From positions 1 to 64,000 of the forward strand of contig CAMAQH010000008.1 of NCBI GenBank assembly GCA_945860295.1: a stretch of DNA of 64,000 nucleotides, read 5' to 3'. A program made the position numbers and the translations under genes. How positions within the stretch are numbered: the stretch's first letter is position 1; each line of letters begins with the position of its first letter. Positions 1 to 64,000 of the stretch are shown in pieces. Below the pieces are notes generated by a model that was not told the DNA's origin, ran no database searches, and saw nothing but the letters and a program-made list of their open reading frames with translations. The DNA comes from Prosthecobacter debontii. Its GTDB lineage: Bacteria > Verrucomicrobiota > Verrucomicrobiia > Verrucomicrobiales > Verrucomicrobiaceae.

Positions 1-2
1 TG

Positions 3-179
3 GAGCCAGACCGCGCCCGCCAATACAAGGCACGCAGCAGCGCCGAGCGGGTGAACTCCAACCTCAAGGACAACCACGGCGGGCGCACGCTCAGAGTGAG
101 AGGAGCAAGCAAAGTGATGACGCATCTCATGTTTGGTGTCGTGGTGATGAGCGCCGAGGCGCTCATCCGCTTGCTGTGA
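3..179 (+). CDS. C-terminal end of a DDE transposase, cut by the window edge
   Basis: An open frame enters from the left edge and stops with TGA at 177-179, giving about 58 residues. The visible part contains an S-A-E-R-V-N-S-x-L-K-D stretch followed by a V-R-G-A-S-K-V-M-T-H-L-M-F-G segment. Established knowledge: this matches the last catalytic-Glu helix and C-terminus of DDE transposases of the IS4/IS5/IS1182-like group; the exact family cannot be fixed from this fragment. Whether the full gene is intact lies outside the window. A second, unrelated IS remnant begins 3 bases downstream, so this is a nested insertion site. Confidence 0.7.
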   Translation, partial: EPDRARQYKARSSAERVNSNLKDNHGGRTLRVRGASKVMTHLMFGVVVMSAEALIRLL

Positions 180-182
180 ACC

Positions 183-717
183 ATGCGAAGTAGGTTCAAC
201 CTGTGCTCCATGCTATCGTACAACGATGGCTTTACCGACATGGAGGTCTTCGCGCAAACCCAAGTGCCCTGGTTGCGCACCTTTTTAAAGCGGCGCGAAT
301 ACCAAGCCACCGCCGATCTGGGCAAGTGGCCAAAAGCTGGAAGTGGAGCGCTTGCAAAGCGTCGTGCGCGTTTGCCGCTGGCGTCATCGCGGCGGACAAC
401 AGAGTGGCGAACTCGCCCTAGAGACACACTACTACCTCAGCAGCCTGCCGGCAGATGCCGCACGCCTCGCGCATATCATTCGCGGGCACTGGTCGGTGGA
501 GAACAGTTGCCATCATCTGCTCGACGTGACCTTCCAGGAGGACCACTGTTAGGTGCTTGATGCCAACGCCACGCAAAACCTGAGCATCCTGCGCGAGATG
601 GCGCTACGAGCCCTCAAGACGCATCCCTCCATAAGCTACAAGCGCGCCGCCCTCGATCCCATCTACCGCACCCAGTTCATCGCTAGTATGACACACTCTT
701 TGATTCGTATGCCATGA
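183..717 (+). pseudogene. ISAs1-family transposase remnant
   Basis: Pieces of one ISAs1-type transposase lie in two frames. An N-terminal piece (residues around F-T-D-M-E-V-F-A and W-L-R-T-F-L) is read from 183. A C-terminal piece follows in another frame from about 330, with Y-Y-L-S-S-L-P-A-D-A, the R-G-H-W-S-V-E-N motif and L-D-V-T-F-Q-E-D, typical of the ISAs1 C-terminus. Only about 45 codons separate the end pieces, so most of the DDE catalytic core has been deleted. The C-terminal frame has an in-frame TAG at 550-552 and then continues as recognisable ISAs1 sequence (N-L-S-I-L-R-E-M-A-L) to TGA at 715-717. Deletion, frameshift and nonsense codon make it non-functional. Confidence 0.85.
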
Positions 718-788
718 CGATGTTGAGTCATGGCTAACTCGAATGCAATGCCGCGCTAGTTTTATGCGTTTAGATTTTCCTTCCACCC

Positions 789-2492
789 ATGCGTCATATC
801 ATTGCCCTCCTGTTTCTATCCGCAGCACTCAGTGCTCATGCGGAACTCCGACTGCCTGCCATCATTGGCGATAACATGGTGCTTCAGCAAAAGCAGACCA
901 ACCCGATCTGGGGCTGGGACATGCCCGGCACAGAAGTCAAAGTCACGCTGGGCGGCCAAAGTAAGTCGGCCAAGGCAGATGACAAGGGTAAGTGGACGAT
1001 CAAACTCGATCCGCTGCCAGCCAGTGCGCAACCGGCGACGATGAAGATTCAGGGCACGACAGCTCGCGAACTGAAAAATATTCTTGTCGGTGAAGTATGG
1101 GTCTGCTCCGGCCAGTCAAACATGGGCTTTAATCTCGGTAGCGTCTGGGACTCCGATCTCGATATCGCCACGGCAAAGTATCCACAGATTCGCCTGATCT
1201 CGGTGCCAAACGTCGGCACGCAGGAGTTGCAGGATGATTTCAAGGGCCAGTGGGAAGAGTGCTCACCTGCGACGGCGGGTTCATTCTCCGCCGTCGGTTA
1301 TCATTATGGCCGAGTACTGCATGAGATGCTCGGCGTGCCGGTGGGCCTGATCGACAACGCATGGGGCGGCTCCGCCTGCGAGGCCTGGGTGCGCCGCGAT
1401 GTGTTGGAAAAGGACGCGCGGTTCAAAGCCATGATCGCGAAGTGGAAGCAGACCGAGGCGACCTACACAGATGCTATTTTTGAAAAGCAGATGGCTGAGC
1501 ACAAGGCCAAGGTGGATGCCTGGACGGCTGCACGAAAGGAAGCTGGCAAGCCTGTGCCGCCGCTCCCGCCACGTGCGCCACAAAACGTGCTGCGTGGTCA
1601 GGCGCGTCCTGGCAATCTCTATGCAGGCTGCCTGAATCCCATCATTGGTTATGGCATCAAAGGAGCCATCTGGTATCAGGGTGAGAGCAATGCCAGCCGT
1701 GCTTTTGAGTACAGCTACCTCTTCCCGCTCATGATCAGCCACTGGCGCACGGAGTGGAAGCAGGGTGACTTTCCTTTCTACTGGGTGCAGCTCGCTGATT
1801 TCAAACACGAGCTGCCAGAGCCTGGAGACAGTGAATGGGCCGAGTTGCGTGATAGCCAGACGAAGACCGTCGGCATGATCCCCAATGCCGGCCAGTGCGT
1901 AATCACCGATCTCGGCGAGGCCAACGACATCCATCCGAAGAACAAGCGCGACGTTGCCGAGCGACTGGCCCGCTGGGCATTGGTGAAGGACTACGGATTG
2001 AAGCTCCCCTGCCGCAGCCCCGAGTTCAAAGAGATCAAGATCACTGATGGCAAAGCCCTGCTCACCTTTGACCACGCCCCGAAAGGCCTGCGCACCGTCG
2101 ATGTGGATGAAGCGAAAGGTTTCGCCATCTGCGGTGCCGACAAGAAATGGGTGTGGGCCAAGGCCCGCATCATCGGCGGCTCAAAGCAGGGCACGAACCA
2201 GATCGAAGTCAGCAGCCCGCAGGTCGCGCAGCCCGTGGCCGTGCGCTATGCCTGGAGTGACAATCCCGTCTGCAATGTTTATTCCGTCGAAGGCCTGCCC
2301 ATGACCCCTTTTCGAACCGATGCCTTCCTCATGATCACGGACCCAGCGAACCCAAATGGAATCGAAGCTCAGGCAGCGAAGCTTCAAGCAGATCTCAAAG
2401 CCACTCAACAAAAGCGGGTCGAGGAATTCAAAAAAATCAAGAAGACAAAAGACAAAGCTGCTGCTACGAAAAAGGCCGACTTAAAAAAATAG
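789..2492 (+). CDS. Secreted sialate O-acetylesterase-like carbohydrate esterase
   Basis: A 567-residue protein with an N-terminal signal peptide (about residues 1-18, A-H-A before the mature part). It carries the SASA/sialate O-acetylesterase hallmarks: G-D-N-M-V-L-Q-Q near residue 28, the nucleophile motif G-Q-S-N-M near 107, W-Y-Q-G-E-S-N near 294, and a D-I-H-P motif near 379 that supplies the catalytic Asp/His region. Family knowledge: these enzymes remove O-acetyl groups from sialic acids or acetylated plant and mucin glycans, usually in the periplasm or outside the cell. The last about 25 residues are Lys-rich and not part of the fold. No Shine-Dalgarno is visible before the ATG. It stands alone between the IS remnants and the secretion operon. 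Confidence 0.9.
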   Translation: MRHIIALLFLSAALSAHAELRLPAIIGDNMVLQQKQTNPIWGWDMPGTEVKVTLGGQSKSAKADDKGKWTIKLDPLPASAQPATMKIQGTTARELKNILVGEVWVCSGQSNMGFNLGSVWDSDLDIATAKYPQIRLISVPNVGTQELQDDFKGQWEECSPATAGSFSAVGYHYGRVLHEMLGVPVGLIDNAWGGSACEAWVRRDVLEKDARFKAMIAKWKQTEATYTDAIFEKQMAEHKAKVDAWTAARKEAGKPVPPLPPRAPQNVLRGQARPGNLYAGCLNPIIGYGIKGAIWYQGESNASRAFEYSYLFPLMISHWRTEWKQGDFPFYWVQLADFKHELPEPGDSEWAELRDSQTKTVGMIPNAGQCVITDLGEANDIHPKNKRDVAERLARWALVKDYGLKLPCRSPEFKEIKITDGKALLTFDHAPKGLRTVDVDEAKGFAICGADKKWVWAKARIIGGSKQGTNQIEVSSPQVAQPVAVRYAWSDNPVCNVYSVEGLPMTPFRTDAFLMITDPANPNGIEAQAAKLQADLKATQQKRVEEFKKIKKTKDKAAATKKADLKK

Positions 2493-2564
2493 ATCGTCTT
2501 GTGAAAAGGACGTTTCAACGCGCCACTCGACAATGCGGTCTGTGTCGGCTACACCCCCCCCTGC

Positions 2565-3275
2565 ATGCTCCTGACCGCCCGATTTCACGCAATATTACTG
2601 ACCGCTCTGCTCTGGCTGGGAGCGCTTGGTTGCGCTCCGGCACAATGGCTCGTTTATGAATTGGTCTTCACGCCGGAAGAGGAGTCGGTGAACTTTAGCT
2701 GCTACAAGAGTGCCTATTTGATCGCCCCAGCTCAAGGTGGAAAGGCGACAATAGTCCTGACGACTGAAGATGGTGGCAATGTGTATGCCGTGGCGGACAG
2801 CAGCGCGAAGTTCTTTGTGGCAGCGAATGCGAGAAATCGCAAGGCGGTGTTTTCAGCGGCTGCCATCTCTGGCAATTCACAGGCGCTATACACAGCGGCA
2901 GGACCTTTGAATCGTTCACTGCTTCTCGACAGCCCTTCTGGCACACGCTCACTGCGCGTGGCTGAGTCTCTGGATGGCAGGCTGATGGCGGCTGATGATG
3001 AATCAGACAAGGGCCCGGCAGCAGATGGCTCGCTCGGCATGGTGGGCAGTGCCTTCATCACGGGTGCTCTGCGTGAGGACCTGACGGCTCAGGCCACGAA
3101 GCAATTCACGACTCTCAATGAAGCCACGAGCTACATCGTGGAGCTTCTAGAAAAGTATGGCTACGCGCCCGATGTCGGCTCAGTGCCAGTGCCGCCTGAA
3201 GCAACGGTGGAGGACACATCACTCATTGATGCCAGCCTTTTCCCACCGGTCACACTAGATGCAGCCAAAGACTGA
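2565..3275 (+). CDS. Unknown secreted protein heading the type II secretion operon
   Basis: A 236-residue protein with a hydrophobic signal peptide (about 1-27, ending C-A-P-A-Q); a Cys at position 23 could also be a weak lipobox. I do not recognise a family. The mature part is Ala/Ser/Thr-rich with predicted beta content, then an acidic, proline-rich C-terminus. Its stop overlaps the gspE start by one base (TGATG at 3273-3277), so the two are almost certainly co-transcribed and translationally coupled. Inference: an accessory periplasmic part or substrate of the secretion apparatus. A search against Verrucomicrobiota type II secretion loci would show whether it travels with gspE. Confidence 0.75.
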   Translation: MLLTARFHAILLTALLWLGALGCAPAQWLVYELVFTPEEESVNFSCYKSAYLIAPAQGGKATIVLTTEDGGNVYAVADSSAKFFVAANARNRKAVFSAAAISGNSQALYTAAGPLNRSLLLDSPSGTRSLRVAESLDGRLMAADDESDKGPAADGSLGMVGSAFITGALREDLTAQATKQFTTLNEATSYIVELLEKYGYAPDVGSVPVPPEATVEDTSLIDASLFPPVTLDAAKD

Positions 3276-4984
3276 TGAAAAACATCCGCCAAGCTCTCGT
3301 GCAATGTCTGGAGGCCTCGGGTGGCACGGGCATTCCCCTGCCCGTCTCGACACCGAGTTCCTCGGTGATCAATCAACTGCTCGATCTCGGCTCTTTAGAT
3401 GAAGAGGCTTTCCTCTCCCATCTCGCCGTGCATGTCGGTCTCGGCTATGTGTCCATGCCGTTGCCCGACTCGGCAGATGCGGCTGAGATGAAGCGCCTGC
3501 TGCCGCCGCGTGTGGCGCTGAAACATCGTTTGTTGCCTTTGAAGATCGAAGAGCAGGAAGGCGGAACCAAGAAACTCATCGTCGCCGGCTACGACCCATT
3601 TGATTTGATCGGTCGCCAAGCCGTAGCGCGTGAGGTGGATGTGGCGGTCCGCTGGGAAATCGCTCCGCGTAAACGCATGCTCAATGCCATGCGCGACTTC
3701 TACGGCGTGGGTGCGGACACGTTTGAAGAGATCCTCAAGGGCCGCGATGTGGACGGCGCCGATCTCGAACAGCGCGATGAAGCGAACATCATCGACGCCG
3801 ATGATGACGAAGAAGCCTCCGTGGTGAAGTTTGTGAACACGGTTATCCGCGAAGCCTTGGAGCAGCATGCGACGGACATCCACGTAGAGCCGATGGAAGA
3901 CAAGCTGCGCATGAGATACCGTATCGACGGTCGTCTGCGCGAGGTGCCCGTGCCGGAGAACATCAAGGCGCTGCAACAGTCCGTGATCGCGCGTCTGAAA
4001 GTGATGGCCAAGCTCGACATCGCCGAGCGCCGACTGCCGCAAGATGGACGTATCAGCCTGCAAATCGCCGGTCAGTTCATCGACGTGCGTGTCGCGACTA
4101 TTCCCTCTGTGGAAGGTGAAAGCGTCAGCCTCCGATTGCTCGGTCAAGAGAAGTTCAATCTGGACCTCCTGCGCATTGAGCCGGATCTGCGCGCTGAGAT
4201 CGAAGTGCTACTCAAGAAGCCCAACGGCATCATCCTGGTCACGGGCCCAACGGGTTCCGGTAAATCAACGACACTTTACACTTTCCTGAGCCAGCTTAAT
4301 GTGGAGCATCGCCGCATCGTCACCATTGAAGATCCAGTGGAAAACAAACTTCCAGGCGTGGTGCAGATCGCCGTGCGGCCTGAGATTCAACTCACCTTTG
4401 CTACGGGACTGCGCAGCATTCTGCGTGGTGATCCGAACGTGGTTATGGTCGGAGAAATGCGCGATCTTGAAACTGCTGAGATCGCCATCCGTGCTGCTTT
4501 GACAGGTCACTTGGTGCTGAGCACGCTGCACACGAACGATGCCATCGGCGGCATCATGCGTCTGGTGGACATGGGCGTGGAGCCCTTTCTAGTCGCCAGT
4601 TCTGTTCGCGCCTTCATCGCTCAACGGCTGGTGCGCTTGCTGTGCAATGCCTGCAAGCAGATCGAGCCTGAGGCAGAGATGAAACTGCGAGAACTCAAGT
4701 ATGAAGGCCCGATCAACACACCTGTGTATCGCGCCAAAGAAGGCGGCTGCGAGGCCTGCCGGCTCACCGGTTATAAAGGCCGTATGTCCATCTACGAACT
4801 CGTTCGGCTCACGCCGGCGATGGGTGAACTCGTCACGCATAAGGCCAGTTCTGGAGACCTCATGAAGCAGGCTTACCGAGACGGCTACCGCCCCATGCGC
4901 GAGTATGGAGTGCGCAAGGTACTCGCTGGACACACGACGATTGAAGAGGTGATCAGCGTCACCATCGCTGAGTCGGAGCAATAG
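3275..4984 (+). CDS. gspE: Type II secretion / type IV pilus assembly ATPase GspE
   Basis: A 569-residue cytoplasmic ATPase that powers pseudopilus assembly. An N-terminal MshEN/GspE-N-like domain covers roughly residues 15-140. The Walker A motif G-P-T-G-S-G-K-S-T lies near residue 324, the Walker B-type G-E-M-R-D-L-E-T-A near 389, and a His box (L-S-T-L-H-T-N-D-A) follows. Two C-x2-C pairs near residues 457 and 492 form the zinc-binding element typical of GspE/PilB. Length is normal for the family. It ends in TAG, 11 bases before gspF. GspE and PilB are hard to separate by sequence; the following pseudopilin set gspG-H-I-J-K favours type II secretion. Confidence 0.95.
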   Translation: MKNIRQALVQCLEASGGTGIPLPVSTPSSSVINQLLDLGSLDEEAFLSHLAVHVGLGYVSMPLPDSADAAEMKRLLPPRVALKHRLLPLKIEEQEGGTKKLIVAGYDPFDLIGRQAVAREVDVAVRWEIAPRKRMLNAMRDFYGVGADTFEEILKGRDVDGADLEQRDEANIIDADDDEEASVVKFVNTVIREALEQHATDIHVEPMEDKLRMRYRIDGRLREVPVPENIKALQQSVIARLKVMAKLDIAERRLPQDGRISLQIAGQFIDVRVATIPSVEGESVSLRLLGQEKFNLDLLRIEPDLRAEIEVLLKKPNGIILVTGPTGSGKSTTLYTFLSQLNVEHRRIVTIEDPVENKLPGVVQIAVRPEIQLTFATGLRSILRGDPNVVMVGEMRDLETAEIAIRAALTGHLVLSTLHTNDAIGGIMRLVDMGVEPFLVASSVRAFIAQRLVRLLCNACKQIEPEAEMKLRELKYEGPINTPVYRAKEGGCEACRLTGYKGRMSIYELVRLTPAMGELVTHKASSGDLMKQAYRDGYRPMREYGVRKVLAGHTTIEEVISVTIAESEQ

Positions 4985-4995
4985 ACTTTGAAGCC

Positions 4996-6270
4996 ATGCC
5001 CACCTTTGCCTATCAAGCCACAGATGCCACCGGGCGCGATGTATCTGGAACCGTCGATGCGGCGGATCGCGCCTCAGCCGTGAGGCAGTTGGGCGGGCGC
5101 GGACTTCAGCCTTTCAAAGTACAAGAAGGCGCAGGCAAGGCAGCAGCTAAGCCTGGAGCTAAAGTAGCGGTATCGACCAAAGGTAAGTCAGCCGCACAAA
5201 TCGAAAATGCCAGCGGCCCCATCAAGATCAGCGGCTCGCAGCTTCAACTATTTACTGAAGAACTCGCCGAGCTACTCGAAGCGGGCATGAGGCTAGAGCA
5301 GGCGCTCAAACTCATGGAGGGCAAAGGCACAGGTGGCTCGCACAGCCGTATCGCTGCGCGTCTTGGAAATTTAATTCGTGAAGGTCACCCCTTCAGCAGC
5401 GCGCTGCGTCAGGCATCACCAGCGTTCGGTGAATTGTTTTGCGCGGTGGCCGCAGCAGGTGAAGCGGGTGGTTCATTGTCTGAGTCGATGAAGCGCCAAT
5501 CGCAGTATCTCGGCAAGGTGCGTGAGATGAAAAGCCAGGTGGCGGTGGCACTGATCTATCCCGGTTTCCTCGCCGTCTCAGCAGTGGGTGTGACGATCCT
5601 CTTCACCACCTTCCTCATCCCGAGACTCAGCGTGATGATGTCACGCATGAAGGGCGGCGTGCCCAAAGGCATCCAGATCGTCATGGCCTTCTCTGACTTC
5701 CTGAGAAACTACTGGTGGCTCGTACTCGCAGGCATGGGGTTGGCAGGACTCGGGTTCTGGATTTGGAGTCAATCGAAGACAGGACGGCCGCTGTGGGATC
5801 GCTCGAAACTACGGATGCCGTTTGTCGGCAGTGTTTTGATGGCAAACTTTCACACACAGTTCCTCGAAACCCTAGCCTCTCTCACGAGTGGCGGCTTGCC
5901 ATTATTAAAAGGTCTGGAACTAGCTTCACGCATCTCATCGAACCAGTATGTCCAGAAGCAGCTCGAATACGTCATTGCCAGCGTGCGTGATGGGGCATCC
6001 CTTTCGCGTGGCTTGGAGAAGACGGCGCTGTTTCCGCTGAGACTGCTGGAGATGGTCCGCATTGGTGAGCACACAGGTGATCTCAGCGGCACACTGCGCC
6101 GCACGGCGGACCGCTGCGGACGAGATCTGGGCAAGAGCCTGGAAAAGGTCATGGCACTGCTTCAGCCAGTGATCATTCTGGTCATGGCTTCCCTCGTCGG
6201 CGTCATGGCTTACATGATGATTTCCGTCATCTTCCAGACGGTCTCCGCGCTGAAAACGCGAGGCCACTGA
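4996..6270 (+). CDS. gspF: Type II secretion inner-membrane platform protein GspF
   Basis: A 424-residue polytopic protein with the N-terminal P-T-F-A-Y-Q-A-T-D signature of GspF/PilC, two repeated T2SSF cytoplasmic domains (about residues 85-210 and 290-410) and membrane segments near 185-212, 238-255 and 390-418. It forms the inner-membrane platform that couples the GspE ATPase to pseudopilin extrusion. A low-complexity Ala/Lys/Gly linker at about residues 45-75 separates the N-terminal segment from the first domain. It sits directly after gspE in the same operon. Confidence 0.95.
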   Translation: MPTFAYQATDATGRDVSGTVDAADRASAVRQLGGRGLQPFKVQEGAGKAAAKPGAKVAVSTKGKSAAQIENASGPIKISGSQLQLFTEELAELLEAGMRLEQALKLMEGKGTGGSHSRIAARLGNLIREGHPFSSALRQASPAFGELFCAVAAAGEAGGSLSESMKRQSQYLGKVREMKSQVAVALIYPGFLAVSAVGVTILFTTFLIPRLSVMMSRMKGGVPKGIQIVMAFSDFLRNYWWLVLAGMGLAGLGFWIWSQSKTGRPLWDRSKLRMPFVGSVLMANFHTQFLETLASLTSGGLPLLKGLELASRISSNQYVQKQLEYVIASVRDGASLSRGLEKTALFPLRLLEMVRIGEHTGDLSGTLRRTADRCGRDLGKSLEKVMALLQPVIILVMASLVGVMAYMMISVIFQTVSALKTRGH

Positions 6271-6355
6271 GGAAATCTTGCTTCCATGCCGACGAATGCC
6301 GAACACATTACATATCTCGTCTTTCCAGCCACGCCACTGACCCAACGAACCAACT

Positions 6356-6769
6356 ATGAAAGCCAATCTTCCCATTATCCGCCAAGTCCAAGCTGCCTTC
6401 ACCCTGATGGAGATGATGCTCGTGCTCGCCATCATCGCCCTGCTCATCGCCATCGGTGCAGTCACGCTCGGCGAGGTGGATGAGAACGCCAAATACACTG
6501 CGGCAGAAGCTCAGATGAGCACGTTAAGGGCTGCCATCAGTCAGTACAAAACACTCAATCGCACACTACCTGGCAACCTTGATGCTCTGGTCACTCCTCC
6601 TGGCAATGCTCGCGTCAAGAGAAAGCTGGTGAAGGAAGAAGCCATCATGGACCCCTGGAACAACAAGTATGTGCTTCGTAGTCCCGGTAAAAATGGTGAT
6701 TCCTATGACATCTATTCCATCGGTCCAGATAAGAAAGATGGCTCTGAAGATGATGTCGTCAGTCGCTGA
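6356..6769 (+). CDS. gspG: Major pseudopilin GspG
   Basis: A 137-residue prepilin. The class III signal is Q-A-A|F-T-L-M-E with Glu at +5 and Ala rather than Gly at -1, followed by a long hydrophobic helix. The C-terminal half has the GspG pattern: D-P-W-N-N-K-Y, then S-I-G-P-D, then an acidic D-G-S-E-D-D loop that binds calcium in characterised homologues. It polymerises into the pseudopilus. An 85-base gap separates it from gspF and no Shine-Dalgarno precedes the ATG. Confidence 0.95.
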   Translation: MKANLPIIRQVQAAFTLMEMMLVLAIIALLIAIGAVTLGEVDENAKYTAAEAQMSTLRAAISQYKTLNRTLPGNLDALVTPPGNARVKRKLVKEEAIMDPWNNKYVLRSPGKNGDSYDIYSIGPDKKDGSEDDVVSR

Positions 6770-6798
6770 AGCTTACAGCCTGGTGGCGTGATCCTGTC

Positions 6799-7263
6799 AT
6801 GAAACGGTTATCACCCTGCCGCCGCACTTCAGCCTTCACGCTGTTTGAGATCATCATCGTGATGTCGATCATGATGCTGATCGTTGGTATTGGGTATGCG
6901 AGCTTCAGCTTCTTTGAAGATGAGGACCCCTTTGAGAAGCCCGTGCAGCAGCTCTCGCAAATGTCCAAGTTTTCCCTGAACACAGCGGTGATTCAGCATC
7001 GTGGGATGTTGATCGCTTTCAGTGAAGAGGGCTTTGGCGTGGTCGGCTCCACAGCCACAGGTATGGGCAGCTTTACCGTGCCAAAGAACGTCCAAATCAT
7101 GATCAAACGCTGGCAGGGCAAAGGCTGGGAGAAGGCTGAAGGCCAGGTCTGGCGCTTCGGTGAGCAGGGCATCTGCGAACCCCTAAAAGTCCGTTTTGAA
7201 ATCAAGAATGGCGGCACTCGAGAAGTCACCTACAACGCACTCACGGGAGGGACGATGGATTGA
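6799..7263 (+). CDS. gspH: Minor pseudopilin, GspH-like
   Basis: A 154-residue prepilin-like protein with the leader T-S-A|F-T-L-F-E (Glu at +5, Ala at -1) and one hydrophobic helix of about 20 residues. The rest is a beta-rich globular part without strong signature. Its position second after gspG and its length fit GspH; assignment rests on synteny more than on motif. Its stop overlaps the TTG start of the next gene. Confidence 0.8.
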   Translation: MKRLSPCRRTSAFTLFEIIIVMSIMMLIVGIGYASFSFFEDEDPFEKPVQQLSQMSKFSLNTAVIQHRGMLIAFSEEGFGVVGSTATGMGSFTVPKNVQIMIKRWQGKGWEKAEGQVWRFGEQGICEPLKVRFEIKNGGTREVTYNALTGGTMD

Positions 7264-7691
7264 AAATCCCAATCTCCAGATCACAAATTTCAAAGGTAAC
7301 TCGTCATGGCATGACGCTGCTTGAGGTCGTGCTCGCCCTGGCCGTTTTCAGCATCGCCGCACTCGCACTCGTCGGGACGCTGAATCAAATTTCCGAAGCC
7401 GCCGTCGAGTCACAGACTCTGCTCGAAGTGGAGCAATCCCTAGAGTCCCTGATCGACGAATATGGCAAGATGCCGCAGATGAAAAATTTGGAGGAAAACA
7501 TCAAGGCCAGAGCCGACGGCGTGGCCTACCATGTGAAGGTGGAACAAGTGAAGGATCTCAAGAATAAGGAGGGCCTCTTCTTGCAGAACATGTTCAGAAT
7601 TGAGGCCACCGCGCGATGGAACGACGGCAGTGGCGTCATCGAGCTAAAGGCGGACTCGCTACGATATGCCGGAGCATTTTTACCTCTATGA
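7260..7691 (+). CDS. gspI: Minor pseudopilin, GspI-like
   Basis: A 143-residue prepilin with leader R-H-G|M-T-L-L-E and a hydrophobic helix (V-V-L-A-L-A-V-F). The open frame begins with a TTG at 7260 that overlaps the previous stop (7261-7263), which gives a sensible 17-residue basic leader; an internal ATG at the cleavage site would remove the leader, so TTG is preferred. Family role: minor pseudopilin of the GspI-J-K tip complex. Confidence 0.8.
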   Translation: MKIPISRSQISKVTRHGMTLLEVVLALAVFSIAALALVGTLNQISEAAVESQTLLEVEQSLESLIDEYGKMPQMKNLEENIKARADGVAYHVKVEQVKDLKNKEGLFLQNMFRIEATARWNDGSGVIELKADSLRYAGAFLPL

Positions 7692-7711
7692 TGCAGGCGA
7701 AAGGCTGAAGG

Positions 7712-8464
7712 ATGAAGAATTTAAACCCCATGACACACAAAGCGTTTCTGCACCCTCGTGCAGAATGGGGCATTCCATCCTTCGCTTTCACTCTGCTTGA
7801 GATGCTGGTTTCACTGTCTGCTTTTGTGATGCTCATGGGTGGTATTTTTGCCATCGCCCAGGGCACAATGGAGCTGGGGAATGACGTGGTGGCATCTCAG
7901 GAGAGATCGCAGATCCGGCTGAATTTCATCGAATTTCTGCGCCGCTCTTTCCGCAGTCTGCCGGGGGAGGCTGAAGTGCGGCTGAGTGTGAAACAGAGCG
8001 GCGGCACTTATGTGCCAACGATGAACTTCGTGAATGGCGGTAGTTCCTTCACACCCGGCCTTTCCCTGGCACCTGATACCAGTATGGATGTCTATGCTGA
8101 AGAGCGGCCCGGCGGCTATCTCCGCGTCATGCTGCGCGTGCTGGATCAAAAACAAACTCAGGCTCTACGCTCAAACCAAACGGTGCGCTACAGTCGTGAT
8201 CAGATCACGCTGCCACTGCTGGACAACGTGAGCCGCTTTGAATGGAAGTTCTACGATCCCACCACGAATCGCTGGGAGAATAACTGGAAGCAGGGTCGCC
8301 GACCACTCATGGCTGAAATGAATCTGCGCCTGGACGACGGCTTTGAAACCCGCGCCGTCTTCTGGATTCCTCCTATCATGCCAAACCCGAATGGTGTTGG
8401 TGGTGGTGGTGTTGGTGGCGGTGGTGGTGTCATTGACACGCCAAAGACAGAGAACCCGAACTGA
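7712..8464 (+). CDS. gspJ: Minor pseudopilin, GspJ-like, with glycine-rich tail
   Basis: A 250-residue prepilin with a long leader (about 25 residues), cleavage motif S-F-A|F-T-L-L-E and a hydrophobic helix. Length and position fit GspJ of the pseudopilus tip. The C-terminus carries a Gly/Val tract (about residues 230-241) encoded by a GGT/GGC repeat at about 8395-8430, then P-K-T-E-N-P-N. Such a tail is not usual in GspJ, and the repeat could vary in length between strains. The leader is longer than typical and a downstream ATG (7730) could be used instead. Confidence 0.8.
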   Translation: MKNLNPMTHKAFLHPRAEWGIPSFAFTLLEMLVSLSAFVMLMGGIFAIAQGTMELGNDVVASQERSQIRLNFIEFLRRSFRSLPGEAEVRLSVKQSGGTYVPTMNFVNGGSSFTPGLSLAPDTSMDVYAEERPGGYLRVMLRVLDQKQTQALRSNQTVRYSRDQITLPLLDNVSRFEWKFYDPTTNRWENNWKQGRRPLMAEMNLRLDDGFETRAVFWIPPIMPNPNGVGGGGVGGGGGVIDTPKTENPN

Positions 8465-8485
8465 AATCTTGATTTCGCATCCCAA

Positions 8486-9445
8486 ATGATCCTTCTCACT
8501 CCATCTAGTTATCGCAGGCATTCCGGTGCCGCTTTACTCGCGGTGCTGTGGGTCATCGCGCTGCTGATTGGGCTAGTGGCGGGAGCCTCTCTGCTACTCA
8601 CCCAGGATCTCGATTCGGCATCAGCGAAGCGGCAAATATTCCGTGCGCGCACGCTGGCTGAAGGCGCGCTGGCTATCGCCATGAACCCAGATGTAAAGCC
8701 TGATGATCCCCTACTGCGCCGGCAGTTATTGGACGATGAACAGTATGAAGTGCAGATGACGGGTGAGGATGGCTTAATCAATCCCAACGTGCTTCTTCAA
8801 AAGGTAGATCGTGAGACCTTCCGCCGCATCTTCCACTCATGGGGAATGAACTTGCAACAAGCAGATAAACTGATCGACGCCATGCTGGATTGGGTGGATG
8901 CCGATGATTTTAAACACATCAACGGAGCAGAGAAAAAAGAATACGGCTTCAATGGCATGCCTTTTAACCGCCCGTTTCGTAACATCGAAGAGATGTCCAT
9001 GGTGCGTGGAATGCAGGAGGTGGAGCAAGCCTACCCAGAGTGGCGCACTTGGTTCAGTGTCTATGCCAGTGGTATGTTGGATGTGTTTGATGCGCGACCA
9101 GAAGTCATCTCCGCCGTTCTCGGCGTAGACTTACGCAGAGCGCAAAGTTTCCGCAGCCAGCGGCTAGGGCGTGACGGTATCATGAACACGCCAGACGATC
9201 TGCCTCGTGACCCGAGCGTTCTAGGATTGCTCGGCATTCCTGCTGGCTCGCCGCAAAGCAGCTTTGTCTCTGTTCAAAGCACCACTCAACGCATTGTCAT
9301 CCGCGTGCGAGTTGGTGATCTTGAGCGCGAACTTTCTGCCGTGACTCAAGGAGCTATCGGCTCAAGAACAACCGCCATCCTGTGGATGAGTGAGACGAAT
9401 CCGATCGTGGATCAAACCACGCAGACAAAGCCGATCACTCAGTGA
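8486..9445 (+). CDS. gspK: Pseudopilus tip protein GspK
   Basis: A 319-residue protein with leader R-R-H-S-G|A-A-L-L-A-V-L-W-V, lacking Glu at +5 as is characteristic of GspK, then a large periplasmic domain with the helix-hairpin-helix-like D-A-M-L-D-W-V-D-A-D-D region (about residues 130-145) and a second G-V-D-L-R-R region. It is longer than the other pseudopilins, as expected. It is the last gene of the visible operon; gspC, gspD, gspL and gspM are not in this window. Its 3' end overlaps the convergent transpeptidase gene by 11 bases. Confidence 0.85.
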   Translation: MILLTPSSYRRHSGAALLAVLWVIALLIGLVAGASLLLTQDLDSASAKRQIFRARTLAEGALAIAMNPDVKPDDPLLRRQLLDDEQYEVQMTGEDGLINPNVLLQKVDRETFRRIFHSWGMNLQQADKLIDAMLDWVDADDFKHINGAEKKEYGFNGMPFNRPFRNIEEMSMVRGMQEVEQAYPEWRTWFSVYASGMLDVFDARPEVISAVLGVDLRRAQSFRSQRLGRDGIMNTPDDLPRDPSVLGLLGIPAGSPQSSFVSVQSTTQRIVIRVRVGDLERELSAVTQGAIGSRTTAILWMSETNPIVDQTTQTKPITQ

Positions 9446-10157
9446 TCTTGATCGGTGTGCCTACCGGACTCACTTCAAAGAACTTCATCGCCATGTGTGT
9501 CGGCAGGCGGATGCAACCGTGTGAGTCAGCATAGCCAGGCAAGTAACCCTCATGCATCCCCACAGCACCCGTGACGCGCATGAACCAGTGCATCTTAGCA
9601 CCATCAAAAATTGCGCCGCGCGGACGTGGGTCTTTTCGATTATCGATCTGCGTCTTCAGTATGTTTTTATCCTTGTCGATGTAGTCACCGTAAACGGAGG
9701 AGAGATGATCGTGATCCTTTTCCATCACAGAAAAGCTGCCCCGAGGTGTCGGGAAGGCAGGACTGCCAGTGCAGACTGGAGAGGCGCCGACCAGGCTGTC
9801 ACCCCTGTAATAGTATGCCATCTGGTCACTGATATCGATGTGCATGCGAGGGCTACCGCTGACCCCATCACCTTTCCAGAAGGACTTATCGATTGCCGCT
9901 GAAACTTTCTGAGTGGGACGACCGAAACCATGAAGCCCAAAATTGGGAATGTTGAATTTAGGTAATCTAGGCTTCGGCATTTTAACCAGCCCAAATGGCG
10001 TGATTTGAACGGTACGCGGCACCGCCGTAATGTAGTAGCCACCACCCGGCGCGACTCCACTGTAGTAGCGAGTGACTCGAGTCACTGAACAGCTGGTGGC
10101 CGTGAGCAGACAGATCAAAGATAAGCCGAGGCGGGACATGAGGGAGCTTTGAGTCAT
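9435..10157 (-). CDS. L,D-transpeptidase (YkuD) with lipoprotein-like leader
   Basis: About 240 residues with a hydrophobic leader ending L-T-A-T-S-C, a plausible but non-ideal lipobox. The C-terminal YkuD domain holds the catalytic motif S-H-G-C-I-R-L-P with the nucleophilic Cys, preceded by a conserved G-M-H-E-G region. Family role: forms 3-3 peptidoglycan cross-links or attaches proteins to peptidoglycan in the periplasm. The frame is open up to 10196, but starts at 10157 or 10139 give a more normal signal sequence; 10157 is used here. It is transcribed divergently from the phosphatase gene at 10346 across a 150-base gap. Confidence 0.85.
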   Translation of the reverse strand: MTQSSLMSRLGLSLICLLTATSCSVTRVTRYYSGVAPGGGYYITAVPRTVQITPFGLVKMPKPRLPKFNIPNFGLHGFGRPTQKVSAAIDKSFWKGDGVSGSPRMHIDISDQMAYYYRGDSLVGASPVCTGSPAFPTPRGSFSVMEKDHDHLSSVYGDYIDKDKNILKTQIDNRKDPRPRGAIFDGAKMHWFMRVTGAVGMHEGYLPGYADSHGCIRLPTHMAMKFFEVSPVGTPIKITE

Positions 10158-10345
10158 TGGAGGTGGCTTGATAGCTGAAAAGTTCGACTGAGACAATAGC
10201 TCGCTCTACTTTTCACCCACGACATGAAGCATCTTCACGGCCTGTCACACAGGAAAATTTGCGCGTCTGACTGTGCGAGGCTAGTGCAGGTCCCTCTGTA
10301 GCCCACTGATCAAAGTGGCACAGATGCTGTTTAGCTAAATCTCCC

Positions 10346-10837
10346 ATGACCGACTCATTCAAACTCCTCTTCGTCTGCATGGGTAATATCTGTCGTTCTC
10401 CAGCCGCTGAAGGCGTGATGCGTCACCTCGTGACTCAGGCCAGCCTCGACTCACAAATCCAGATCGACTCGGCGGGCACTGGCGGCTGGCACAGCGGAGC
10501 GCGTGCCGATCACCGAATGCGTGCCGCAGCCACGGCGCGTGGTTACGATCTCACCAGCATGGCTCGTCAGGTCAAAGACACCGATTTGGAGGAGTTCGAT
10601 CTCGTGGTCATTATGGACGATCAGAACCGCCGCGACCTGCGTGCCTTTGATCGCGAGCGCCAGCATGATGCCAAAGTCCGCTTCCTTTGTGAATTCTGCA
10701 CCCAGCGCACCGAGAAAGAAGTTCCTGATCCCTATTATGGGGGTCAGCAGGGCTTTGAAAACGTGCTCGATCTTCTTGAAGACGGCTGCTCTGGCCTACT
10801 GAAGCATGTGCAGAACCAGCTCAAGCCCACCTGTTAA
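10346..10837 (+). CDS. Low-molecular-weight protein-tyrosine phosphatase
   Basis: A 163-residue cytoplasmic enzyme with the P-loop V-C-M-G-N-I-C-R-S-P near the N-terminus (C-x5-R-S) and the general-acid loop V-P-D-P-Y-Y-G-G near residue 128. Both are diagnostic of the LMW-PTP family. Bacterial members often dephosphorylate tyrosine kinases of polysaccharide export, but no such kinase is adjacent; a degenerate one lies about 30 kb away. It is a single gene, convergent with the thioredoxin-like gene 11 bases downstream. Confidence 0.93.
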   Translation: MTDSFKLLFVCMGNICRSPAAEGVMRHLVTQASLDSQIQIDSAGTGGWHSGARADHRMRAAATARGYDLTSMARQVKDTDLEEFDLVVIMDDQNRRDLRAFDRERQHDAKVRFLCEFCTQRTEKEVPDPYYGGQQGFENVLDLLEDGCSGLLKHVQNQLKPTC

Positions 10838-10848
10838 AGTCCGCTGTA

Positions 10849-11772
10849 TCAGGCCCCCGGAGCCTTGATCTCAGGGTCGATCTTTTGCAGCGCGCTCCAC
10901 AGTCCCGGATCTTGTGGGTGACCATTAAAGAGCACCTTGCCGTCTGGCCCGATCAGGATCATTCGCGGGATGCTTTCGATCTCCAGCATCTTGGTGAAAG
11001 GGCGCTCGACTGGTTCGATCAGCCATGGGAACTCGATGTCCTGCTCGCCGCGCACTTTCTCTGCCACCGCCTCCGCATTCTCATCATCCTTGTTCATTCC
11101 GGCCACCACGATCCCTTGCTTTGACAGAAGCTCAGCCTTTTTCTTCAGCTCAGGCATCAGTTGCATGCACGGTCCGCACCAAGAGGCCCAAAAGTCCAAC
11201 AGCACCGCTTTCTTTCCCGCCATCTGATCCGCCAGCGTCGTGGCCTCGCCCTTTGAGGTGACCAAGGCCAATTGCAGATCAATCTTCATCGTCTCCATCT
11301 TCGCTTCACGGCGACCTTTCTCGATGGTTTGGACAAACAGTGGCGATTGGCCTGGGCTAAGCCACATCGCCTCCAGCACATGCTTTTTGAACCCTACCTC
11401 ATCCTTCTTGCTCTGCGCATCCAGAGCCTTTGTGAACTCAATGAAAGCACGAATATCATCCGCCGACTTGATGCCTGCTGATTGCGCCGAATCAAAGTTC
11501 GCGGCCAGCACTTCCATCTCCGGCAGCATCTTCACCAGCCACGCCGCATCTTGCTTGCGCAGCCCCCAGATCAGTTTCGCCTCAATCAATTGCTGTCGCG
11601 GCACACCCGCCTTTCCTGCCTCCTTCGTTGCTGCGAGTAGCTCTTCAGCCGTGGCACTCGGATTGAACAACTTCTGCATCAACTCCTGTGGCACAGCCGA
11701 CGGAGCCGAAACCTGAGCCTGAGTCATCTGAAGCAAAGCCAAGACAGTGAGAAAAAAGAGAGCGCATTTCAT
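10849..11772 (-). CDS. TlpA-like periplasmic thioredoxin-fold protein
   Basis: A protein of about 307 residues with signal peptide (M-K-C-A-L-F-F-L-T-V...T-Q-A), an Ala-rich helical N-terminal region of about 150 residues, and a C-terminal TlpA/AhpC-TSA domain with W-A-S-W-C-G-P-C, the redox-active C-x2-C. Family role: thiol-disulfide exchange in the periplasm, often in cytochrome maturation or as a lipid/stress reductase. The frame is open upstream to 11925, but that part overlaps the divergent amidohydrolase gene; the signal peptide fixes the start at 11772 (or 11781). Confidence 0.88.
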   Translation of the reverse strand: MKCALFFLTVLALLQMTQAQVSAPSAVPQELMQKLFNPSATAEELLAATKEAGKAGVPRQQLIEAKLIWGLRKQDAAWLVKMLPEMEVLAANFDSAQSAGIKSADDIRAFIEFTKALDAQSKKDEVGFKKHVLEAMWLSPGQSPLFVQTIEKGRREAKMETMKIDLQLALVTSKGEATTLADQMAGKKAVLLDFWASWCGPCMQLMPELKKKAELLSKQGIVVAGMNKDDENAEAVAEKVRGEQDIEFPWLIEPVERPFTKMLEIESIPRMILIGPDGKVLFNGHPQDPGLWSALQKIDPEIKAPGA

Positions 11773-11856
11773 AGTAAACATGAACGTGCGCATTTCGCCG
11801 AAACTGTCCACCAACCATGATGGCAGATTTTCGATTCCAAGTAATATTACACCCAT

Positions 11857-12708
11857 ATGATCATCGACATCCATTCCCACGCCTGGAACTTCCCTGCCGA
11901 TTTCTCTGACGACTTCATTCATCAAGCAACTCGTGCGCGACCTGGAGTAAAGGTGGACATGAGCGCGACGTATGAAGCCTACCGCGCCTCGGCGCCCGAG
12001 GACACATGCACCGTAGTTTTCGGCGGCAAAGCCAAACTCAGCGGTCTGTGGGTCGATGACAAAACCGTAGCGGATTATGTAGCGCGCGATTCGCAGCGGT
12101 TGATCGGCTTTTTATCCGTCGATCCGACACAAGATGGCTGGGAACGTGAGATGCGTGTCGGGAACGAAGAACTCGGCCTCCGCGGCATTAAGCTGTTGCC
12201 GATGTATGCCGGATTCAGCCCCGATGATCCAAAGCTGAAGCCACTGTGGCAATACGCCGAGCTGAACTCATTGCCCGTGCTGCTGCACATGGGTACAACC
12301 TTCATCGCACAGGCACCGCTGGCCTTCACACTGCCGCGTTTGATCGAACCCGTCGCCCTGAAGCATCCCGGCGTGAAGATCATCCTCGCGCATCTCGGCC
12401 ATCCGTATGAAGGCGAGTGCCTGGCGACGATTCGCAAGCACGAGAACGTCTTTACCGATGTCAGCGCGCTGCACTACCGCCCGTGGCAGCTCTACAACTC
12501 GCTGATGCTTGCGCAGGAATACGGCGTGTGGCACAAGCTGCTCTTTGGCACCGACTTTCCCTTCACCACCGTGAATGCAAGCATCGACGGCATCCGCAAA
12601 CTCAACGACATGCTGGAAGGCACCAAGCTGCCACGGCTGGATGCGGCGCAGATCGAAGCGATGATTCACCGCGACTCGCTGACGCTGCTGGGGCTTACTC
12701 GAACTTGA
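11857..12708 (+). CDS. Amidohydrolase-family metal-dependent hydrolase
   Basis: A 283-residue TIM-barrel hydrolase of the Amidohydro_2 type: N-terminal metal motif I-D-I-H-S-H, a central H-L-G-H-P strand (about residue 179), D-V-S-A-L-H, and F-G-T-D-F-P with the metal-binding Asp near 230. No signal peptide, so cytoplasmic. The family covers decarboxylases and lactone or amide hydrolases; the substrate is not readable from sequence. The gene is divergent from tlpA and its last 14 bases overlap the convergent gene that follows. Confidence 0.85.
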   Translation: MIIDIHSHAWNFPADFSDDFIHQATRARPGVKVDMSATYEAYRASAPEDTCTVVFGGKAKLSGLWVDDKTVADYVARDSQRLIGFLSVDPTQDGWEREMRVGNEELGLRGIKLLPMYAGFSPDDPKLKPLWQYAELNSLPVLLHMGTTFIAQAPLAFTLPRLIEPVALKHPGVKIILAHLGHPYEGECLATIRKHENVFTDVSALHYRPWQLYNSLMLAQEYGVWHKLLFGTDFPFTTVNASIDGIRKLNDMLEGTKLPRLDAAQIEAMIHRDSLTLLGLTRT

Positions 12709-14221
12709 TCGAGTAAAGATCGGCGTCCTTCAACGCAAAGCGCAGCCGCACGGCCTTCCCGGCGAGTGAGCTGACATCGGTGCCGCTTTTCCACACGACG
12801 GTGCGTTCGAGCGCATCGCCGAAATGCTCTTCACAGTCACTCAAAGCGAAGCCGGGCATCGCTTTGCCATTCGCGTCCTGGATTTCGACCTTCACGCCAC
12901 CGGCGGCGGAGGTGGCGAAATTCATCGTGAGCTTCTTGCCAATGAAGGTGAGAGGTTTGGTGATCAGCTCGCCACCTCTCATCGATGCGTTGATGGAAAC
13001 AAAACCATCCAAGCGCAGTGTGTAGCGGCGTAGTTCGCTACTCTTGCCAGTCCAGTAACTTTCCGTGGCGTAAAAGGATAGTTCGTTCGGCGCACCTTCG
13101 AGCGCAGACTTGGTCTCCACGGCATGCCACGCGATGTATTGATGGCCGTAGTTCCAGGTGCCGGGACGCTCGATGCCGGGCGGGAGGAAGGCCTCGTTCC
13201 AGCGTTTAAAGGTCACGCCATCGCGGCTGGCCATGAAGAGACCTTCGGTGACGACCATGCCGTAGCGGTTGCTGGCCTTGGAGCGCCACTCGCGGTGCTC
13301 GCGCTCGGGCAGCGCACGCATGCTTTCGGACCATCCACGCTCGATGTAGCGCGTGGGAAAACCGATCAGCAGATGCGGCGCACGGTGGTAGGGCTTCACT
13401 TGATTCGTGTAAAGCTGCTCGCTCGGCGAGTCGACGTAGCTCAGGTCATGCTGATTCTCCCAGTGAATAAAATCCTTCGACGTGGCGGTGCGGATGGCGC
13501 GATCACCGGAGGGCTTCCAGTTCTTCTCATCGGTCGTGCCACCGGTGAAGTAGCGCCAGTAGGCACGGTATTGGCCGCTGTGCGCGTCCCAAAACGCGAG
13601 GTTCTGCGAATCAAACGCGCCGTCCGTAATGACAGGCGCATCCGCCATCGGCGACCACCGCAAGCCATCGGAAGATTTCAGCGCGAGCAGTCCCTTCGGT
13701 GAATTCGAGCGCACGATGGCCTTAAACTTCGCATCCGCAGGTGCGGAGGGATTTTCATCTTTGAAGACAGCGGGATGACCACCGTCCGGGTCCACCTTCC
13801 CCATCTTGCCATGCGGGATGACGATGTTATTTGCCTTCGAGCCTTTGAACTCATGCAAGCCCAGCTCCGGCTTGCGCCAATGAATGCCGTCGTCGCTTTC
13901 GGCGTAGCAGGTGAAAAGCGGATGCTCGCCCGTGTTCACCTTGCCGGGCGCGGTGACGGTGAGCTGCCAGCTCTTGTAGTACATGCGATATTTGTCGCCG
14001 TCCTTGAAGATGCTGTGGTAGCCGCTTCCGCTGCCTTCCCATGGCATGTCATGCGTGATAGCGATCTCCTGCGGCTGCGGATGATGCAGGCGCTGCTCGG
14101 CCTTGCCGCTGAGCTTTTCGATGAGTAAGTCGTCCACGAACAATTCGCGGCGCGAGCCAATATTTATAGTATCCGCAGAAAGGGAGGAAAAAGACAGAAG
14201 AGCGATGAAGAGCAGTTTCAT
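12695..14221 (-). CDS. Secreted glycoside-hydrolase-like (five-bladed propeller) protein
   Basis: A 508-residue protein with signal peptide (about 1-16) followed by S-R-R-E-L-F-V-D-D-L-L-I, the opening of a secreted family common in Planctomycetes and Verrucomicrobiota. Repeats such as Y-R-M-Y-Y-K, W-R-K-P-E-L-G and L-R-W-S-P-M resemble GH32/GH43 five-bladed propeller blades. A C-terminal beta-sandwich (about 400-508) probably packs on it. Catalytic residues cannot be assigned confidently. It probably acts on extracellular or periplasmic carbohydrate. Neighbouring sugar-acid and hydrolase genes support a polysaccharide-degradation context. Confidence 0.7.
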   Translation of the reverse strand: MKLLFIALLSFSSLSADTINIGSRRELFVDDLLIEKLSGKAEQRLHHPQPQEIAITHDMPWEGSGSGYHSIFKDGDKYRMYYKSWQLTVTAPGKVNTGEHPLFTCYAESDDGIHWRKPELGLHEFKGSKANNIVIPHGKMGKVDPDGGHPAVFKDENPSAPADAKFKAIVRSNSPKGLLALKSSDGLRWSPMADAPVITDGAFDSQNLAFWDAHSGQYRAYWRYFTGGTTDEKNWKPSGDRAIRTATSKDFIHWENQHDLSYVDSPSEQLYTNQVKPYHRAPHLLIGFPTRYIERGWSESMRALPEREHREWRSKASNRYGMVVTEGLFMASRDGVTFKRWNEAFLPPGIERPGTWNYGHQYIAWHAVETKSALEGAPNELSFYATESYWTGKSSELRRYTLRLDGFVSINASMRGGELITKPLTFIGKKLTMNFATSAAGGVKVEIQDANGKAMPGFALSDCEEHFGDALERTVVWKSGTDVSSLAGKAVRLRFALKDADLYSIKFE

Positions 14222-14325
14222 GCGCAGACCTACGCATCCAGATGGTAAAATAATGGCGGGTATGAAGATGTTCTGAAGGATTCTTGTTCTCCCATCATTT
14301 TACCCCTCATCGTTCTACCGCTGTG

Positions 14326-15747
14326 ATGAAACCTTCCCGCACCGAAGACCCCACGCCACAAAGCCGCTGCCGTTTTGCGCTTGCGTGGTGCGACATCACG
14401 CCGCCGACGGACATTTATCATCGCATGTGGGGCGCAGCGAAGCATGAGCGTGCCACTGGCGTGCATCGTCCGCTGCGGGCCACCGTGACCGTCTTTGCGC
14501 CGATGGAAGGCAGCGAGCGACAGATCCTGCTCACGCTCGATCATTGCGTGATGGGAGCTGCCGAGCATGCGAACCTCGTTGCTCAAGCGGCGGAGATTGG
14601 TGGTGTGGCGAAGGAGGAGATTCTCGTCGTCTTCTCGCACACGCATGGTGCAGGCTTGATGGGACTAGATCGTGCCTCGTTGCCCGGTGGAGAACTGATT
14701 CCGCCGTATTTGCAGTCACTCGGCGAAAAAGCGGGCGATTTGATCCGCGATGCCATCGCCTCGCTCCAGCCTGCGGGCATCGTGTATGGCCGCGGCAGGT
14801 GCTCGCTGGCCACGCATCGTGATTTTTGGGACGGGCAGCAGTTCATCTGTGGTCACAATCCCGGCGTGCCAGCCGACGACACCGTCATCGTCGCCCGCGT
14901 GACCGATGACGATGGCAAAATGCTCGCTAGCATCGTGAACTACGCCTGCCATCCCACCACGCTCGCGTGGGAAAACACACTCATCAGCCCTGACTACATC
15001 GGCGCGATGCGCGAACTCGTCGAACGCGACACCGGCGCTCCCTGCCTCTTCCTCCAAGGTGCCAGCGGCGAACTCGGCCCACGCGAAGGCTTCGTCGGCG
15101 ACACCGCTGTGGCGGATCGAAATGGCCGCGAACTCGGTTACGCCGCTCTCTCAGCCCTCACCGCCCTTCCCGCCGCCGGGACGACCTTTGTGTATGCCGG
15201 CCCCGTCGTCTCCGGAGCCACGCTCGGCTCGTGGAAGCATGAAAACATCGATATCGCCGAAAAAGACACCTGGAAGCTCCAACGCTGGCACGAGCCGCTA
15301 ACCTATCGCCCCGGCCAGCCTACCATCGAGCAAACCCAAGCCGAACTCGATCAATTTAAGTATGACGAAGCCGCCGCCCGCGCCGCTGGCGATGAAACCC
15401 GCGCCGCCGACTGCAGCGCCATGGCCGAACGCAAAACCCGCTTCCTCCATCGCCAACACCAGCTCCCGCCCGGCGAAGCCTACCCGCTCCAAGTCGTCCT
15501 CTGGCACCTCGGCGATGCCATCTGGCTCGGCGTCCAAGGCGAAAGCTACTCCCTCCTCCAAACCGAACTCCGCCGCCGCTTCCCAGAGAAAATCATCGTC
15601 GTTTCGACCATCGCCGCCGACTGGGGTGCCAGCTATCTGCCGCATCGCGAACTTTACGACACCGGCATCTACCAAGAGACCATCGCTGTCGTCGCTGCGG
15701 GGAGCTTGGAGCAACTCATCGAAGCTATTGCAGCACGAGTAGCATAG
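14326..15747 (+). CDS. Neutral/alkaline ceramidase-like hydrolase
   Basis: About 473 residues. Motifs of the neutral ceramidase N-terminal domain are present: D-I-T-P-P near the start, S-H-T-H-G-A-G (zinc-binding H-x-H), N-Y-A-C-H-P-T-T-L (second zinc His), and G-A-S-G-E-L-G-P. No clear signal peptide, and it is shorter than the 650-750-residue classical ceramidases, so it belongs to the shorter environmental branch whose substrate is unknown. The frame opens at a TTG (14284), but the ATG at 14326 is the better start. The last codons and the TAG stop (15745-15747) lie inside the REPIN-like repeat that follows, so the C-terminus has been rewritten by that element. Confidence 0.8.
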   Translation: MKPSRTEDPTPQSRCRFALAWCDITPPTDIYHRMWGAAKHERATGVHRPLRATVTVFAPMEGSERQILLTLDHCVMGAAEHANLVAQAAEIGGVAKEEILVVFSHTHGAGLMGLDRASLPGGELIPPYLQSLGEKAGDLIRDAIASLQPAGIVYGRGRCSLATHRDFWDGQQFICGHNPGVPADDTVIVARVTDDDGKMLASIVNYACHPTTLAWENTLISPDYIGAMRELVERDTGAPCLFLQGASGELGPREGFVGDTAVADRNGRELGYAALSALTALPAAGTTFVYAGPVVSGATLGSWKHENIDIAEKDTWKLQRWHEPLTYRPGQPTIEQTQAELDQFKYDEAAARAAGDETRAADCSAMAERKTRFLHRQHQLPPGEAYPLQVVLWHLGDAIWLGVQGESYSLLQTELRRRFPEKIIVVSTIAADWGASYLPHRELYDTGIYQETIAVVAAGSLEQLIEAIAARVA

Positions 15748-15823
15748 GCTTTCTAGCCTCCGTTTTTTCAAATCAACACATCACGAACCTCTTCCAACAC
15801 ACAGCCTAAAAAGGCTATGCTAC
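15739..15823. repeat. REPIN-like element: two inverted short palindromic arms
   Basis: The left arm starts GTAGCATAGGCT and contains the hairpin AGGCT-TTCT-AGCCT (15746-15759). The right arm contains AGCCT-AAAA-AGGCT (15803-15816) and ends GGCTATGCTAC. The outer arms are inverted copies of each other with one mismatch in the first twelve bases. Two palindromic units in opposite orientation with a short spacer is the REP-doublet layout. It spans the stop of the ceramidase-like gene and ends 4 bases before the ATG of the dehydratase gene. No RAYT (IS200-like) transposase is in the window. Confidence 0.6.
15746..15768 (+). terminator. Possible intrinsic terminator in the left REP arm
   Basis: A 5-bp stem (AGGCT/AGCCT) with a TTCT loop is followed by CCG and a run of six T. 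The stem is short, so strength is doubtful; it overlaps the stop codon of the upstream gene. Confidence 0.4.
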
Positions 15824-15827
15824 AGCC

Positions 15828-17006
15828 ATGAAAATCACCGCCATCGAAACCCTTGTCTGCCACGCCCGGATGCGAAACTGGATCTTTGTCAAAGTCGTCA
15901 CCGATCAGCCCGGCCTCATCGGCTGGGGAGAGGCGACGCTGGAGTGGCATACACGGAGCATCGTGGGAGCCATCGAAGACATGTCACATCTGCTCATCGG
16001 CGAGGACCCGACGCGGGTGGAGTATCTGTGGCAGATGATGTATCGGCAGCACTTCTGGCATGGGCACGGCATCGTGCGGGCCACGGCCATCGCGGGCATC
16101 GACCTCGCGCTATGGGACATTGTCGGCAAGGTGGCAAACATGCCGCTCTCGAAGATCTTCGGCGGGCCGGTGCGTGATTATGTGCGCACCTATTGCCACC
16201 TCGGAGGCGGGAAGATGGAGGATTTTTATCAGACACCCGCCGACAACGCGAAACGCTTCGCCGAACTGGCACAGCAGGCCGTGGCGGATGGTTACACGGC
16301 TTTCAAGAGCATGGCGGTGCCGAGCACGATGCCCATCGAAGGTATGAAACCCGTGCGCGCTGCCGCAGCCGCTGTCGCAGCCATGCGCGAAGCCGTGGGG
16401 CCGGACATCGACATCATGGTCGATTGCCATGCGCGGCCCTCACCGGCCATGGGGCTGAAGTTTGGCAAAGCGCTCGATGATTTCGGCCTCTACTTCTTCG
16501 AGGAGCCGTGCTGGCCGGAATGCGTCGATGGACTGGCCCGCATCAATGCCGCGCTGACCACGCCCGTGGCCAGCGGCGAACGCGTAACGAACCTGGAAGC
16601 CTTCAAAGACATGTTCGAGAAACGCGCCGTCGAAATCTGCCAGCTCGACATCACCCACTGCGGCGGCCTCAGTGCCGCCAAACGCATCGCCGCGCTTGCG
16701 GAGGCGCACCGCATCGCTCTTGCCCCGCACAATCCGCAAGGGCCCGTTAGCACCGCCGCGTCACTCGAATTCGGCTTCAGCCAGCCGAGCTACATCATCT
16801 GCGAAACCGTGCATAACGACGTGCCGTGGCGTCAGGACGTGGTCGAGGAAGGCTTCACCATCGAAACCAAAGGCCGCATCGTCCGCCCGAACACCAAGCC
16901 CGGTCTCGGCATCACCATCAACGAGGCCGAGGTGAAGAAGCATCCTTTCCAGCAGGAGATCGTGCTGCGTGAGTTCAGCCCAGATGGCGCGGTGACGGAT
17001 TGGTGA
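15828..17006 (+). CDS. Enolase-superfamily acid-sugar dehydratase (galactonate dehydratase-like)
   Basis: A 392-residue cytoplasmic enzyme of the mandelate racemase/muconate-lactonising fold. Visible: [11 protein letters not shown] in the capping region, metal ligands in V-D-C-H-A-R (D-x-H motif of acid-sugar dehydratases, near residue 200), F-E-E-P and S-G-E-R, and the C-terminal catalytic His in A-P-H-N-P-Q-G-P. These match the D-galactonate/gluconate dehydratase branch, which makes 2-keto-3-deoxy sugar acids. The next gene, 10 bases on, is an MFS carrier of the hexuronate/galactonate type, so the pair probably imports and dehydrates one sugar acid. Exact substrate undetermined. Confidence 0.85.
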
Positions 17007-17016
17007 TCTTCCATTC

Positions 17017-18282
17017 ATGAAAGCTAGCAACACACGCTTCATCGTCCTCGCTGGCATCTGTGCGGGTGCAGCTTTGGCGTATTTTGTTCGTAATGGCGTG
17101 GGGCCGGCGGAGAGCACGATTCGCGCTGAGCTTGGCATTTCCAAAGAGCAGTCGGGGATGCTCATGAGTTCATTTTTTTGGCCATATGCGCTGTGTCAGA
17201 TCCCGGCGGCGATGCTGGCGCAGCGTATGGGATCGCGATGGGCGTTGTCGTTGTATGGCGTGCTATGGTCGTTGGCGACAGCGGGACTGGCGCTGGGGAA
17301 TCTGGCGGTGATGATCGGATCGCGAGCCTTCATGGGTGTTACGCAGGCGGGGCTGGTCCCGGTGGGCACGACGGTGATGTCGCGCTGGTTTCCAAAAACG
17401 GCGCAGGCCTCAGCCTCGGGGGCGTTCAGCGGATTTATGTCAGTGGGTAGCATTGTCGCGGCTCCGTTGACGGCCTGGCTTGTCGTGAGCATCGGCTGGC
17501 GCTGGATGTTTGTGTGGTATGCGGTGCCAGGGGTGCTGTGGGCGGTGTGGTTCTCTGTTTGGTATCGGAACCGGCCAGCAGAACATCCGGCGGTGAATGA
17601 AGCGGAGCGTGAGGTGATCGGACAGGATGAGAGGAATGGGACGCATGAGCCTGGAGCGGTGCCGTGGCGGTTACTCATCACGAGTCCGGCGATGTGGTGT
17701 CTATGCGCGCAGCAGTTTTGTCGGGCGGCGGGCTACATCTTCTTTGCGAGCTGGTTTGCCACGTATCTGCAAGAAGCACGCGGCGTGACGATCCTCGGCT
17801 CCGGCTGGCTCACGACGCTGCCGCTGCTGGCGGATGTGACGGGCTGCATGTTTGGCGGTGTGCTTTCAGATGCGGTGCTGCGCTGGACGAGTAATCAACG
17901 TCTCGCGCGTCAGGGTCTGAGCGCGATCGCGTTGCTAATGTGCGCGGGCTTGATCTTCAGCGCGTGGTTCGTCGCGCAGCCGGTGATGGCGGTGCTCATC
18001 ATCAGCGCGGGCATGTTCTGCGCGGCGACAGCAAATCCTTGTTTAGGAGCGACAGTGATGAGTCTCGGCGGTCCGCACGTCGCCACCGTGAGCGCGACGG
18101 CCAACATGTGCGGCAATCTCGGTGCAGCCGCTTTTCCCGTCGCCGTGCCGTGGCTACTGGCACACGCCGGAGGTTGGAACGCGGTGCTTGGTGGCTTCGG
18201 CGCGCTTTACATCATCGCGGCAGTCTTCTGGCTCTTGATCCGAGCGAACAGCAGCCTTTTCGATCACTCGCCGAAGGCTTAG
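17017..18282 (+). CDS. MFS transporter, anion:cation symporter (hexuronate/galactonate-type)
   Basis: A 421-residue, about 12-TM permease. The first helix region has Y-F-V-R-N-G-V-G-P-A, and the loop after TM4 has S-R-W-F-P-K-T-A-Q-A-S-A-S-G, resembling the R-W-F-P-x-x-E-R-A motif of ACS-family carriers such as DgoT and ExuT. It follows the dehydratase gene closely and is likely co-transcribed, supporting sugar-acid uptake. Its terminal codons and TAG stop overlap, on the other strand, the fossil C-terminus of a PQQ-propeller gene. Confidence 0.87.
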   Translation: MKASNTRFIVLAGICAGAALAYFVRNGVGPAESTIRAELGISKEQSGMLMSSFFWPYALCQIPAAMLAQRMGSRWALSLYGVLWSLATAGLALGNLAVMIGSRAFMGVTQAGLVPVGTTVMSRWFPKTAQASASGAFSGFMSVGSIVAAPLTAWLVVSIGWRWMFVWYAVPGVLWAVWFSVWYRNRPAEHPAVNEAEREVIGQDERNGTHEPGAVPWRLLITSPAMWCLCAQQFCRAAGYIFFASWFATYLQEARGVTILGSGWLTTLPLLADVTGCMFGGVLSDAVLRWTSNQRLARQGLSAIALLMCAGLIFSAWFVAQPVMAVLIISAGMFCAATANPCLGATVMSLGGPHVATVSATANMCGNLGAAAFPVAVPWLLAHAGGWNAVLGGFGALYIIAAVFWLLIRANSSLFDHSPKA

Positions 18283-18630
18283 AGATATTTATCCGTGCGC
18301 AGATAAATCACGCCATCGACGATGGCGGACGAGGCGAATACGGAGAATTTGAGTTCATTGCGCGCGTGCACGTTGAGCTTGTCGCTCGTGGCATCAAGCA
18401 CGACGACAGCGCCGCGCTGAGAGGATATATAGTTGCGGCCATCAGCGCTAACGGCGGAGGCGTAGTAGTCGCCTGAAGCATCGACGCGCTCGGCTTGGTA
18501 GATGGGGCTGCCGCATTTGACATCGTAGCCACTGGCGAGGCCGCCACTCTTCATCGTTAAGACACGACCGTTCACCACGATGAGCAAGGAGACATACGGC
18601 AGGCGTTTGTTCACTTGCCAGACGACGTAA
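18264..18630 (-). pseudogene. Relic of the C-terminus of a PQQ-like beta-propeller protein
   Basis: About 110 codons on the minus strand read as the last blades of a BamB/PQQ-type propeller: L-P-Y-V-S, N-G-R-V-L-T-M-K-S-G-G, G-D-Y-Y-A-S-A-V, S-S-Q-R-G-A-V-V-V-L-D-A and V-D-G-V-I-Y-L-R-T-D-K-Y-L. The N-terminal several hundred residues are missing. The frame is broken by TAA at 18279-18281; past it the original ending A-F-G-E is still readable before TGA at 18264-18266. The open frame extends further upstream to 18848, but that part is antisense to the peptidase gene and has no propeller pattern. A complete relative is encoded at 22515-23999. Confidence 0.75.
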
Positions 18631-18698
18631 GTGGAGGTGAAAACGAAAAAAACGAGGCTCAGATGCTTCTTGAAGCCAGAACATGACGTTGAGTGCAG

Positions 18699-19913
18699 AT
18701 GATTCAACGGCTGCTTCCTCTTCTTCTCGTCATGACTTTGCACGCCCACGCTGAATGGCGTGTGCTGACCGACTTCGATGGCGGCAATGCCGAGGTCGTT
18801 AAGCTCGACCAAGAGACACGAACCCTGCGCATCATGCCGGAACTGCACGAAGGACGCGGCTGGCCGTGCTGGTGGTTTTTCGAGCTGGAAGGGCTCGCCG
18901 TGGGTGAGGAGTTCACGCTCGAAGTGCAGGCACAGACAAAGCCTTTTCGTGAGAAGACGGTTCTCGCCGCCGCGTGGTGCCAGCCGAAGCAGGCGTGGAT
19001 CAGTGTCGATGGCACGAGATGGAAGCCATCGGCAAAAGGCACGCTCAGTGCGGACAAGGTGATGAGTTACACGATCAAGGCGGAGGCTGCGACGATGTCG
19101 TTTGCCTGGGGACCGCCGTTTGTCCCAGCCGATGCCGAGAAATTACTCACTGACATAGCGGCGAAGCTGCCGCAGTCGAAGCGTTTTGAGCTGGCAAAAA
19201 CGCGCGGTGGCCGCCCGGTGAATGGCATCCGTATTGGCGATGAAAACGCGCCGCATCAGGTGTGGATTGGCTCGCGGCAGCACGCGTGGGAAGCTGGCGG
19301 CAGTCAGGTCGGGCGAGGGTTCATCACTTGGCTTGCCAGCGATGAAGCGAAGGAATTGCGCGCGAAGACCTGCCTGCATTACATACCGATCATGGACGTG
19401 GATAACACCACCATCGGCGCGGGCGGCAAGGAAGCGATCCCGCGCGATCACAACCGCGACTGGGCCAGCAAGCCGGTCTATCCCGAGGTGCCGGCAGCAC
19501 AGAAGATGATCCGCGAAATTCACGCGAAGCATGAGCTGGATGTCTTCATCGACCTGCACAATCCGGGTGCTGACGACCCGATCTTTTTCTTCGGTCCCTT
19601 TGCCTTTGAGCGCATGACCGGCATCCAACAGCGGAACTACCAGCGCTGGATAGAACTCGCCACTGCTAGCATTACCGAGCCCATACCCGTGCAGCCGAAG
19701 TATCGCTTCGCCACCTATGTGACGAGCGAGGAAGAGCGCGGACGAATGAGCAGTGGCTGGGTGCGTGCGAATACAGGCGACTCCACGATCTCTGTGACGC
19801 TCGAAACCGGCTGGAACAGCTCGTTGATGTCTGTGGCGGGTTACGGAAAGGTCGGCGCGGGTTTAGGACGGGCACTTGCTGCATACATCGGCGAAAATCC
19901 GCGCCGCGAATGA
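18699..19913 (+). CDS. Secreted M14-family zinc carboxypeptidase
   Basis: About 404 residues with a signal peptide (about 1-19, ending H-A-H-A). A beta-sandwich-like N-terminal domain (about 20-140) precedes an M14 catalytic domain with the zinc motif R-Q-H-A-W-E-A-G (H-x2-E), then D-V-D-N...R-D-H-N-R-D-W (the Asn-Arg pair), I-D-L-H-N-P-G (third zinc His) and a C-terminal L-E-T-G-W-N. The layout resembles M14 proteins of the cytosolic-carboxypeptidase-like subgroup, here exported. A GTG at 18693 is also in frame; the ATG at 18699 gives a cleaner signal peptide. Confidence 0.85.
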   Translation: MIQRLLPLLLVMTLHAHAEWRVLTDFDGGNAEVVKLDQETRTLRIMPELHEGRGWPCWWFFELEGLAVGEEFTLEVQAQTKPFREKTVLAAAWCQPKQAWISVDGTRWKPSAKGTLSADKVMSYTIKAEAATMSFAWGPPFVPADAEKLLTDIAAKLPQSKRFELAKTRGGRPVNGIRIGDENAPHQVWIGSRQHAWEAGGSQVGRGFITWLASDEAKELRAKTCLHYIPIMDVDNTTIGAGGKEAIPRDHNRDWASKPVYPEVPAAQKMIREIHAKHELDVFIDLHNPGADDPIFFFGPFAFERMTGIQQRNYQRWIELATASITEPIPVQPKYRFATYVTSEEERGRMSSGWVRANTGDSTISVTLETGWNSSLMSVAGYGKVGAGLGRALAAYIGENPRRE

Positions 19914-20055
19914 GCTCCAGAATACCGGTGGAATTCGGTTCTAAACTTCACCGGCAATTTGCGGCTGTGGATTCTCAAACGCCTGCACCACGAAACTGCG
20001 GCCAGTTGGATTCAGCGTGGCAAGTTGAGGGGAAATTTAAGGACTTCATGAGAAG

Positions 20056-22401
20056 CTATTTCACGTGGCCGAGTTCCTGGATATTCACATCTTTGATCAA
20101 ATAGGTGCCAGGATGTTGGAGAAAAATCGTGAAACTGAGGCTCTTCGTTTCAGCAGGCGTAAGGATGAAATGCGGGAAGGTGTGCCACTCTTTGACATGC
20201 TCATGCACGCCGACGCCGCTCCAGTGATTGCGCATGACAGCCTTGCCTTTCGCACCGCGGAAAATGACTCGCGTGCGCGGAGTGATGGGTGGCTCGCCGC
20301 GTGTGGCAGCATCGGCATCGTCCGTGAGGGTGAGCTTGATCGGCACAGGATCATTCCGGTGCGCGAGAGTGATGCGATAACTGGTGCTAGGCTTGACGTC
20401 GATGGAGTAGCTGAGTGATCCCGTGCTGCCCTCTGGCACCTGGATGCGCTGCTCACCATCCTTGACCTCACGGGTAGCGCTGCCTGTCGCGGTCCAGCGC
20501 TCTTTGCCGAAACTTCGCACCACCGATTTACCGGTGAGCAAACTGCGCGCGAGATTCGCAAGCGGCCCGTTTGGGGAGATGGCTTGCGTCTCGGCGGCAT
20601 CGCCAAGATCGAGATTGGCACAAAGGCTGGGCGCATGGCTTTTCAGTCGCTCGCGCACGTCTTGGCGTTCCTCGATCAGAGCTAGCAGTGCTTTTGCATC
20701 CTCGACGCTGCTTGCAGCATCGGACTCTAATCGCGCTGCGACAAACATGCCGCGCACGGTGGTGGTGAGGAGTTCGTGTTGGTCGGCGAGGCGCTGCAAA
20801 CGTGCATGCTCATCGGCACTGAGTTCGCTGACCGCTGCTGCATTGATGAGTTTCGTTGCTTCATCGAGAACGGGTTCATACGCGGATAAAATGTAGGCCG
20901 GTGAACCGAGTCCAGGATGCTTTCTCAGAGCAACGCGAACGGCGGAGATACTCGTGTCCAGAGGTGCGTGCCTTGCATTGATCAAGCATGACTCCAGCAG
21001 ATCGTAATAGGACTGCACATGCGACGCCGCCTTGCCGTAGAGCGCGCGGTAGTAGTCTGCGGCATCCACCTTCGCATCCGCATCCCACATAAGCCGCGCC
21101 ATGAGCCAGTGGCCGGCGCCGAGCTGCTCGTAGCTTTGGCCCATGTAGAGGTAGCCGCCTTCGAGGCCAATCTTTGATTCGGCACGAATTCGCTCGACGA
21201 GATGCTTTGTCATCGGCGCGATGAGATTGAGCGCTGAGTCCGGCGAATAGTAGATGTCATACTTCGCGAGATGCTTCGCCACTGCGCGCCACTGCTGCTC
21301 CATCGCGTGTTCTTCCTTCCAGCCGATGCCTTGATGAAAGGCTGTGTTCGTCGCATGCACGAGATAGAGATTCGGATGGGGCTTCACCTTCACCGGTGGC
21401 TCGCGGTAGAAGCTGTAAACATAAGCACCCAGCAGCTTCGTCGGATGCGCCTTCACCACACGCTCGGCGATGGCATTGTAAAAGGTGATAAGCCGATCCG
21501 TAAGGCTCGTGCCGTGATCCAGCGCCTTGCACTTCACGCAAGTGCAGAAGCCGCTGCCGTCATTCGGTGAGAGCGAGAACATGTCGCGTCCCGGCTGTGC
21601 ATTGAAGAAGTCGATGGCCGTTTTGGCGAAGACCTCGATCACCTGCGCGTTCGTCGTGCAAACCTGACCGCCGTGATGCTCCATGTAGTGCTCCGTCCTG
21701 CGCTTGCCATCGATCTCCGCGAACCAGTCCTGGTGTTCTTTTCCATACTTATCCACCGGCATGATCTGATGCCAAGAGTGGCTGTGCGATACCGTGTGAC
21801 TATGCCCCAGCCGCAAACGTCGAGCGAACATGTCATCCGCACACATGCCCTCTGGCGAGTAGGCAAGACGGCGATACGACCACGCTGGTGCGGTGTTGAT
21901 ATCGAGGTCCGGCACGATCACTCGCTCATTCTTTGGCACGATGGTTCCGAACTTGTCATGCCATAGAAACTGAATGCCCAGGCATCGCTCCAAAAAGTCG
22001 CACACACCACTTAGTGTGCCTGTCTGTGTGGCACTGACACGCTTAGGCTGCAATGAGCCGCGCTGCACGTCCATGCCGACAATGTGGACGTCAGCTCCAA
22101 CGGTTTTCAGGCGATAACCTTCAGGCTTCAGCCCATCCGTAGAGATCGAGCTTTGACTCGGACCGATGAAGATATGTTTCTTCCCTGCTGAGGGTGCGGT
22201 CGCCGTGGGTAGATCCAAGCCGGTCGATTGTTTGATCCAAGTGAGTAGCTCACGGGCAGCCAGAGTGGTGGCGGGATTAGCGTCAGCCGTGCACACAACC
22301 TCGTAGTCACTCATGCCGTGATCGATCAAAACGCGATCATCAGCGAGCGCAAAAGTGACGAAGAGAAAAAGTGAAAGCAGGCGGATCATGAGATGAGACA
22401 C
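20056..22401 (-). CDS. DUF4838 secreted protein, alpha-glucuronidase-like N-terminal domain
   Basis: A 781-residue protein with signal peptide (about 1-20). The N-terminal about 140 residues (A-A-R-E-L-L-T-W-I near 47) resemble the GH67 N-terminal domain, and the central region with S-L-S-P-N-D-G-S-G-F-C-T-C and H-A-T-N is typical of DUF4838. The C-terminal about 130 residues look like a carbohydrate-binding beta sandwich. Catalysis has not been established for DUF4838 as far as I know; a role in polysaccharide breakdown is inferred from the domain company. It ends in TAG and is divergent from the PQQ-propeller gene. Confidence 0.85.
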   Translation of the reverse strand: MSHLMIRLLSLFLFVTFALADDRVLIDHGMSDYEVVCTADANPATTLAARELLTWIKQSTGLDLPTATAPSAGKKHIFIGPSQSSISTDGLKPEGYRLKTVGADVHIVGMDVQRGSLQPKRVSATQTGTLSGVCDFLERCLGIQFLWHDKFGTIVPKNERVIVPDLDINTAPAWSYRRLAYSPEGMCADDMFARRLRLGHSHTVSHSHSWHQIMPVDKYGKEHQDWFAEIDGKRRTEHYMEHHGGQVCTTNAQVIEVFAKTAIDFFNAQPGRDMFSLSPNDGSGFCTCVKCKALDHGTSLTDRLITFYNAIAERVVKAHPTKLLGAYVYSFYREPPVKVKPHPNLYLVHATNTAFHQGIGWKEEHAMEQQWRAVAKHLAKYDIYYSPDSALNLIAPMTKHLVERIRAESKIGLEGGYLYMGQSYEQLGAGHWLMARLMWDADAKVDAADYYRALYGKAASHVQSYYDLLESCLINARHAPLDTSISAVRVALRKHPGLGSPAYILSAYEPVLDEATKLINAAAVSELSADEHARLQRLADQHELLTTTVRGMFVAARLESDAASSVEDAKALLALIEERQDVRERLKSHAPSLCANLDLGDAAETQAISPNGPLANLARSLLTGKSVVRSFGKERWTATGSATREVKDGEQRIQVPEGSTGSLSYSIDVKPSTSYRITLAHRNDPVPIKLTLTDDADAATRGEPPITPRTRVIFRGAKGKAVMRNHWSGVGVHEHVKEWHTFPHFILTPAETKSLSFTIFLQHPGTYLIKDVNIQELGHVK

Positions 22402-22514
22402 TCTGAACGTCTGCCAAGGTCATCAAAAATCATCGCGCGGGTGAGGTTTAGGCGATTCCGCTTTTGTGAAAAGACGGCACTGGCAGCGCAGATGGAGACG
22501 GTCCATGCTGAGAC

Positions 22515-23999
22515 ATGCGCTATTTATTTTTGACCGCCGCTTTCGTTGGAACGTTGCTCTCAGCCCAAGAGCCACAGACCTTTGATCGACTGACTTTTCA
22601 TGCCGCACCTAAGCCGCTCTCGGCGAGCGCTAAAACCAGCGACTGGCCGCGCATACTCGGCCCCCAAGACAACTGTTCCACCAGCGAGTCGCCGCTTCTC
22701 AAAGCTTGGCCTGAGTCCGGCCCGAAACCTGTGTGGGAAGTGGTGATGGGCGAGGGCTACACCTCTCCTGTGATCAGCAGCGACTTCTGCGTCATCTTCC
22801 ATCAGCTGGAGAAGAAGGAAACCGTGGAGTGCCTGCACCGCGAGACGGGCCGCCGCTTCTGGATCAAGGACTACCCAATCGAGTATCAGGACCGATACGG
22901 CTTCGGTGGCGGGCCGCGTGGCAGTCCGGTGATTGCGGGAGATGTCGTCGTGACACTTGGCGTGACTTCGATGCTTCATGCTTTCGATTTGAAGACCGGT
23001 GCCGAGCTGTGGAAACACGATTTGAGGAAGGAATACAATGTGCCGCAGGACTTCTTCGGCGCGGGTTCGTCTCCGCTCATCCTTGATGGCAGGGTCATCG
23101 TCAATGTCGGCGGCAAAGCGAAGTCCTTTGATGGCTTCGAAGACCGCAATGAACGTGCGCGCAAGCTCGCCACGAAAGGCACCAGCGTGGCTGCCTTTGA
23201 TCTAAAAACTGGTGCGATGAAGTGGAAGGTGGAAGACGAATGGGGTGCCAGCTACGCCTCACCCGTCCCTTCAAAGCTGCATGGTCAGACGAAAGTGCTC
23301 ATCTATGCTGGCGGTGAGAGTGATCCCGCCATCGGTGGTCTTCTATGCATCGATCCAGCGACTGGTTCCGTGCATGATCGCTTTGCTTGGCGCGATGAAG
23401 AATACATTCAGTCCACAGGCAGCAGTCCCGTCGTCATTCCCGAGAAGAACCGCGCTTTCATCAGCACCGTCTATCCGAAGAACCGCCCGCATGGCGGTGT
23501 CATGGTCGAGTATGACGCGAGCTTCAAAGCGAAGGAAGTCTGGCACAGCACCAAGATCGCCTGTCACTGGATGACACCGCTTTATCAAGACGGCCATCTC
23601 TACGCCATCGACGGCGAGCGCGAGAACAACTCACGCCTGGTCTGCGTGAATGCCGACACTGGCGCGGAAGTGTGGACGAAAAATCTCGATTGGGAAGACG
23701 CCGCCTTTGCCACATCTCAAGGTCGCAGCAAACCCGTGCGTCTCAGCATCCTGCGAGCCAGCATGCTGCAAGCCGACGGAGCCGTCCTCTGTCTCGGTGA
23801 AATTGGCAGCCTGCACTGGCTCAAGCTCACGCCGCAAGGCTGCGAAGAAATCATCCGCACTCAGCTCTTCTACGCCCTGAATACTTGGAGCCTCCCCGCT
23901 CTCAGTCACGGCCTATTGTATGTGCACCAACAGGCAGCGAGTTTAGATCGGAAGAGTGGCACGCGAGTGATCTGTTACGATCTGCGCGCGGAAAAATAA
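22515..23999 (+). CDS. Secreted PQQ-like beta-propeller protein (BamB-type fold)
   Basis: A 494-residue protein with a signal peptide (about 1-18, L-L-S-A-Q). Blades carry the PQQ repeat pattern: Y-T-S-P-V-I, G-S-P-V-I-A-G-D-V-V-V, H-A-F-D-L-K-T-G-A-E-L-W, A-A-F-D-L-K-T-G-A-M-K-W and A-D-T-G-A-E-V-W. The opening D-W-P-R-I-L-G-P is typical of the large Planctomycetes/Verrucomicrobiota family. No PQQ-ligand cluster can be identified, so a scaffold or binding role is as likely as dehydrogenase activity. Confidence 0.88.
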   Translation: MRYLFLTAAFVGTLLSAQEPQTFDRLTFHAAPKPLSASAKTSDWPRILGPQDNCSTSESPLLKAWPESGPKPVWEVVMGEGYTSPVISSDFCVIFHQLEKKETVECLHRETGRRFWIKDYPIEYQDRYGFGGGPRGSPVIAGDVVVTLGVTSMLHAFDLKTGAELWKHDLRKEYNVPQDFFGAGSSPLILDGRVIVNVGGKAKSFDGFEDRNERARKLATKGTSVAAFDLKTGAMKWKVEDEWGASYASPVPSKLHGQTKVLIYAGGESDPAIGGLLCIDPATGSVHDRFAWRDEEYIQSTGSSPVVIPEKNRAFISTVYPKNRPHGGVMVEYDASFKAKEVWHSTKIACHWMTPLYQDGHLYAIDGERENNSRLVCVNADTGAEVWTKNLDWEDAAFATSQGRSKPVRLSILRASMLQADGAVLCLGEIGSLHWLKLTPQGCEEIIRTQLFYALNTWSLPALSHGLLYVHQQAASLDRKSGTRVICYDLRAEK

Positions 24000-24057
24000 T
24001 GTTAGCGGTCATCTTTTACTGAATAGGCTCCAGCTCTCCGCGCTCAAAACGACCGCC

Positions 24058-24712
24058 ATGGAAACTCCATCCTCTAACGCCCCGGTAAACTGGTCGGGCC
24101 TTTTGACCAAGAAGGTCATTTTCATCATTCTCGGTGTCATCCTCGTTACAAGTGGCATCGCTGCGGCCACGACGGCTTGGTGGGTGAAGCACACGCTGTA
24201 TCCCGCCCCCCCATACAGCCCGTCACTCTGACGGCTTAGGAGCAGGCGGTGCTTGATGACAAGCTGCATCTGATCACGACGCCTGCACCTGCTTCAATGC
24301 CTGTAGATCCTGATGTAGCCAAGCGTACGCTAGTGATCACTGAGCGTGAAGTGAATGCTTATCTGGCAAGCAAAACCTGGGCGAGAGCGTGCAGGTGAAC
24401 TTCGAGGAAGGCGCCGTCTCATCTGTCATCATTCTCACGGCTCCAGAAGACTTCCCGTTTGTCGCCGGTCAAAAGATTCGCATGAGACTGACCTTTGGCA
24501 CCAGCATGAATCCAGGTCAGAAGCTGTCCCTCATCCTCAATGACGTGAGCCTCGGCGGCATCTCACTGCCCAATGCCTGGCTCGCTGATCTGAAAGGTGT
24601 GGACCTGATCGCCAAGAACATCGAGACAGATCCAGGTCTGCAACGCTTCCTTGCCGGCATCCAGCAGTTCGAGGTGCATGAAGGAGCGCTTCGTGTGCTG
24701 CTGAACAAGTAG
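24058..24712 (+). pseudogene. Broken single-pass membrane protein of unknown family
   Basis: Read across three frames this is one protein of about 215 residues. ATG at 24058 begins a 57-residue piece with a clear TM helix (V-I-F-I-I-L-G-V-I-L-V) that ends in TGA (24229-24231) soon after a C-rich tract at 24204-24212. The second frame continues (Q-P-V-T-L-T-A, TAG at 24237-24239, E-Q-A-V-L-D-D-K-L...) until about 24375. The third frame supplies the globular C-terminus (from N-L-G-E-S-V-Q-V-N-F to the stop at 24712). Two frameshifts and one amber codon are needed, so it is a pseudogene unless the assembly is wrong. I do not recognise the family. Confidence 0.75.
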
Positions 24713-24727
24713 TCTGGCGGTTGGAGT

Positions 24728-25582
24728 TCACTCAAAAACCACAGTCTTGTTTTTGAAGACCAGCACTTGGTCCCGCGCGTGCCACCAGAGGGCTTTGGCG
24801 AGGACGCTCTTCTCCAAATCACGGCCGAGTCGGACGAGATCCTGCACGCTGTCTTCGTGACTGACGCGCATGACATCCTGGTGAATGATCGGGCCCTCAT
24901 CGAGATCAGCGGTGACGTAATGACTGGTGGCCCCGATGATCTTCACACCACGCGCATGCGCTTGATGATAAGGTTTCGCACCGACAAAGGCAGGCAGGAA
25001 ACTGTGGTGGATATTCAGGATCTGATTGGGGAACGCAGCGATCATGGCGGGGCTGATGATCTGCATGTAGCGGGCGAGAACGACCGTGTCGATGCGCTCC
25101 TGTTTCAGCAGTTCAATCTGCGCAGCTTCTTGCCCAAGTTTGTTATCCTTCGTGATCGGGAAGTGATGAAACGGAATACCGAAACGCTCAGCGGCGGGAC
25201 GCAGCGTTTCGTGGTTGGCCACGATGAGCGGAATGTCCACCGGCAGGTCACCAGCCTCATGACGGGCGAGGAGGTCATAGAGACAGTGGTTCTCTTTGGT
25301 GACAAAGAGGGCGATACGCTTCCGCTGGCTGGCGAAGTGCAGCCGCATCTGCATTTCATGCCGACGGGCCATGGGCTGGAGACGGTCAGAGATCTCTGAC
25401 TTCTCCAGCGTGAAGTTCTCCAAGTCCCACTCCAGGCGCATGAAGAAGGCGTCTTGATCTGGATCAATGTGCTGCTGGAGGTCGATGATGTTCCCTTTGT
25501 GAGAGGAAATGAAACCCGTGACGTCGTGGACCAGCCCTGGGCGGTCCGGGCAGTGAATGAGGAGTGTAGCGGTGTCGAGCAT
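24728..25582 (-). CDS. purU: Formyltetrahydrofolate deformylase
   Basis: About 284 residues. An N-terminal ACT domain (L-I-H-C-P-D-R-P-G-L-V-H-D-V) is followed by a formyltransferase fold with I-L-N-I-H-H-S-F-L-P-A-F and D-L-D-E-G-P-I-I-H-Q-D, carrying the catalytic His and Asp. Reaction: 10-formyl-THF + water to THF + formate, supplying formate and balancing one-carbon units. The open frame extends upstream to 25816 but overlaps the 3' end of rlmN; the ACT start at 25582 matches family length. It lies 52 bases downstream of rlmN on the same strand. Confidence 0.95.
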   Translation of the reverse strand: MLDTATLLIHCPDRPGLVHDVTGFISSHKGNIIDLQQHIDPDQDAFFMRLEWDLENFTLEKSEISDRLQPMARRHEMQMRLHFASQRKRIALFVTKENHCLYDLLARHEAGDLPVDIPLIVANHETLRPAAERFGIPFHHFPITKDNKLGQEAAQIELLKQERIDTVVLARYMQIISPAMIAAFPNQILNIHHSFLPAFVGAKPYHQAHARGVKIIGATSHYVTADLDEGPIIHQDVMRVSHEDSVQDLVRLGRDLEKSVLAKALWWHARDQVLVFKNKTVVFE

Positions 25583-25634
25583 TCTGGAAGAGGGGGAAGA
25601 ACGGAGACTATGAGACGCGAAGACGCGGAGACAA

Positions 25635-26738
25635 TCAGAGAGTGCTCTTCTCTCCTCGTCTTCTCTTCTCCGCCTTGAGCTGTCCGCAGCCGGCGGCGAC
25701 ATCGATCCCGCGTCTTTGCCTGACCGTGCAGGGAATGCCGACTTCCTGGACAATGCGATGAAACACCTCACCCGCTGTTTCGACACTCTCGCGCCCCTCA
25801 TAGCCCGCCGTTTCATTCAGCGGGATGAGATTCACATGAGCCTTGATTCCGCTCAGCAGCGCGGCGAGACGGCGTGCATGTTCCGGCGTGTCATTGACGC
25901 CAGCGATGAGTGTCCACGCGAAGAATATCTTCCGTTCTGTCTTCTCGCAGTAAGTGCGGCAGGCGGCGATGAGTTCACTCAGCGGCCAGCGCTGATTCGC
26001 GGGAATCAAAGCAGCGCGCTCAGCCTCGGTGCTGCCGTGCAGGCTGACGGCGAGGTTGTAGCGGCTATTCTCTTCCGCCATGCGCAGGATGCCGGGCACG
26101 ACACCCACGGTGCTGATGCTAATCTTGCTGGGGCCAATATTCGCGCCGCGTGTGTCACTGATGATGCCAAGCGCCTTCATGACGTTGTCGTAGTTATGCA
26201 GCGGTTCGCCCATGCCCATGAGCACGAGATTGCGCAGTCGCTCACCACTCTCGCGTAAAATGCGCCGGGCATGATGCACCTGCGCCACGATCTCTCCAGG
26301 ACGCAGATGGCGAACGAAACCCATCTGTCCTGTGGCACAAAACACGCAGCCCATCGCGCAGCCGGCCTGCGTGCTGACGCAGGCGGTGTGGCGACCTGGG
26401 TAGCCCATGACTACCGTTTCGATCTCCTGCCCATCCTGGAGTTTGAGCAGATACTTCCGTGTCAGATCATCACCGCTAAAGATCTCCGAAGCGATGGCTA
26501 GCACGTCTGTGTGATATTCGGTCCCCATCTTTGCATCCAACCACTTCCGCAGCGGCGGCAAGAAGTCAGTGCGCTGATTCAAGTCCGTGTCCGCGCGGAA
26601 GTGCAGCGCATTCCAGAGCGTGGCCGAGTGAGCCGGACGCAGACCATCTCGCACGATCAGCTCGCGCAGTTCATCGAAGGTCAGATCATGGAGGGAGGTG
26701 GGCACCGGGCGGGATTGTGGCGAGTGAAGTCGCCTCAC
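25635..26738 (-). CDS. rlmN: Dual-specificity rRNA/tRNA adenine C2-methyltransferase RlmN
   Basis: A 367-residue radical-SAM enzyme. The C-x3-C-x2-C cluster motif (C-A-M-G-C-V-F-C) lies near residue 126, the G-M-G-E-P motif near 180, and the methyl-carrying Cys in A-A-G-C-G-Q-L near the C-terminus. It methylates A2503 of 23S rRNA and A37 of some tRNAs. The C-terminal tail after the Cys is Lys/Arg-rich and encoded by a purine-skewed stretch. It starts 14 bases after the stop of the HerA-like gene. Confidence 0.95.
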   Translation of the reverse strand: MRRLHSPQSRPVPTSLHDLTFDELRELIVRDGLRPAHSATLWNALHFRADTDLNQRTDFLPPLRKWLDAKMGTEYHTDVLAIASEIFSGDDLTRKYLLKLQDGQEIETVVMGYPGRHTACVSTQAGCAMGCVFCATGQMGFVRHLRPGEIVAQVHHARRILRESGERLRNLVLMGMGEPLHNYDNVMKALGIISDTRGANIGPSKISISTVGVVPGILRMAEENSRYNLAVSLHGSTEAERAALIPANQRWPLSELIAACRTYCEKTERKIFFAWTLIAGVNDTPEHARRLAALLSGIKAHVNLIPLNETAGYEGRESVETAGEVFHRIVQEVGIPCTVRQRRGIDVAAGCGQLKAEKRRRGEKSTL

Positions 26739-26752
26739 TCAACCTTTGTGCA

Positions 26753-29212
26753 TCAACTCCACGCCTTCTTCAGCTCACCGCCCACACGCTCATGCGGTAG
26801 CCAGAGGATGCCGACGGCGTCGGGTTGGATCTTGTTCTTGGTAGGCGTGAGTTTGAATGTTTCAAGCGCCAGCATGGTAGGATCGAATTGATCCCTGATC
26901 TTCTGGGTCTCGTCTTCGAGGGTCTTGTTCAGATCAGACATGTCATGCTGGAAACGGACGAGTTCTGCCTCTGCGGCGGCAGCTTCCTGACCTTCACGCA
27001 TGACACGGGAGGCAGTAGTCACTGTGCTGCCTTTCATCAGAGAGCCGATGGCTCCGAGACCGCTTTTGCGACCCAGGAAAGCCCCAAGAATGCTGGTGCC
27101 GATGCTGACAGCAGCGAAGAGTTTGGCGCTGCTTGCTTGGGATTTTTGCGTGTCCACTTTCACCTGAGCTTTGGTGGCTTTGTCCTCGATAGACTTAAGG
27201 GTCTTGGTGGTTTTTTTGCGCAGCTCTTCGATGGCTTTGTCCCGCAGTTCACGCGCCGTCTGAGCGATACGAGCTTTGAACTCATCGACCTTTTCACCAG
27301 GGTTCGAGTAGGCCTCCAGCACGGGACTATAGCTGACTTCCAGCGTGTGATTAGCATACACCCAGTCCGTGTAGTCCTTCTTGATATTGGTGTAGGTGCT
27401 GGACTTCATCGCGGCACCGGGCAGGTCGGAAAACTCGGCACCTTCACTGGCATCGGCGCTCCATTTGGAAAGGTCCACATCACGCGGAATCTCGACGAAT
27501 TTGTCCCAAAGCACGCGCTGGTTGGTGATGTCGATTGGATTGACCAGCGTGACACTGCTGCGTCCGGTGATCTTGCGTTTTGTGTCATCAAAATTGACGA
27601 TGGCATTTCTCAAGATGGCAGGTACATAACAAAGAGTGTCGCCACTGACATCACTTGACAGGAAGTATTCGGTGGTGCCTTCAGGCAGCTTGGGCTTGAT
27701 CGTATTACGATCAGCAGCAGGCGCGGCAGTGGCTCCAGGCGGAAGGAAGCCGTCGTCTTGACTGGCCGCGGCGGCTTTCTTGGACGGGCGGATCGGGTCC
27801 ATCAAGCGCTTGATTTGATCTCTGGCGAGCGGGCCACTAAGGTAGCTCATGATCCAGCGGACGTGGAAGATGCACGGGCCATCTTCATGGACGTTGTTCA
27901 TGAGAAAAACACGGTTGCCGAGACCCGAGATGGCGACTTCCATTTGTCTGCGGTCAAATTTGCCACCGCTGCTGCTCACGGCACCTTCGAGTCCATCAAG
28001 CAGGCGAGCTTTGTCGCGCTCGGTTTGCAGGCGACCGATCCACCAGGTGCCGATGTTGGCGAGTGCCTTGTAGTCGAGATCCACTGGGTTCTGTGTGGCG
28101 ACGAGAATGCCGAGTCCAAAGGCACGGGCCTGTTTGAGAAGAATCATCATCGGCTTCTTCGACGGCGGCATGGCGGTCGGTGGCAGGTAGCCGTAGATCT
28201 CGTCCATGTAGAACATGGCACGGAGAGAAGACGTGCCTTGCTGGGTGCGCATCCAGCCCAACAATTGATTCAGCAAGAGCGACACAAAGAACATGCGCTC
28301 GCTTTCGCTAAGATGGGCGATGTTAAAGATGGTGATGCGCGGCTTACCCTCAGCGGTGTAATACATGCGCTGAATGTTTAGCGGTTCGCCCTCAAGCCAT
28401 GAGGCGAAGCCTGGGGAGGCGATGAGGTTGTTCATCTTCATGGCCAGAGCAGAACGCTTGGCTTCAGGCATGAAGGTGTCAATATCGACGACGCCGACTT
28501 TGCGAATCTGCGGCTGCTGAATGTGACGAACGAGATTTTCCAGCGAGACGTTTTGCCCTTTATTCCAGCAATGAACGATGATGTTTGAGAGCAGGATGTG
28601 CTCCGGTGATTGCACAGGATCAGCCTCGATGTCCATGAGGCCGAGCATGGAGGACACGGTGCTTTCGATGCGATCTCCGAGCGTCTCTGCATCGTCCATG
28701 ACCTCAGGCGGCGGACAGTCCAGCGAGCTAAGAATGGAGACAGGCAGGCCCGCATTGCTGCCTGGCGTGTAGATGGCCATGTCCACTGTCTCGCGCAGCT
28801 TCTTGATGCGGTCGGCGCTCTGGCCCCAGTCGCCTAGACCTTTCTTCCACAGTTCCGATTGCTGCTGCGCGAAATCATCCACGCTGATGCCCTTGCGACG
28901 TGCATCGTCGGTGTTGACCCAAGGCTTGAATTCCTCTGCGCTCAGGTTTGGGAAAGTCAGCAGCGCATTGCCGATGTCGCCCTTCGGATCAATCGCGATG
29001 AGCGGGATACCATCCATCGCCGCCTCTTCCAGCAGCGCGAGACAGAGGCCGGTCTTACCCGAGCCTGTCATGCCGAGGACCACGCCATGTGTGACGAGAT
29101 CCTTCGAGTCATACAGCACTAAGTCATCCTGAAACTGCTTCGCCTCAAGGTCGTAACCGCGTCCAAGGTAAAAGGCACCGAGCTTCTCGTATTGGTCTGA
29201 GGAAATGGTCAT
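26753..29212 (-). CDS. HerA-like (DUF87-type) ATPase with C-terminal coiled coil
   Basis: About 819 residues. The P-loop G-M-T-G-S-G-K-T lies at about 47-54, followed by I-A-I-D-P-K-G-D. A Walker B-like F-Y-M-D-E-I-Y-G-Y-L-P-P is near 335, and an A-T-Q-N-P-V-D-L sensor segment follows. The arrangement is that of the FtsK/HerA superfamily helicase core. The C-terminal third (about 560-819) has long charged helices (E-E-L-R-K-K-T-T-K-T-L-K) and a hydrophobic Gly-rich stretch (about 715-735), suggesting coiled coil plus a membrane-associating or oligomerising hairpin. No NurA nuclease or other defence partner is adjacent. The frame is open to 29308; the ATG at 29212 is the likely start. Confidence 0.85.
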   Translation of the reverse strand: MTISSDQYEKLGAFYLGRGYDLEAKQFQDDLVLYDSKDLVTHGVVLGMTGSGKTGLCLALLEEAAMDGIPLIAIDPKGDIGNALLTFPNLSAEEFKPWVNTDDARRKGISVDDFAQQQSELWKKGLGDWGQSADRIKKLRETVDMAIYTPGSNAGLPVSILSSLDCPPPEVMDDAETLGDRIESTVSSMLGLMDIEADPVQSPEHILLSNIIVHCWNKGQNVSLENLVRHIQQPQIRKVGVVDIDTFMPEAKRSALAMKMNNLIASPGFASWLEGEPLNIQRMYYTAEGKPRITIFNIAHLSESERMFFVSLLLNQLLGWMRTQQGTSSLRAMFYMDEIYGYLPPTAMPPSKKPMMILLKQARAFGLGILVATQNPVDLDYKALANIGTWWIGRLQTERDKARLLDGLEGAVSSSGGKFDRRQMEVAISGLGNRVFLMNNVHEDGPCIFHVRWIMSYLSGPLARDQIKRLMDPIRPSKKAAAASQDDGFLPPGATAAPAADRNTIKPKLPEGTTEYFLSSDVSGDTLCYVPAILRNAIVNFDDTKRKITGRSSVTLVNPIDITNQRVLWDKFVEIPRDVDLSKWSADASEGAEFSDLPGAAMKSSTYTNIKKDYTDWVYANHTLEVSYSPVLEAYSNPGEKVDEFKARIAQTARELRDKAIEELRKKTTKTLKSIEDKATKAQVKVDTQKSQASSAKLFAAVSIGTSILGAFLGRKSGLGAIGSLMKGSTVTTASRVMREGQEAAAAEAELVRFQHDMSDLNKTLEDETQKIRDQFDPTMLALETFKLTPTKNKIQPDAVGILWLPHERVGGELKKAWS

Positions 29213-29279
29213 GGCAGCAAAGGATAGCTGGGCGGCCTTGATCTTTGCAATCAAACTTGTGAGGTTTGAGAAAATCCGC

Positions 29280-29356
29280 GTTTGGAGCACCGCCTTCAGG
29301 CGGTTCAATGACGGTGCTGCGTCTCCCTGATTCCGCCTGAAGGCGGTGCTCCAAAC
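29280..29356. repeat. Perfect 24-bp inverted repeat with nested palindromes (REPIN-like)
   Basis: Arms at 29280-29303 and 29333-29356 are perfect inverted copies (arm begins GTTTGGAGCACC). Each arm itself contains a 14-base palindrome (CCGCC-TTCA-GGCGG or its complement), and a 29-base spacer separates them. The element sits between the DUF1080 gene stop (8 bases away) and the upstream region of the HerA-like gene, both on the minus strand. It resembles a REP doublet; as RNA it would fold into a long stem, so it could also end transcription of the DUF1080 gene. No matching arm was noticed elsewhere in the window. Confidence 0.75.
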
Positions 29357-29363
29357 TCTGAGG

Positions 29364-30002
29364 TTACTTCACCTCTCTAATGCGCAGATTGCGGAACTTG
29401 TAAGTGGCTCCTTTTTCGCCGTGATGCTGGATGGCGATGACGCCGCTCGCATCCGTGCTGTCTTCCACGTCGGTGGTGACCACGCCGTTGACTTCGATCT
29501 TCAATTTATTGCCCTGACAGGTGATGCGGTAAGTGTTCCAGCCGTTGCGCTTGAAGGCATCGCCAGCACGAGTGCGGAAGGCATCTTCACTCTTCTTATT
29601 GCCTTTGATCGGGCTGATGAACCACATGCGACGGCCTTCATCATAGAGACCGCCAGACCACTTGCGTTTAACATCGCCATCGACCTCGGCTTGGTAGCCG
29701 AAGACTTTGTTTTTCTCCACATGCGCGCGAAACATGAAACCGCTGTTGGCTTGGCCTTCAGGAAGAAAGATGTCGCCCTCGAAGATGAAGTCGCTGTAAG
29801 TCTTCTCGGTGATGACAAAGAACTTCTTTTCACCCGTGAGATGGATCTCACCATTCACGACCTCGATATTGCCCCAGTCATAGGCATTCTTCCAGCCAGC
29901 CATGGTCTTGCCATCAAACAGCGGCGTGAAGCGATCATCCGCAGCCTTGGCAGTGAGGACGGAAAGAAAGAGAAGAACAGCTGAGAGACGATGGGTTTTC
30001 AT
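29364..30002 (-). CDS. DUF1080 (3-keto-disaccharide hydrolase-type) secreted protein
   Basis: A 212-residue protein with signal peptide (about 1-20, T-A-K-A-A). The concanavalin-like DUF1080 fold is indicated by F-T-P-L-F-D-G-K-T-M-A-G-W near the N-terminus, N-S-G-F-M-F-R-A in the middle, W-N-T-Y-R-I-T-C and the closing Y-K-F-R-N-L-R-I-R-E. Family members hydrolyse or bind 3-keto-sugars or act as lectin-like domains; none is assigned here. A second DUF1080 protein is encoded at 57682-58356. Confidence 0.9.
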   Translation of the reverse strand: MKTHRLSAVLLFLSVLTAKAADDRFTPLFDGKTMAGWKNAYDWGNIEVVNGEIHLTGEKKFFVITEKTYSDFIFEGDIFLPEGQANSGFMFRAHVEKNKVFGYQAEVDGDVKRKWSGGLYDEGRRMWFISPIKGNKKSEDAFRTRAGDAFKRNGWNTYRITCQGNKLKIEVNGVVTTDVEDSTDASGVIAIQHHGEKGATYKFRNLRIREVK

Positions 30003-30051
30003 GCAGGTGCGCGACTATGAGCGATTCCTGCATGGTGCCAATACGGATTTG

Positions 30052-30957
30052 CTACAACTCATCATCCGAGATCGCTGCAAAGACATCGCGAGATGGCAGT
30101 GGCCGATCCTCGCGGAGAGCGCGGGCATCTTCCACATCCTCTGCCAGGACTCGGTCACTTTGAATCATCGCGGGTGGTAGGGGCGAAAGCAGGGCGTCGA
30201 TAATCGTCGGCTAGTCGGCGGCATCACGCATGATGTTTCCAGGGTGCAGATCACTCAACACCCAGGCTTGCTCATGCTCCCAGAGAATCCATACCGCACG
30301 GCGAAAACGCGCGCGGCACGGCACAGCGCGGATTCGATCTAGCGCGATGAGGCGATCTGCATCCAGATCCTTGTAGGGATAGGCCAGCGGCTGCTTCACC
30401 ACTAGATAGTCACCTTGTTCGTCGATGCCGACGAGTTCCGTGGGGTGAGCGCCCGCATCATGCAGGACGATGAGTTTTTCCATCGTCTCGATTAGCACCG
30501 CATCACGCACGGTCATCTCAAATCCCTGGTCGTCTGGATAGCGGTCGATTTCAAAAGTCTTGCCCAGGCCACCACTGGCATGAAGTGGAAAGAGCTTATA
30601 GACCACCTGCCAATCCGCATCGGCAAAAGGGCTGGCCTCGGCCCCAGTCTTCAGCGGCTGCATGTAGCGGGAGATCAAGTGATCATCAGGATCTCTGCCA
30701 ATGCCCAGGCCATCTAGCCGGATCAGTGGGACGCCCCACTCTCGGGATCTTTTGGCAACAAGGGCTGCCCAAACATCAGGCGTAAACGGTTGCCGGGATG
30801 GAGCTTGTCGAGCTGCTTCCTGGATTCCTTTCGCTCGCTGTCTGTTAAGGGCAGAGCAAGCTGCGCGATCTCCTTCGGAGAAGAGGGCCGTCGCGATGGC
30901 TGTCTCGCGCCCTGTCCGGAAGTCGAAGTTGGATTGAGTGCTAGCGTTTCCATTCAC
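30052..30957 (-). pseudogene. Putative polyvalent protein kinase gene interrupted by an amber codon
   Basis: The 248-codon frame 30957-30211 ends just after the kinase catalytic-loop-like motif L-S-D-L-H-P-G-N-I-M. The TAG (30211-30213) is followed in the same frame by P-T-I-I-D-A-L-L, resembling the metal-binding strand normally present after that loop, then 45 further codons (E-D-V-E-D-A-R-A-L-R-E) to TAG at 30052-30054. The stop therefore removes the metal-binding Asp and tail. In the N-terminal 230 bases a second frame (30953-30723, 76 codons) is also open and has higher GC at third positions by hand count, so a frameshift near 30725 is possible. Polyvalent kinases are usually found in phage and mobile-element proteins. 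A 38-codon separate downstream ORF (30168-30052) is the alternative reading. Confidence 0.65.
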
Positions 30958-31444
30958 TGGGAGAGTTCTTCAGAGGTGGCGAGCATCCACTCACGATCAA
31001 CGGCAGAAGACAAAATCTTGTTCACTAATCAGGTAGCCGCAGCCGACATGGAGAATCACGAATTAAAAAGATGGTTCTACAACGGCCTCTAGGACGATCT
31101 CCTCGGAGAGGTGGACTAAAGAGCCAATTCCTAAACAATCCACGCTGCCGGTGAAACGAGTCGATAATTGCGGTGCAGAATGACGAGTTGGATAAGTGAA
31201 CACTTCAATTCCATTAGTAGGAGTTTCGGAATTGGCTCACATTGCGGAGAATTTCTCTCATCTGCGGATTCTTTGGTGACAAAAAAGACGAGCCTGCTAA
31301 TCTCAGTGTCCTTTTCCGAAAAATACCGTTACCTTTATTGCCCCGTGAGACAAATATGCTTGTTACCCATCGACTGCCGCGCACTTTGTGCGCGTCGCTT
31401 GATTTGTGATTGCGTCTCTTCGGGCTGTCCTATTTTATTGTCCG
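30958..31444. other. Gene-free stretch upstream of the TPR/Exb operon
   Basis: About 490 bases with lower GC than the flanking genes. The only longer open frames have no recognisable protein pattern. It must contain the promoter of the TPR-Exb operon and perhaps that of the kinase relic, but I cannot point to convincing -35/-10 boxes. Confidence 0.5.
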
Positions 31445-34411
31445 ATGATCGTCATGCGTAATACTCTCTGCGCCATTTTGATTCTTTTAGCTGGGACAGC
31501 ATTTGTCTTCGGCCAAGCCCCCCCACCCGCAGCTCCGGCAAAGCCAGGCACACCCGCAGCTCCAGGTGCCGCACCTGCTTTGGCTGGAGGCGCGCTTAGC
31601 ATTCAAGCGGAGACCGAGGCATTGATGAATGCCGGACTGGCTCTCTTTCAAGAAGCCAAATACACCGAAGCCATAGCGAAGATCGCTGAGGCTGAAAAGA
31701 ACCTGAATAACAAGCCCTTCCCACAGATCCTCTTCGTCAAAGGCGCATCCTACTTCAATCTGAACGACTACCCTAATGCCATCACGGCACTGGAGGCCTA
31801 TCAGACAAATTTTGCTGACGGTGAATATATCAATCCAGTGCGTCTTGCCTTGGGTCGTAGTTATATCAACAAAGGCGAGCCAGACAAAGGGATCGAGATT
31901 CTCAAAGCCGTGGTGACTAGTGCACCAGCTATGAAAGCTGAGGCGGGTCTCTTTGTCGCCGAAGCTCTCAAAAAACAGGGTAAAAATGATGAAGCTCTCA
32001 GCGTGCTCAAGTCACTCATCGCCGATGGCACACGCAGTGCAGAAGGCATTCAGGCAGCGATGATGGCGGCAGACCTCCATGTGGCCAAAGGCGAACTGGA
32101 TGAAGCGGGAAAGCTGATGGAAAACATCAAAGGATTTGCCAGCGGCGGCGACAACGTGGCGCAGATGAACAACATTTACCTGAAGCTGGGCGACCAGATG
32201 TTGGAGAAAAAAAGCTTCCGCGAGGCGCTCGGTGCTTACCAATTAGTGCGCAGAAAGGCTGAGATCAGTCGCTTGCAAAAAGACGTGATCTCCAAACTGG
32301 AGTTAAGCCTCAAAACCCCTGGGAAAGGCCCAATCAAAGGCACCAAAGAAGAACTTGAAGAGAAACTGAAGACCAACAATGCTCTGCTTGAAGAGATCGA
32401 AAAACGCTCTGATTACGATGCTTCGCTCTATTATCGCCTAGGCCGCTGCTATTATGAGATGGCTCGTCTTTGGGAGTCCATCTTGGCCTTTGATGTGATC
32501 GTGAAGGACTTCAAGGAATTCCCACAGCGTGACCGCTGCATGTTTGGCATGATCATCGCCAATGCCCAGCTCAAGCGTGTCAAGGCAGCCCGCGAGCTAT
32601 GTGAAAAGTACATCTCGGATTTCCCGGATGGCGCTGACTTGGGTACGGTATCCGAAATGTTCGGTATGTTAGCCTATGAGAATGGCAAATTGCAGGACGC
32701 GGCTGATGCCTTCAATAAAGCTGAGGGCTTTCCCAAAGCAGATAAAGAGAGACTGCGCTTTCTGCGTGGCAACGTTCTCTTTGAGTTGCAGCGCTTCGAC
32801 GATGCCCGCACGACCTTTGAGTTATTGGTCAATGAGTTTCCCCAATCCGCCTACAAAGATGATGCTCTGTATCGCGTGGCTCTGATCTACTTCTACCAAA
32901 ACGATTCGATCAATACATCGAAGGCCCTGAAGAACTACATGAAGGAGAACCCGAAAGGTCAATACATCGTAGATGCGCGTTATCGCTTAGCCTTTATCAA
33001 ATTCCAGGCTCGTGATATCGAAGGTGTCATGACTGACCTTGAGGGCATTATTAAAGATGCGCCGAATGATCCGAATGTGGGTCAGGTTTATGCCCTTCTC
33101 GGTGACGGCTTCAATCAAAAGGGAGATTATGACAAAGCTCTGGAGAACTTTGCCTTAGCCGTGGACAAAGCAAAATCAGACGACGTGCTTAGCTACACCA
33201 TGGATCAGGCAACAGATCTGTATGCTTCTAAAAATCAATGGAAGCAGCTTGGTGACATGTGGGATAAATACCTGAAAACTCACAAGGACAATGAGCAGCA
33301 GGAACTCAAGGCGGTGCTCTGGATTTCCCGCGCCCGAGTGAAGGAAGGCAAGCCAGACGAAGCTAAAAAACTGCTCTCAGACGCAATCAAGCCCAAGATA
33401 CCAAATCCAGCCAATGAACAGGTCGAAGGACTCATTCAGCAACTCGTCACGCTGGTGACACCGAAGCGCCGTGCCCGCCCAGCATCTGCGCCAATCGCAG
33501 TCCCCACTGCCGATGGTGCCGCTTCTCCAGCTGATCCAGCGGCCAAGCCTACTGAAACTGCACCAGCGATACCGCCTCCCTCTCCTGTTGCCACTTTCGA
33601 AGAAGTCGAAAAACAACTCGAAGCCCTATTGACTCCCCCTGAAGCGGCCATGAATGGCACAGCCCAGATGCGCATTCTATTTGCCAAGGCTTGGCTTGCG
33701 AAAACGATGCGTGAACCAGCTAAATCCGAGAAGTTCTTCACCATCATCATCGAAGTGGCCAAACCTGACGATTTGAGTCCGATGTTGCTCGCGACAGTGG
33801 GTGACAATGCCCGCAAGAAAGGTGACCTAGACAAAGCAGCAGGCTGCTACAACCGCCTGAACGAATTCTTCAAAAATACCGAATACGCAGATGGTGCCTC
33901 GGTGGGCTTGGCTGAAATCGCTTTTGAGAAGGGTGAGAATGATAAGGCTCTCGAACTCTTCACCAACGCCATTGAGGGTTACCAAGGCAGTTCACGTCTG
34001 CTTGATGCGACGCTCGGCAAGGCCAAAACACTCTACAAACTCAAGAAATACGACGAAGCCAAAAAGCTCTACGACGACATCATCAACACCAAGGAATGGC
34101 GTGGAGAGGCTCATGCTACAGCGCTCTTCATGCAGGGTGAAATGGAGTTTGACCAGAAAAAGTGGGGTACGGCCATTCCCTTCTACCAACGCGTCTTCAT
34201 TGCCTATCAGAAGTGGAAACCCATCATGGCTAAAGCCTATGTTCAGTGTGCGCGTGCCTTTGTTAAATTCGATCGCCCAGGTGAGCCGCCGGATCGGAAA
34301 TACTCAGACCGTGAAGCTGCGAAAATTTTGCTTATTGAAATGACCAAGCGTCAAGATCTCCAGACCCTCCCAGAGATGAAAGAGGCCCAGCAGGAACTCA
34401 GCAAATTGTAA
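31445..34411 (+). CDS. Large secreted TPR-repeat protein of an Exb-type system
   Basis: About 988 residues. A signal peptide (about 1-24, ending V-F-G-Q-A) is followed by a Pro/Ala-rich linker, then many tetratricopeptide-like helical pairs (A-L-F-Q-E-A-K-Y-T-E-A-I, S-Y-F-N-L-N-D-Y-P-N-A-I, D-A-R-T-T-F-E-L-L-V-N-E-F-P and similar). A second Pro/Ala linker at about 675-725 splits the repeats into two blocks. It first lies upstream of a smaller TPR protein, ExbB and two ExbD; spacing (23 bases to the next gene) suggests one operon. Inference: a periplasmic or outer-membrane-facing partner of the ion-driven motor, analogous to CpoB/YbgF in the Tol system. The frame is open from a GTG at 31406; ATG 31445 fits the signal peptide. 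Confidence 0.85.
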   Translation: MIVMRNTLCAILILLAGTAFVFGQAPPPAAPAKPGTPAAPGAAPALAGGALSIQAETEALMNAGLALFQEAKYTEAIAKIAEAEKNLNNKPFPQILFVKGASYFNLNDYPNAITALEAYQTNFADGEYINPVRLALGRSYINKGEPDKGIEILKAVVTSAPAMKAEAGLFVAEALKKQGKNDEALSVLKSLIADGTRSAEGIQAAMMAADLHVAKGELDEAGKLMENIKGFASGGDNVAQMNNIYLKLGDQMLEKKSFREALGAYQLVRRKAEISRLQKDVISKLELSLKTPGKGPIKGTKEELEEKLKTNNALLEEIEKRSDYDASLYYRLGRCYYEMARLWESILAFDVIVKDFKEFPQRDRCMFGMIIANAQLKRVKAARELCEKYISDFPDGADLGTVSEMFGMLAYENGKLQDAADAFNKAEGFPKADKERLRFLRGNVLFELQRFDDARTTFELLVNEFPQSAYKDDALYRVALIYFYQNDSINTSKALKNYMKENPKGQYIVDARYRLAFIKFQARDIEGVMTDLEGIIKDAPNDPNVGQVYALLGDGFNQKGDYDKALENFALAVDKAKSDDVLSYTMDQATDLYASKNQWKQLGDMWDKYLKTHKDNEQQELKAVLWISRARVKEGKPDEAKKLLSDAIKPKIPNPANEQVEGLIQQLVTLVTPKRRARPASAPIAVPTADGAASPADPAAKPTETAPAIPPPSPVATFEEVEKQLEALLTPPEAAMNGTAQMRILFAKAWLAKTMREPAKSEKFFTIIIEVAKPDDLSPMLLATVGDNARKKGDLDKAAGCYNRLNEFFKNTEYADGASVGLAEIAFEKGENDKALELFTNAIEGYQGSSRLLDATLGKAKTLYKLKKYDEAKKLYDDIINTKEWRGEAHATALFMQGEMEFDQKKWGTAIPFYQRVFIAYQKWKPIMAKAYVQCARAFVKFDRPGEPPDRKYSDREAAKILLIEMTKRQDLQTLPEMKEAQQELSKL

Positions 34412-34434
34412 TCCCTTTCCGCCTTATTTATCCA

Positions 34435-35340
34435 ATGCCACGCATCGTTTTCATGCTTCTGACAGTCATCGTCCTTCTGGTGGGTGAGGCAAAGGGTCAG
34501 TTCATCATCCTCAAAGATGGCAGCCGCATTCCTCAATCGGAATTCACGATTGAAGGCGGTAAAATCATCCGCACCATCGCCATTGGCGACAACAAAACAG
34601 CTACCACTCAACTGCCAAAGCAAAATGTCGGCTCACTCGACTGGACAGATGTCACCGAACTATCTGATGCGCGCTCGCTGATGGCTCAAGGCAAGAGTGA
34701 GGAAGCATTGGCGATGCTGGCAAAAGCCAAAGATTTCTTTGGCACCTTTGAAGACCTTCCAGGAACACCTTATGTCGATGTTTTCTTCGCTTATGTGGAG
34801 GCTCTGAGCCAAGCAGGAAAGTTTGAAGATACGATCAAGCTCATTCCACAACTCAAAGCCTTGAAGTTATCTGACAGCCAGAAGATGAAGCTACGCATCA
34901 TTCAGCTCGACATCGACCGCCAGACCTCCTCGGAATACACCAGCATCCTTGCCGAGGCTGAGAGCATCCTCTCTGAAACGGATGATTCCGCCGTGGGTGC
35001 TGCCCTCTGGGCGATCATAGCCGACATCCACGGACGCAAGAAGGAATGGGAGAAGGCGCTCATGGCTTACCTTCGTATCCCGGTTTTTTACGGCACCCAG
35101 ATGCAGCGCGTCCCTGATGCTGAATTGAAAGCGGGTCAGATGCTCGCCAAAATGAAACGTTTTGAAGATGCTCAAGCCGCCTTCAAACGCTTAGTTGATA
35201 GTTATCCAGGTTCTGTCGTGGCTGAATCAGCTACTAAGGAACTGGCCGCCATCAACGGTATGAAAAACGAGCCTGAAGAACCTGCTGAGAAAAAAGAAGA
35301 AGCTAAAGCTGCTGAAGCGGCGCCCGTCCCTGCCAAATAA
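34435..35340 (+). CDS. Secreted TPR protein, second gene of the Exb-type operon
   Basis: A 301-residue protein with signal peptide (about 1-21, E-A-K-G-Q). The N-terminal about 70 residues are beta-rich (F-I-I-L-K-D-G-S-R-I-P), then TPR-like helices (A-R-S-L-M-A-Q-G-K-S-E-E-A-L-A-M-L, E-D-A-Q-A-A-F-K-R-L-V-D-S-Y-P-G). The tail is a charged Glu/Lys/Ala/Pro segment. It probably works with the larger TPR protein in the periplasm. ExbB starts 33 bases later. Confidence 0.82.
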   Translation: MPRIVFMLLTVIVLLVGEAKGQFIILKDGSRIPQSEFTIEGGKIIRTIAIGDNKTATTQLPKQNVGSLDWTDVTELSDARSLMAQGKSEEALAMLAKAKDFFGTFEDLPGTPYVDVFFAYVEALSQAGKFEDTIKLIPQLKALKLSDSQKMKLRIIQLDIDRQTSSEYTSILAEAESILSETDDSAVGAALWAIIADIHGRKKEWEKALMAYLRIPVFYGTQMQRVPDAELKAGQMLAKMKRFEDAQAAFKRLVDSYPGSVVAESATKELAAINGMKNEPEEPAEKKEEAKAAEAAPVPAK

Positions 35341-35373
35341 CACCTTTCCCAAACCTCCAAGCCAACTAGTCCC

Positions 35374-36234
35374 ATGCAAAACCGTACATCCGCCACACTC
35401 ATCCAGACTGTCGTCCGCGCCTCCGCTTGCGCCATGATGCTGTTTGGTAACTTCGCCATTCTTGCTCCTATTCATGCTCAGGAAGCAGCTGCGCCCGCAG
35501 CCGCTGAAGCTGCTGCTCCGACTAAGGTCGAGCATACCCTCATGGACCGCATCCATGAAGGTGGCTGGGTGATGTATCCGATTGGTATCTGCTCAGTGGC
35601 GCTAATCTGGCTCGTCGTCGATCTATGGATGCGCACCAGCATCAAGAAGATGGCTCCGGTCGGCCAAGTGAGCCAAGTTCAGGATCTTTTCCGTGCAGGC
35701 GACTATGTGGGTGCCTACCAGTTCTGCAAAAATAACAACGCTCCTTTTTGCGATGTGTCGCGAGTAGCGCTGAGCTTTGTGGGTGATGGAGAGGCAGCTG
35801 TAGAAACTGCGCTTTTCACTGAATTGAATAAGGTCAACTCAACGATTACCACCCGCATCAATTACCTTTCAGTGATCGGAGTTTGCACGCCGATGATCGG
35901 TCTGACTGGAACGGTGACTGGGATGATGAGCGCCTTCGCTACACTGGGTTCCAGCGGCGTGGGTGATCCTTCCAAGCTATCGGGTGCTATCGGTGAGGTG
36001 CTCATCGCCACGGCTTCCGGTCTCTTCATTGCCGTGCCTGCCTTCATGTTCTTCTACTTCCTGCGTAATCGCCTTCAGTCAGCGATCAGCGGCCTACAGG
36101 AAGTGGTAGGAGCCTTGTTCCGCAAGATGCCATACTCACACCTTAAAGACGCCCACGTCGGTGAAGAAGAGTTCTACGCGGCCATCCCAAACTGGGTTGC
36201 TGGCGGCGACCATGCGGCACCTGCGGCGGCTTGA
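35374..36234 (+). CDS. exbB: MotA/TolQ/ExbB-family proton-channel protein with N-terminal leader
   Basis: A 286-residue protein. An N-terminal hydrophobic leader and Ala-rich linker (about 1-50) precede three TM helices of the ExbB/TolQ core: about 62-82, then the pair near 165-190 (C-T-P-M-I-G-L-T-G-T-V-T-G-M) and 205-230. The G-L-x-G-T-V-x-G-M motif is the family hallmark. With ExbD it forms a proton-driven motor in the inner membrane. The cleavable-looking leader before TM1 is unlike enterobacterial ExbB but known in environmental relatives. Confidence 0.92.
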   Translation: MQNRTSATLIQTVVRASACAMMLFGNFAILAPIHAQEAAAPAAAEAAAPTKVEHTLMDRIHEGGWVMYPIGICSVALIWLVVDLWMRTSIKKMAPVGQVSQVQDLFRAGDYVGAYQFCKNNNAPFCDVSRVALSFVGDGEAAVETALFTELNKVNSTITTRINYLSVIGVCTPMIGLTGTVTGMMSAFATLGSSGVGDPSKLSGAIGEVLIATASGLFIAVPAFMFFYFLRNRLQSAISGLQEVVGALFRKMPYSHLKDAHVGEEEFYAAIPNWVAGGDHAAPAAA

Positions 36235-36286
36235 GTTCAAAACGGATTCAAATTAACGGATTTTTAAACTTTAAACTAACACCACT

Positions 36287-36718
36287 ATGGGCGGAGGAGG
36301 AGGCGGTGAAGGCGAACCGGAGTTTCAAATTGCTCCAATGATTGATGTGTTGCTTGTGCTACTCATTTTCTTTATGAGCATCACCTCAGCGCAAGTGTTG
36401 AGAATTGATAAGGACATCAAGCTGCCTGTGGCGGCGGACGCAAAAAAGAAGGAAGGTAAGAACGCTATGTTCGAAGCCGCCATCAACGTCCGTTGGCTCT
36501 CAGGCCAGCAGAAATCCAAGATCAAGCTCGATGATCGGGAACTGCCCAACGAGGAAATCGTTGAGGCACTCACTCAGCGAAAAAACAGCAATTCCACCTA
36601 CCGGGTCATTATACGCGGCGACCGCGATGTTCCCGCAGTGGAGATCCAGAAAGTTATGGCGCTGATCGCACAGTCGGGCATCGACGACATTTCATTCTCT
36701 GCACTTAACAAGGACTAA
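36287..36718 (+). CDS. exbD: ExbD/TolR-family protein, first copy
   Basis: A 143-residue protein starting with a Gly-rich cap, then F-Q-I-A-P-M-I-D-V-L-L-V-L-L-I-F-F-M, the single TM helix with the proton-coupling Asp, and a periplasmic TolR-like domain (V-I-I-R-G-D-R-D-V near residue 113). It pairs with ExbB and with the second ExbD 5 bases downstream. Two different ExbDs imply a heteromeric TM pair in the motor pore. Confidence 0.93.
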   Translation: MGGGGGGEGEPEFQIAPMIDVLLVLLIFFMSITSAQVLRIDKDIKLPVAADAKKKEGKNAMFEAAINVRWLSGQQKSKIKLDDRELPNEEIVEALTQRKNSNSTYRVIIRGDRDVPAVEIQKVMALIAQSGIDDISFSALNKD

Positions 36719-36723
36719 ATTAC

Positions 36724-37194
36724 ATGTCTCACGGCAAGAAAAAGCACCACAGCATCGACGAAGACAATGTCGTCATGGGTTTCCAGATCGCACCCATGAT
36801 CGACGTCGTCTTCGTTATCATGCTATTCTTCATGGTCATGGCAGGTGCCGTGAAGGTCGAGCGTGAACTCAAGACGCAACTACCAGGCGTCGGAACCCCC
36901 GCACTCAGTGACGAACAAACTCCACCAGATGAGATCATCGTCACCATAGAAGAAGCTGGAGTCGTCACATTAAACGAAGAGGAATTCGACACCCCGGACA
37001 ACAAAACGCTCCCCAACTTCACCTCCACTCTCATGAGGCTAAAGCAGGAGGCCGACAGCCGTAACGCCAAGGTTATGGTCACCATCCAAGCCGAGGAGCA
37101 AGCCCGCTACGAGCGCGTCATCGATGTGCTCAACTCAATGTCTAAGGCCCGCATCACCAATGTGACCTTCACAGTTGGTAGCGAAGAGTTCTGA
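36724..37194 (+). CDS. exbD: ExbD/TolR-family protein, second copy
   Basis: A 156-residue protein with a His/Lys-rich cytoplasmic cap and the TM segment G-F-Q-I-A-P-M-I-D-V-V-F-V-I-M-L-F-F-M bearing the conserved Asp, followed by a periplasmic domain (V-M-V-T-I-Q-A-E near 118). It is only moderately similar to the first copy. It is the last gene of the operon; no TonB-like or TolA-like gene follows, and the operon is closed by the terminator at 37213. Confidence 0.93.
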   Translation: MSHGKKKHHSIDEDNVVMGFQIAPMIDVVFVIMLFFMVMAGAVKVERELKTQLPGVGTPALSDEQTPPDEIIVTIEEAGVVTLNEEEFDTPDNKTLPNFTSTLMRLKQEADSRNAKVMVTIQAEEQARYERVIDVLNSMSKARITNVTFTVGSEEF

Positions 37195-37212
37195 TCAAAC
37201 CTGCAAACTCAT

Positions 37213-37252
37213 CAACAAAAAGCCCCAAGCATTCGCTTGGGGCTTTTTGTTG
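37213..37252. terminator. Bidirectional intrinsic terminator between exbD and aguA
   Basis: A perfect 18-bp inverted repeat (37213-37230 and 37235-37252) with an ATTC loop. The stem has a GC core (AGCCCCAAGC) flanked by A5 on the left and T5 on the right, so it works as an intrinsic terminator on both strands. It lies between the convergent exbD and agmatine deiminase genes. Confidence 0.95.
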
Positions 37253-37269
37253 TGAGGCTTCTGAACCTA

Positions 37270-38316
37270 TTACTTCGGCTGGTGCATGGCGATGCAGTGG
37301 AGTCCGCCGCCTTCCATGACGAGGTCTTTGCAGGTGACGGAGATTATCTCGCGGCCAGGAAAGCACTCGGCGATTTTATCTTCAGCAATCTGGTCCTTTT
37401 TCTTCTGCCCGAAGATGGGGACCATGATGCAATTGTTCAGCATCATGAAATTGGCGTAGCTAGCTGGTAGGCGGCTGAGACGCCAGTCCTTGACCTCGAT
37501 AGCTGTGGGCATTTCGATCTCTATGACCTCTAGCTTGCTGCCGTCGGCCGTGCGGACGTCGTCAAGTTGTTCGCGGATCTGTTTCAGGACTTTGAAGTTG
37601 GGGTCAGACTCCTTGGACTCGACCATGCAGATAACGGCATCTTCACGGATGAAGCGCACGATGTCATCGACGTGACCGTCTGTATCATCTCCTTCGATGC
37701 CTGCTTTGAACCAGACGATGTCGGAGACGCCGAGCATGGCTTTGAGTTCCTTTTCAACTTCGTCCTTCTTACGTGCCTTTCCTCCATTGCGGTTCGGATT
37801 GAGTAAAACAGCTTCGGTGGTGAAGAGGAGACCTTTGCCATTGGTTTCGATCGCGCCGCCTTCAAGAACCATATCAGAAGTGAAGCGCTCCATTTTCAGG
37901 GAAGCTGCCGCTTTCTCTGGGATCAGATCATCGAGTTCATAAGGGAACTTACCGCCCCAGGCATTGAACTTCCAGTCGGTGATCGCGACCTGACCGGTTT
38001 CATTATGCTTGATGAAAATCGGACCGTGGTCCCGGCACCAGACGTCGTTGGTATTGTTCTCATAAATGTCCACCTGACTGAGATCGCCTTCATTATCTGC
38101 TATGCTAAGGCGGATGTTCATGTGGCTGAGCATCGGCGCATTGATCCGCACGCGCTCGTAGCGGGAGATAGTGCTGGCGATCTCTCCAAACTTGTCTTGC
38201 AGCTTGTGAAAGGTCTTGGGGCAGCTCTCCTTGTTTGATGGCCAGGATAACCAAATGGCTTCCTGGGGTTCAAATTCGGCGGGGAGGTGGTAGTTCTTGG
38301 GGTATCCTTTACTCAT
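37270..38316 (-). CDS. aguA: Agmatine deiminase
   Basis: A 348-residue guanidino-group hydrolase of the agmatine deiminase/PAD family. Visible: P-A-E-F-E-P-Q-E-A-I-W-L-S-W-P at the start, N-D-V-W-C-R-D-H-G-P, L-E-G-G-A-I-E, D-D-T-D-G-H-V-D-D and the catalytic Cys in G-G-G-L-H-C-I near the C-terminus. Reaction: agmatine to N-carbamoylputrescine + ammonia. The start overlaps the end of the amidase gene by 8 bases, so the two are translated from one mRNA and complete the agmatine-to-putrescine route. Confidence 0.96.
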   Translation of the reverse strand: MSKGYPKNYHLPAEFEPQEAIWLSWPSNKESCPKTFHKLQDKFGEIASTISRYERVRINAPMLSHMNIRLSIADNEGDLSQVDIYENNTNDVWCRDHGPIFIKHNETGQVAITDWKFNAWGGKFPYELDDLIPEKAAASLKMERFTSDMVLEGGAIETNGKGLLFTTEAVLLNPNRNGGKARKKDEVEKELKAMLGVSDIVWFKAGIEGDDTDGHVDDIVRFIREDAVICMVESKESDPNFKVLKQIREQLDDVRTADGSKLEVIEIEMPTAIEVKDWRLSRLPASYANFMMLNNCIMVPIFGQKKKDQIAEDKIAECFPGREIISVTCKDLVMEGGGLHCIAMHQPK

Positions 38317-39175
38317 CCAGGTAGCGTTTGGTCAGGGGTGCGTATGTGTCAATGCGTCGATCACGAAAAAATGGCCAAATGCGACGAAAATCTTCCACTG
38401 CTTGCAGATCGCAGGCCATAATCACGATCTCTTCGTCAGACACACTGCCCTTGGCGACTATTTCACCATAGGGATTTGCGACAAAAGACTGGCCCCAAAA
38501 CTCTGTGTCATCCTGGAAACCCGTGCGATTGATGGCTGCAACAAAGCAGCCATTCGCCACAGCATGACCGCGCTGCACGGTCTCCCAGGCGCAGTGTTGT
38601 GCTTTTCCTAGCTCGGCCTTTTCAGAGTCCAGCCAGCCGATGGCTGTCGGGTAAATTAGGATCTGCGCGCCAGCCAGTGCGGTCAGTCGAGCGGCTTCGG
38701 GATACCACTGATCCCAGCAGATGAGCACGCCAATCTTGCCAAATTTAGTATCCCAGACGCAATAGCCCAGGTCACCTGGTGTGAAGTAAAACTTCTCCTC
38801 AAAACCAGGGTCTTGGGGGATGTGCATCTTGCGGTACTTGCCGAGGTAGGTGCCATCCGCGTCGATGATCGCTGCAGTGTTGTGGTAGAGGCCTGGACCA
38901 CGCTTTTCAAAAAGAGAGGCGACGATGACAACGCCAAGCTCCTTCGCCAGGGCAGCCATATAATCAGTTGTCGGACCTGGAACAGACTCAGCCAGATCAA
39001 ACAATGCCGTGTCCTGCCGGGTGCAGAAGTAGGGAATATTGAACAGTTCCTGCAGGCAGATGATTTGCGCCCCCTTCCCTGCGGCTTCACGGATCAGCTC
39101 GTCATGTCGAGCTAGGCTTTCAGCCTTGCTGGCAAACGTTGAGCCTTGAATCAGACCAAGTATAACGACGGACAT
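38309..39175 (-). CDS. aguB: N-carbamoylputrescine amidase
   Basis: A 288-residue nitrilase-superfamily enzyme with the Glu-Lys-Cys triad in C-L-Q-E-L-F, Y-R-K-M-H-I-P and L-I-C-W-D-Q-W-Y-P-E. The last motif and the neighbouring aguA identify it as N-carbamoylputrescine amidase, giving putrescine + CO2 + ammonia. It is cytoplasmic and first gene of the two-gene operon. Confidence 0.95.
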   Translation of the reverse strand: MSVVILGLIQGSTFASKAESLARHDELIREAAGKGAQIICLQELFNIPYFCTRQDTALFDLAESVPGPTTDYMAALAKELGVVIVASLFEKRGPGLYHNTAAIIDADGTYLGKYRKMHIPQDPGFEEKFYFTPGDLGYCVWDTKFGKIGVLICWDQWYPEAARLTALAGAQILIYPTAIGWLDSEKAELGKAQHCAWETVQRGHAVANGCFVAAINRTGFQDDTEFWGQSFVANPYGEIVAKGSVSDEEIVIMACDLQAVEDFRRIWPFFRDRRIDTYAPLTKRYLDE

Positions 39176-39262
39176 GGGCTAAGACAATTAAGAGAGGAGG
39201 TCTCAGCGCAAGTGAAGATGTATATCCAAGCATGCCACCTAGCCACAGTGAAGAGTTGAGAA

Positions 39263-39496
39263 ATGAAGTGGGCCGTGGAGTGCGCTATCACATCAGGTGC
39301 CACCTGCTATGATCTCTTGCCCGGTGATTATGAATACAAGCGCGTCTGGTGTGAGGATCGCCGACTCGTGTCTGAAGTTGAGTGTTTTCATCCCTACCGC
39401 CCGAGCGCCCTCGTGTTTCGTGCCATCCGCACCTTAAAGCGTTGCCTCGCTAAACCAGCACCGATTGCTGAAACCATCACCGCACCTGCCGAATGA
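39263..39496 (+). pseudogene. C-terminal stump of a GNAT-type (BcsL/CelD-like) acetyltransferase
   Basis: Seventy-seven codons reading W-A-V-E-C-A-I-T...Y-D-L-L-P-G-D-Y-E-Y-K-R-V-W-C, a pattern found at the end of Acetyltransf_6 proteins of exopolysaccharide loci. The remaining about 250-300 residues that should precede it are absent, replaced by the short gap to aguB. It overlaps the next gene start by 4 bases, the spacing of an intact operon. Likely left by a deletion that removed the rest of the locus. Confidence 0.6.
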
Positions 39497-40680
39497 AAGT
39501 CCTCGTCCTCACTGCCGATGCCAACACGCTGATTTATCACCGGGGTGATCTCATCCGCGACTTCGCTGCCCATGGCTGTGAAGTCGTCACCTCTGCGGCA
39601 GAGGACTACCCGCATGTGCGCTCTTATGTGGAGGCCGCCGGTGGTCGTCATCTGCCCATCCGCATGGTGCGCAGAGAGTAAATCTGCTGAAGGACTGGAT
39701 CACTTGGCTAGATATGTTCCGCTTGTTTCGCCGGGAAAAGCCAGACGCCCTTTTGCCTACACCATCAAGTCTGTCGTCTATGGCTGCGTCATCGCACGTC
39801 TAGCCGGAGTACCCCGCATCTATTCGCTGCTGCCCGGCCTTGGCTTCACCTTTGTGAAACCTGAAACACTGAAGCAAACACTCGTGCAGTGGCTATCAAA
39901 AGCGCTGCACCGCTTTGCCCTGAAGCGGGCCGATGTCATCTTCATGCAGAACCGGGACGACGTGCAGCTCTTCACCGATCTCAAAATACTGCCACGCGGC
40001 GTGCCTGTGCATGTCACGACGGGTTCGGGCGTCAATCTGGACGAGTGCCCGCATGTCCCGCTCGATGGCGATCCAGACATCGCCGCAGGTCGAGTCCGAT
40101 TCGTGCTGGTCAGCCGACTCCTCATCAGCAAAGGCGTCTGTATTTTCGCAGAGGCCACGCACAGGATCAAAGCTCGTTATCCCCACACGGAGTTTCATCT
40201 CGTGGGTCCGTTTGATCCAAACCCGAACCGCGTGAGTGAAATCGAAGTCGAGCAGTGGGTCAAAGAAGGCACGCTGACCCATCACGGCATGGTGCGGGAT
40301 GTGGCGGCACTTTTGAAAGCCATGTACGTCTTCTGCCTGACCACTTGGTATCGCGAGGGTGTGCCCCATGCGAGCCTAGAGGCGCTTTCCACCGGTCGCG
40401 CCATGATCACCACAGACTCCGTCGGCGCGCGTGAGTGCGTGAGCGGTGGTGAGAATGGCTTCCTGCTGCCGCCGCGTGATGTCGATGCCCTCGTCATCGC
40501 GATGCAGACCTCGTTCGACTATCCTGAACAAATCGCCGTCATGGGCCGCGCCAGTCGCCGCCTTGCTGAAGAGGTCTTCGACGCGCGGCTGATCAATCAA
40601 ATCATCCTACGTGCCATGAATGTCTCCGCGGCACCGCAACAGAAACAATCCTCTCTGCACCTTGCCCACAAACGGCTAGT
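39493..40680 (+). pseudogene. Glycosyltransferase family 4 gene with two frameshifts
   Basis: The protein is readable only across three frames. Frame one, from ATG 39493, gives M-K-V-L-V-L-T-A-D-A to R-M-V-R-R, ending in TAA near 39680. A second frame (about 39678-39755) gives V-N-L-L-K-D-W-I-T-W and F-R-R-E-K-P-D-A. The third frame continues F-A-Y-T-I-K-S-V-V-Y-G and carries the GT-B donor region (V-S-R-L-L-I-S-K-G-V, P-H-A-S-L-E-A-L-S-T-G-R). Each junction is a one-base change. The third frame stays open to 40912, but after about 40680 no glycosyltransferase pattern is visible. Role before decay: sugar transfer in exopolysaccharide assembly. Confidence 0.8.
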
Positions 40681-40746
40681 GCATGATATTATCTTCCTCC
40701 GATGGCCTTATGACTCGCACTTCAACCTCCGCTGGCACACCCGCAG

Positions 40747-43041
40747 TTGCAGGGCGCGTCTGGAGGGGCGCTCGCACTCCTGCCACTGGCTCCCTCGGCA
40801 CTCGGCTTGCCATCTCCACTGTCGCAGGTTGACCACAGTCCCTACCTCTCCACGCCTGCACCGCAGTTTTCAGAATCTCTCATCAGCATCGCCGACCTCA
40901 TCGGTTTCATGATGGCAGTGCGCGCTGCCGCACTCATTTACTATGCGCTAGGCATGGGAGCGAAAGTCTATGAAGCAGAAGCGAAACTGCGCCTGCGCCT
41001 CGATGAAACAAACCTCCTTAATCTCCCCAAAATGGGCGGTAAAGGCCCGTCCGAAATCAGCGCACCGCTGCTCATCAACAATCACCTGACCGAACTCAAA
41101 TCACGCCCCTTCCTGGAGCACTTCAGCGAGCGCTTTGATCCGGCAAAGCTGGCCCGCTACTCCGAGGTGGAGGGCAATTCCCTGAGCCGTAAAGATCAGC
41201 TCATGAAAGTGCTCGAACTCTACAAACCCGGCAAGCCTGCACCCGCGAAGCTTATCTTTGTCTCCAGCCTCAGCAGCGCTGCTCACGTAGAGCCACAGAA
41301 ACAATCCCACATCATCCGAGTCGTCGTGCGTGACACAAATCCACTCATGGCAGCCGATCTAGCCAATAGCATGGCCAAGGAATACATCCGCTTTAAAGGC
41401 CAGCAGGAGTCTGGCCAAACAGAAAACGAGCGCGACTATCTTCATGAAAAGTCAGCCGAACTGCGTGAGCGTCTCGAAGTTAGTGAAAAGAAGCTCGCCA
41501 AGTATCGCCAATCAGAAAACCTGATCGAAGCCGGTGAAGCGCGCACCGTGGACAGCGCGCGCATGTTACAGTTCAACTCCGCGATCACCGACTCCCAGCA
41601 GCACCTGATCAAGGCCCAGAATGACCTGCAAACCATCCGCACCACCCAGCAGGCCGGGCGTGATTTGTCAGAAGTGCGCGTCGTCGCAGAGAACCCCGAC
41701 GTGGCATTTAATTGCAAAGAACATAATGCCAAAGTCGCCGCGCGTCGCGCGCTTGAACCCATGTGCGGACGTCGCCACCCGCAAATGGTCGCACTAGCCG
41801 GAGCAATCGAGACGCTCAAAACCGCCTTGGATCGTGCCAGCAATACCGTCGTCACCATGACGAAAACAGAAGTGTCAAATCTCGAACGCCAGATCTCGGG
41901 TTTTCAAGGCCAGCTTGATTCCGCATGCGGCATGGCCGTCGATCAAAGCGTCAAGAATATACAGCAAAACCTGCTAGTCGATCAAGTGGCCGCAGACCGA
42001 AAAACCTACCAGACCAGCGTCGAGAGTCTGAATAAAGCTGACGTCACAGGTCAGTTCACTGAAAGCGGCGCGCTCAGTCTTTCCGACACAGCCCCAGCAC
42101 CAGACAAACCGGTCAAGCCCAATAAGCCCATCGCCTCATTGGCCAGCTTTATCATCTTCGGAATAATGTTCATCGGCCTGCCCGTGGGGTGGGAGCTGTT
42201 TGATGATCATATCCTGAAACTCGTGCGCCAGGGCGGCTCGCCTTCAGTCAATATTCCACCCGCCAAAGAAGTGTCTCACATGCCCGTCGGTCAGCATCCC
42301 GCACAGCCGATGATCCGCGCGCCCAGCGCTGCATTGGCCGCGCCGCCACCACCTCAGATCATGATTCCAGGTGTGGCCCAGGCTCCAATGCTGGCGCGGC
42401 TGCCGATCATCGGTTCCGCCCACCCAGAAGTCGTGCTCGGCCAGCTACTCAAGTCCGAGCCCATGGACGCGGCGGGCGCACTCAGTCAGATCACCTGCAC
42501 ACTGGAGATGCAGGCGCTAAAGCGCAGCGGACTCGGCGGCATCATCCTCGTCACCAGCGCCGAAGCCGGTGAGGGTAAAACCGTCTCCGCCGCAGCACTC
42601 GCCGCCGCCTTCTGCCATCAGGGGCGCAGCGTCCTCATAATGGGGTGCAATGCCGTCTCTCCCACTCTGCATCAATGGTTTCCCCACGCCTACCACCACA
42701 GCTTCTCGGCACACGATCTGGAGTCCCTACGCTATGGGAATACCCACCTCTTCCTCCTGCCAGCACACGAACTACCAGCCTACGCCACCAATAAATTGCT
42801 CGATGACTACCGTGCCTGGATCGAACGCGCACGACATCAGGTGGACTGGATCATTCTCGATGGCGGACCTGTGTTGCGAAACTTTGCCGACGTGGCCCCA
42901 CTCGCCCCGATTGCTACCGATGTGCTGCTGGTCAATAATCCCGCCATCTCCAGTCCCGCCAAGCTGCGCGCCGCCATGAATCTGCTCCAGCCCATGATGT
43001 CCAGCAGTGCATTCCGAGGCTTGATCGTGCATGGCGTATGA
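40747..43041 (+). CDS. Wzz/Wzc-like polysaccharide co-polymerase with degenerate kinase domain
   Basis: Up to 764 residues. A Wzz-type start (TM near 55-75, then K-V-Y-E-A-E-A-K-L) leads into a long coiled-coil region (about 200-410) with L-R-E-R-L-E-V-S-E-K-K-L, a second TM segment near 460-480, a Pro-rich linker and a P-loop domain with S-A-E-A-G-E-G-K-T near 605. The Walker A' Asp motif of tyrosine kinases is replaced (V-L-I-M-G-C-N-A) and no Tyr cluster ends the protein, so kinase activity is doubtful. The N-terminus is unclear: the TTG at 40747 opens the frame, an ATG occurs only at 40909, and residues 1-40 look unlike a leader; a deletion here is possible. Confidence 0.7.
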   Translation: MQGASGGALALLPLAPSALGLPSPLSQVDHSPYLSTPAPQFSESLISIADLIGFMMAVRAAALIYYALGMGAKVYEAEAKLRLRLDETNLLNLPKMGGKGPSEISAPLLINNHLTELKSRPFLEHFSERFDPAKLARYSEVEGNSLSRKDQLMKVLELYKPGKPAPAKLIFVSSLSSAAHVEPQKQSHIIRVVVRDTNPLMAADLANSMAKEYIRFKGQQESGQTENERDYLHEKSAELRERLEVSEKKLAKYRQSENLIEAGEARTVDSARMLQFNSAITDSQQHLIKAQNDLQTIRTTQQAGRDLSEVRVVAENPDVAFNCKEHNAKVAARRALEPMCGRRHPQMVALAGAIETLKTALDRASNTVVTMTKTEVSNLERQISGFQGQLDSACGMAVDQSVKNIQQNLLVDQVAADRKTYQTSVESLNKADVTGQFTESGALSLSDTAPAPDKPVKPNKPIASLASFIIFGIMFIGLPVGWELFDDHILKLVRQGGSPSVNIPPAKEVSHMPVGQHPAQPMIRAPSAALAAPPPPQIMIPGVAQAPMLARLPIIGSAHPEVVLGQLLKSEPMDAAGALSQITCTLEMQALKRSGLGGIILVTSAEAGEGKTVSAAALAAAFCHQGRSVLIMGCNAVSPTLHQWFPHAYHHSFSAHDLESLRYGNTHLFLLPAHELPAYATNKLLDDYRAWIERARHQVDWIILDGGPVLRNFADVAPLAPIATDVLLVNNPAISSPAKLRAAMNLLQPMMSSSAFRGLIVHGV

Positions 43042-43054
43042 GGCAGAGAATAAC

Positions 43055-43840
43055 ATGAGCGCCGCCTGGCCCCCAGCCTTTCTCCCCAGCCTTCACGATC
43101 CCGGCATCAATCCCGAGTCGGCGAGCCGTGCAGAGCTACCACGCACCGTCCTCAAACATCTGAACCCGCTAGGGCATGAGATCAAACTCTGGAGTGCCTC
43201 CGCAGCGCATTTAGTTAGCCGTCTCAATCGTGATCGGCTGCCACCAGAGCTCAGCACTTTTCTTCGCACCTGGATTCCCAGCCGCGTTCCTGAGATGCCC
43301 ACAGCACCCTTTACCGTGCTGCTCGGCGAGTCCACGCACGGCTGGCAGATCGTCACCTCATCACTCCCATGGCTGAATGATCCCGCCTGGACCGCCCTCC
43401 TGCGCCTGCCCGCATTGCGCAGCGCTTGGATGAGCGACCTGCGTGCCAGTCACTTACAGCACCTGCTGCAGCTGCTCCCACCAGCCTGGGTTATGGACAC
43501 TACCCCCATACCGCCAGGAGCCGTCATCCCAGGCCTAGAGATCGCCTCATGGCCAGAGTTAATTCGGCTCCGAGGCACAGGCCGCGATTTTCAAATCGGC
43601 CCCACCGCCCTCTCAGACCCGCATACCGAAAATCACTGGCACACCACACTCACCCAAGCTTTAGAAACAAAGCCAAGCCTCTGTATCGAGCACTTTAGCA
43701 GCACCTCATGGATACTCACCCGCTATCACCAGCGTGATCCTGATCTATACCTAGCCGAAGCCTGGATCAGCACCGCCCATCAGGTACAGCAGGCACTCAA
43801 TGTTGTTAAGTTAACAAGGTGCGAGATCAAAAAATCTTGA
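43055..43840 (+). CDS. Unknown protein after the Wzz/Wzc-like gene
   Basis: About 261 residues, no signal peptide or TM helix, Trp/Leu/Pro-rich (W-P-P-A-F-L-P-S-L-H near the start, L-R-A-S-H-L-Q-H-L-L-Q-L-L-P-P). I do not recognise it. It follows the co-polymerase gene by 13 bases (or overlaps it if the upstream ATG at 43031 is used), so it is probably part of the exopolysaccharide operon, perhaps a RecA/SulA-like or P-loop-derived partner without its motif; this is a guess. Confidence 0.65.
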   Translation: MSAAWPPAFLPSLHDPGINPESASRAELPRTVLKHLNPLGHEIKLWSASAAHLVSRLNRDRLPPELSTFLRTWIPSRVPEMPTAPFTVLLGESTHGWQIVTSSLPWLNDPAWTALLRLPALRSAWMSDLRASHLQHLLQLLPPAWVMDTTPIPPGAVIPGLEIASWPELIRLRGTGRDFQIGPTALSDPHTENHWHTTLTQALETKPSLCIEHFSSTSWILTRYHQRDPDLYLAEAWISTAHQVQQALNVVKLTRCEIKKS

Positions 43841-43895
43841 AATGCAAAGGTGTTGCGCGAGACGTATCTTTTAAAAGTCCCCCAATTTTCGGCCA

Positions 43896-44036
43896 ATGAA
43901 ACACGCACATTCCCTGCGCAGCGCGTTCTCTCTCATCACCATTATCTCGTCTGGGCTGGCCTAGGAAGATGTCAGCAACTTGTCTTTTGGCAATGTGGGA
44001 TTCCACAGGCCTGGCCGAATAACTGGCGAGCCTTAG
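43896..44036 (+). pseudogene. Signal-peptide stub with an amber codon at the cleavage site
   Basis: ATG at 43896 opens a good signal peptide (M-K-H-A-H-S-L-R-S-A-F-S-L...S-G-L-A) whose next codon is TAG (43962-43964), where a Gln would be typical of A-x-A|Q cleavage. The frame then continues E-D-V-S-N-L-S-F-G-N-V-G-F to another TAG at 44034. It looks like the first 46 codons of a secreted protein gene of the exopolysaccharide locus, otherwise lost. Short length keeps confidence low. Confidence 0.4.
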
Positions 44037-44171
44037 TATCTGCCTGGATAACTAGATAAAGACGAACAGATGTTGAGTCGATGCTTTTTGCTCCGTTGTC
44101 GTTTTATCGAGCCAAAGGACAGTGGACGATCTTGAATATTATGAGCTGTTCTGAAAAAGCTCTGCCTGGAT
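44037..44171. other. Gene-free gap between the exopolysaccharide locus and dxr
   Basis: Together with the stub just upstream this makes a stretch of about 330 bases without an intact gene. No terminator with a T-run, repeat or RNA gene is apparent. Confidence 0.5.
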
Positions 44172-45317
44172 TCAGCACGCCGCCTCACGTCGTGCCCAAG
44201 CATCGGCTTCGATTAGAGTCTCTAGGGTTGGGTGCTGAATCACCTCGTGCTTTTCCATGACTCGGGCGACGGTTTGCCAGATGGCCGAGAATGAGCTGCG
44301 CTCATTGAGGAAGGCTTCCACGGCGACTTCGTTGGCGGCATTGAGCACGGCGGGCAGTGTGCCGCCGACTTCACCGGCATGACGGGCGAGATAGAGGGCG
44401 GGGAAGTCATGGGTGCGGGGTGCTTCGAAATGCAGCGCGGCAAGCTTGGCGAAGTCGAGCGGGCAAAGGTTGTTCGGCACGCGATCCGGATAGGTCACGG
44501 CATACTGAATCGGGAAACACATGTCGCTGTGACTGAGCTGGGCGATGACGCTGTTGTCGGAAAACTCAACCATGCTGTGGACGATGCTTTGGGGATGCAC
44601 AACGACCTCGATGCGGCTCATCGGCACATCGAAAAGCCAGCGCGCCTCGATCATTTCTAGGCCTTTATTGAAAAGCGTGGCTGAGTCGATGGATATCTTC
44701 CGGCCCATGCTCCAGGTCGGGTGTTTCAAAGCCTGCGCCACGGTGACCTGTGGCAGTTGATCGGCAGGAAGCTGACGGAAAGGTCCGCCGCTGGCGGTGA
44801 GCAGGATACGACGCACTTCGCTGTGTCGATGACCTTCCAGGCACTGGAAGATGGCGTTGTGCTCGCTGTCCACGGGCAGGACGTTCACGCCCTTGCGACG
44901 TGCGGCCTCCATGACGGCTTCGCCAGCCATGACGAGGATCTCTTTGCTGGCAACGGCGAGGTGCTTGCCTTCTTCAATCGCCGCCAGCGCTGGGGCGAGT
45001 CCGGCGACTCCGACGATGGCCACGAGCACCATGTCCGCATCACTCGCACGCACCAGATCCACCAGGCCCTGCGCGCCGACATGCAGTGTCACGTCTGAAG
45101 GCAAAAGCGAGCGTGCTCGCGCTGCCGCTGCTTCATCGGTGAGTGCCACTTGCTTCACGCCGGTCTCGCGCACCTGAGCCACGAGCGCCTCGACACTGCG
45201 TTGCGCGGCGAGGCCGACGATTTCCATCCGCTCCGGGATGTCCTGCGCCACCTTAAGCGTGCTAGTGCCGATGGAACCTGTAGAACCGAGCAGGAGAATT
45301 TTGCGACGTGATGCCAT
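44172..45317 (-). CDS. dxr: 1-deoxy-D-xylulose 5-phosphate reductoisomerase
   Basis: About 381 residues. NADPH-binding G-S-T-G-S-I-G-T-S-T near the N-terminus, metal/substrate motif D-S-E-H-N-A-I-F-Q, the flexible-loop region G-R-K-I-S-I-D-S-A-T-L and C-terminal A-A-N-E-V-A-V. Reaction: DXP to MEP, the first committed step of the MEP isoprenoid route. The ATG at 45317 is preferred because GGAG lies 6 bases upstream, one of the few clear Shine-Dalgarno sites in the window; an in-frame ATG at 45329 is the alternative. It follows cdsA by a few bases. Confidence 0.97.
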   Translation of the reverse strand: MASRRKILLLGSTGSIGTSTLKVAQDIPERMEIVGLAAQRSVEALVAQVRETGVKQVALTDEAAAARARSLLPSDVTLHVGAQGLVDLVRASDADMVLVAIVGVAGLAPALAAIEEGKHLAVASKEILVMAGEAVMEAARRKGVNVLPVDSEHNAIFQCLEGHRHSEVRRILLTASGGPFRQLPADQLPQVTVAQALKHPTWSMGRKISIDSATLFNKGLEMIEARWLFDVPMSRIEVVVHPQSIVHSMVEFSDNSVIAQLSHSDMCFPIQYAVTYPDRVPNNLCPLDFAKLAALHFEAPRTHDFPALYLARHAGEVGGTLPAVLNAANEVAVEAFLNERSSFSAIWQTVARVMEKHEVIQHPTLETLIEADAWARREAAC

Positions 45318-45332
45318 GCTTGTCTCCATGCC

Positions 45333-46229
45333 TCAGCGAGCGATGGCCGCCAGATAAAAATAAAACACCGGGGCGGTAAAAAGCAGGCTGTCTGTGAGAT
45401 CGAGGATGCCGCCGATGCCGGGGAATTTGTGGCCCGAGTCCTTCATGGCAGTGCAGCGCTTCAGAACTGACTCGGCGAGATCGCCCGTGATGGCTGTGGC
45501 ACATAGTACTGGAGCGAGTAGCAGACCATGAATCCAGTTCAGAGGAGCCAGCTTTTCAGGGATCAACCAGAGCAAAAGAGCCGCTGCAGCAAAAGAAAAG
45601 AGGAACGCACCAGCTAGTCCTTCCCAGGATTTTGCAGGGCTGATATGCGGGATCATTTTGTGCTTCCCAAACATCACGCCGAGAACATAGGCCCCCATGT
45701 CACTGAACTTGGTGACCATGATCAAATACACCACGAGAAACAGTCCGGTCGCCCCCTGCCCCTCTGCGTGGAAGTACATGAGCCGAACGATGAAGCCGAA
45801 AAAGATGACGGTATAAACCACACCGAAGACGGTGGAAAAGATCCGCTGAAGCGTGATCGCGCCTTCGAGTTGATGGCGGTAGCAAAGCAGAAATGATCCA
45901 TGCACACTCGCGGTCAGTGCGGCGAGTTCGAGCCACATCGGAGGTGCGGATTTGTAGCGTATTACCCACCACATCATCGTACCCCAGTAGGCGAGACAAA
46001 TGCAGATGCCGAGCAGATTAAAGGAGCGCGCGTGCTCATCACTGCGCAGTAAGCGGAAATATTCCACCGCACCCGCCACACCAAAAAATCCGGTGAGTGC
46101 GATGAGCGCCCAGTCGGTCTTGAACTGCACTGCCGCCATTATAATGGCCCAGAGCAGTAAGGTGCTGAAAAGGCGTGAGGCAAACACACGACGCTGACTG
46201 GGCGATGGGGCTGCGGTGTTAGAGGTCAT
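45333..46229 (-). CDS. cdsA: Phosphatidate cytidylyltransferase
   Basis: A 298-residue integral membrane enzyme with about eight hydrophobic helices. The CDP-alcohol signature is present near the C-terminus: S-V-L-K-R-C-T-A-M-K-D-S-G-H-K-F-P-G-I-G-G-I-L-D-L-T-D-S, with the metal-binding K-D and D-x2-D residues. It makes CDP-diacylglycerol for all phospholipids. The cdsA-dxr order is a classic cell-envelope cluster; uppS, often upstream, is absent here. Confidence 0.95.
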   Translation of the reverse strand: MTSNTAAPSPSQRRVFASRLFSTLLLWAIIMAAVQFKTDWALIALTGFFGVAGAVEYFRLLRSDEHARSFNLLGICICLAYWGTMMWWVIRYKSAPPMWLELAALTASVHGSFLLCYRHQLEGAITLQRIFSTVFGVVYTVIFFGFIVRLMYFHAEGQGATGLFLVVYLIMVTKFSDMGAYVLGVMFGKHKMIPHISPAKSWEGLAGAFLFSFAAAALLLWLIPEKLAPLNWIHGLLLAPVLCATAITGDLAESVLKRCTAMKDSGHKFPGIGGILDLTDSLLFTAPVFYFYLAAIAR

Positions 46230-46319
46230 GGTGCGGTGGTTGGAAGCGGCGCGCTATTTAGAGCAGGCGGCTGGGAAACTGCAATCATTGAGTGATGGCT
46301 GTAAGCCCTCACTTTTGGC

Positions 46320-48398
46320 TCACTGCATCATGGCCTGGGGAGTGTCCTCTTTGAAAATAAGGGGCCGTAGTTCGGCCAGCCGTGGTGCGCGCAGTTGTGG
46401 GTCTTCATCCAGTGTCTTCTCGGCGAGCTGACGCGCGAGTCGAACGAGTCGGGTATCGGCCAGCAACTCAGCAAATTTAAGTGGGGCTTGTCCACTCTGT
46501 GCTTTGCCCAAAACATCACCGGGGCCGCGCCGTTTTAAATCTTCTTCAGAGATGCGAAAGCCATCATCGGTCTCTTCGAGGATGGCGAGCCGAGACTTTG
46601 CTTCTTCATCTTTGTCAGCGACGAAAAGGACACAGTAAGAGGTGTGCTCACCGCGACCGATGCGCCCGCGAAGTTGATGAAGTTGAGCCAGTCCGTAGCG
46701 CTCGGCGTGGTGTACATACATCACTGTGGCATTCGGTACATCCACGCCCACTTCGATGACGGTGGTGGAAACTAACACATCCAGTTTTCCGGCTCTGAAG
46801 TCACGCATGACGAGATCCTTCTCATCCGCGCTGAGCTTTCCATGCAGCAGACCGACACTGAAATGTGATAGCAGCTTGCACCACTGCTCGTAGCCTTTTT
46901 TAGCTGCCGTCACATCGAGCTTCTCGGACTCTTCGATCAAGGGATACACGAGGTAAGCCTGCCGTCCTTCTTCGAGCCGCTCTGTCAAAAACTTAGCTGC
47001 ATCTGCCTGCTTGGTGAGTGGGCGGGCTTTGGTGATGATCTTACCACGCAATTTTGGGCGCTCATCAATGGTGGAGACATCCAGATCACCGTAGATGGTC
47101 AGTGTGAGCGTGCGAGGAATGGGCGTAGCAGTCATCACCAGCACGTCCGGTGTGTTGCCTTTCTGGATCAACTTTGCCCGCTGAGCTACGCCAAACTTAT
47201 GCTGCTCATCGATCACCACGAGACCAAGATTCCGCACCAGATCCGCATCATGAAGCAGCGCGTGTGTGCCGATGAGTATCTGATTTTTATCCGACATCTT
47301 CCCATTCAACAACTCTACCCCGCCCTCTTCAGCTCGCGTCCCCGTCCGTAGCGCCACATTGAGTCCAAGCGGCTCCAGCCACTTGCGCGCTGTATTAAAA
47401 TGTTGCTCGGCCAGGATCTGCGTCGGGGCCATGAGAGCCGCCTGCTTGCCTGACTCCACCGCGCCGAGCATCGCAGCAAAAGCGACGACGGTTTTACCAC
47501 TGCCGACATCACCATGCAGGAGGCGATTCATCGGAGCATTGCTCGCCATATCACGCTGGATCTCTTCTAGCGAGCGCTTCTGCGCTCCGGTCATTTCAAA
47601 AGGCAGCGCCGATTGAAAGTCACGCGCCAGCGGCCCTGCGACATGCGCATGACCACCCGAGTCAATCACGGCTCGCCGACGCCGCACGACGCGGAGTTGA
47701 TAGCCGTAAAACTCCTCAAGTGCGAGATAGCGCCGAGCCTTCTCCAAGTCCTCCATCGACGCGGCAAAATGCACCGCTTTGAGCGCCCGGGCACGGCCCC
47801 AGCCTGCGAACTCACCAGCCTCACTCGGCGGTGGCAGTATGTCGGTAATAAAGTCATCCGCCAAAGCATGCACCACATGCCAGGTCGCCGTCCGCAGTGT
47901 CTTCTGCGTCACGCCAGCCTTCAGCCGATACACCGGTGTGATGCGGCCTGAGTGGATTGTCGTTGTGCCTTCTTCATCCAGGATTTCATATTCAGGATGA
48001 TCCATCGAAAGCTTGCCTTTGAACTCCTTAATCTTGCCATATACGATCAGCCGATGTCCCTCAGCGATCACTCGGCTCATGAAGGGCATACTCCACCAAC
48101 GCAGCGTCAGTAGTTGCCCCATCGCAGCTCCACTTAATGGCTCCACTTGCGCTTCAAACATGCCACCACGGCCACCGAAAAATTTGGTCCCCGTTTTCGT
48201 CACTAAGACCTGATGGCAAACAGGCACCTCACTGACTTGAAACGAGATCGAAGCGTCCTGTGTCCTTTCTTCATGACGAAAAGGCAACCAAGCGATCACC
48301 TCTGCCACCTTGGTGAGTCCCTCTTTTTCAAGCACCTTTACAAGCCGTGAGGGCAGGTCGGGCACAGTGTTTAGGGGGGATTCGAGCGTCAGTGACAT
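46320..48398 (-). CDS. recG: ATP-dependent DNA helicase RecG
   Basis: A 692-residue superfamily 2 helicase. An N-terminal wedge/OB domain (about 60-160) is followed by Walker A G-D-V-G-S-G-K-T near 296, D-E-Q-H near 395, T-A-T-P-I-P-R-T, and the C-terminal helicase half with V-G-V-D-V-P-N-A and Q-L-R-G-R-I-G-R-G. It remodels stalled forks and branched recombination intermediates. Length is normal. It is divergent from bioA across about 75 bases. Confidence 0.97.
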   Translation of the reverse strand: MSLTLESPLNTVPDLPSRLVKVLEKEGLTKVAEVIAWLPFRHEERTQDASISFQVSEVPVCHQVLVTKTGTKFFGGRGGMFEAQVEPLSGAAMGQLLTLRWWSMPFMSRVIAEGHRLIVYGKIKEFKGKLSMDHPEYEILDEEGTTTIHSGRITPVYRLKAGVTQKTLRTATWHVVHALADDFITDILPPPSEAGEFAGWGRARALKAVHFAASMEDLEKARRYLALEEFYGYQLRVVRRRRAVIDSGGHAHVAGPLARDFQSALPFEMTGAQKRSLEEIQRDMASNAPMNRLLHGDVGSGKTVVAFAAMLGAVESGKQAALMAPTQILAEQHFNTARKWLEPLGLNVALRTGTRAEEGGVELLNGKMSDKNQILIGTHALLHDADLVRNLGLVVIDEQHKFGVAQRAKLIQKGNTPDVLVMTATPIPRTLTLTIYGDLDVSTIDERPKLRGKIITKARPLTKQADAAKFLTERLEEGRQAYLVYPLIEESEKLDVTAAKKGYEQWCKLLSHFSVGLLHGKLSADEKDLVMRDFRAGKLDVLVSTTVIEVGVDVPNATVMYVHHAERYGLAQLHQLRGRIGRGEHTSYCVLFVADKDEEAKSRLAILEETDDGFRISEEDLKRRGPGDVLGKAQSGQAPLKFAELLADTRLVRLARQLAEKTLDEDPQLRAPRLAELRPLIFKEDTPQAMMQ

Positions 48399-48474
48399 GG
48401 AGCGCTGAGTATTCCGAGTTTAGTGAAAAAACCAATTCTGAAATCCTGTGAATCCTGTTTAATGCTCCTGTCAC

Positions 48475-49737
48475 ATGCCTGACCTTCTCCAGCTCGAAAA
48501 ACGCCATCTCTGGCATCCCTTCACGCCTATGCAGGCGTGGTGTGAGGACGATCATGAGCCATTACTGCTCGTGTCTGGAAAAGGCTGCACACTCACCGAT
48601 CAGCACGGACGTGAATATCTAGATGGTAACAGCTCCATCTGGACAAATATTCACGGGCACGGACATCCAACGATCACGGCGGCCATTCGCGCACAGCTTG
48701 ATCGTGTGGCGCACACGTCCTTCCTCGGGTTCTCGCATGAACCTGCGATTCAACTTGGAAAAGCGCTTATCAATCTTCTCCCCGGCAGCGCATTGGGTCG
48801 GGCATTTTATTCCGACAACGGCTCCACCGCCATCGAGTCAGCCATCCGCATGGCGTTGCAGTTTTGTAAACAAAACGAGCGACCTGAGCGCGATACGATC
48901 CTGGCCTTTGACCGAGCTTATCATGGCGACACTCTCGGCGCAGCGAGCGTGGGCGGCATCCCCATCTTCAAAGGTAGCGGCAATGACTTCGGCTACCGCG
49001 TGCAGCGTGTGCCAAATCTTGCCGCCCTTGAATCCTTAACAGCTGACCAGACTTCACGCATTGCAGCAGTCATCATTGAGCCACTGATCCAAGGCAGCGC
49101 TGGGATGCGCCTTTGGCCAAAGGGAATGCTAGCTCAGCTCAGCAGGTGGTGCCTCGATCGCGACATTTTGCTGATCTTGGATGAAGTCATGACCGGCTTT
49201 GGCCGCACAGGCACGATGTTTGCCTGTCAGCAAGAAGGAGTCGTGCCCGACTTTCTCTGTCTCGCCAAAGGTCTCACCGGCGGCTATTTACCACTTGCCG
49301 CGACCCTGACGACGGAGCGTGTGTTCGAGGGCTTTCTCGGTGCGGGCCGCGCCTTCTACTATGGCCACAGCTACACGGCCAATCAGCTTGGCTGCGCCGC
49401 GGCTCTGGGTAGCTTGCAGGTATTTCGTGAAGAGTGCGTGATGGAAAATCTACGCGGTAAAATCATGCGTTTCACTGAACTATTGCAGACTTTGCGCGAG
49501 CTACCACAGGTCATCGAAATTCGTCAGTTGGGTCTGATCGCAGGCATCGAAATCGGACCCTATCCGCCAGAAGAACAACGCGGAGCAAAGGTCTGTCACG
49601 CCGTTCGGAAGCACGGCCTGCTCACCCGTCCCGTGGTGGATACGATCGTCCTCATGCCACCGCTTTCTGTCACTGAGGCTGAAATGAAACGTATGATGGA
49701 GGCGATGCGATTAGGGATCATCGAAGTGTGTGAGTGA
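48475..49737 (+). CDS. bioA: Adenosylmethionine-8-amino-7-oxononanoate aminotransferase
   Basis: A 420-residue class III PLP aminotransferase. H-L-W-H-P-F-T-P-M near residue 11 and G-N-S-S-I-W-T-N are typical of BioA rather than other class III enzymes. The PLP-binding strand is I-L-D-E-V-M-T-G-F-G-R-T-G and the Schiff-base Lys lies in C-L-A-K-G-L-T-G-G. Reaction: KAPA + SAM to DAPA in biotin synthesis. No other bio gene is adjacent; the next gene, a cysteine desulfurase, could supply sulfur for the BioB cluster, but this is inference. Confidence 0.95.
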   Translation: MPDLLQLEKRHLWHPFTPMQAWCEDDHEPLLLVSGKGCTLTDQHGREYLDGNSSIWTNIHGHGHPTITAAIRAQLDRVAHTSFLGFSHEPAIQLGKALINLLPGSALGRAFYSDNGSTAIESAIRMALQFCKQNERPERDTILAFDRAYHGDTLGAASVGGIPIFKGSGNDFGYRVQRVPNLAALESLTADQTSRIAAVIIEPLIQGSAGMRLWPKGMLAQLSRWCLDRDILLILDEVMTGFGRTGTMFACQQEGVVPDFLCLAKGLTGGYLPLAATLTTERVFEGFLGAGRAFYYGHSYTANQLGCAAALGSLQVFREECVMENLRGKIMRFTELLQTLRELPQVIEIRQLGLIAGIEIGPYPPEEQRGAKVCHAVRKHGLLTRPVVDTIVLMPPLSVTEAEMKRMMEAMRLGIIEVCE

Positions 49738-49825
49738 CTTCGAGCTATCAACGCTCTTCGAAGATTGGGCACGGGCCATCGTAAATATCTCGTATCTTTC
49801 ATATCTTTCTTGAGCACTCATCTGC

Positions 49826-50986
49826 ATGACCTACCTCGACGCTAATGCGACGACTCCACCCGACCCGAGGGTGGTGGAGGCGATGATACCTTTTTTGACG
49901 CTGCATTTTGGCAATGCATCAGCGAGTCATGCAGCCGGGCGCAAAGCACGAAGGGCAGTGGAAGCGGCTCGGTCACAAGTGGCAACCGCGATTCAGGCTC
50001 GGCCAGATGAGATCGTTTTCACCAGTGGTGCAACGGAGAGCATCAATAGCGTGCTATTATTTGCCCAGCAGCAGTGGCCGGCGCGACCACTGCTGATCAT
50101 CAGCACAGTTGAGCACGCAGCTGTGATCGAAGGTGCGCTGCGCTGGGAACAGTGCGGTGGCCGTGTGAAACGTGTGCCTGTGGATACGAACGGACTCGTG
50201 AGACTCGATGCGCTCAAGGCAGCGCTAGAACCTGGACAGACCGCGCTGGTCTCCATGATCTGGGCCAATAATGAAACGGGTGTGGTGTCACCGATGAGTG
50301 AGATCGTAGCACTGGCCCATGAAGCTGGCGCTTTGGTCCATGCGGATGCCGTGCAGATGGTGGGGAAACTACCGGTCGATGTCGATGCCATGCCTGTCGA
50401 TTACTTGAGCCTGAGCGCGCACAAGATGCATGGAGTGAAGGGCTGCGGAGCTTTGTTTGTGAGCCGCCGGGTGCCTTTTAGCGCGCTCCTGATCGGCGGT
50501 GGTCAGGAGTTTGGCAGACGCAGTGGCACCGAGAATGTGCCCGGCATCGTGGCACTAGGCAAAGCAGCAGAGCTGGCTGGAGAAGTCAGTACCCATGATT
50601 TGGCGGTGCTGAGAGATGAGTTCGAGCGCTATCTCATCGTTGGTTGGCCGGGAGCGGTGATTCATGGTGGCAGCTCAGATCGATTGCCGAACACGACGAG
50701 TATTTGTCTGCCTGGCGTGGATTCAGCGGCCATGCTAATCCTGCTGGATCAGCGCTGCATTGCGTGCTCAGGCGGCTCAGCTTGCCACACGTCATTGCTC
50801 CACCCTTCACATGTGCTTGAGGCGATGGGATTCGATGCAAAACACGCATCGAGCACGTTGCGGTTTTCTTTATCACGAATGAATACTCGTGATGAGGTGA
50901 TGGCTGCGGCGGCTGAAGTGATCCGCACGGCCAGGCACATTTTAGAGCAGCGTGATGCGCTCTCTAGCCCCGTGGAGTTTACCTGA
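49826..50986 (+). CDS. Cysteine desulfurase (NifS/IscS family)
   Basis: A 386-residue PLP enzyme. It opens Y-L-D-A-N-A-T-T-P-P, with F-T-S-G-A-T-E-S-I-N, the PLP-Lys in L-S-A-H-K-M-H-G-V-K-G, R-S-G-T-E-N-V-P, and the active-site Cys region C-S-G-G-S-A-C-H-T. It releases sulfur from cysteine for Fe-S cluster and thio-cofactor assembly. Subgroup (IscS, NifS or a housekeeping paralogue) is not decided by sequence alone. It abuts the convergent phosphatase gene with no gap. Confidence 0.93.
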   Translation: MTYLDANATTPPDPRVVEAMIPFLTLHFGNASASHAAGRKARRAVEAARSQVATAIQARPDEIVFTSGATESINSVLLFAQQQWPARPLLIISTVEHAAVIEGALRWEQCGGRVKRVPVDTNGLVRLDALKAALEPGQTALVSMIWANNETGVVSPMSEIVALAHEAGALVHADAVQMVGKLPVDVDAMPVDYLSLSAHKMHGVKGCGALFVSRRVPFSALLIGGGQEFGRRSGTENVPGIVALGKAAELAGEVSTHDLAVLRDEFERYLIVGWPGAVIHGGSSDRLPNTTSICLPGVDSAAMLILLDQRCIACSGGSACHTSLLHPSHVLEAMGFDAKHASSTLRFSLSRMNTRDEVMAAAAEVIRTARHILEQRDALSSPVEFT

Positions 50987-51808
50987 TCAAGGGATCTTGA
51001 CGATGCCCACGGTGAGGTTGTCTTGGCGCTCGAAATTGATGCGACGGACGGCAAAGAGAATGGCGTCGGTGATCTTATCCGCCGTGGTGTGGCGACCAAA
51101 GCCGAGCAGCTCTTCCAGCGCCTTGTTCGTGAGTGTGAAAATACCATCGCTTGCCGCGATGATAATGTCGCCAGACTGCAATGGCAGTGGCTCAGGCGGG
51201 AAGTCGATCAGCGCGATCGGATAGCCGAGCAAGGCACTCTGCAAGGTGTGACGGTCGGGATGATGCGCTGCCTCTTCTTCGGTCATTTGCCCTTGCTTCA
51301 CACGCTCCTCCAAGAGCGGCGTCAGCGAATGATCGGCATTCAGGCGAATGAGACTGCCTTTGCGATACAGGAACAGTGGGGAGTCGCCGACGCTGATCCA
51401 CTCCATGTGATCTTTACTTGTCAGCGCGGCGAGCATCGTCGTGCCCATCGGAGGTGCGACGGAAGGCATTCGCGAGGTGATGTAGCCAATCGTTTCATTG
51501 GCCGTGTCCACAGCAGAGCGTAGGCGCCAGCTCGGACTACCTACCTGCTCGTGAAAGGCACGCACGAAGGCATTCACGCCTATGTAACTGGCCACACTGC
51601 CTCCCGCATGAGCACCGAGGCCGTCACCCACGACTAGCAGAAGCTTTTCCAGCGAGACATCCCCAGGCTCAGCAGCATCGGCAAAGGCATAGTAGTCCTC
51701 TTGGTTATCCCTTTTCCCGCGATACTGGCGTGCGGCGAAGTCCTGCTCCTGCACAAAGGATTTCTGAACAGGCAGGGGGATGTATGGAAGGGGGGCAGGC
51801 GCGGTCAC
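50987..51808 (-). CDS. PP2C-type serine/threonine phosphatase
   Basis: A 273-residue PPM/PP2C domain: K-R-D-N-Q-E-D near residue 33, V-V-G-D-G-L-G-A-H-A-G-G (the D-G-x-G metal motif), G-T-T-M-L-A-A, V-G-D-S-P-L, A-S-D-G-I and C-terminal R-Q-D-N-L-T-V. It reverses Ser/Thr phosphorylation in the cytoplasm; no partner kinase is adjacent. Its start overlaps the galM stop by 4 bases (ATGA), indicating translational coupling. Confidence 0.93.
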   Translation of the reverse strand: MTAPAPLPYIPLPVQKSFVQEQDFAARQYRGKRDNQEDYYAFADAAEPGDVSLEKLLLVVGDGLGAHAGGSVASYIGVNAFVRAFHEQVGSPSWRLRSAVDTANETIGYITSRMPSVAPPMGTTMLAALTSKDHMEWISVGDSPLFLYRKGSLIRLNADHSLTPLLEERVKQGQMTEEEAAHHPDRHTLQSALLGYPIALIDFPPEPLPLQSGDIIIAASDGIFTLTNKALEELLGFGRHTTADKITDAILFAVRRINFERQDNLTVGIVKIP

Positions 51809-52902
51809 TCGGCGGAAAATTTAAAGATCGTGGTGTGCAGATAGGTTTCACCTGGACGCAGCGCGGAAGAAGGAAACTGCGGCTTGTTCGGGCTATCAGG
51901 AAACTTCTGCGTCTCAAGGCAGAAAGCCTGACGCACCTCATACACATGGCCAGCCTTGCCCTGCACGCCCTTGAGATGATTGGCGCTGTAAAGCTGCACA
52001 CCTGGCTCGGTCGTGCTGACCTCCATGACACGACCACTCTTTGGATCTCTGACGCGAGCCGCGAGCTTCATTCCCTGCCCTTTCAGGACATAATTGTGAT
52101 CATAACCCTTACCCTGAACGAGCGGCTTGAAACCGGACCCGATGCGCTCGCCAATGAGATGCGGCTTGGTGAAATCGAGCGCGGTGCCGAGCAGGCCCTC
52201 CAGCTCGCCCGTTGGGATCAAGGCATCGTCGGTGGCGGTGAACTGATCTGCCGGAATCATCAACTCATGACCGAGGACATCACCGCTGCCTTCACCGGCA
52301 AGATTGAAGTAACTGTGATTAGTGAGATTGACCACGGTGGGCTTGTTGGTTTTCGCGAAGTAGTCGATGCGCAGTTCGTTGGACTCGGTGAGCTGGTAAG
52401 TGACGACACAGTCGAGCTTTCCAGGAAATCCTTCTTCACCATCGGCACTCGTGTAGCCTAGTTCGACGGCGTTCTTGTCTGCGAGCAACAGGGCTTTCCA
52501 AACCTTTTTTGCAAAGCTCTCCCTACCGCCGTGGATGTGATTCTTGCCGGAGTTTGGCGTCACCTGATGCTCCACCCCGTCCAGTTTGAAAGCCGCACCA
52601 CCGATGCGGTTAGCATAGCGACCTGTGAGGCATCCGAAGTGCGGATGCTTTCCGAGGTAGGGATCCAGAGTGTCAAAACCAAGCACGATATCCACGATCT
52701 TGCTGACACGGTCCGGCACCTTGATCGAGACGATGATTCCACCGTAGTTGGTTAATCGCACCTCCAGTCCTTTGGCGTTCTTCAGCTTGAAAAGCTGCAC
52801 CTCCTCCCCGGTGGCGGTCTTTCCCCATATTTCGCCGGTCACGGTGGCGTGAGCGCAGGTAAAGCTAAAAATGAAGGCGGCGAGAGTCGCGCGGAGGATC
52901 AT
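51805..52902 (-). CDS. galM: Secreted aldose 1-epimerase
   Basis: A 365-residue galactose mutarotase with a signal peptide (about 1-19, C-A-H-A). Family motifs: L-T-N-Y-G-G-I-I-V-S-I near 51, R-Y-A-N-R-I-G, N-S-G-K-N-H-I-H-G-G, T-N-H-S-Y-F-N-L-A-G (catalytic His region) and a C-terminal P-G-E-T-Y. Export is less common than the cytosolic form but occurs in polysaccharide-degrading bacteria. Confidence 0.93.
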   Translation of the reverse strand: MILRATLAAFIFSFTCAHATVTGEIWGKTATGEEVQLFKLKNAKGLEVRLTNYGGIIVSIKVPDRVSKIVDIVLGFDTLDPYLGKHPHFGCLTGRYANRIGGAAFKLDGVEHQVTPNSGKNHIHGGRESFAKKVWKALLLADKNAVELGYTSADGEEGFPGKLDCVVTYQLTESNELRIDYFAKTNKPTVVNLTNHSYFNLAGEGSGDVLGHELMIPADQFTATDDALIPTGELEGLLGTALDFTKPHLIGERIGSGFKPLVQGKGYDHNYVLKGQGMKLAARVRDPKSGRVMEVSTTEPGVQLYSANHLKGVQGKAGHVYEVRQAFCLETQKFPDSPNKPQFPSSALRPGETYLHTTIFKFSAE

Positions 52903-52971
52903 GGCTAGGGATTAGGTTGGGCGCGGATGGTGGCGTTCGCACCTGTTCTTCGCAACCGGTGAAATACCCCG

Positions 52972-53295
52972 CTACGCTTCCAACCACGGCTCCGTGCGCT
53001 CACGAATCAGTTCCACAAGTTCTGGGTCCATGAACGGGTAGTCATCTGCGATGTCGAGCACCTCGATACGGAATTCGTGAAAGAGTTCTGGAAACTGCTC
53101 CCACAGCCGACGCTTGTGCTCCGGCTCCATGACCAAAACCAGATCCGCCCAGCGCAGCAACTTCTCCGAAACTCGCCGCCGAGCCGAGGTGCTGGTGCCA
53201 GCACTACACACCTCGACTCGCGGATCATTCTGGTACACCGCCTCAGCCGCCGGACTGCGCCATTGATTTCGTGAGCAGAGGAAAAGGAGGCGCAT
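52972..53295 (-). CDS. Small protein-tyrosine-phosphatase-like protein
   Basis: A 107-residue protein beginning R-L-L-F-L-C-S-R-N-Q-W-R-S-P, with the C-x5-R-S P-loop of the LMW-PTP fold, and E-V-C-S-A-G-T. It lacks the usual D-P general-acid loop; a Y-P-F-M-D-P segment near residue 86 may take that place. This matches the short predicted PTP family of COG4551 type, whose substrates are unknown. It follows the 69-codon gene by 3 bases and ends in TAG. Confidence 0.85.
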   Translation of the reverse strand: MRLLFLCSRNQWRSPAAEAVYQNDPRVEVCSAGTSTSARRRVSEKLLRWADLVLVMEPEHKRRLWEQFPELFHEFRIEVLDIADDYPFMDPELVELIRERTEPWLEA

Positions 53296-53298
53296 GCT

Positions 53299-53508
53299 TT
53301 AAGCTGGTTCAGCTTCCAACGGCTGCCAGCTAAACTCAATATCATCGGCTACGATCAGCCAGCGACCTTCTTTGGCCCATTCAATTTCATGAAGAAAGTG
53401 ACCACGCACAGAGTGACAAAACTCGTCGTGGAGCCAGTCACCCATAACGCGCTCGCAATTCATAGATTGGAAATCATTGTGTCGTTGCTCGGAGAGAAGA
53501 AAAGACAT
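53299..53508 (-). CDS. Small conserved-looking protein between gpmI and the PTP gene
   Basis: A 69-residue acidic protein, Trp/His-rich (G-D-W-L-H-D-E-F, W-A-K-E-G-R-W-L-I-V-A-D-D-I-E-F-S-W). No recognised family. Tight spacing (22 bases from gpmI, 3 bases to the PTP gene, same strand) makes it a likely operon member rather than chance. An internal ATG could shorten it by 15 residues. Confidence 0.55.
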   Translation of the reverse strand: MSFLLSEQRHNDFQSMNCERVMGDWLHDEFCHSVRGHFLHEIEWAKEGRWLIVADDIEFSWQPLEAEPA

Positions 53509-53530
53509 GGAAGCGGCGGGGATTGGTTAC

Positions 53531-55081
53531 TTATTTCCTCACCAGCAAACTCTCCCCTGTCATCTCGGCAGACTTTGCCACGCCGAGCATGTCGAGCAAT
53601 GTCGGGGCGATGTCGGCGAGTTTGCCGTTGGCTACGGTGACACTTCCAGCATCGGCGGCGACGTAGATGCCGTGGACGAGGTTGGTGGTGTGAGCGGTAT
53701 GCGGTGAGCCGTCGGGGTTGCGCATGAGTTCGCAGTTGCCGTGGTCGGCGGTGATGAAGAGTTTGCCGCCGAGTTCGAGCACTTTTTCGACAATCATTCG
53801 CACGCCAATATCAATGGTTTCGCAGGCATGGATGCCAGCCTCCACGACGCCGGTGTGGCCGACCATGTCGGGGTTGGCGTAGTTCATGATGACGAGGTCG
53901 TAGCTCTCCAATCGGCGCAAGACTTCAAAGGTGAGATCCGGGGCGCTCATCTGGGGCTTCTTGTCATAGGTCGGCACTTCCTTTGGGCTGATGGCGAGGT
54001 AGCGGTCTTCGCCTGCATTGGGTTCTTCGATGCCGCTGTTGAAGAAGAAGGTGACGTGAGGGTATTTCTCTGTCTCGGCTGCGCGAAGTTGAGTGAGTCC
54101 GGCAGCGGCGACGACTTGGCCGAGGTTGTTGCTCAGGCTTTCAGGCGCAAAGATGACTCGAGCACCAAGGTCGTAATAGTTGGAGCTGTATTCGGTGAGT
54201 GTGTAGTAGCTTACTTTCGGGGTGACTACGCGCTCGAAGCTGTCGAAGCCTGCATTCAAAAACGCATCGCTAAGTTGGCGTGAGCGGTCGGCTCGGAAAT
54301 TGAACCAGAGAATGACATCGCCATCACGGATGCGCGGCTCATTGGCGTTCGCGAAAATCATGGGCTGCATAAATTCATCACCACGCGGATCGCTCGGATA
54401 CGCAGCCTGAACGGCGGCGCTGGGTGAGTCAGTGCGGACTTCACCACGACCGAGGACGATGGCGTCCCACGCGAGCTTGTTACGCTCCCAGCGCTTGTCG
54501 CGATCCATCGCGTAGTAACGGCCAATAACGGTGGCGATCCTGGCACCGCTGGTTTTCAAATCGGCTTCCAGCTTGGCTATGTAAGCCGCACCACCAGTGG
54601 GTGATGTGTCACGTCCATCGGTTATGGCATGGACCATAAGATCATCGACTCCGGCAGCCTTGGCGGCATCACACAATGCAGCAAGGTGGTCCTGATGCGA
54701 ATGCACTCCGCCATCACTGATGAGTCCGAGAAAGTGCAGGCGCTTGCCCTTGGCTTTTTCAAAGGCTTCGACGAGCACTGGCATCTTGGCCAGTTCGCCA
54801 TCACGGATGCTTTTGTTGATGCGAGTGAGATCCTGATAAACCACGCGACCTGCGCCGAGATTGAGGTGGCCTACTTCGCTGTTGCCCATCTGTCCGTCAG
54901 GCAGGCCCACGTCCTCACCGCTGGCGCTGACGGTGCCGCGCGGATAGGTGGCGTAGAGGTGATCGTGAAAAGGGGTCTTCGCGAGTAATGTCGCGTCGCC
55001 ATTAGCAACAGCTTGAGCTTTGCCGCCGGGATTAATGCCCCAGCCATCACGGATAATAAGTACAACAGGTTTCTTGGCCAT
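53531..55081 (-). CDS. gpmI: 2,3-bisphosphoglycerate-independent phosphoglycerate mutase
   Basis: About 516 residues. Motifs: I-R-D-G-W-G near the N-terminus, V-G-L-P-D-G-Q-M-G-N-S-E-V-G-H-L-N with the catalytic Ser, W-F-N-F-R-A-D-R, M-N-Y-A-N-P-D-M-V-G-H-T-G and T-A-D-H-G-N. Two Mn ions are bound. It converts 3- to 2-phosphoglycerate in glycolysis. An in-frame ATG at 55096 would add five residues. It heads the gpmI-69aa-PTP cluster. Confidence 0.96.
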   Translation of the reverse strand: MAKKPVVLIIRDGWGINPGGKAQAVANGDATLLAKTPFHDHLYATYPRGTVSASGEDVGLPDGQMGNSEVGHLNLGAGRVVYQDLTRINKSIRDGELAKMPVLVEAFEKAKGKRLHFLGLISDGGVHSHQDHLAALCDAAKAAGVDDLMVHAITDGRDTSPTGGAAYIAKLEADLKTSGARIATVIGRYYAMDRDKRWERNKLAWDAIVLGRGEVRTDSPSAAVQAAYPSDPRGDEFMQPMIFANANEPRIRDGDVILWFNFRADRSRQLSDAFLNAGFDSFERVVTPKVSYYTLTEYSSNYYDLGARVIFAPESLSNNLGQVVAAAGLTQLRAAETEKYPHVTFFFNSGIEEPNAGEDRYLAISPKEVPTYDKKPQMSAPDLTFEVLRRLESYDLVIMNYANPDMVGHTGVVEAGIHACETIDIGVRMIVEKVLELGGKLFITADHGNCELMRNPDGSPHTAHTTNLVHGIYVAADAGSVTVANGKLADIAPTLLDMLGVAKSAEMTGESLLVRK

Positions 55082-55134
55082 AGATGCTTGTTTCATGCGT
55101 CAGGAAGGACGGATGTGCAAGCAGCGGGCGGGCC

Positions 55135-55737
55135 TTAGACACGCTTGCTTTCGCGTCCGAGGGCGGTGCTGGCATCAGCATTCTGAAAATGTGCGATGCC
55201 GACGGCCAGTGCATCCGCGGCATCGGGTGGCGGCGTTTCCTTCAACCGCAGCATGGAGCGAATCATGAAAGCAACCTGATCCTTCTGCGCCGCGCCGCGT
55301 CCGACAGCAGCCTGCTTGACCTCACGCGGAGCATATTCATAAATGGCAAGTCCATACTCGGCGGCGGCGATGAGACAGGCGGCGCGCGCGGTGCCGAGCA
55401 CGATGGCGGTCTTGAAACTTTGCACAAAAATGGTGGCCTCGATAGCGCAAACTGTAGGTTTGTGCTCGCGGATGACATCGTTGAGTTGCTCACGAATGGC
55501 GACGAGGCAGCCTGAATGCAGCAACTCGGCTGGATTTGAGATGACCCCATAAGCGATAGCTTTCAGATCACGCCCATCCCTCTCCAAAACCGACCACCCA
55601 GTATTCCGCAATGCGGGGTCAATGGCAAGAACACGCTCAATGGTAGGCGCGCTTGCCACAACGCGGACAGCGCTGCTAGCCACTTTGGCTTTCTTTGCCA
55701 AAACGGCGGCTAGCTGACTGGCAGTAAGGCGTGCCAT
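55135..55737 (-). CDS. ruvC: Holliday-junction endonuclease RuvC
   Basis: A 200-residue RNase H-fold nuclease with the acidic residues in L-A-I-D-P-A-L-R-N-T-G-W, C-A-I-E-A-T-I-F and D-A-A-D-A-L-A-V. It is longer than typical RuvC (about 170) because of a 33-residue Ala/Val/Lys-rich N-terminal extension. It cuts Holliday junctions with RuvAB. A start about 33 codons later would give the canonical length, but no good ATG is there, so the extension is kept. Confidence 0.93.
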   Translation of the reverse strand: MARLTASQLAAVLAKKAKVASSAVRVVASAPTIERVLAIDPALRNTGWSVLERDGRDLKAIAYGVISNPAELLHSGCLVAIREQLNDVIREHKPTVCAIEATIFVQSFKTAIVLGTARAACLIAAAEYGLAIYEYAPREVKQAAVGRGAAQKDQVAFMIRSMLRLKETPPPDAADALAVGIAHFQNADASTALGRESKRV

Positions 55738-55743
55738 GCTGAC

Positions 55744-56235
55744 TTAATAACCGCACTTTTTCCTCGGCCGACTGCTCCAGCTTTCTCCGAGACGGAAAAG
55801 CTTATCGAGCGAAATGGCTCCTGAACCGAAAAGAAGAAGCGTGAAGGCAATTAATAGATACAGCCAGGCAGCCTCAATGTAGATGGCACCAGCCATGGGT
55901 GCCAGGATTAGAAAACCGATGACCACAGGCATTAAGATGACGGCAAACAAACGCGTGAGAAAGCCAGTGATCCAGGCAAACGCCACTGCTGTGACGACGA
56001 CTGCAACAGCAGGCGCGAGGAGCGTCGGCTGAGGCAAACCAGCATCACTAAAGGTCTTCACCCAGTCCCAGTTCTGCTCTTTCCAGATGAACTCATAGGC
56101 ACCCACTCCAGCGCTCCAGCCATGACGTGTCATGAGCATAAGACCAGCTCCGATTCTGAGGATGGCGATGGTTTTAAAAAAGCTGCTCCAAGGGTTTTGA
56201 TTGGTGGCTGGATTGCCACCGACGTAGTCGATCAT
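55744..56235 (-). CDS. DoxX-like integral membrane protein
   Basis: A 163-residue membrane protein with four hydrophobic segments (about 24-40, 72-92, 95-115, 120-140) and R-I-G-A-G-L-M-L-M-T-R-H-G at the first helix, the pattern of the DoxX family. Function is poorly defined; members have been linked to redox or thiol stress. It is cotranscribed or closely spaced with ruvC (6 bases) and the lipoprotein gene upstream. Confidence 0.8.
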   Translation of the reverse strand: MIDYVGGNPATNQNPWSSFFKTIAILRIGAGLMLMTRHGWSAGVGAYEFIWKEQNWDWVKTFSDAGLPQPTLLAPAVAVVVTAVAFAWITGFLTRLFAVILMPVVIGFLILAPMAGAIYIEAAWLYLLIAFTLLLFGSGAISLDKLFRLGESWSSRPRKKCGY

Positions 56236-56240
56236 GAAAA

Positions 56241-56945
56241 TTAGATGTCGGGAGAAAGTTCGATGATGTCGCCAGGCTCAGGCTCCTCTTGATCTGCATC
56301 GTCGAGGGTGGAAAAGTAATGGCGCACGCCCTCACGGATGAGATAAACGCCGTGCGAAGTGGAGCCAAGTTTGCGACCTCCAGAAACCGTGACGGCTTGC
56401 TTGATCTTCATTTGCTCCCAAGCAGGAATGAACTCGTCCTTTGGCACATCACCGCAAATGGAGACGACAGGCGTGTCCTCCACAGAAAGAATGTGGACAG
56501 TGACAGGACGAGTCAGGCGCAGTCCGATTCGGAAGGTAGCGGCGATCTCTTGAACGGCCTGTGGAAGAGTGCCGCCGCCGATTTTTGCACTGCCCACAGG
56601 ACCGAAGTCGATCACGCCTTTTGTGCCCACCATGAGCAGATTGTTGTAGATCCTTTTCGGTGAGCGCGCGCCCTCATAAACGTGGATGCGGATGGTGTGC
56701 CCATAGCCCAGCGTGCCGCGTGCGTTGAAAGGCATCTTCGGATCATCGACAACCACTTTATTGATGTCGGGCATCCCAGGAATGAGGTTCTTGATCTTCT
56801 TCAGTGTAGAAAAGCTGGGCAGAGATGGCAGAGATGGCCTGGGCAACTTGCTCAAATCAGGCGTAAAACGCTTCACGGTGGCGCAGGCGCTGAGGCAGAG
56901 GGCGGCGATCAGCACGGGTGGGACTGTTCTGAGAAAGCGTGACAT
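56241..56945 (-). CDS. Wza-like polysaccharide-export lipoprotein
   Basis: About 234 residues with a lipoprotein signal (L-C-L-S-A-C), then a Pro/Ser-rich spacer (L-P-R-P-S-L-P-S-L-P-S), and a polysaccharide-export-type domain (V-D-F-G-P-V-G-S-A-K-I-G-G-G-T-L near 115, then an SLBB-like V-S-I-C-G-D-V). It lacks a clear C-terminal outer-membrane helix. Probably periplasmic, outer-membrane anchored. The upstream ATG at 56990 is less likely as it would bury the signal peptide. Confidence 0.78.
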   Translation of the reverse strand: MSRFLRTVPPVLIAALCLSACATVKRFTPDLSKLPRPSLPSLPSFSTLKKIKNLIPGMPDINKVVVDDPKMPFNARGTLGYGHTIRIHVYEGARSPKRIYNNLLMVGTKGVIDFGPVGSAKIGGGTLPQAVQEIAATFRIGLRLTRPVTVHILSVEDTPVVSICGDVPKDEFIPAWEQMKIKQAVTVSGGRKLGSTSHGVYLIREGVRHYFSTLDDADQEEPEPGDIIELSPDI

Positions 56946-56994
56946 AGGGTTCAAAAAGATTCGCTCATCATGAATGACACGGGCCGACATGACA

Positions 56995-57020
56995 AGGCCA
57001 ACGTGACTCGACGTTGGCCT
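56995..57020. other. Perfect 10-bp hairpin between the small RHH operon and the export lipoprotein
   Basis: Arms AGGCCAACGT and ACGTTGGCCT are separated by GACTCG. On the minus strand it lies 24 bases past the stop of the 67-residue gene, but the T-rich run precedes instead of follows the stem, so it is not a textbook terminator in that direction. It could attenuate or protect transcript ends. Confidence 0.6.
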
Positions 57021-57044
57021 GATAAAAATCTCTGAGATAGAGAC

Positions 57045-57248
57045 TTATGCGGCGAGCTTCTGTTTGCCTTTAGCGACAAGTAGATCAGCGAGTTCGGGCA
57101 TGTAGCGCACGATTTCGTGAGCCATCATTTCCAGGCGCGTGTCTGATTTCCAGCCGCCCTTCATGCTCCTATCACGGTCATGAAGTTCCATGTTCATCAC
57201 GGTGGTAAACACTTGCGTGTCGCTTTGAAGTTCGAGTTGCGTCGGCAT
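57045..57248 (-). CDS. Small unknown protein, partner of the RHH protein
   Basis: A 67-residue protein with no TM segment; Met/Asp/Arg-rich in the middle (M-N-M-E-L-H-D-R-D-R-S-M-K-G-G-W) and an amphipathic C-terminal helix (M-A-H-E-I-V-R-Y-M-P-E-L-A-D-L-L). It starts 6 bases after the stop of the ribbon-helix-helix-like gene on the same strand. Family unknown to me; toxin-like features are not evident. Confidence 0.65.
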   Translation of the reverse strand: MPTQLELQSDTQVFTTVMNMELHDRDRSMKGGWKSDTRLEMMAHEIVRYMPELADLLVAKGKQKLAA

Positions 57249-57254
57249 GGTGAG

Positions 57255-57500
57255 CTATGAGGGTAGGGTGGTTGCTGCGGTGGACAGCACATCACCATTT
57301 TGAACAATGAATTTCCTTCGCGTCAGCGCCCCTTCCTTCAACTTCTGCTCCAGCGCCTGGCCGATGAGCAGACGAGCTGCCTCAGACGGGCTGCAGCCAT
57401 ACATGCCATCGGCGGTCAGGTCCTCCAGATACATCTTGATCTGTGGAGTGACTGCGATGGTCATGGTGACCGAGTCGAAGTTGTTGGTTGGACGCGCCAT
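57255..57500 (-). CDS. Ribbon-helix-helix-like DNA-binding protein
   Basis: An 81-residue protein starting with a beta-strand-like V-T-M-T-I-A-V-T-P-Q-I, then Y-L-E-D-L-T and S-P-S-E-A-A-R-L-L-I-G-Q-A-L-E, the strand-helix-helix pattern of CopG/Arc-type regulators. It is first of a two-gene operon and likely autoregulatory; an operator-like palindrome lies about 105 bases upstream (57605-57620). Confidence 0.68.
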   Translation of the reverse strand: MARPTNNFDSVTMTIAVTPQIKMYLEDLTADGMYGCSPSEAARLLIGQALEQKLKEGALTRRKFIVQNGDVLSTAATTLPS

Positions 57501-57604
57501 ATGTTAAAACAGGGATTAAATACCATTTAAACCGAGTTTACCCAAATGATCAAGATTGAATCAGTTTATTTCGAGGTTTTTACCCACTAAAAACCACCTG
57601 TTTA

Positions 57605-57620
57605 ATTAAGACATCTTAAT
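57605..57620. promoter_or_regulatory. Operator-like palindrome in an AT-rich divergent intergenic region
   Basis: ATTAAGA-CA-TCTTAAT is a perfect 7-bp inverted repeat with a 2-base spacer. It sits in the AT-rich gap (57501-57681) between the RHH operon (minus) and the DUF1080 gene (plus). Size and symmetry suit a dimeric RHH or HTH regulator. No -10/-35 boxes are assigned. Confidence 0.45.
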
Positions 57621-57681
57621 CATCTCGGGATTTTAGAGTCTTTGGATGGATTTCAGGGGCCACGTTCGTTTGGCTTGGCCC

Positions 57682-58356
57682 ATGAAAAACAGACTTCTCA
57701 TTTCCCTTCTCATCGCCCTTTCACTCACCACCCAGGCCGAAGACGGCTGGCAACAGTGGTTCAAGGACGGCCTCGGCGATGCCCAGATTGTCAGCGGCAG
57801 CGCCACTTATAAAGTCGAAAACGGCACCCTGATCGGCACGACAACTGATGGCAGCCCGAACTCGTTCCTCATGAAAGGCCCCTTCAAAGACTTCGAAATC
57901 CAGTTTGAAGTGAAGGTGGATGACCAACTCAATTCCGGAGTCCAAGTCCGTAGCCATTTGGCCAAAGAAGGTGATCCCGCCCCAGAAGGCAGCAAAGGCG
58001 ACAAACCACTACCTGCAGGCCGTCTCTTTGGACCCCAGTGTGAGATCGCCGTGAATGGCACTGCTGGCGACTTTTACGATGAGGCACGCCGCGGCACTTG
58101 GTGGAGTATCCTCACCAAAACCGAAGCCGTGCGTAGCGATGAAGCCAAAACTGCCTTCAAGAGGGGTGATTGGAATCTCTACCGCATCATCGTGCGGGGC
58201 GACCACTACCAGAGCTTCGTCAATGGTGTGAAAACAGCCGACTTTACTCAACCCGGCGATCCTGAAGGCAACATCGGCTTCCAAGTGCATGGCATTAAAA
58301 AGGGCGAAGGCCCTTACACCGTGTGCTGGAAAAATGTGAAGTTTAAAACACTCTAA
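57682..58356 (+). CDS. DUF1080-family secreted protein
   Basis: About 224 residues with a signal peptide (M-K-N-R-L-L-I...T-Q-A-E). DUF1080-type beta-sandwich pattern: W-Q-Q-W-F-K-D-G, F-E-I-Q-F-E-V-K-V-D-D-Q-L-N-S-G-V-Q-V-R-S, R-G-D-W-N-L-Y-R-I-I-V-R-G-D and the closing V-C-W-K-N-V-K-F-K. It is related in fold to the protein at 29364-30002. The frame extends back to 57646, but ATG 57682 gives the signal peptide. Confidence 0.9.
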   Translation: MKNRLLISLLIALSLTTQAEDGWQQWFKDGLGDAQIVSGSATYKVENGTLIGTTTDGSPNSFLMKGPFKDFEIQFEVKVDDQLNSGVQVRSHLAKEGDPAPEGSKGDKPLPAGRLFGPQCEIAVNGTAGDFYDEARRGTWWSILTKTEAVRSDEAKTAFKRGDWNLYRIIVRGDHYQSFVNGVKTADFTQPGDPEGNIGFQVHGIKKGEGPYTVCWKNVKFKTL

Positions 58357-58373
58357 ATCCCCACCGCAATCTA

Positions 58374-58407
58374 GCGGAGTCAGATCCCTTTCTGATTCCG
58401 CTTTTTT
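58374..58407 (+). terminator. Intrinsic terminator after the DUF1080 gene
   Basis: An 11-bp stem (GCGGAGTCAGA with TCTGATTCCGC, one G-U wobble in RNA) with a 6-base loop is followed by six T (58402-58407). It ends 16 bases before the cytidine deaminase start. Confidence 0.85.
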
Positions 58408-58423
58408 GTGCCATCATCAGACC

Positions 58424-58855
58424 ATGTCTGATCTACTCGCTCTCGCTCAAAAAGCCGCACTAGAGGCTTATGCGCCCTACTCGAAGTTTCAAGTCGGCTG
58501 CGCTTTACAGACAGTCAATGGCGGCATCTACACAGGATGCAATGTGGAGAACGCCAGCTACGGACTAACGATATGTGCCGAACGAAATACTATCTTTCAC
58601 GCTGTCGCGGAAGAGGGGCCACTCATGAAAATGGTGCGATTATTTGTGATCTGCCTCGGCCACGAGTTCCCACCCTGCGGTGCTTGCCGACAAGTCATCG
58701 CCGAGTTTTCCCTACCTGATGGCAGCACCGAAGTAACCTATCTCAGCGCAGGAAAACCCGTGACTCGAACCATCGCTGAACTACTGCCGGGGGCATTCAT
58801 CATCCCATCAAGAAAAAGCTGCTCCTCTTCCTACTCATCACCTGTCGCGCCCTAA
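58424..58855 (+). CDS. cdd: Cytidine deaminase
   Basis: About 143 residues. Zinc motifs C-A-E-R-N-T-I (with catalytic Glu) and P-C-G-A-C-R-Q-V, plus N-V-E-N-A-S-Y-G-L substrate pocket. Reaction: cytidine/deoxycytidine to uridine/deoxyuridine. The last about 20 residues (Ser-rich after L-L-P-G-A-F) are not conserved-looking and overlap a vestigial frame (58807-58971). A convergent nucleoside-type transporter follows, suggesting nucleoside salvage. Confidence 0.95.
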   Translation: MSDLLALAQKAALEAYAPYSKFQVGCALQTVNGGIYTGCNVENASYGLTICAERNTIFHAVAEEGPLMKMVRLFVICLGHEFPPCGACRQVIAEFSLPDGSTEVTYLSAGKPVTRTIAELLPGAFIIPSRKSCSSSYSSPVAP

Positions 58856-58971
58856 CTGCTGATCTTGTCAGCCATGCCGCCGCTTATCCGGGTGTGGGAG
58901 CGGCTGCGGCGATGATCAATGCGACACCTCAGCCGGAGCATCCAGATCCTGTGGAGGCCAGAAGGCGATGA
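58807..58971 (+). other. Vestigial secreted-protein start overlapping cdd and the transporter end
   Basis: A frame that begins with ATC (58807) instead of ATG reads K-K-K-L-L-L-F-L-L-I-T-C-R-A-L-T-A-D-L-V-S-H-A-A, a good signal-peptide pattern, then stops at TGA (58969-58971). It may be the 5' remnant of a gene whose start codon and body were lost, or chance coding of a hydrophobic run. Confidence 0.3.
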
Positions 58972-60232
58972 GAAGAATCACAGCAGCAGCGAAAGCACAT
59001 CCAGCGGGCAGCAGGAACAGACTCTTGAAGTCAGTGATGCCATTCTTGGTAAAGGTTTCTTGAATCAAATACGGGCACCAGGAATTCGCGATGAGAGCAC
59101 CGACACCAAGAATCACGACATTGAATAAACCCTGGGCACTGGAGCGCGCATCCTTGGGAAAACACTTGTCCACAAAGATGTAAACCGTGGCAAAAAAGAA
59201 GGCGTAGCAGATGCCATGCAGGATCTGCACAGTGATGATCATAGCGGCACTTCCAGGCATGTAGGCATAGACCAGGAAGCGTGCAGCATGGCCAAGTACG
59301 CCGATGATAAGTGTCCAGCGCCAGCCCAGATTTTTCAGCGTGGCCCCGAGGATGAACATGGTCAGGATCTCCGCCACCTGTCCCACACTCATCACTGGCA
59401 TGATCCAGTTTCCAGGAATGCCAACACCACCGAGTTCAGTCTTGGTTCCGAGGAAACTGCCAGTCCAGTTGAAGTAGCAGTTGTGAACAAATGAGTCCAT
59501 GAGAGCAACAATCCAGAGCACCAAAATGAAGGGATGCTTGAGGAATTTTAATGTTTGCAACCAAGCAAGTTTGCCTTCACCCGCAGCCGCAGGTTTTGCG
59601 GGTGTGTGAGGCAGTGTTAAACTGAAAAGCGCCAGCAAGATGGAAGCGGTGCCACTCACCACAAAAGTCCATTTGGTTGCCGCCTTGAGGGCTTCTCCAG
59701 TAAGACCATTGGCAAGCACTGCTCCGATCCAGTCCACGACACCCTTGGTGTTTGCAGCGTCCACTTTGGCCCAATCAACCAAGATGAATGTGAAGGGCCA
59801 TGCGGCGAGAATCCAACCGATGGTGCCACCCATGCGCACGATGCCAAACTCACGCGAGGCATCCTTCATATTCGCAAAGGCGATGCCATTCGTGATGGAG
59901 ATCGTCGGCACATAGAGCAAGCAGTGAATCATCATTAGCGTGAAGAACGAGGCGAAGTCAGTCACGAATCCGCAGCCCAAAATAGCAAGTCCTCCGACAA
60001 GGTGACTAAAAGCCAGAAAGCGCTCTGCCGCAAAATTACGGTCAGCAAACTGGTTGCTGAAAAACATCCCGACAATCGCTGCAATCGGAAAGGCGTTTAA
60101 AATCCAAGCCTGCTGAGATGCTGTGAATCCTAGACTCGGCAGATAGCCAAAGATCAGCGGCAACCAAGCCCCCCAGATGAAGAACTCGAGAACCATCATG
60201 ACGAAGAGTTTTTTGGCGGCAGGGGATTTCAT
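58916..60232 (-). CDS. MFS transporter, NupG-like nucleoside:proton symporter type
   Basis: About 438 residues, 12 predicted TM helices. The N-terminal F-F-I-W-G-A-W-L-P-L and G-I-V-R-M-G-G-T-I-G-W-I resemble the nucleoside:H+ symporter (NupG/XapB) branch. C-terminal V-Y-I-F-V-D-K-C-F-P fits too. It is convergent with cdd, so import and deamination of cytidine may be linked. The frame opens at 60271; ATG 60232 is the natural start. Confidence 0.85.
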   Translation of the reverse strand: MKSPAAKKLFVMMVLEFFIWGAWLPLIFGYLPSLGFTASQQAWILNAFPIAAIVGMFFSNQFADRNFAAERFLAFSHLVGGLAILGCGFVTDFASFFTLMMIHCLLYVPTISITNGIAFANMKDASREFGIVRMGGTIGWILAAWPFTFILVDWAKVDAANTKGVVDWIGAVLANGLTGEALKAATKWTFVVSGTASILLALFSLTLPHTPAKPAAAGEGKLAWLQTLKFLKHPFILVLWIVALMDSFVHNCYFNWTGSFLGTKTELGGVGIPGNWIMPVMSVGQVAEILTMFILGATLKNLGWRWTLIIGVLGHAARFLVYAYMPGSAAMIITVQILHGICYAFFFATVYIFVDKCFPKDARSSAQGLFNVVILGVGALIANSWCPYLIQETFTKNGITDFKSLFLLPAGCAFAAAVILLIAFWPPQDLDAPAEVSH

Positions 60233-60304
60233 AGAAGTGGCCAGGCTAGGGAGGTACGCGAAAGTTGGCAAGGTTTAACAGTATCAGTATAAAAATGCAC
60301 AGCC

Positions 60305-61348
60305 TTGCCACATCTCCGCCGAGTCGATAGTCTCGCGGACATTGATACCCATTTCAGCCGCCGCTCGTTTCTCCGCTCCTCTGCATCTCTGGCAGCACTC
60401 GCTGCCGCTCCGCGTCCGCTCTTTGCGGCACCCGAGGAGCCCGAGTCCATCGTGAAGCTGCTCTATGAATCGCTGAAGCCGGAGCAGCGGAAGGAGATAT
60501 GCTTTGCATGGGACTATGTGGACCCGTAGCGCGGGCTGCTGCGCACGCGGTTGGAAAACAACTGGCGCATCACCAAGCCCGCCATCAAGAGCGACTTCTA
60601 CACAGCCGATCAGCAGGCGATGATCCGCAGCATCTTCGAGGGCATCACGTCTCCTGAGTGGCACGGGCGCTTCGATAAGCAGCTCGATGACGACATTGGC
60701 GGCTTTGGCAACAAGCAGGGCATCGCCATCTTTGGCGAGCCGGGCAGCGGCAAGTTTGAGTTCGTGCTCAGCAGCCGGCACATGACACTGCGTTGTGATG
60801 GCGACAGCTCCGAGCATGTGGCCTTCGGCGGCCCGATTCTTTATGCTCATGAAGGCGATGCGCTATACGAAAAGCCTCATCACCCGCATAACGTCTTCTG
60901 GCATCAGGCGCTGGAGGCAAACAAGCTTTAGCGTGTGCTCGATGCCAAGCATCAGGCGCTTGCGCTCCTCACGCAGGAGATGCCGACCGAGGAACTCGTG
61001 GGCTTCAAAGGTAAGGACGGCAAGTTCCCCGGCTGTCCGGTGTCCGAGTTCGCCGCCGATCAGAAAGCGGAGCTTCAGCACATCCTCAACCACATGCTGG
61101 AGCCGTTTCGTAAAGCCGATCAAAACGAGGCGATGAAATGCCTCACCTCGCAGGGCGGGCTCGACCATTGCGGCCTCGCCTTCTATAAAGAGGGCGATCT
61201 CGGCAACGACGGCGTCAATGACAACTGGCGCATCGAAGGCCCATCCTTCGTCTGGTTCTTCCGCGGCACGCCGCATGTGCATGTCTGGATCAACGTGGCA
61301 GATGATCCGTCCGTGAAACTGAACTCGTATCAGAACTCAGTGATGTGA
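60305..61348 (+). pseudogene. DUF3500-family Tat-exported protein gene with two in-frame TAG codons
   Basis: One frame of 348 codons reads as a full DUF3500 protein: a Tat-type signal S-R-R-S-F-L-R-S-S-A-S-L-A-A-L, then S-L-K-P-E-Q-R-K-E-I-C-F-A-W-D-Y, R-L-E-N-N-W-R-I-T, H-M-T-L-R-C-D-G-D and W-F-F-R-G-T-P-H-V-H-V-W-I at the end. It is broken only by TAG at 60527-60529 and TAG at 60929-60931; no frameshift is seen. The start is also doubtful: only a TTG at 60305 lies before the Tat motif in this frame. Likely a young pseudogene; translational readthrough is the less likely alternative. Confidence 0.85.
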
Positions 61349-61767
61349 GGTGCAAAGCCTCATTTATAGGAAGAGCGTAGCCATACCCGCTCATCTCTTG
61401 GCGTGTGGATAACACCCAGCATCCTCAATCAATTTTCACGCGAACATTTGCAACCACATACTCGCTCCACCCACTTCAGACTAGCGGTCCCGGATAGACA
61501 TGCTGATTCTACGATTGACGCACAAATGAGCCTCTTAATCGAGCACCGTTCGTGTCAGGTTCACAGCCGTGCCAAATGATTCCTCACTCACGATTGGCAC
61601 ACAATAGCTTCGCTCATTTCGCCGACATGCGTCCTTGGGTGAACGATGATTTAGGGCCATTCCATGGGCGCGTCTTCCTAGTAGCCTTGCCCCTGGCTAC
61701 CGGAAGGCAGAGATCTCAAAAGTGCGTCGGCGTTGAAAAACGAACTGGAAAGCTCGTTCTACGGTTC
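61349..61767. other. Gene-free stretch of about 420 bases before the methyltransferase
   Basis: No convincing coding pattern. The methyltransferase frame is open from 61552, but the part before 61768 does not look like protein. Small inverted repeats (for example GTAGCC/GGCTAC near 61680-61700) are too short to assign. No tRNA cloverleaf recognised. Confidence 0.5.
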
Positions 61768-62559
61768 ATGCCCGAACAACGCGACTGGTACGACACGCCT
61801 CTCTATTACGACATCATCTTTGATGCAGACACGCCGAAGGAAGGTGCGTTTCTGGATGCCTTGCATGAGCGCTTCGGCCGCAGAGGCAAGTCACGGCAGA
61901 TGCTGGAGCCCGCCTGTGGCAGCGGGCGACTGGTTTTAGAGATGGCGCGACGCGGCTGGAAGGTCAGCGGCTTTGACGGCAATGCGCGGATGCTGGAATT
62001 CGCGGAAGAACGGCTGAAGCAAGAGTGCCTCAAGGCACGGCTCTGGGAAGATTGGATGCAGAGTTTTAAGTTGCCGGGCGTGCAGAGTTTTGACTTCGCC
62101 CATAGTCTGGTCAGCACTTTTAAATATTTGATCGCAGAGAAGGATGCAGTGGCTTGTCTTCAACGTGTCGCGGCTGCGCTAAAGCCTGGAGCCATCTTTG
62201 CTCTTGGCGTGCATTTGACCGACTACACCCAGACGAATGAAGATCATGAGCGATGGGTGGCTGAGCGTGATGGTATCCACGTCACCTGCAACACGCACAC
62301 CTGGCCCGCCGACCGCAAGAAGCGGTTGGAAGACATTCGCACGCGGCTGACAATCCGCGACAATGGCCGCGGTCATGTGCAGGAAACGCGCTGGCAGTTC
62401 CGCACCTACAACGCTACTCAAATGCGCGCGCTGCTGTGCAAAGTGCCAGCCTTTGAACTGCTGGCCTGCTACGATTTTACATATGACATCGAGTCACAAC
62501 GCGAGCTGGACGACAGCTACTCGGACGTGGTGATGGTGCTCAAAAAGGGAACGGACTGA
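61768..62559 (+). CDS. SAM-dependent class I methyltransferase
   Basis: About 263 residues. Y-D-I-I-F-D-A-D near the start, motif I L-E-P-A-C-G-S-G-R-L near 50, G-F-D-G-N-A-R-M-L acidic loop, then A-H-S-L-V-S-T-F-K-Y-L and the post-I helix. It resembles the SmtA/UbiE-like group; substrate unknown. The frame opens at 61552, but ATG 61768 matches the family start. It overlaps prfC by 20 bases tail to tail. Confidence 0.85.
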   Translation: MPEQRDWYDTPLYYDIIFDADTPKEGAFLDALHERFGRRGKSRQMLEPACGSGRLVLEMARRGWKVSGFDGNARMLEFAEERLKQECLKARLWEDWMQSFKLPGVQSFDFAHSLVSTFKYLIAEKDAVACLQRVAAALKPGAIFALGVHLTDYTQTNEDHERWVAERDGIHVTCNTHTWPADRKKRLEDIRTRLTIRDNGRGHVQETRWQFRTYNATQMRALLCKVPAFELLACYDFTYDIESQRELDDSYSDVVMVLKKGTD

Positions 62560-64000
62560 TGTCGAACTTCTCGGAGTTCTTTGACTCGAAATAACTGGAG
62601 CTGATCTTATCTCGGAAAAGCACGACCCAGTTGCCGAGGGAATCAAGAGCGAGTGTCGTGTCGTAGCTGGCGACGAGGTTTGGACGCGGAATGACGGCAC
62701 CTTTCGCAGGCTTCGAAGCATCGGCGGGTTGCTTTTCGCGCAGCCAGCGAACGATGGTCCAGGGGGCGGTTTCCAGTCGCACTTCGGCGCTGTATTCGTT
62801 TTCGAGGCGATATTTGAGAACGTCGAGCTGCAGGGAGCCAACGACGCCGAGCAGAGGCAGGCGCACAGCGGCATCAGGCAGCTCAAAGGGCTGGGCCAGA
62901 CCTTCCTTCAAGAGCTGGTCGAGACCATCGCGGAAGCGTTTGAACTTGGCGGTGTTTTCATTGTGCAGATACGCGAAGCACTCGGGCGCAAAGCGTGGCA
63001 TTTCGTCAAACTTCACCTGGGGATCTTCGGCGAGAGTATCGCCAATGAGGAAGCCATAGTTGCCGACGAGACCGACGACGTCACCAGCCCAGGCTTCATT
63101 CACCGTTTCACGCTCCTGGGCGAAGAGGCGCTGCGAGTTGCCTAACCGAAGGCGTGCTCCGGTGCGGGTGTTGATGGCGCTCATGTCACGCTGGAAGCAA
63201 CCGGAGACGACTCGAATGAAGGCTACATGATCTCGATGCCGGGGATTCATGTTTGCCTGAATCTTGAAGACGAAGCCGCTGAAGCCGGGTGTGTCGGGAG
63301 AGATGATTTCATCCCCACTCATGCGTGGTGCCGGCGGCGGAGCGAGTTCCAGGAACCGGTCGAGCATCATCTGCACGCCGAAGTTGTTCATGGCGCTGCC
63401 GTAGAAAACGGGTGAGAGCTGGCCTTTACTGATCTGCTCCATCGAGAAGGGTGAGCCGCCGCCTTCCAGCAATTCCAACTCATCGCAGACGCGGGCATAC
63501 ACCAGCGGCGGCAGGGCGGCACGCACGCTTTCATCTTCGATCCCCTTCACGTTCACTGGGGCGCGAAATTTACCACCAACCGTGCGCTCAAAGAGATGCA
63601 CTTGGCTGGACTCACGATCAAAGACGCCTTTAAAATCCACGCCATCCCCAAGTGGCCAGTTGATGGGATAAGCGGCGATGCCGAGCACTCGCTCAAGTTC
63701 ATCGAGCAGTTCCATCGGTGGGCGCGCAGGGCGGTCCAGCTTGTTCATGAAAGTGAAGATGGGCACGCCACGACGACGGCAGACTTCAAAGAGTTTCAAT
63801 GTTTGTGCCTCGATCCCCTTCCCTGCATCGATCACCATGACGGCAGCATCCACAGCGGTGAGCACGCGGTAAGTGTCCTCGGAGAAATCTTTGTGACCGG
63901 GTGTGTCCAGCAGGTTCACGACACAGTCCTTGTACTCAAATTGAAGCACGGTGGACGACACCGAAATGCCACGCTGCTTTTCCAGCTCCATCCAGTCAGA
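62540..64000 (-). CDS. prfC: Peptide chain release factor 3, N-terminus outside the window
   Basis: The visible 487 codons begin just before S-D-W-M-E-L-E-K-Q-R-G-I-S-V, the switch region of RF3, followed by L-L-D-T-P-G-H-K-D-F-S-E (G3), M-N-K-L-D-R (G4), domain II with R-V-V-S-G-C-F-Q-R-D-M and the C-terminal domain with V-V-G-S-L-Q-L-D-V-L. The P-loop lies beyond the right edge. RF3 is a GTPase that removes RF1/RF2 from the ribosome after termination. The frame is intact throughout. Confidence 0.95.
   Translation of the reverse strand, partial: SDWMELEKQRGISVSSTVLQFEYKDCVVNLLDTPGHKDFSEDTYRVLTAVDAAVMVIDAGKGIEAQTLKLFEVCRRRGVPIFTFMNKLDRPARPPMELLDELERVLGIAAYPINWPLGDGVDFKGVFDRESSQVHLFERTVGGKFRAPVNVKGIEDESVRAALPPLVYARVCDELELLEGGGSPFSMEQISKGQLSPVFYGSAMNNFGVQMMLDRFLELAPPPAPRMSGDEIISPDTPGFSGFVFKIQANMNPRHRDHVAFIRVVSGCFQRDMSAINTRTGARLRLGNSQRLFAQERETVNEAWAGDVVGLVGNYGFLIGDTLAEDPQVKFDEMPRFAPECFAYLHNENTAKFKRFRDGLDQLLKEGLAQPFELPDAAVRLPLLGVVGSLQLDVLKYRLENEYSAEVRLETAPWTIVRWLREKQPADASKPAKGAVIPRPNLVASYDTTLALDSLGNWVVLFRDKISSSYFESKNSEKFDISPFPF

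Follow-up and report, generated by a model that had tools for sequence, protein, structure and literature searches.

A five-gene TPR-TPR-ExbB-ExbD-ExbD motor operon of Prosthecobacter debontii whose seemingly missing force-carrying arm is probably encoded elsewhere in the genome

The window, i.e., the whole stretch of 64,000 nucleotides of Prosthecobacter debontii DNA that was analysed, carries an operon (31445-37194) of five ORFs lying on the same strand and separated by gaps of 23, 33, 52, and 5 nt (Table 1). The order TPR-TPR-ExbB-ExbD-ExbD given in the preliminary description was borne out by the Pfam domains: TPR models match TPR1 and TPR2, the third gene gives a MotA_ExbB match (1.8e-23), and both ExbD genes contain an ExbD domain (6.9e-19 and 4.9e-21), the last three matches being above cut-off. 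The two ExbDs are indeed unlike, as had been described, and both carry the transmembrane aspartate in a PMxD motif; this residue is kept in 221/221 ExbDs (214 recognised by pattern and seven by eye). Among the five operon proteins, Pfam finds neither TonB_C nor TonB/TolA. The TPR1 gene may start at 31454 (MRNTL...) instead of 31445 or 31406.

Table 1. Genes and features of the operon and its downstream border
Feature	Position	Strand	Basis
TPR1, exported TPR-repeat protein, 988 aa	31445..34411	+	ORF list, Pfam
TPR2, exported, 301 aa	34435..35340	+	ORF, Pfam, AF2 model, PDB fold neighbours
ExbB/TolQ-type motor subunit, 286 aa, N-terminal leader	35374..36234	+	ORF, Pfam, alignment
ExbD/TolR-type subunit 1, 143 aa, TM aspartate present	36287..36718	+	ORF, Pfam
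ExbD/TolR-type subunit 2, 156 aa, TM aspartate present	36724..37194	+	ORF, Pfam
Terminator hairpin, main stem 37213-37252	37208..37256	.	folding energy
Convergent gene downstream of terminator hairpin	37270-38316	-	

The hairpin that follows the second ExbD gene folds very stably (-37.3 kcal/mol, z -8.32), and since A and T runs flank it on both sides, its use as a terminator in both directions is plausible, in agreement with the strong bidirectional terminator initially proposed. It is missing from the list produced by a pattern-based terminator scan; the yield of the promoter and terminator pattern scans was not above that of shuffled sequence. The genes flanking the window's operon gave no match across the loci of 16 relatives.

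TPR1, TPR2, and ExbB all start with a hydrophobic stretch, so that the two exported TPR proteins and the ExbB with an N-terminal leader, both announced by the preliminary description, stand. In TPR2, Q22, located after an A/G-type site, is nearly invariant in an alignment of 24 sequences, and at a comparable site of ExbB the consensus of 40 sequences reads A (in at least 85 %) followed by Q (in at least 60 %). A looser motif count also agrees with export, but frequent chance matches are to be expected of so loose a motif. Lipobox-like motifs were found in 8/79 TPR1 and 1/47 TPR2 proteins. TPR1 has a conserved C-terminal block, WRGE...FYQRV. In TPR2, a small N-terminal beta domain (approximately residues 23-69) precedes TPR-type helices, the AF2 model has a mean pLDDT of 87.5, and the fold neighbours in the PDB are BamD, designed TPRs, and YbgF. 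Its N-terminus and this model suggest that TPR2 is cleaved and soluble, which would make it ill suited to the role of a membrane-anchored transducer. The possibility that it is a hidden TonB was ruled out by its cleavage-type N-terminus and its fold.

Counting only loci with room on both sides, the five-gene order is kept in 36/38 loci chosen through TPR1 and in 34/58 named loci chosen through ExbB, the five-gene form being absent from the other 24. It is common in Verrucomicrobiota and was found once in an Omnitrophota-labelled locus (L185). In the phylum of the Pirellula-labelled genome, a shorter TPR-ExbB-ExbD form was found, with ExbB right behind the TPR gene in 14 of the 20 regions examined. 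The conserved five-gene order supports a working relation between the TPR proteins and the motor.

Many relatives of the operon have a sixth gene, which we call X. Its product consists of one transmembrane helix with a histidine, a shared box, and then a vWA, an alpha/alpha-toroid, or a PA14-like head; hence, the same anchor and box are common to proteins whose heads are unrelated. X is TonB-like in layout. The constancy of the histidine is partly a selection effect, as X seeds had to carry the motif [STAG]xxxH, and the histidine count left out eight records (four C-terminal halves of X from the window's own genome, without helix; three repeat fetches; and L143.7, for which no helix was placed). 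The model of the alpha/alpha-toroid head is of low confidence (mean pLDDT 51). X lies directly 3' of the five-gene operon in 28/34 TPR1-chosen and 14/28 ExbB-chosen loci, and some genomes have 16 or more X genes. In three genomes of the same genus, the X gene comes after the second ExbD, i.e., at the position that the terminator occupies in the window. Likewise, a vWA transducer adjoins the operon in relatives but not in the window, where the next gene is convergent.

Although the window's operon has no X, at least three X genes are encoded in trans in the same genome: contigs C16, C14, C50, and C35 each end in half of an X gene, and C27 holds a whole one. These are probably two toroid-headed copies, each present as halves at contig ends, plus one copy whose head is unassigned. 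As for the genes flanking X, only aat (beside the half on C35) was matched, in two operon-bearing loci, together with two weak ABC matches. Over 288 genomes, X is present in 84 of the 85 that have the large TPR gene and in 3 of the 203 that do not (Fisher 5e-68, a value that ignores the relatedness of the genomes). TPR1 presence was defined here as a profile match at 1e-50, a cut chosen after seeing the gap from 1e-54 to 1e-47, and which moved ten genomes (1e-40 to 1e-50) out of 95; with a cut of 1e-40, X is found in 86/95 versus 1/193 genomes. At E <= 1e-3, TPR1 matches occur in 171/288 genomes, and these were not taken as presence because many are generic TPR. The counts rely on at most 17 X and three TPR1 candidates scored per genome, and both profiles were built largely from neighbouring genes, the searches themselves being genome-wide.

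The preliminary description had noted the lack of an energy-transfer protein and had suggested that the TPR proteins may, for this reason, contact the motor or the outer membrane directly. The first statement holds for the operon, which has neither TonB nor TolA, but not for the genome, and the second was left unsupported, X following the operon in many relatives, co-occurring with the large TPR gene, and sitting in trans in the window's genome. A motor devoid of transducer, in which the TPR proteins themselves would couple ExbB/ExbD to the outer membrane, is consistent with the absence of a transducer gene from the window's operon and of X right behind the operon in half of the 28 named five-gene loci with room, as well as with the linkage of TPR and motor genes in the second phylum. 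Moreover, two loci with the five-gene operon, L165 (Kiritimatiellaeota-labelled) and L185, come from genomes in which no X was found, and the profile search detected none in genome G223, which has the large TPR gene. We nonetheless consider such a motor unlikely. Indeed, the genome to which the window belongs carries X genes in trans, and all 12 genomes checked among those whose operon has no X directly behind hold X elsewhere (6/6 for the TPR1-chosen loci, and 6/6 for those searched among the 14 ExbB-chosen loci); TPR2, in addition, looks soluble. Thus, the argument from the missing transducer is weak, and a gene for the seemingly missing force-carrying arm probably lies at another site of this genome.

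The reading that we favour, with slightly better than even confidence, is that of a proton-driven motor of the inner membrane working with two periplasmic TPR proteins, the force leaving via X proteins that are here supplied in trans. ExbB would form a pentamer around the ExbD1/ExbD2 pair, making a 5:2-type proton-driven motor, for which the periplasmic TPR1 and TPR2 would serve as scaffold or adaptor. X, anchored in the inner membrane, would dock on ExbB via its histidine-bearing transmembrane helix and extend exchangeable heads (vWA, alpha/alpha toroid, or PA14-like) into the periplasm; the motor driving it would be that of the window and none of the genome's other ExbB/ExbD pairs. More tentatively, we propose a general-purpose power unit, in which one PMF motor and two TPR adaptors would serve interchangeable, anchor-sharing transducers, partly encoded in trans, for many envelope tasks. 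If true, a motor nearly always accompanied by a transducer family of its own, in which unrelated domains replace one another as heads, would join Ton, Tol, and Agl as another machine powered by the PMF. It would also imply that an operon without TonB/TolA need not be one without transducer, and the set of genes to test is small (TPR1, TPR2, ExbB, ExbD1, ExbD2, and X).

Polysaccharide uptake was considered as one such task. Neighbours were examined at ten trans X loci (L242-L251) of two X-rich genomes, with Pfam run on 19 chosen genes there and on one in L258. A sulfatase, GH95, GH29, GH78, or carbohydrate esterase is among the neighbours at six of these ten loci; at two others, the neighbours include LacI- or AraC-type regulators or a PfkB kinase; an FAD oxidoreductase is found at L244, and Pfam gave no match on the chosen neighbours of L247. 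Sulfatases are present at 4/10 X loci (five genes) versus 7/20 control regions (12 genes) taken at round coordinates on the same contigs, the two genomes having at least 118 and 101 sulfatase matches. In the absence of enrichment, the polysaccharide link was dropped; the glycosidase part of this control is biased, its queries having been taken from X loci.

The window's genome contains six further ExbB/ExbD pairs, which could also drive X; this counts against our main reading. A TonB elsewhere, looked for as counter-evidence, was found once: the single TonB_C match above cut-off in the genome is on contig C29. Together with the five plug domains of TonB-dependent receptors detected in the genome, it could suggest that the window's motor is shared with the Ton system, the C29 TonB serving its ExbB/ExbD and the TPR proteins being accessory. 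There is a precedent in Vibrio, whose TonB2 system, in the part of PMC6957404 that concerns it, requires the TPR protein TtpD2. This sharing seems improbable to us, as the C29 TonB adjoins its own ExbB and ExbD and the operons of relatives have X, not TonB, alongside. The Vibrio system as given there also has a TPR protein encoded with, and needed for, an ExbB/ExbD/TonB set, but it is a single one, last in the operon, and the set includes a true TonB.

Compared with Ton (ExbB-ExbD-TonB) and Tol-Pal (TolQ-TolR-TolA), the common points are the motor subunits, the transmembrane aspartate, and the histidine-type transmembrane helix of the transducer; the window's operon differs by lacking TonB_C and by having two ExbDs and TPR partners. 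The genome, whose assembly is 95.3 % complete, also gives no TolB_N match at E <= 1, which would fit a Tol-Pal substitute stabilising the outer membrane at division, with TPR1, which exceeds the tol_pal_ybgF profile cut-off, in the role of CpoB/YbgF, and YbgF among the fold neighbours of TPR2. Such a substitute is highly improbable, given that the YbgF matches may be generic TPR signal and that the operon has no Pal/TolB partner.

The Agl-Glt core of Myxococcus xanthus comprises GltD, GltE (TPR), AglR, AglQ, AglS, and GltG (PMC3169522, Table 1). Its part list, i.e., two exported TPR proteins, one TolQ, two TolR, and one transmembrane transducer, equals that of our system provided that the trans X is counted, and, according to the same source in the part concerned, the core genes are clustered in some non-gliding bacteria too. 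A Verrucomicrobiota counterpart of this core, i.e., a trafficking or gliding-type machine related by common descent, has little chance of being the correct reading: GltG has FHA and TonB_C, whereas neither domain was found in 20 X proteins scanned (one of them a C-terminal half), and TPR2 gives no match to the GltE profile at E <= 0.01.

The closest parallel is in PVC bacteria, for which the part of PMC12204202 dealing with vWA transducers places such a transducer beside TPR-tolQ-tolR-tolR and models it on the motor through a histidine. The adjacent TPR, tolQ-like, and two unlike tolR-like genes are common to both systems, and the transmembrane-anchored transducer with a conserved histidine is common to the X of relatives. 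The window's operon differs in having no adjacent transducer, its X proteins being in trans with toroid or unassigned heads. The terms prenyltransferase, PA14, and squalene-hopene have no occurrence in the main text of that paper, supplements being outside this check. What is new here would be the trans-encoded X, the non-vWA heads, and the exchange of heads between tandem X genes.

The five ORFs proposed in the preliminary description, i.e., two TPR proteins, an ExbB and two ExbDs, were all found and identified by Pfam, and the strong hairpin announced at the operon end is present as well, an equally good fold being obtained in 0 of 200 shuffles. TPR1 and TPR2 have an export-type look, which TPR2 also shows in its alignment. 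In the ExbB search (top 80 of 578 confirmed stretches), the closest named relative of the window ExbB stands at 85 % (contig labelled Verrucomicrobiaceae) and another at 72 % (labelled Prosthecobacter), so that the organism very probably belongs to the Verrucomicrobiaceae. The surrounding minus strand carries a 3-keto-disaccharide hydrolase domain protein (PF06439, 29364-30002), an ORF with no Pfam match at E <= 0.01 (30211-30957) and, at 37270-39175, two genes resembling agmatine deiminase and carbon-nitrogen hydrolase, presumably a polyamine pair.

Features of the window operon and Pfam matches of X proteins
Feature	Position	Basis
TPR1	31445-34411	ORF and Pfam
TPR2	34435-35340	ORF and Pfam
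ExbB	35374-36234	ORF and Pfam
ExbD (first)	36287-36718	ORF and Pfam
ExbD (second)	36724-37194	ORF and Pfam
Hairpin	37208-37256	-37.3 kcal/mol, z -8.32
Gene after operon	37270-38316	Convergent to operon
X of L129		VWA_3, Pfam above cut-off
X of L058		VWA_2, Pfam above cut-off
X of L052, L054, L109, L121, L130		SQHop_cyclase_C, Pfam above cut-off
X of L069		PA14, Pfam above cut-off

Conservation of the gene order, the check proposed in that description, was confirmed within the phylum. The top of a TPR1 search of 288 phylum genomes, with a few matches skipped, gave 40 neighbourhoods in 36 genomes, and 36 of the 38 with room on both sides show the five-gene order (TPR1, an ORF where TPR2 is expected, ExbB and two or more ExbDs); in the two exceptions, L081 and L091, ExbD was not seen. 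ExbB went undetected in a single neighbourhood of the 40, L082 (a 5.4-kb contig), and a TPR profile matches the middle ORF of 32 among 39 loci. Because these loci had been picked via TPR1, we added a second search based on ExbB, whose alignment was itself drawn from the TPR1-chosen loci. Among the best 80 of its 578 confirmed stretches in named genomes, 34 of the 58 loci with room on both sides have the five-gene form. The remaining 24 include other phyla, two reordered loci (L126 and L167, ExbB-ExbD-ExbD-X-TPR1-TPR2) and a group (L146, L148, L150-L153) in which TPR1 was not detected and a TPR2-like gene accompanies ExbB and two or three ExbDs. TPR and motor genes occur in a second arrangement as well, ExbB-ExbD-TPR (818 aa), on contig C65 of the window's own genome (L092:6440-10203) and in L120, L180, L183 and L186.

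In three same-genus genomes, the gene directly 3' of the second ExbD encodes a protein of 623-633 aa whose N-terminus is rich in proline and which has a single TM helix and a large C-terminal region. Across loci, these proteins, called X here, share a His-bearing helix followed by a box around LEHKVQ...LPD. The TM His is found in 64/64 X records and [ST]xxxH in 53/64, a constancy due in part to selection, since the 32 X seeds had to carry [STAG]xxxH. With at least 700 nt downstream, X immediately follows the operon in 28 of 34 TPR1-chosen five-gene loci and in 14 of 28 ExbB-chosen ones (among the best 80 of 578). Iterated profiles typed the periplasmic heads of the 65 X records with enough sequence past the helix as vWA (38), toroid (17, or 15 once two doubly entered genes are removed), PA14-like (7) and C27 type (2, one gene entered twice), one being given none. 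Pfam supports these names above cut-off for some members only; of 20 X proteins scanned, 10 drew no family at the thresholds applied, and two (L056, L077) have sub-cut-off matches only. The X copy on contig C16 of the window's own genome matches squalene-hopene cyclase among PDB sequences (9.5e-5), and for the low-confidence model of the L121 X (mean pLDDT 51) the best fold matches include the toroids of squalene-hopene cyclase, C3d and GH76. The tandem X genes of L058 share 62 % identity from about residue 7 to 236, beyond which one has a vWA and the other a PA14-like head; tandem X genes with unlike heads also occur in L244 and L252. In this L058 pair with like N-terminal parts (8429-11441), the first has a SAM domain by Pfam.

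The window's own genome also carries X. With a same-genus X as query, we found matches on C16 (77 %) and C14 (71 %), each cut off by a contig end. N-terminal portions, likewise at contig ends, lie on C50 and C35 (55 % each), C27 holds a further X (42 %) and C12 a C-terminal fragment; the X profile gives five matches, C50, C35 and C27 listed among them. Since the last residues of the C50 and C35 parts recur as the first ones of C16 and C14, the simplest reading is that these four contigs (L109-L112) probably represent two full X genes, near-identical copies split by an assembly repeat. The C27 X (L113:3015-4652, 545 aa), next to what we take to be gyrB, has a head assigned to none of the vWA, toroid and PA14-like types, and Pfam gives it no family. 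Together, the matches on C14, C16, C35, C50 and C27 predict at least three X genes in this genome, none inside the operon. Hence, the absence of an energy-transfer protein, as first described, holds for the operon but not for the genome. TonB_C has one match above cut-off there, on C29 next to a different ExbB/ExbD pair, and two more below cut-off near other such pairs; MotA/ExbB and ExbD have nine matches each, plug domains five and TolB_N none.

The X profile matches 87 of the 288 genomes at E <= 1e-3. For TPR1, where the three top-ranking candidates of each genome were scored, 95 genomes match at E <= 1e-40, and 85 of these also reach E <= 1e-50. X occurs in 84 of these 85 genomes (exception G223) versus 3 of the 203 others, all three weak (5e-5 to 2e-4), and, with the cut at 1e-40, in 86/95 versus 1/193, counts that ignore relatedness. 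The six TPR1-chosen operons without X directly after them all lie in genomes with X by the profile; in L062 and L068 it is just upstream of TPR1. Of the 14 such named loci, six were searched (L117, L122, L123, L125, L131, L138) and X was found in all six genomes. The L128 genome, in which the contig of the locus is too short to judge adjacency, has X as well. In most cases tested, an operon without a following X has X elsewhere in its genome. A counterexample is the L165 genome, which has TPR, TPR2, ExbB, two ExbDs and a weaker TPR1 match and in which X was not found. Some genomes are X-rich (16 matches in G035, at least 17 each in G050, G159, G227 and G247), a large transducer set accompanied by two or by at least three TPR1 matches.

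The motor aspartate is kept in 221/221 ExbDs. ExbB and the two unlike ExbDs would form a motor retaining this aspartate, with X, by its layout, as putative transducer in the manner of TonB/TolA; the text of PMC12204202 describes a comparable helix modelled on the motor site that TonB and TolA use. We take TPR1 and TPR2 as a possible scaffold or adaptor of the motor, because of their export-type look and because TPR2 looks soluble in the predicted structure; TtpD2 of the Vibrio TonB2 system, as presented in PMC6957404, is a genetic precedent for a TPR partner. Polysaccharide uptake, suggested as the task by the neighbours of X genes away from the operon, was dropped, since it did not hold up against a control.

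Of 199 genomes from the phylum to which the Pirellula-labelled record belongs, 32 have a TPR1 match at <= 1e-20 (best 1.1e-44). One region was examined in each of 20 of these genomes: ExbB lies just 3' of the TPR gene in 14 (10 with one detected ExbD), and the five-gene form is found in 0/20; one region, L224, has an X-profile match (E <= 0.01) after the TPR-ExbB set. The X search found none in seven genomes labelled with other phyla, including L185 (Omnitrophota, five-gene form). L171 (Desulfobacterales) has, between the TPR gene and ExbB, a TM-His protein that the X profile does not find.

For PVC bacteria, PMC12204202 already describes a TPR-tolQ-tolR-tolR set accompanied by a vWA transducer; compared with it, the window locus is a form whose putative transducer lies elsewhere in the genome. 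The main text of that paper has no mention of prenyltransferase, PA14 or squalene-hopene, and priority for the non-vWA heads (toroid, PA14-like) can be claimed only tentatively. By Table 1 of PMC3169522, the Agl-Glt core is made up of the same parts; unlike it, the window system gave no GltE profile match (TPR2, E <= 0.01), and the 20 X proteins scanned lack the FHA and TonB_C found on its transducer.
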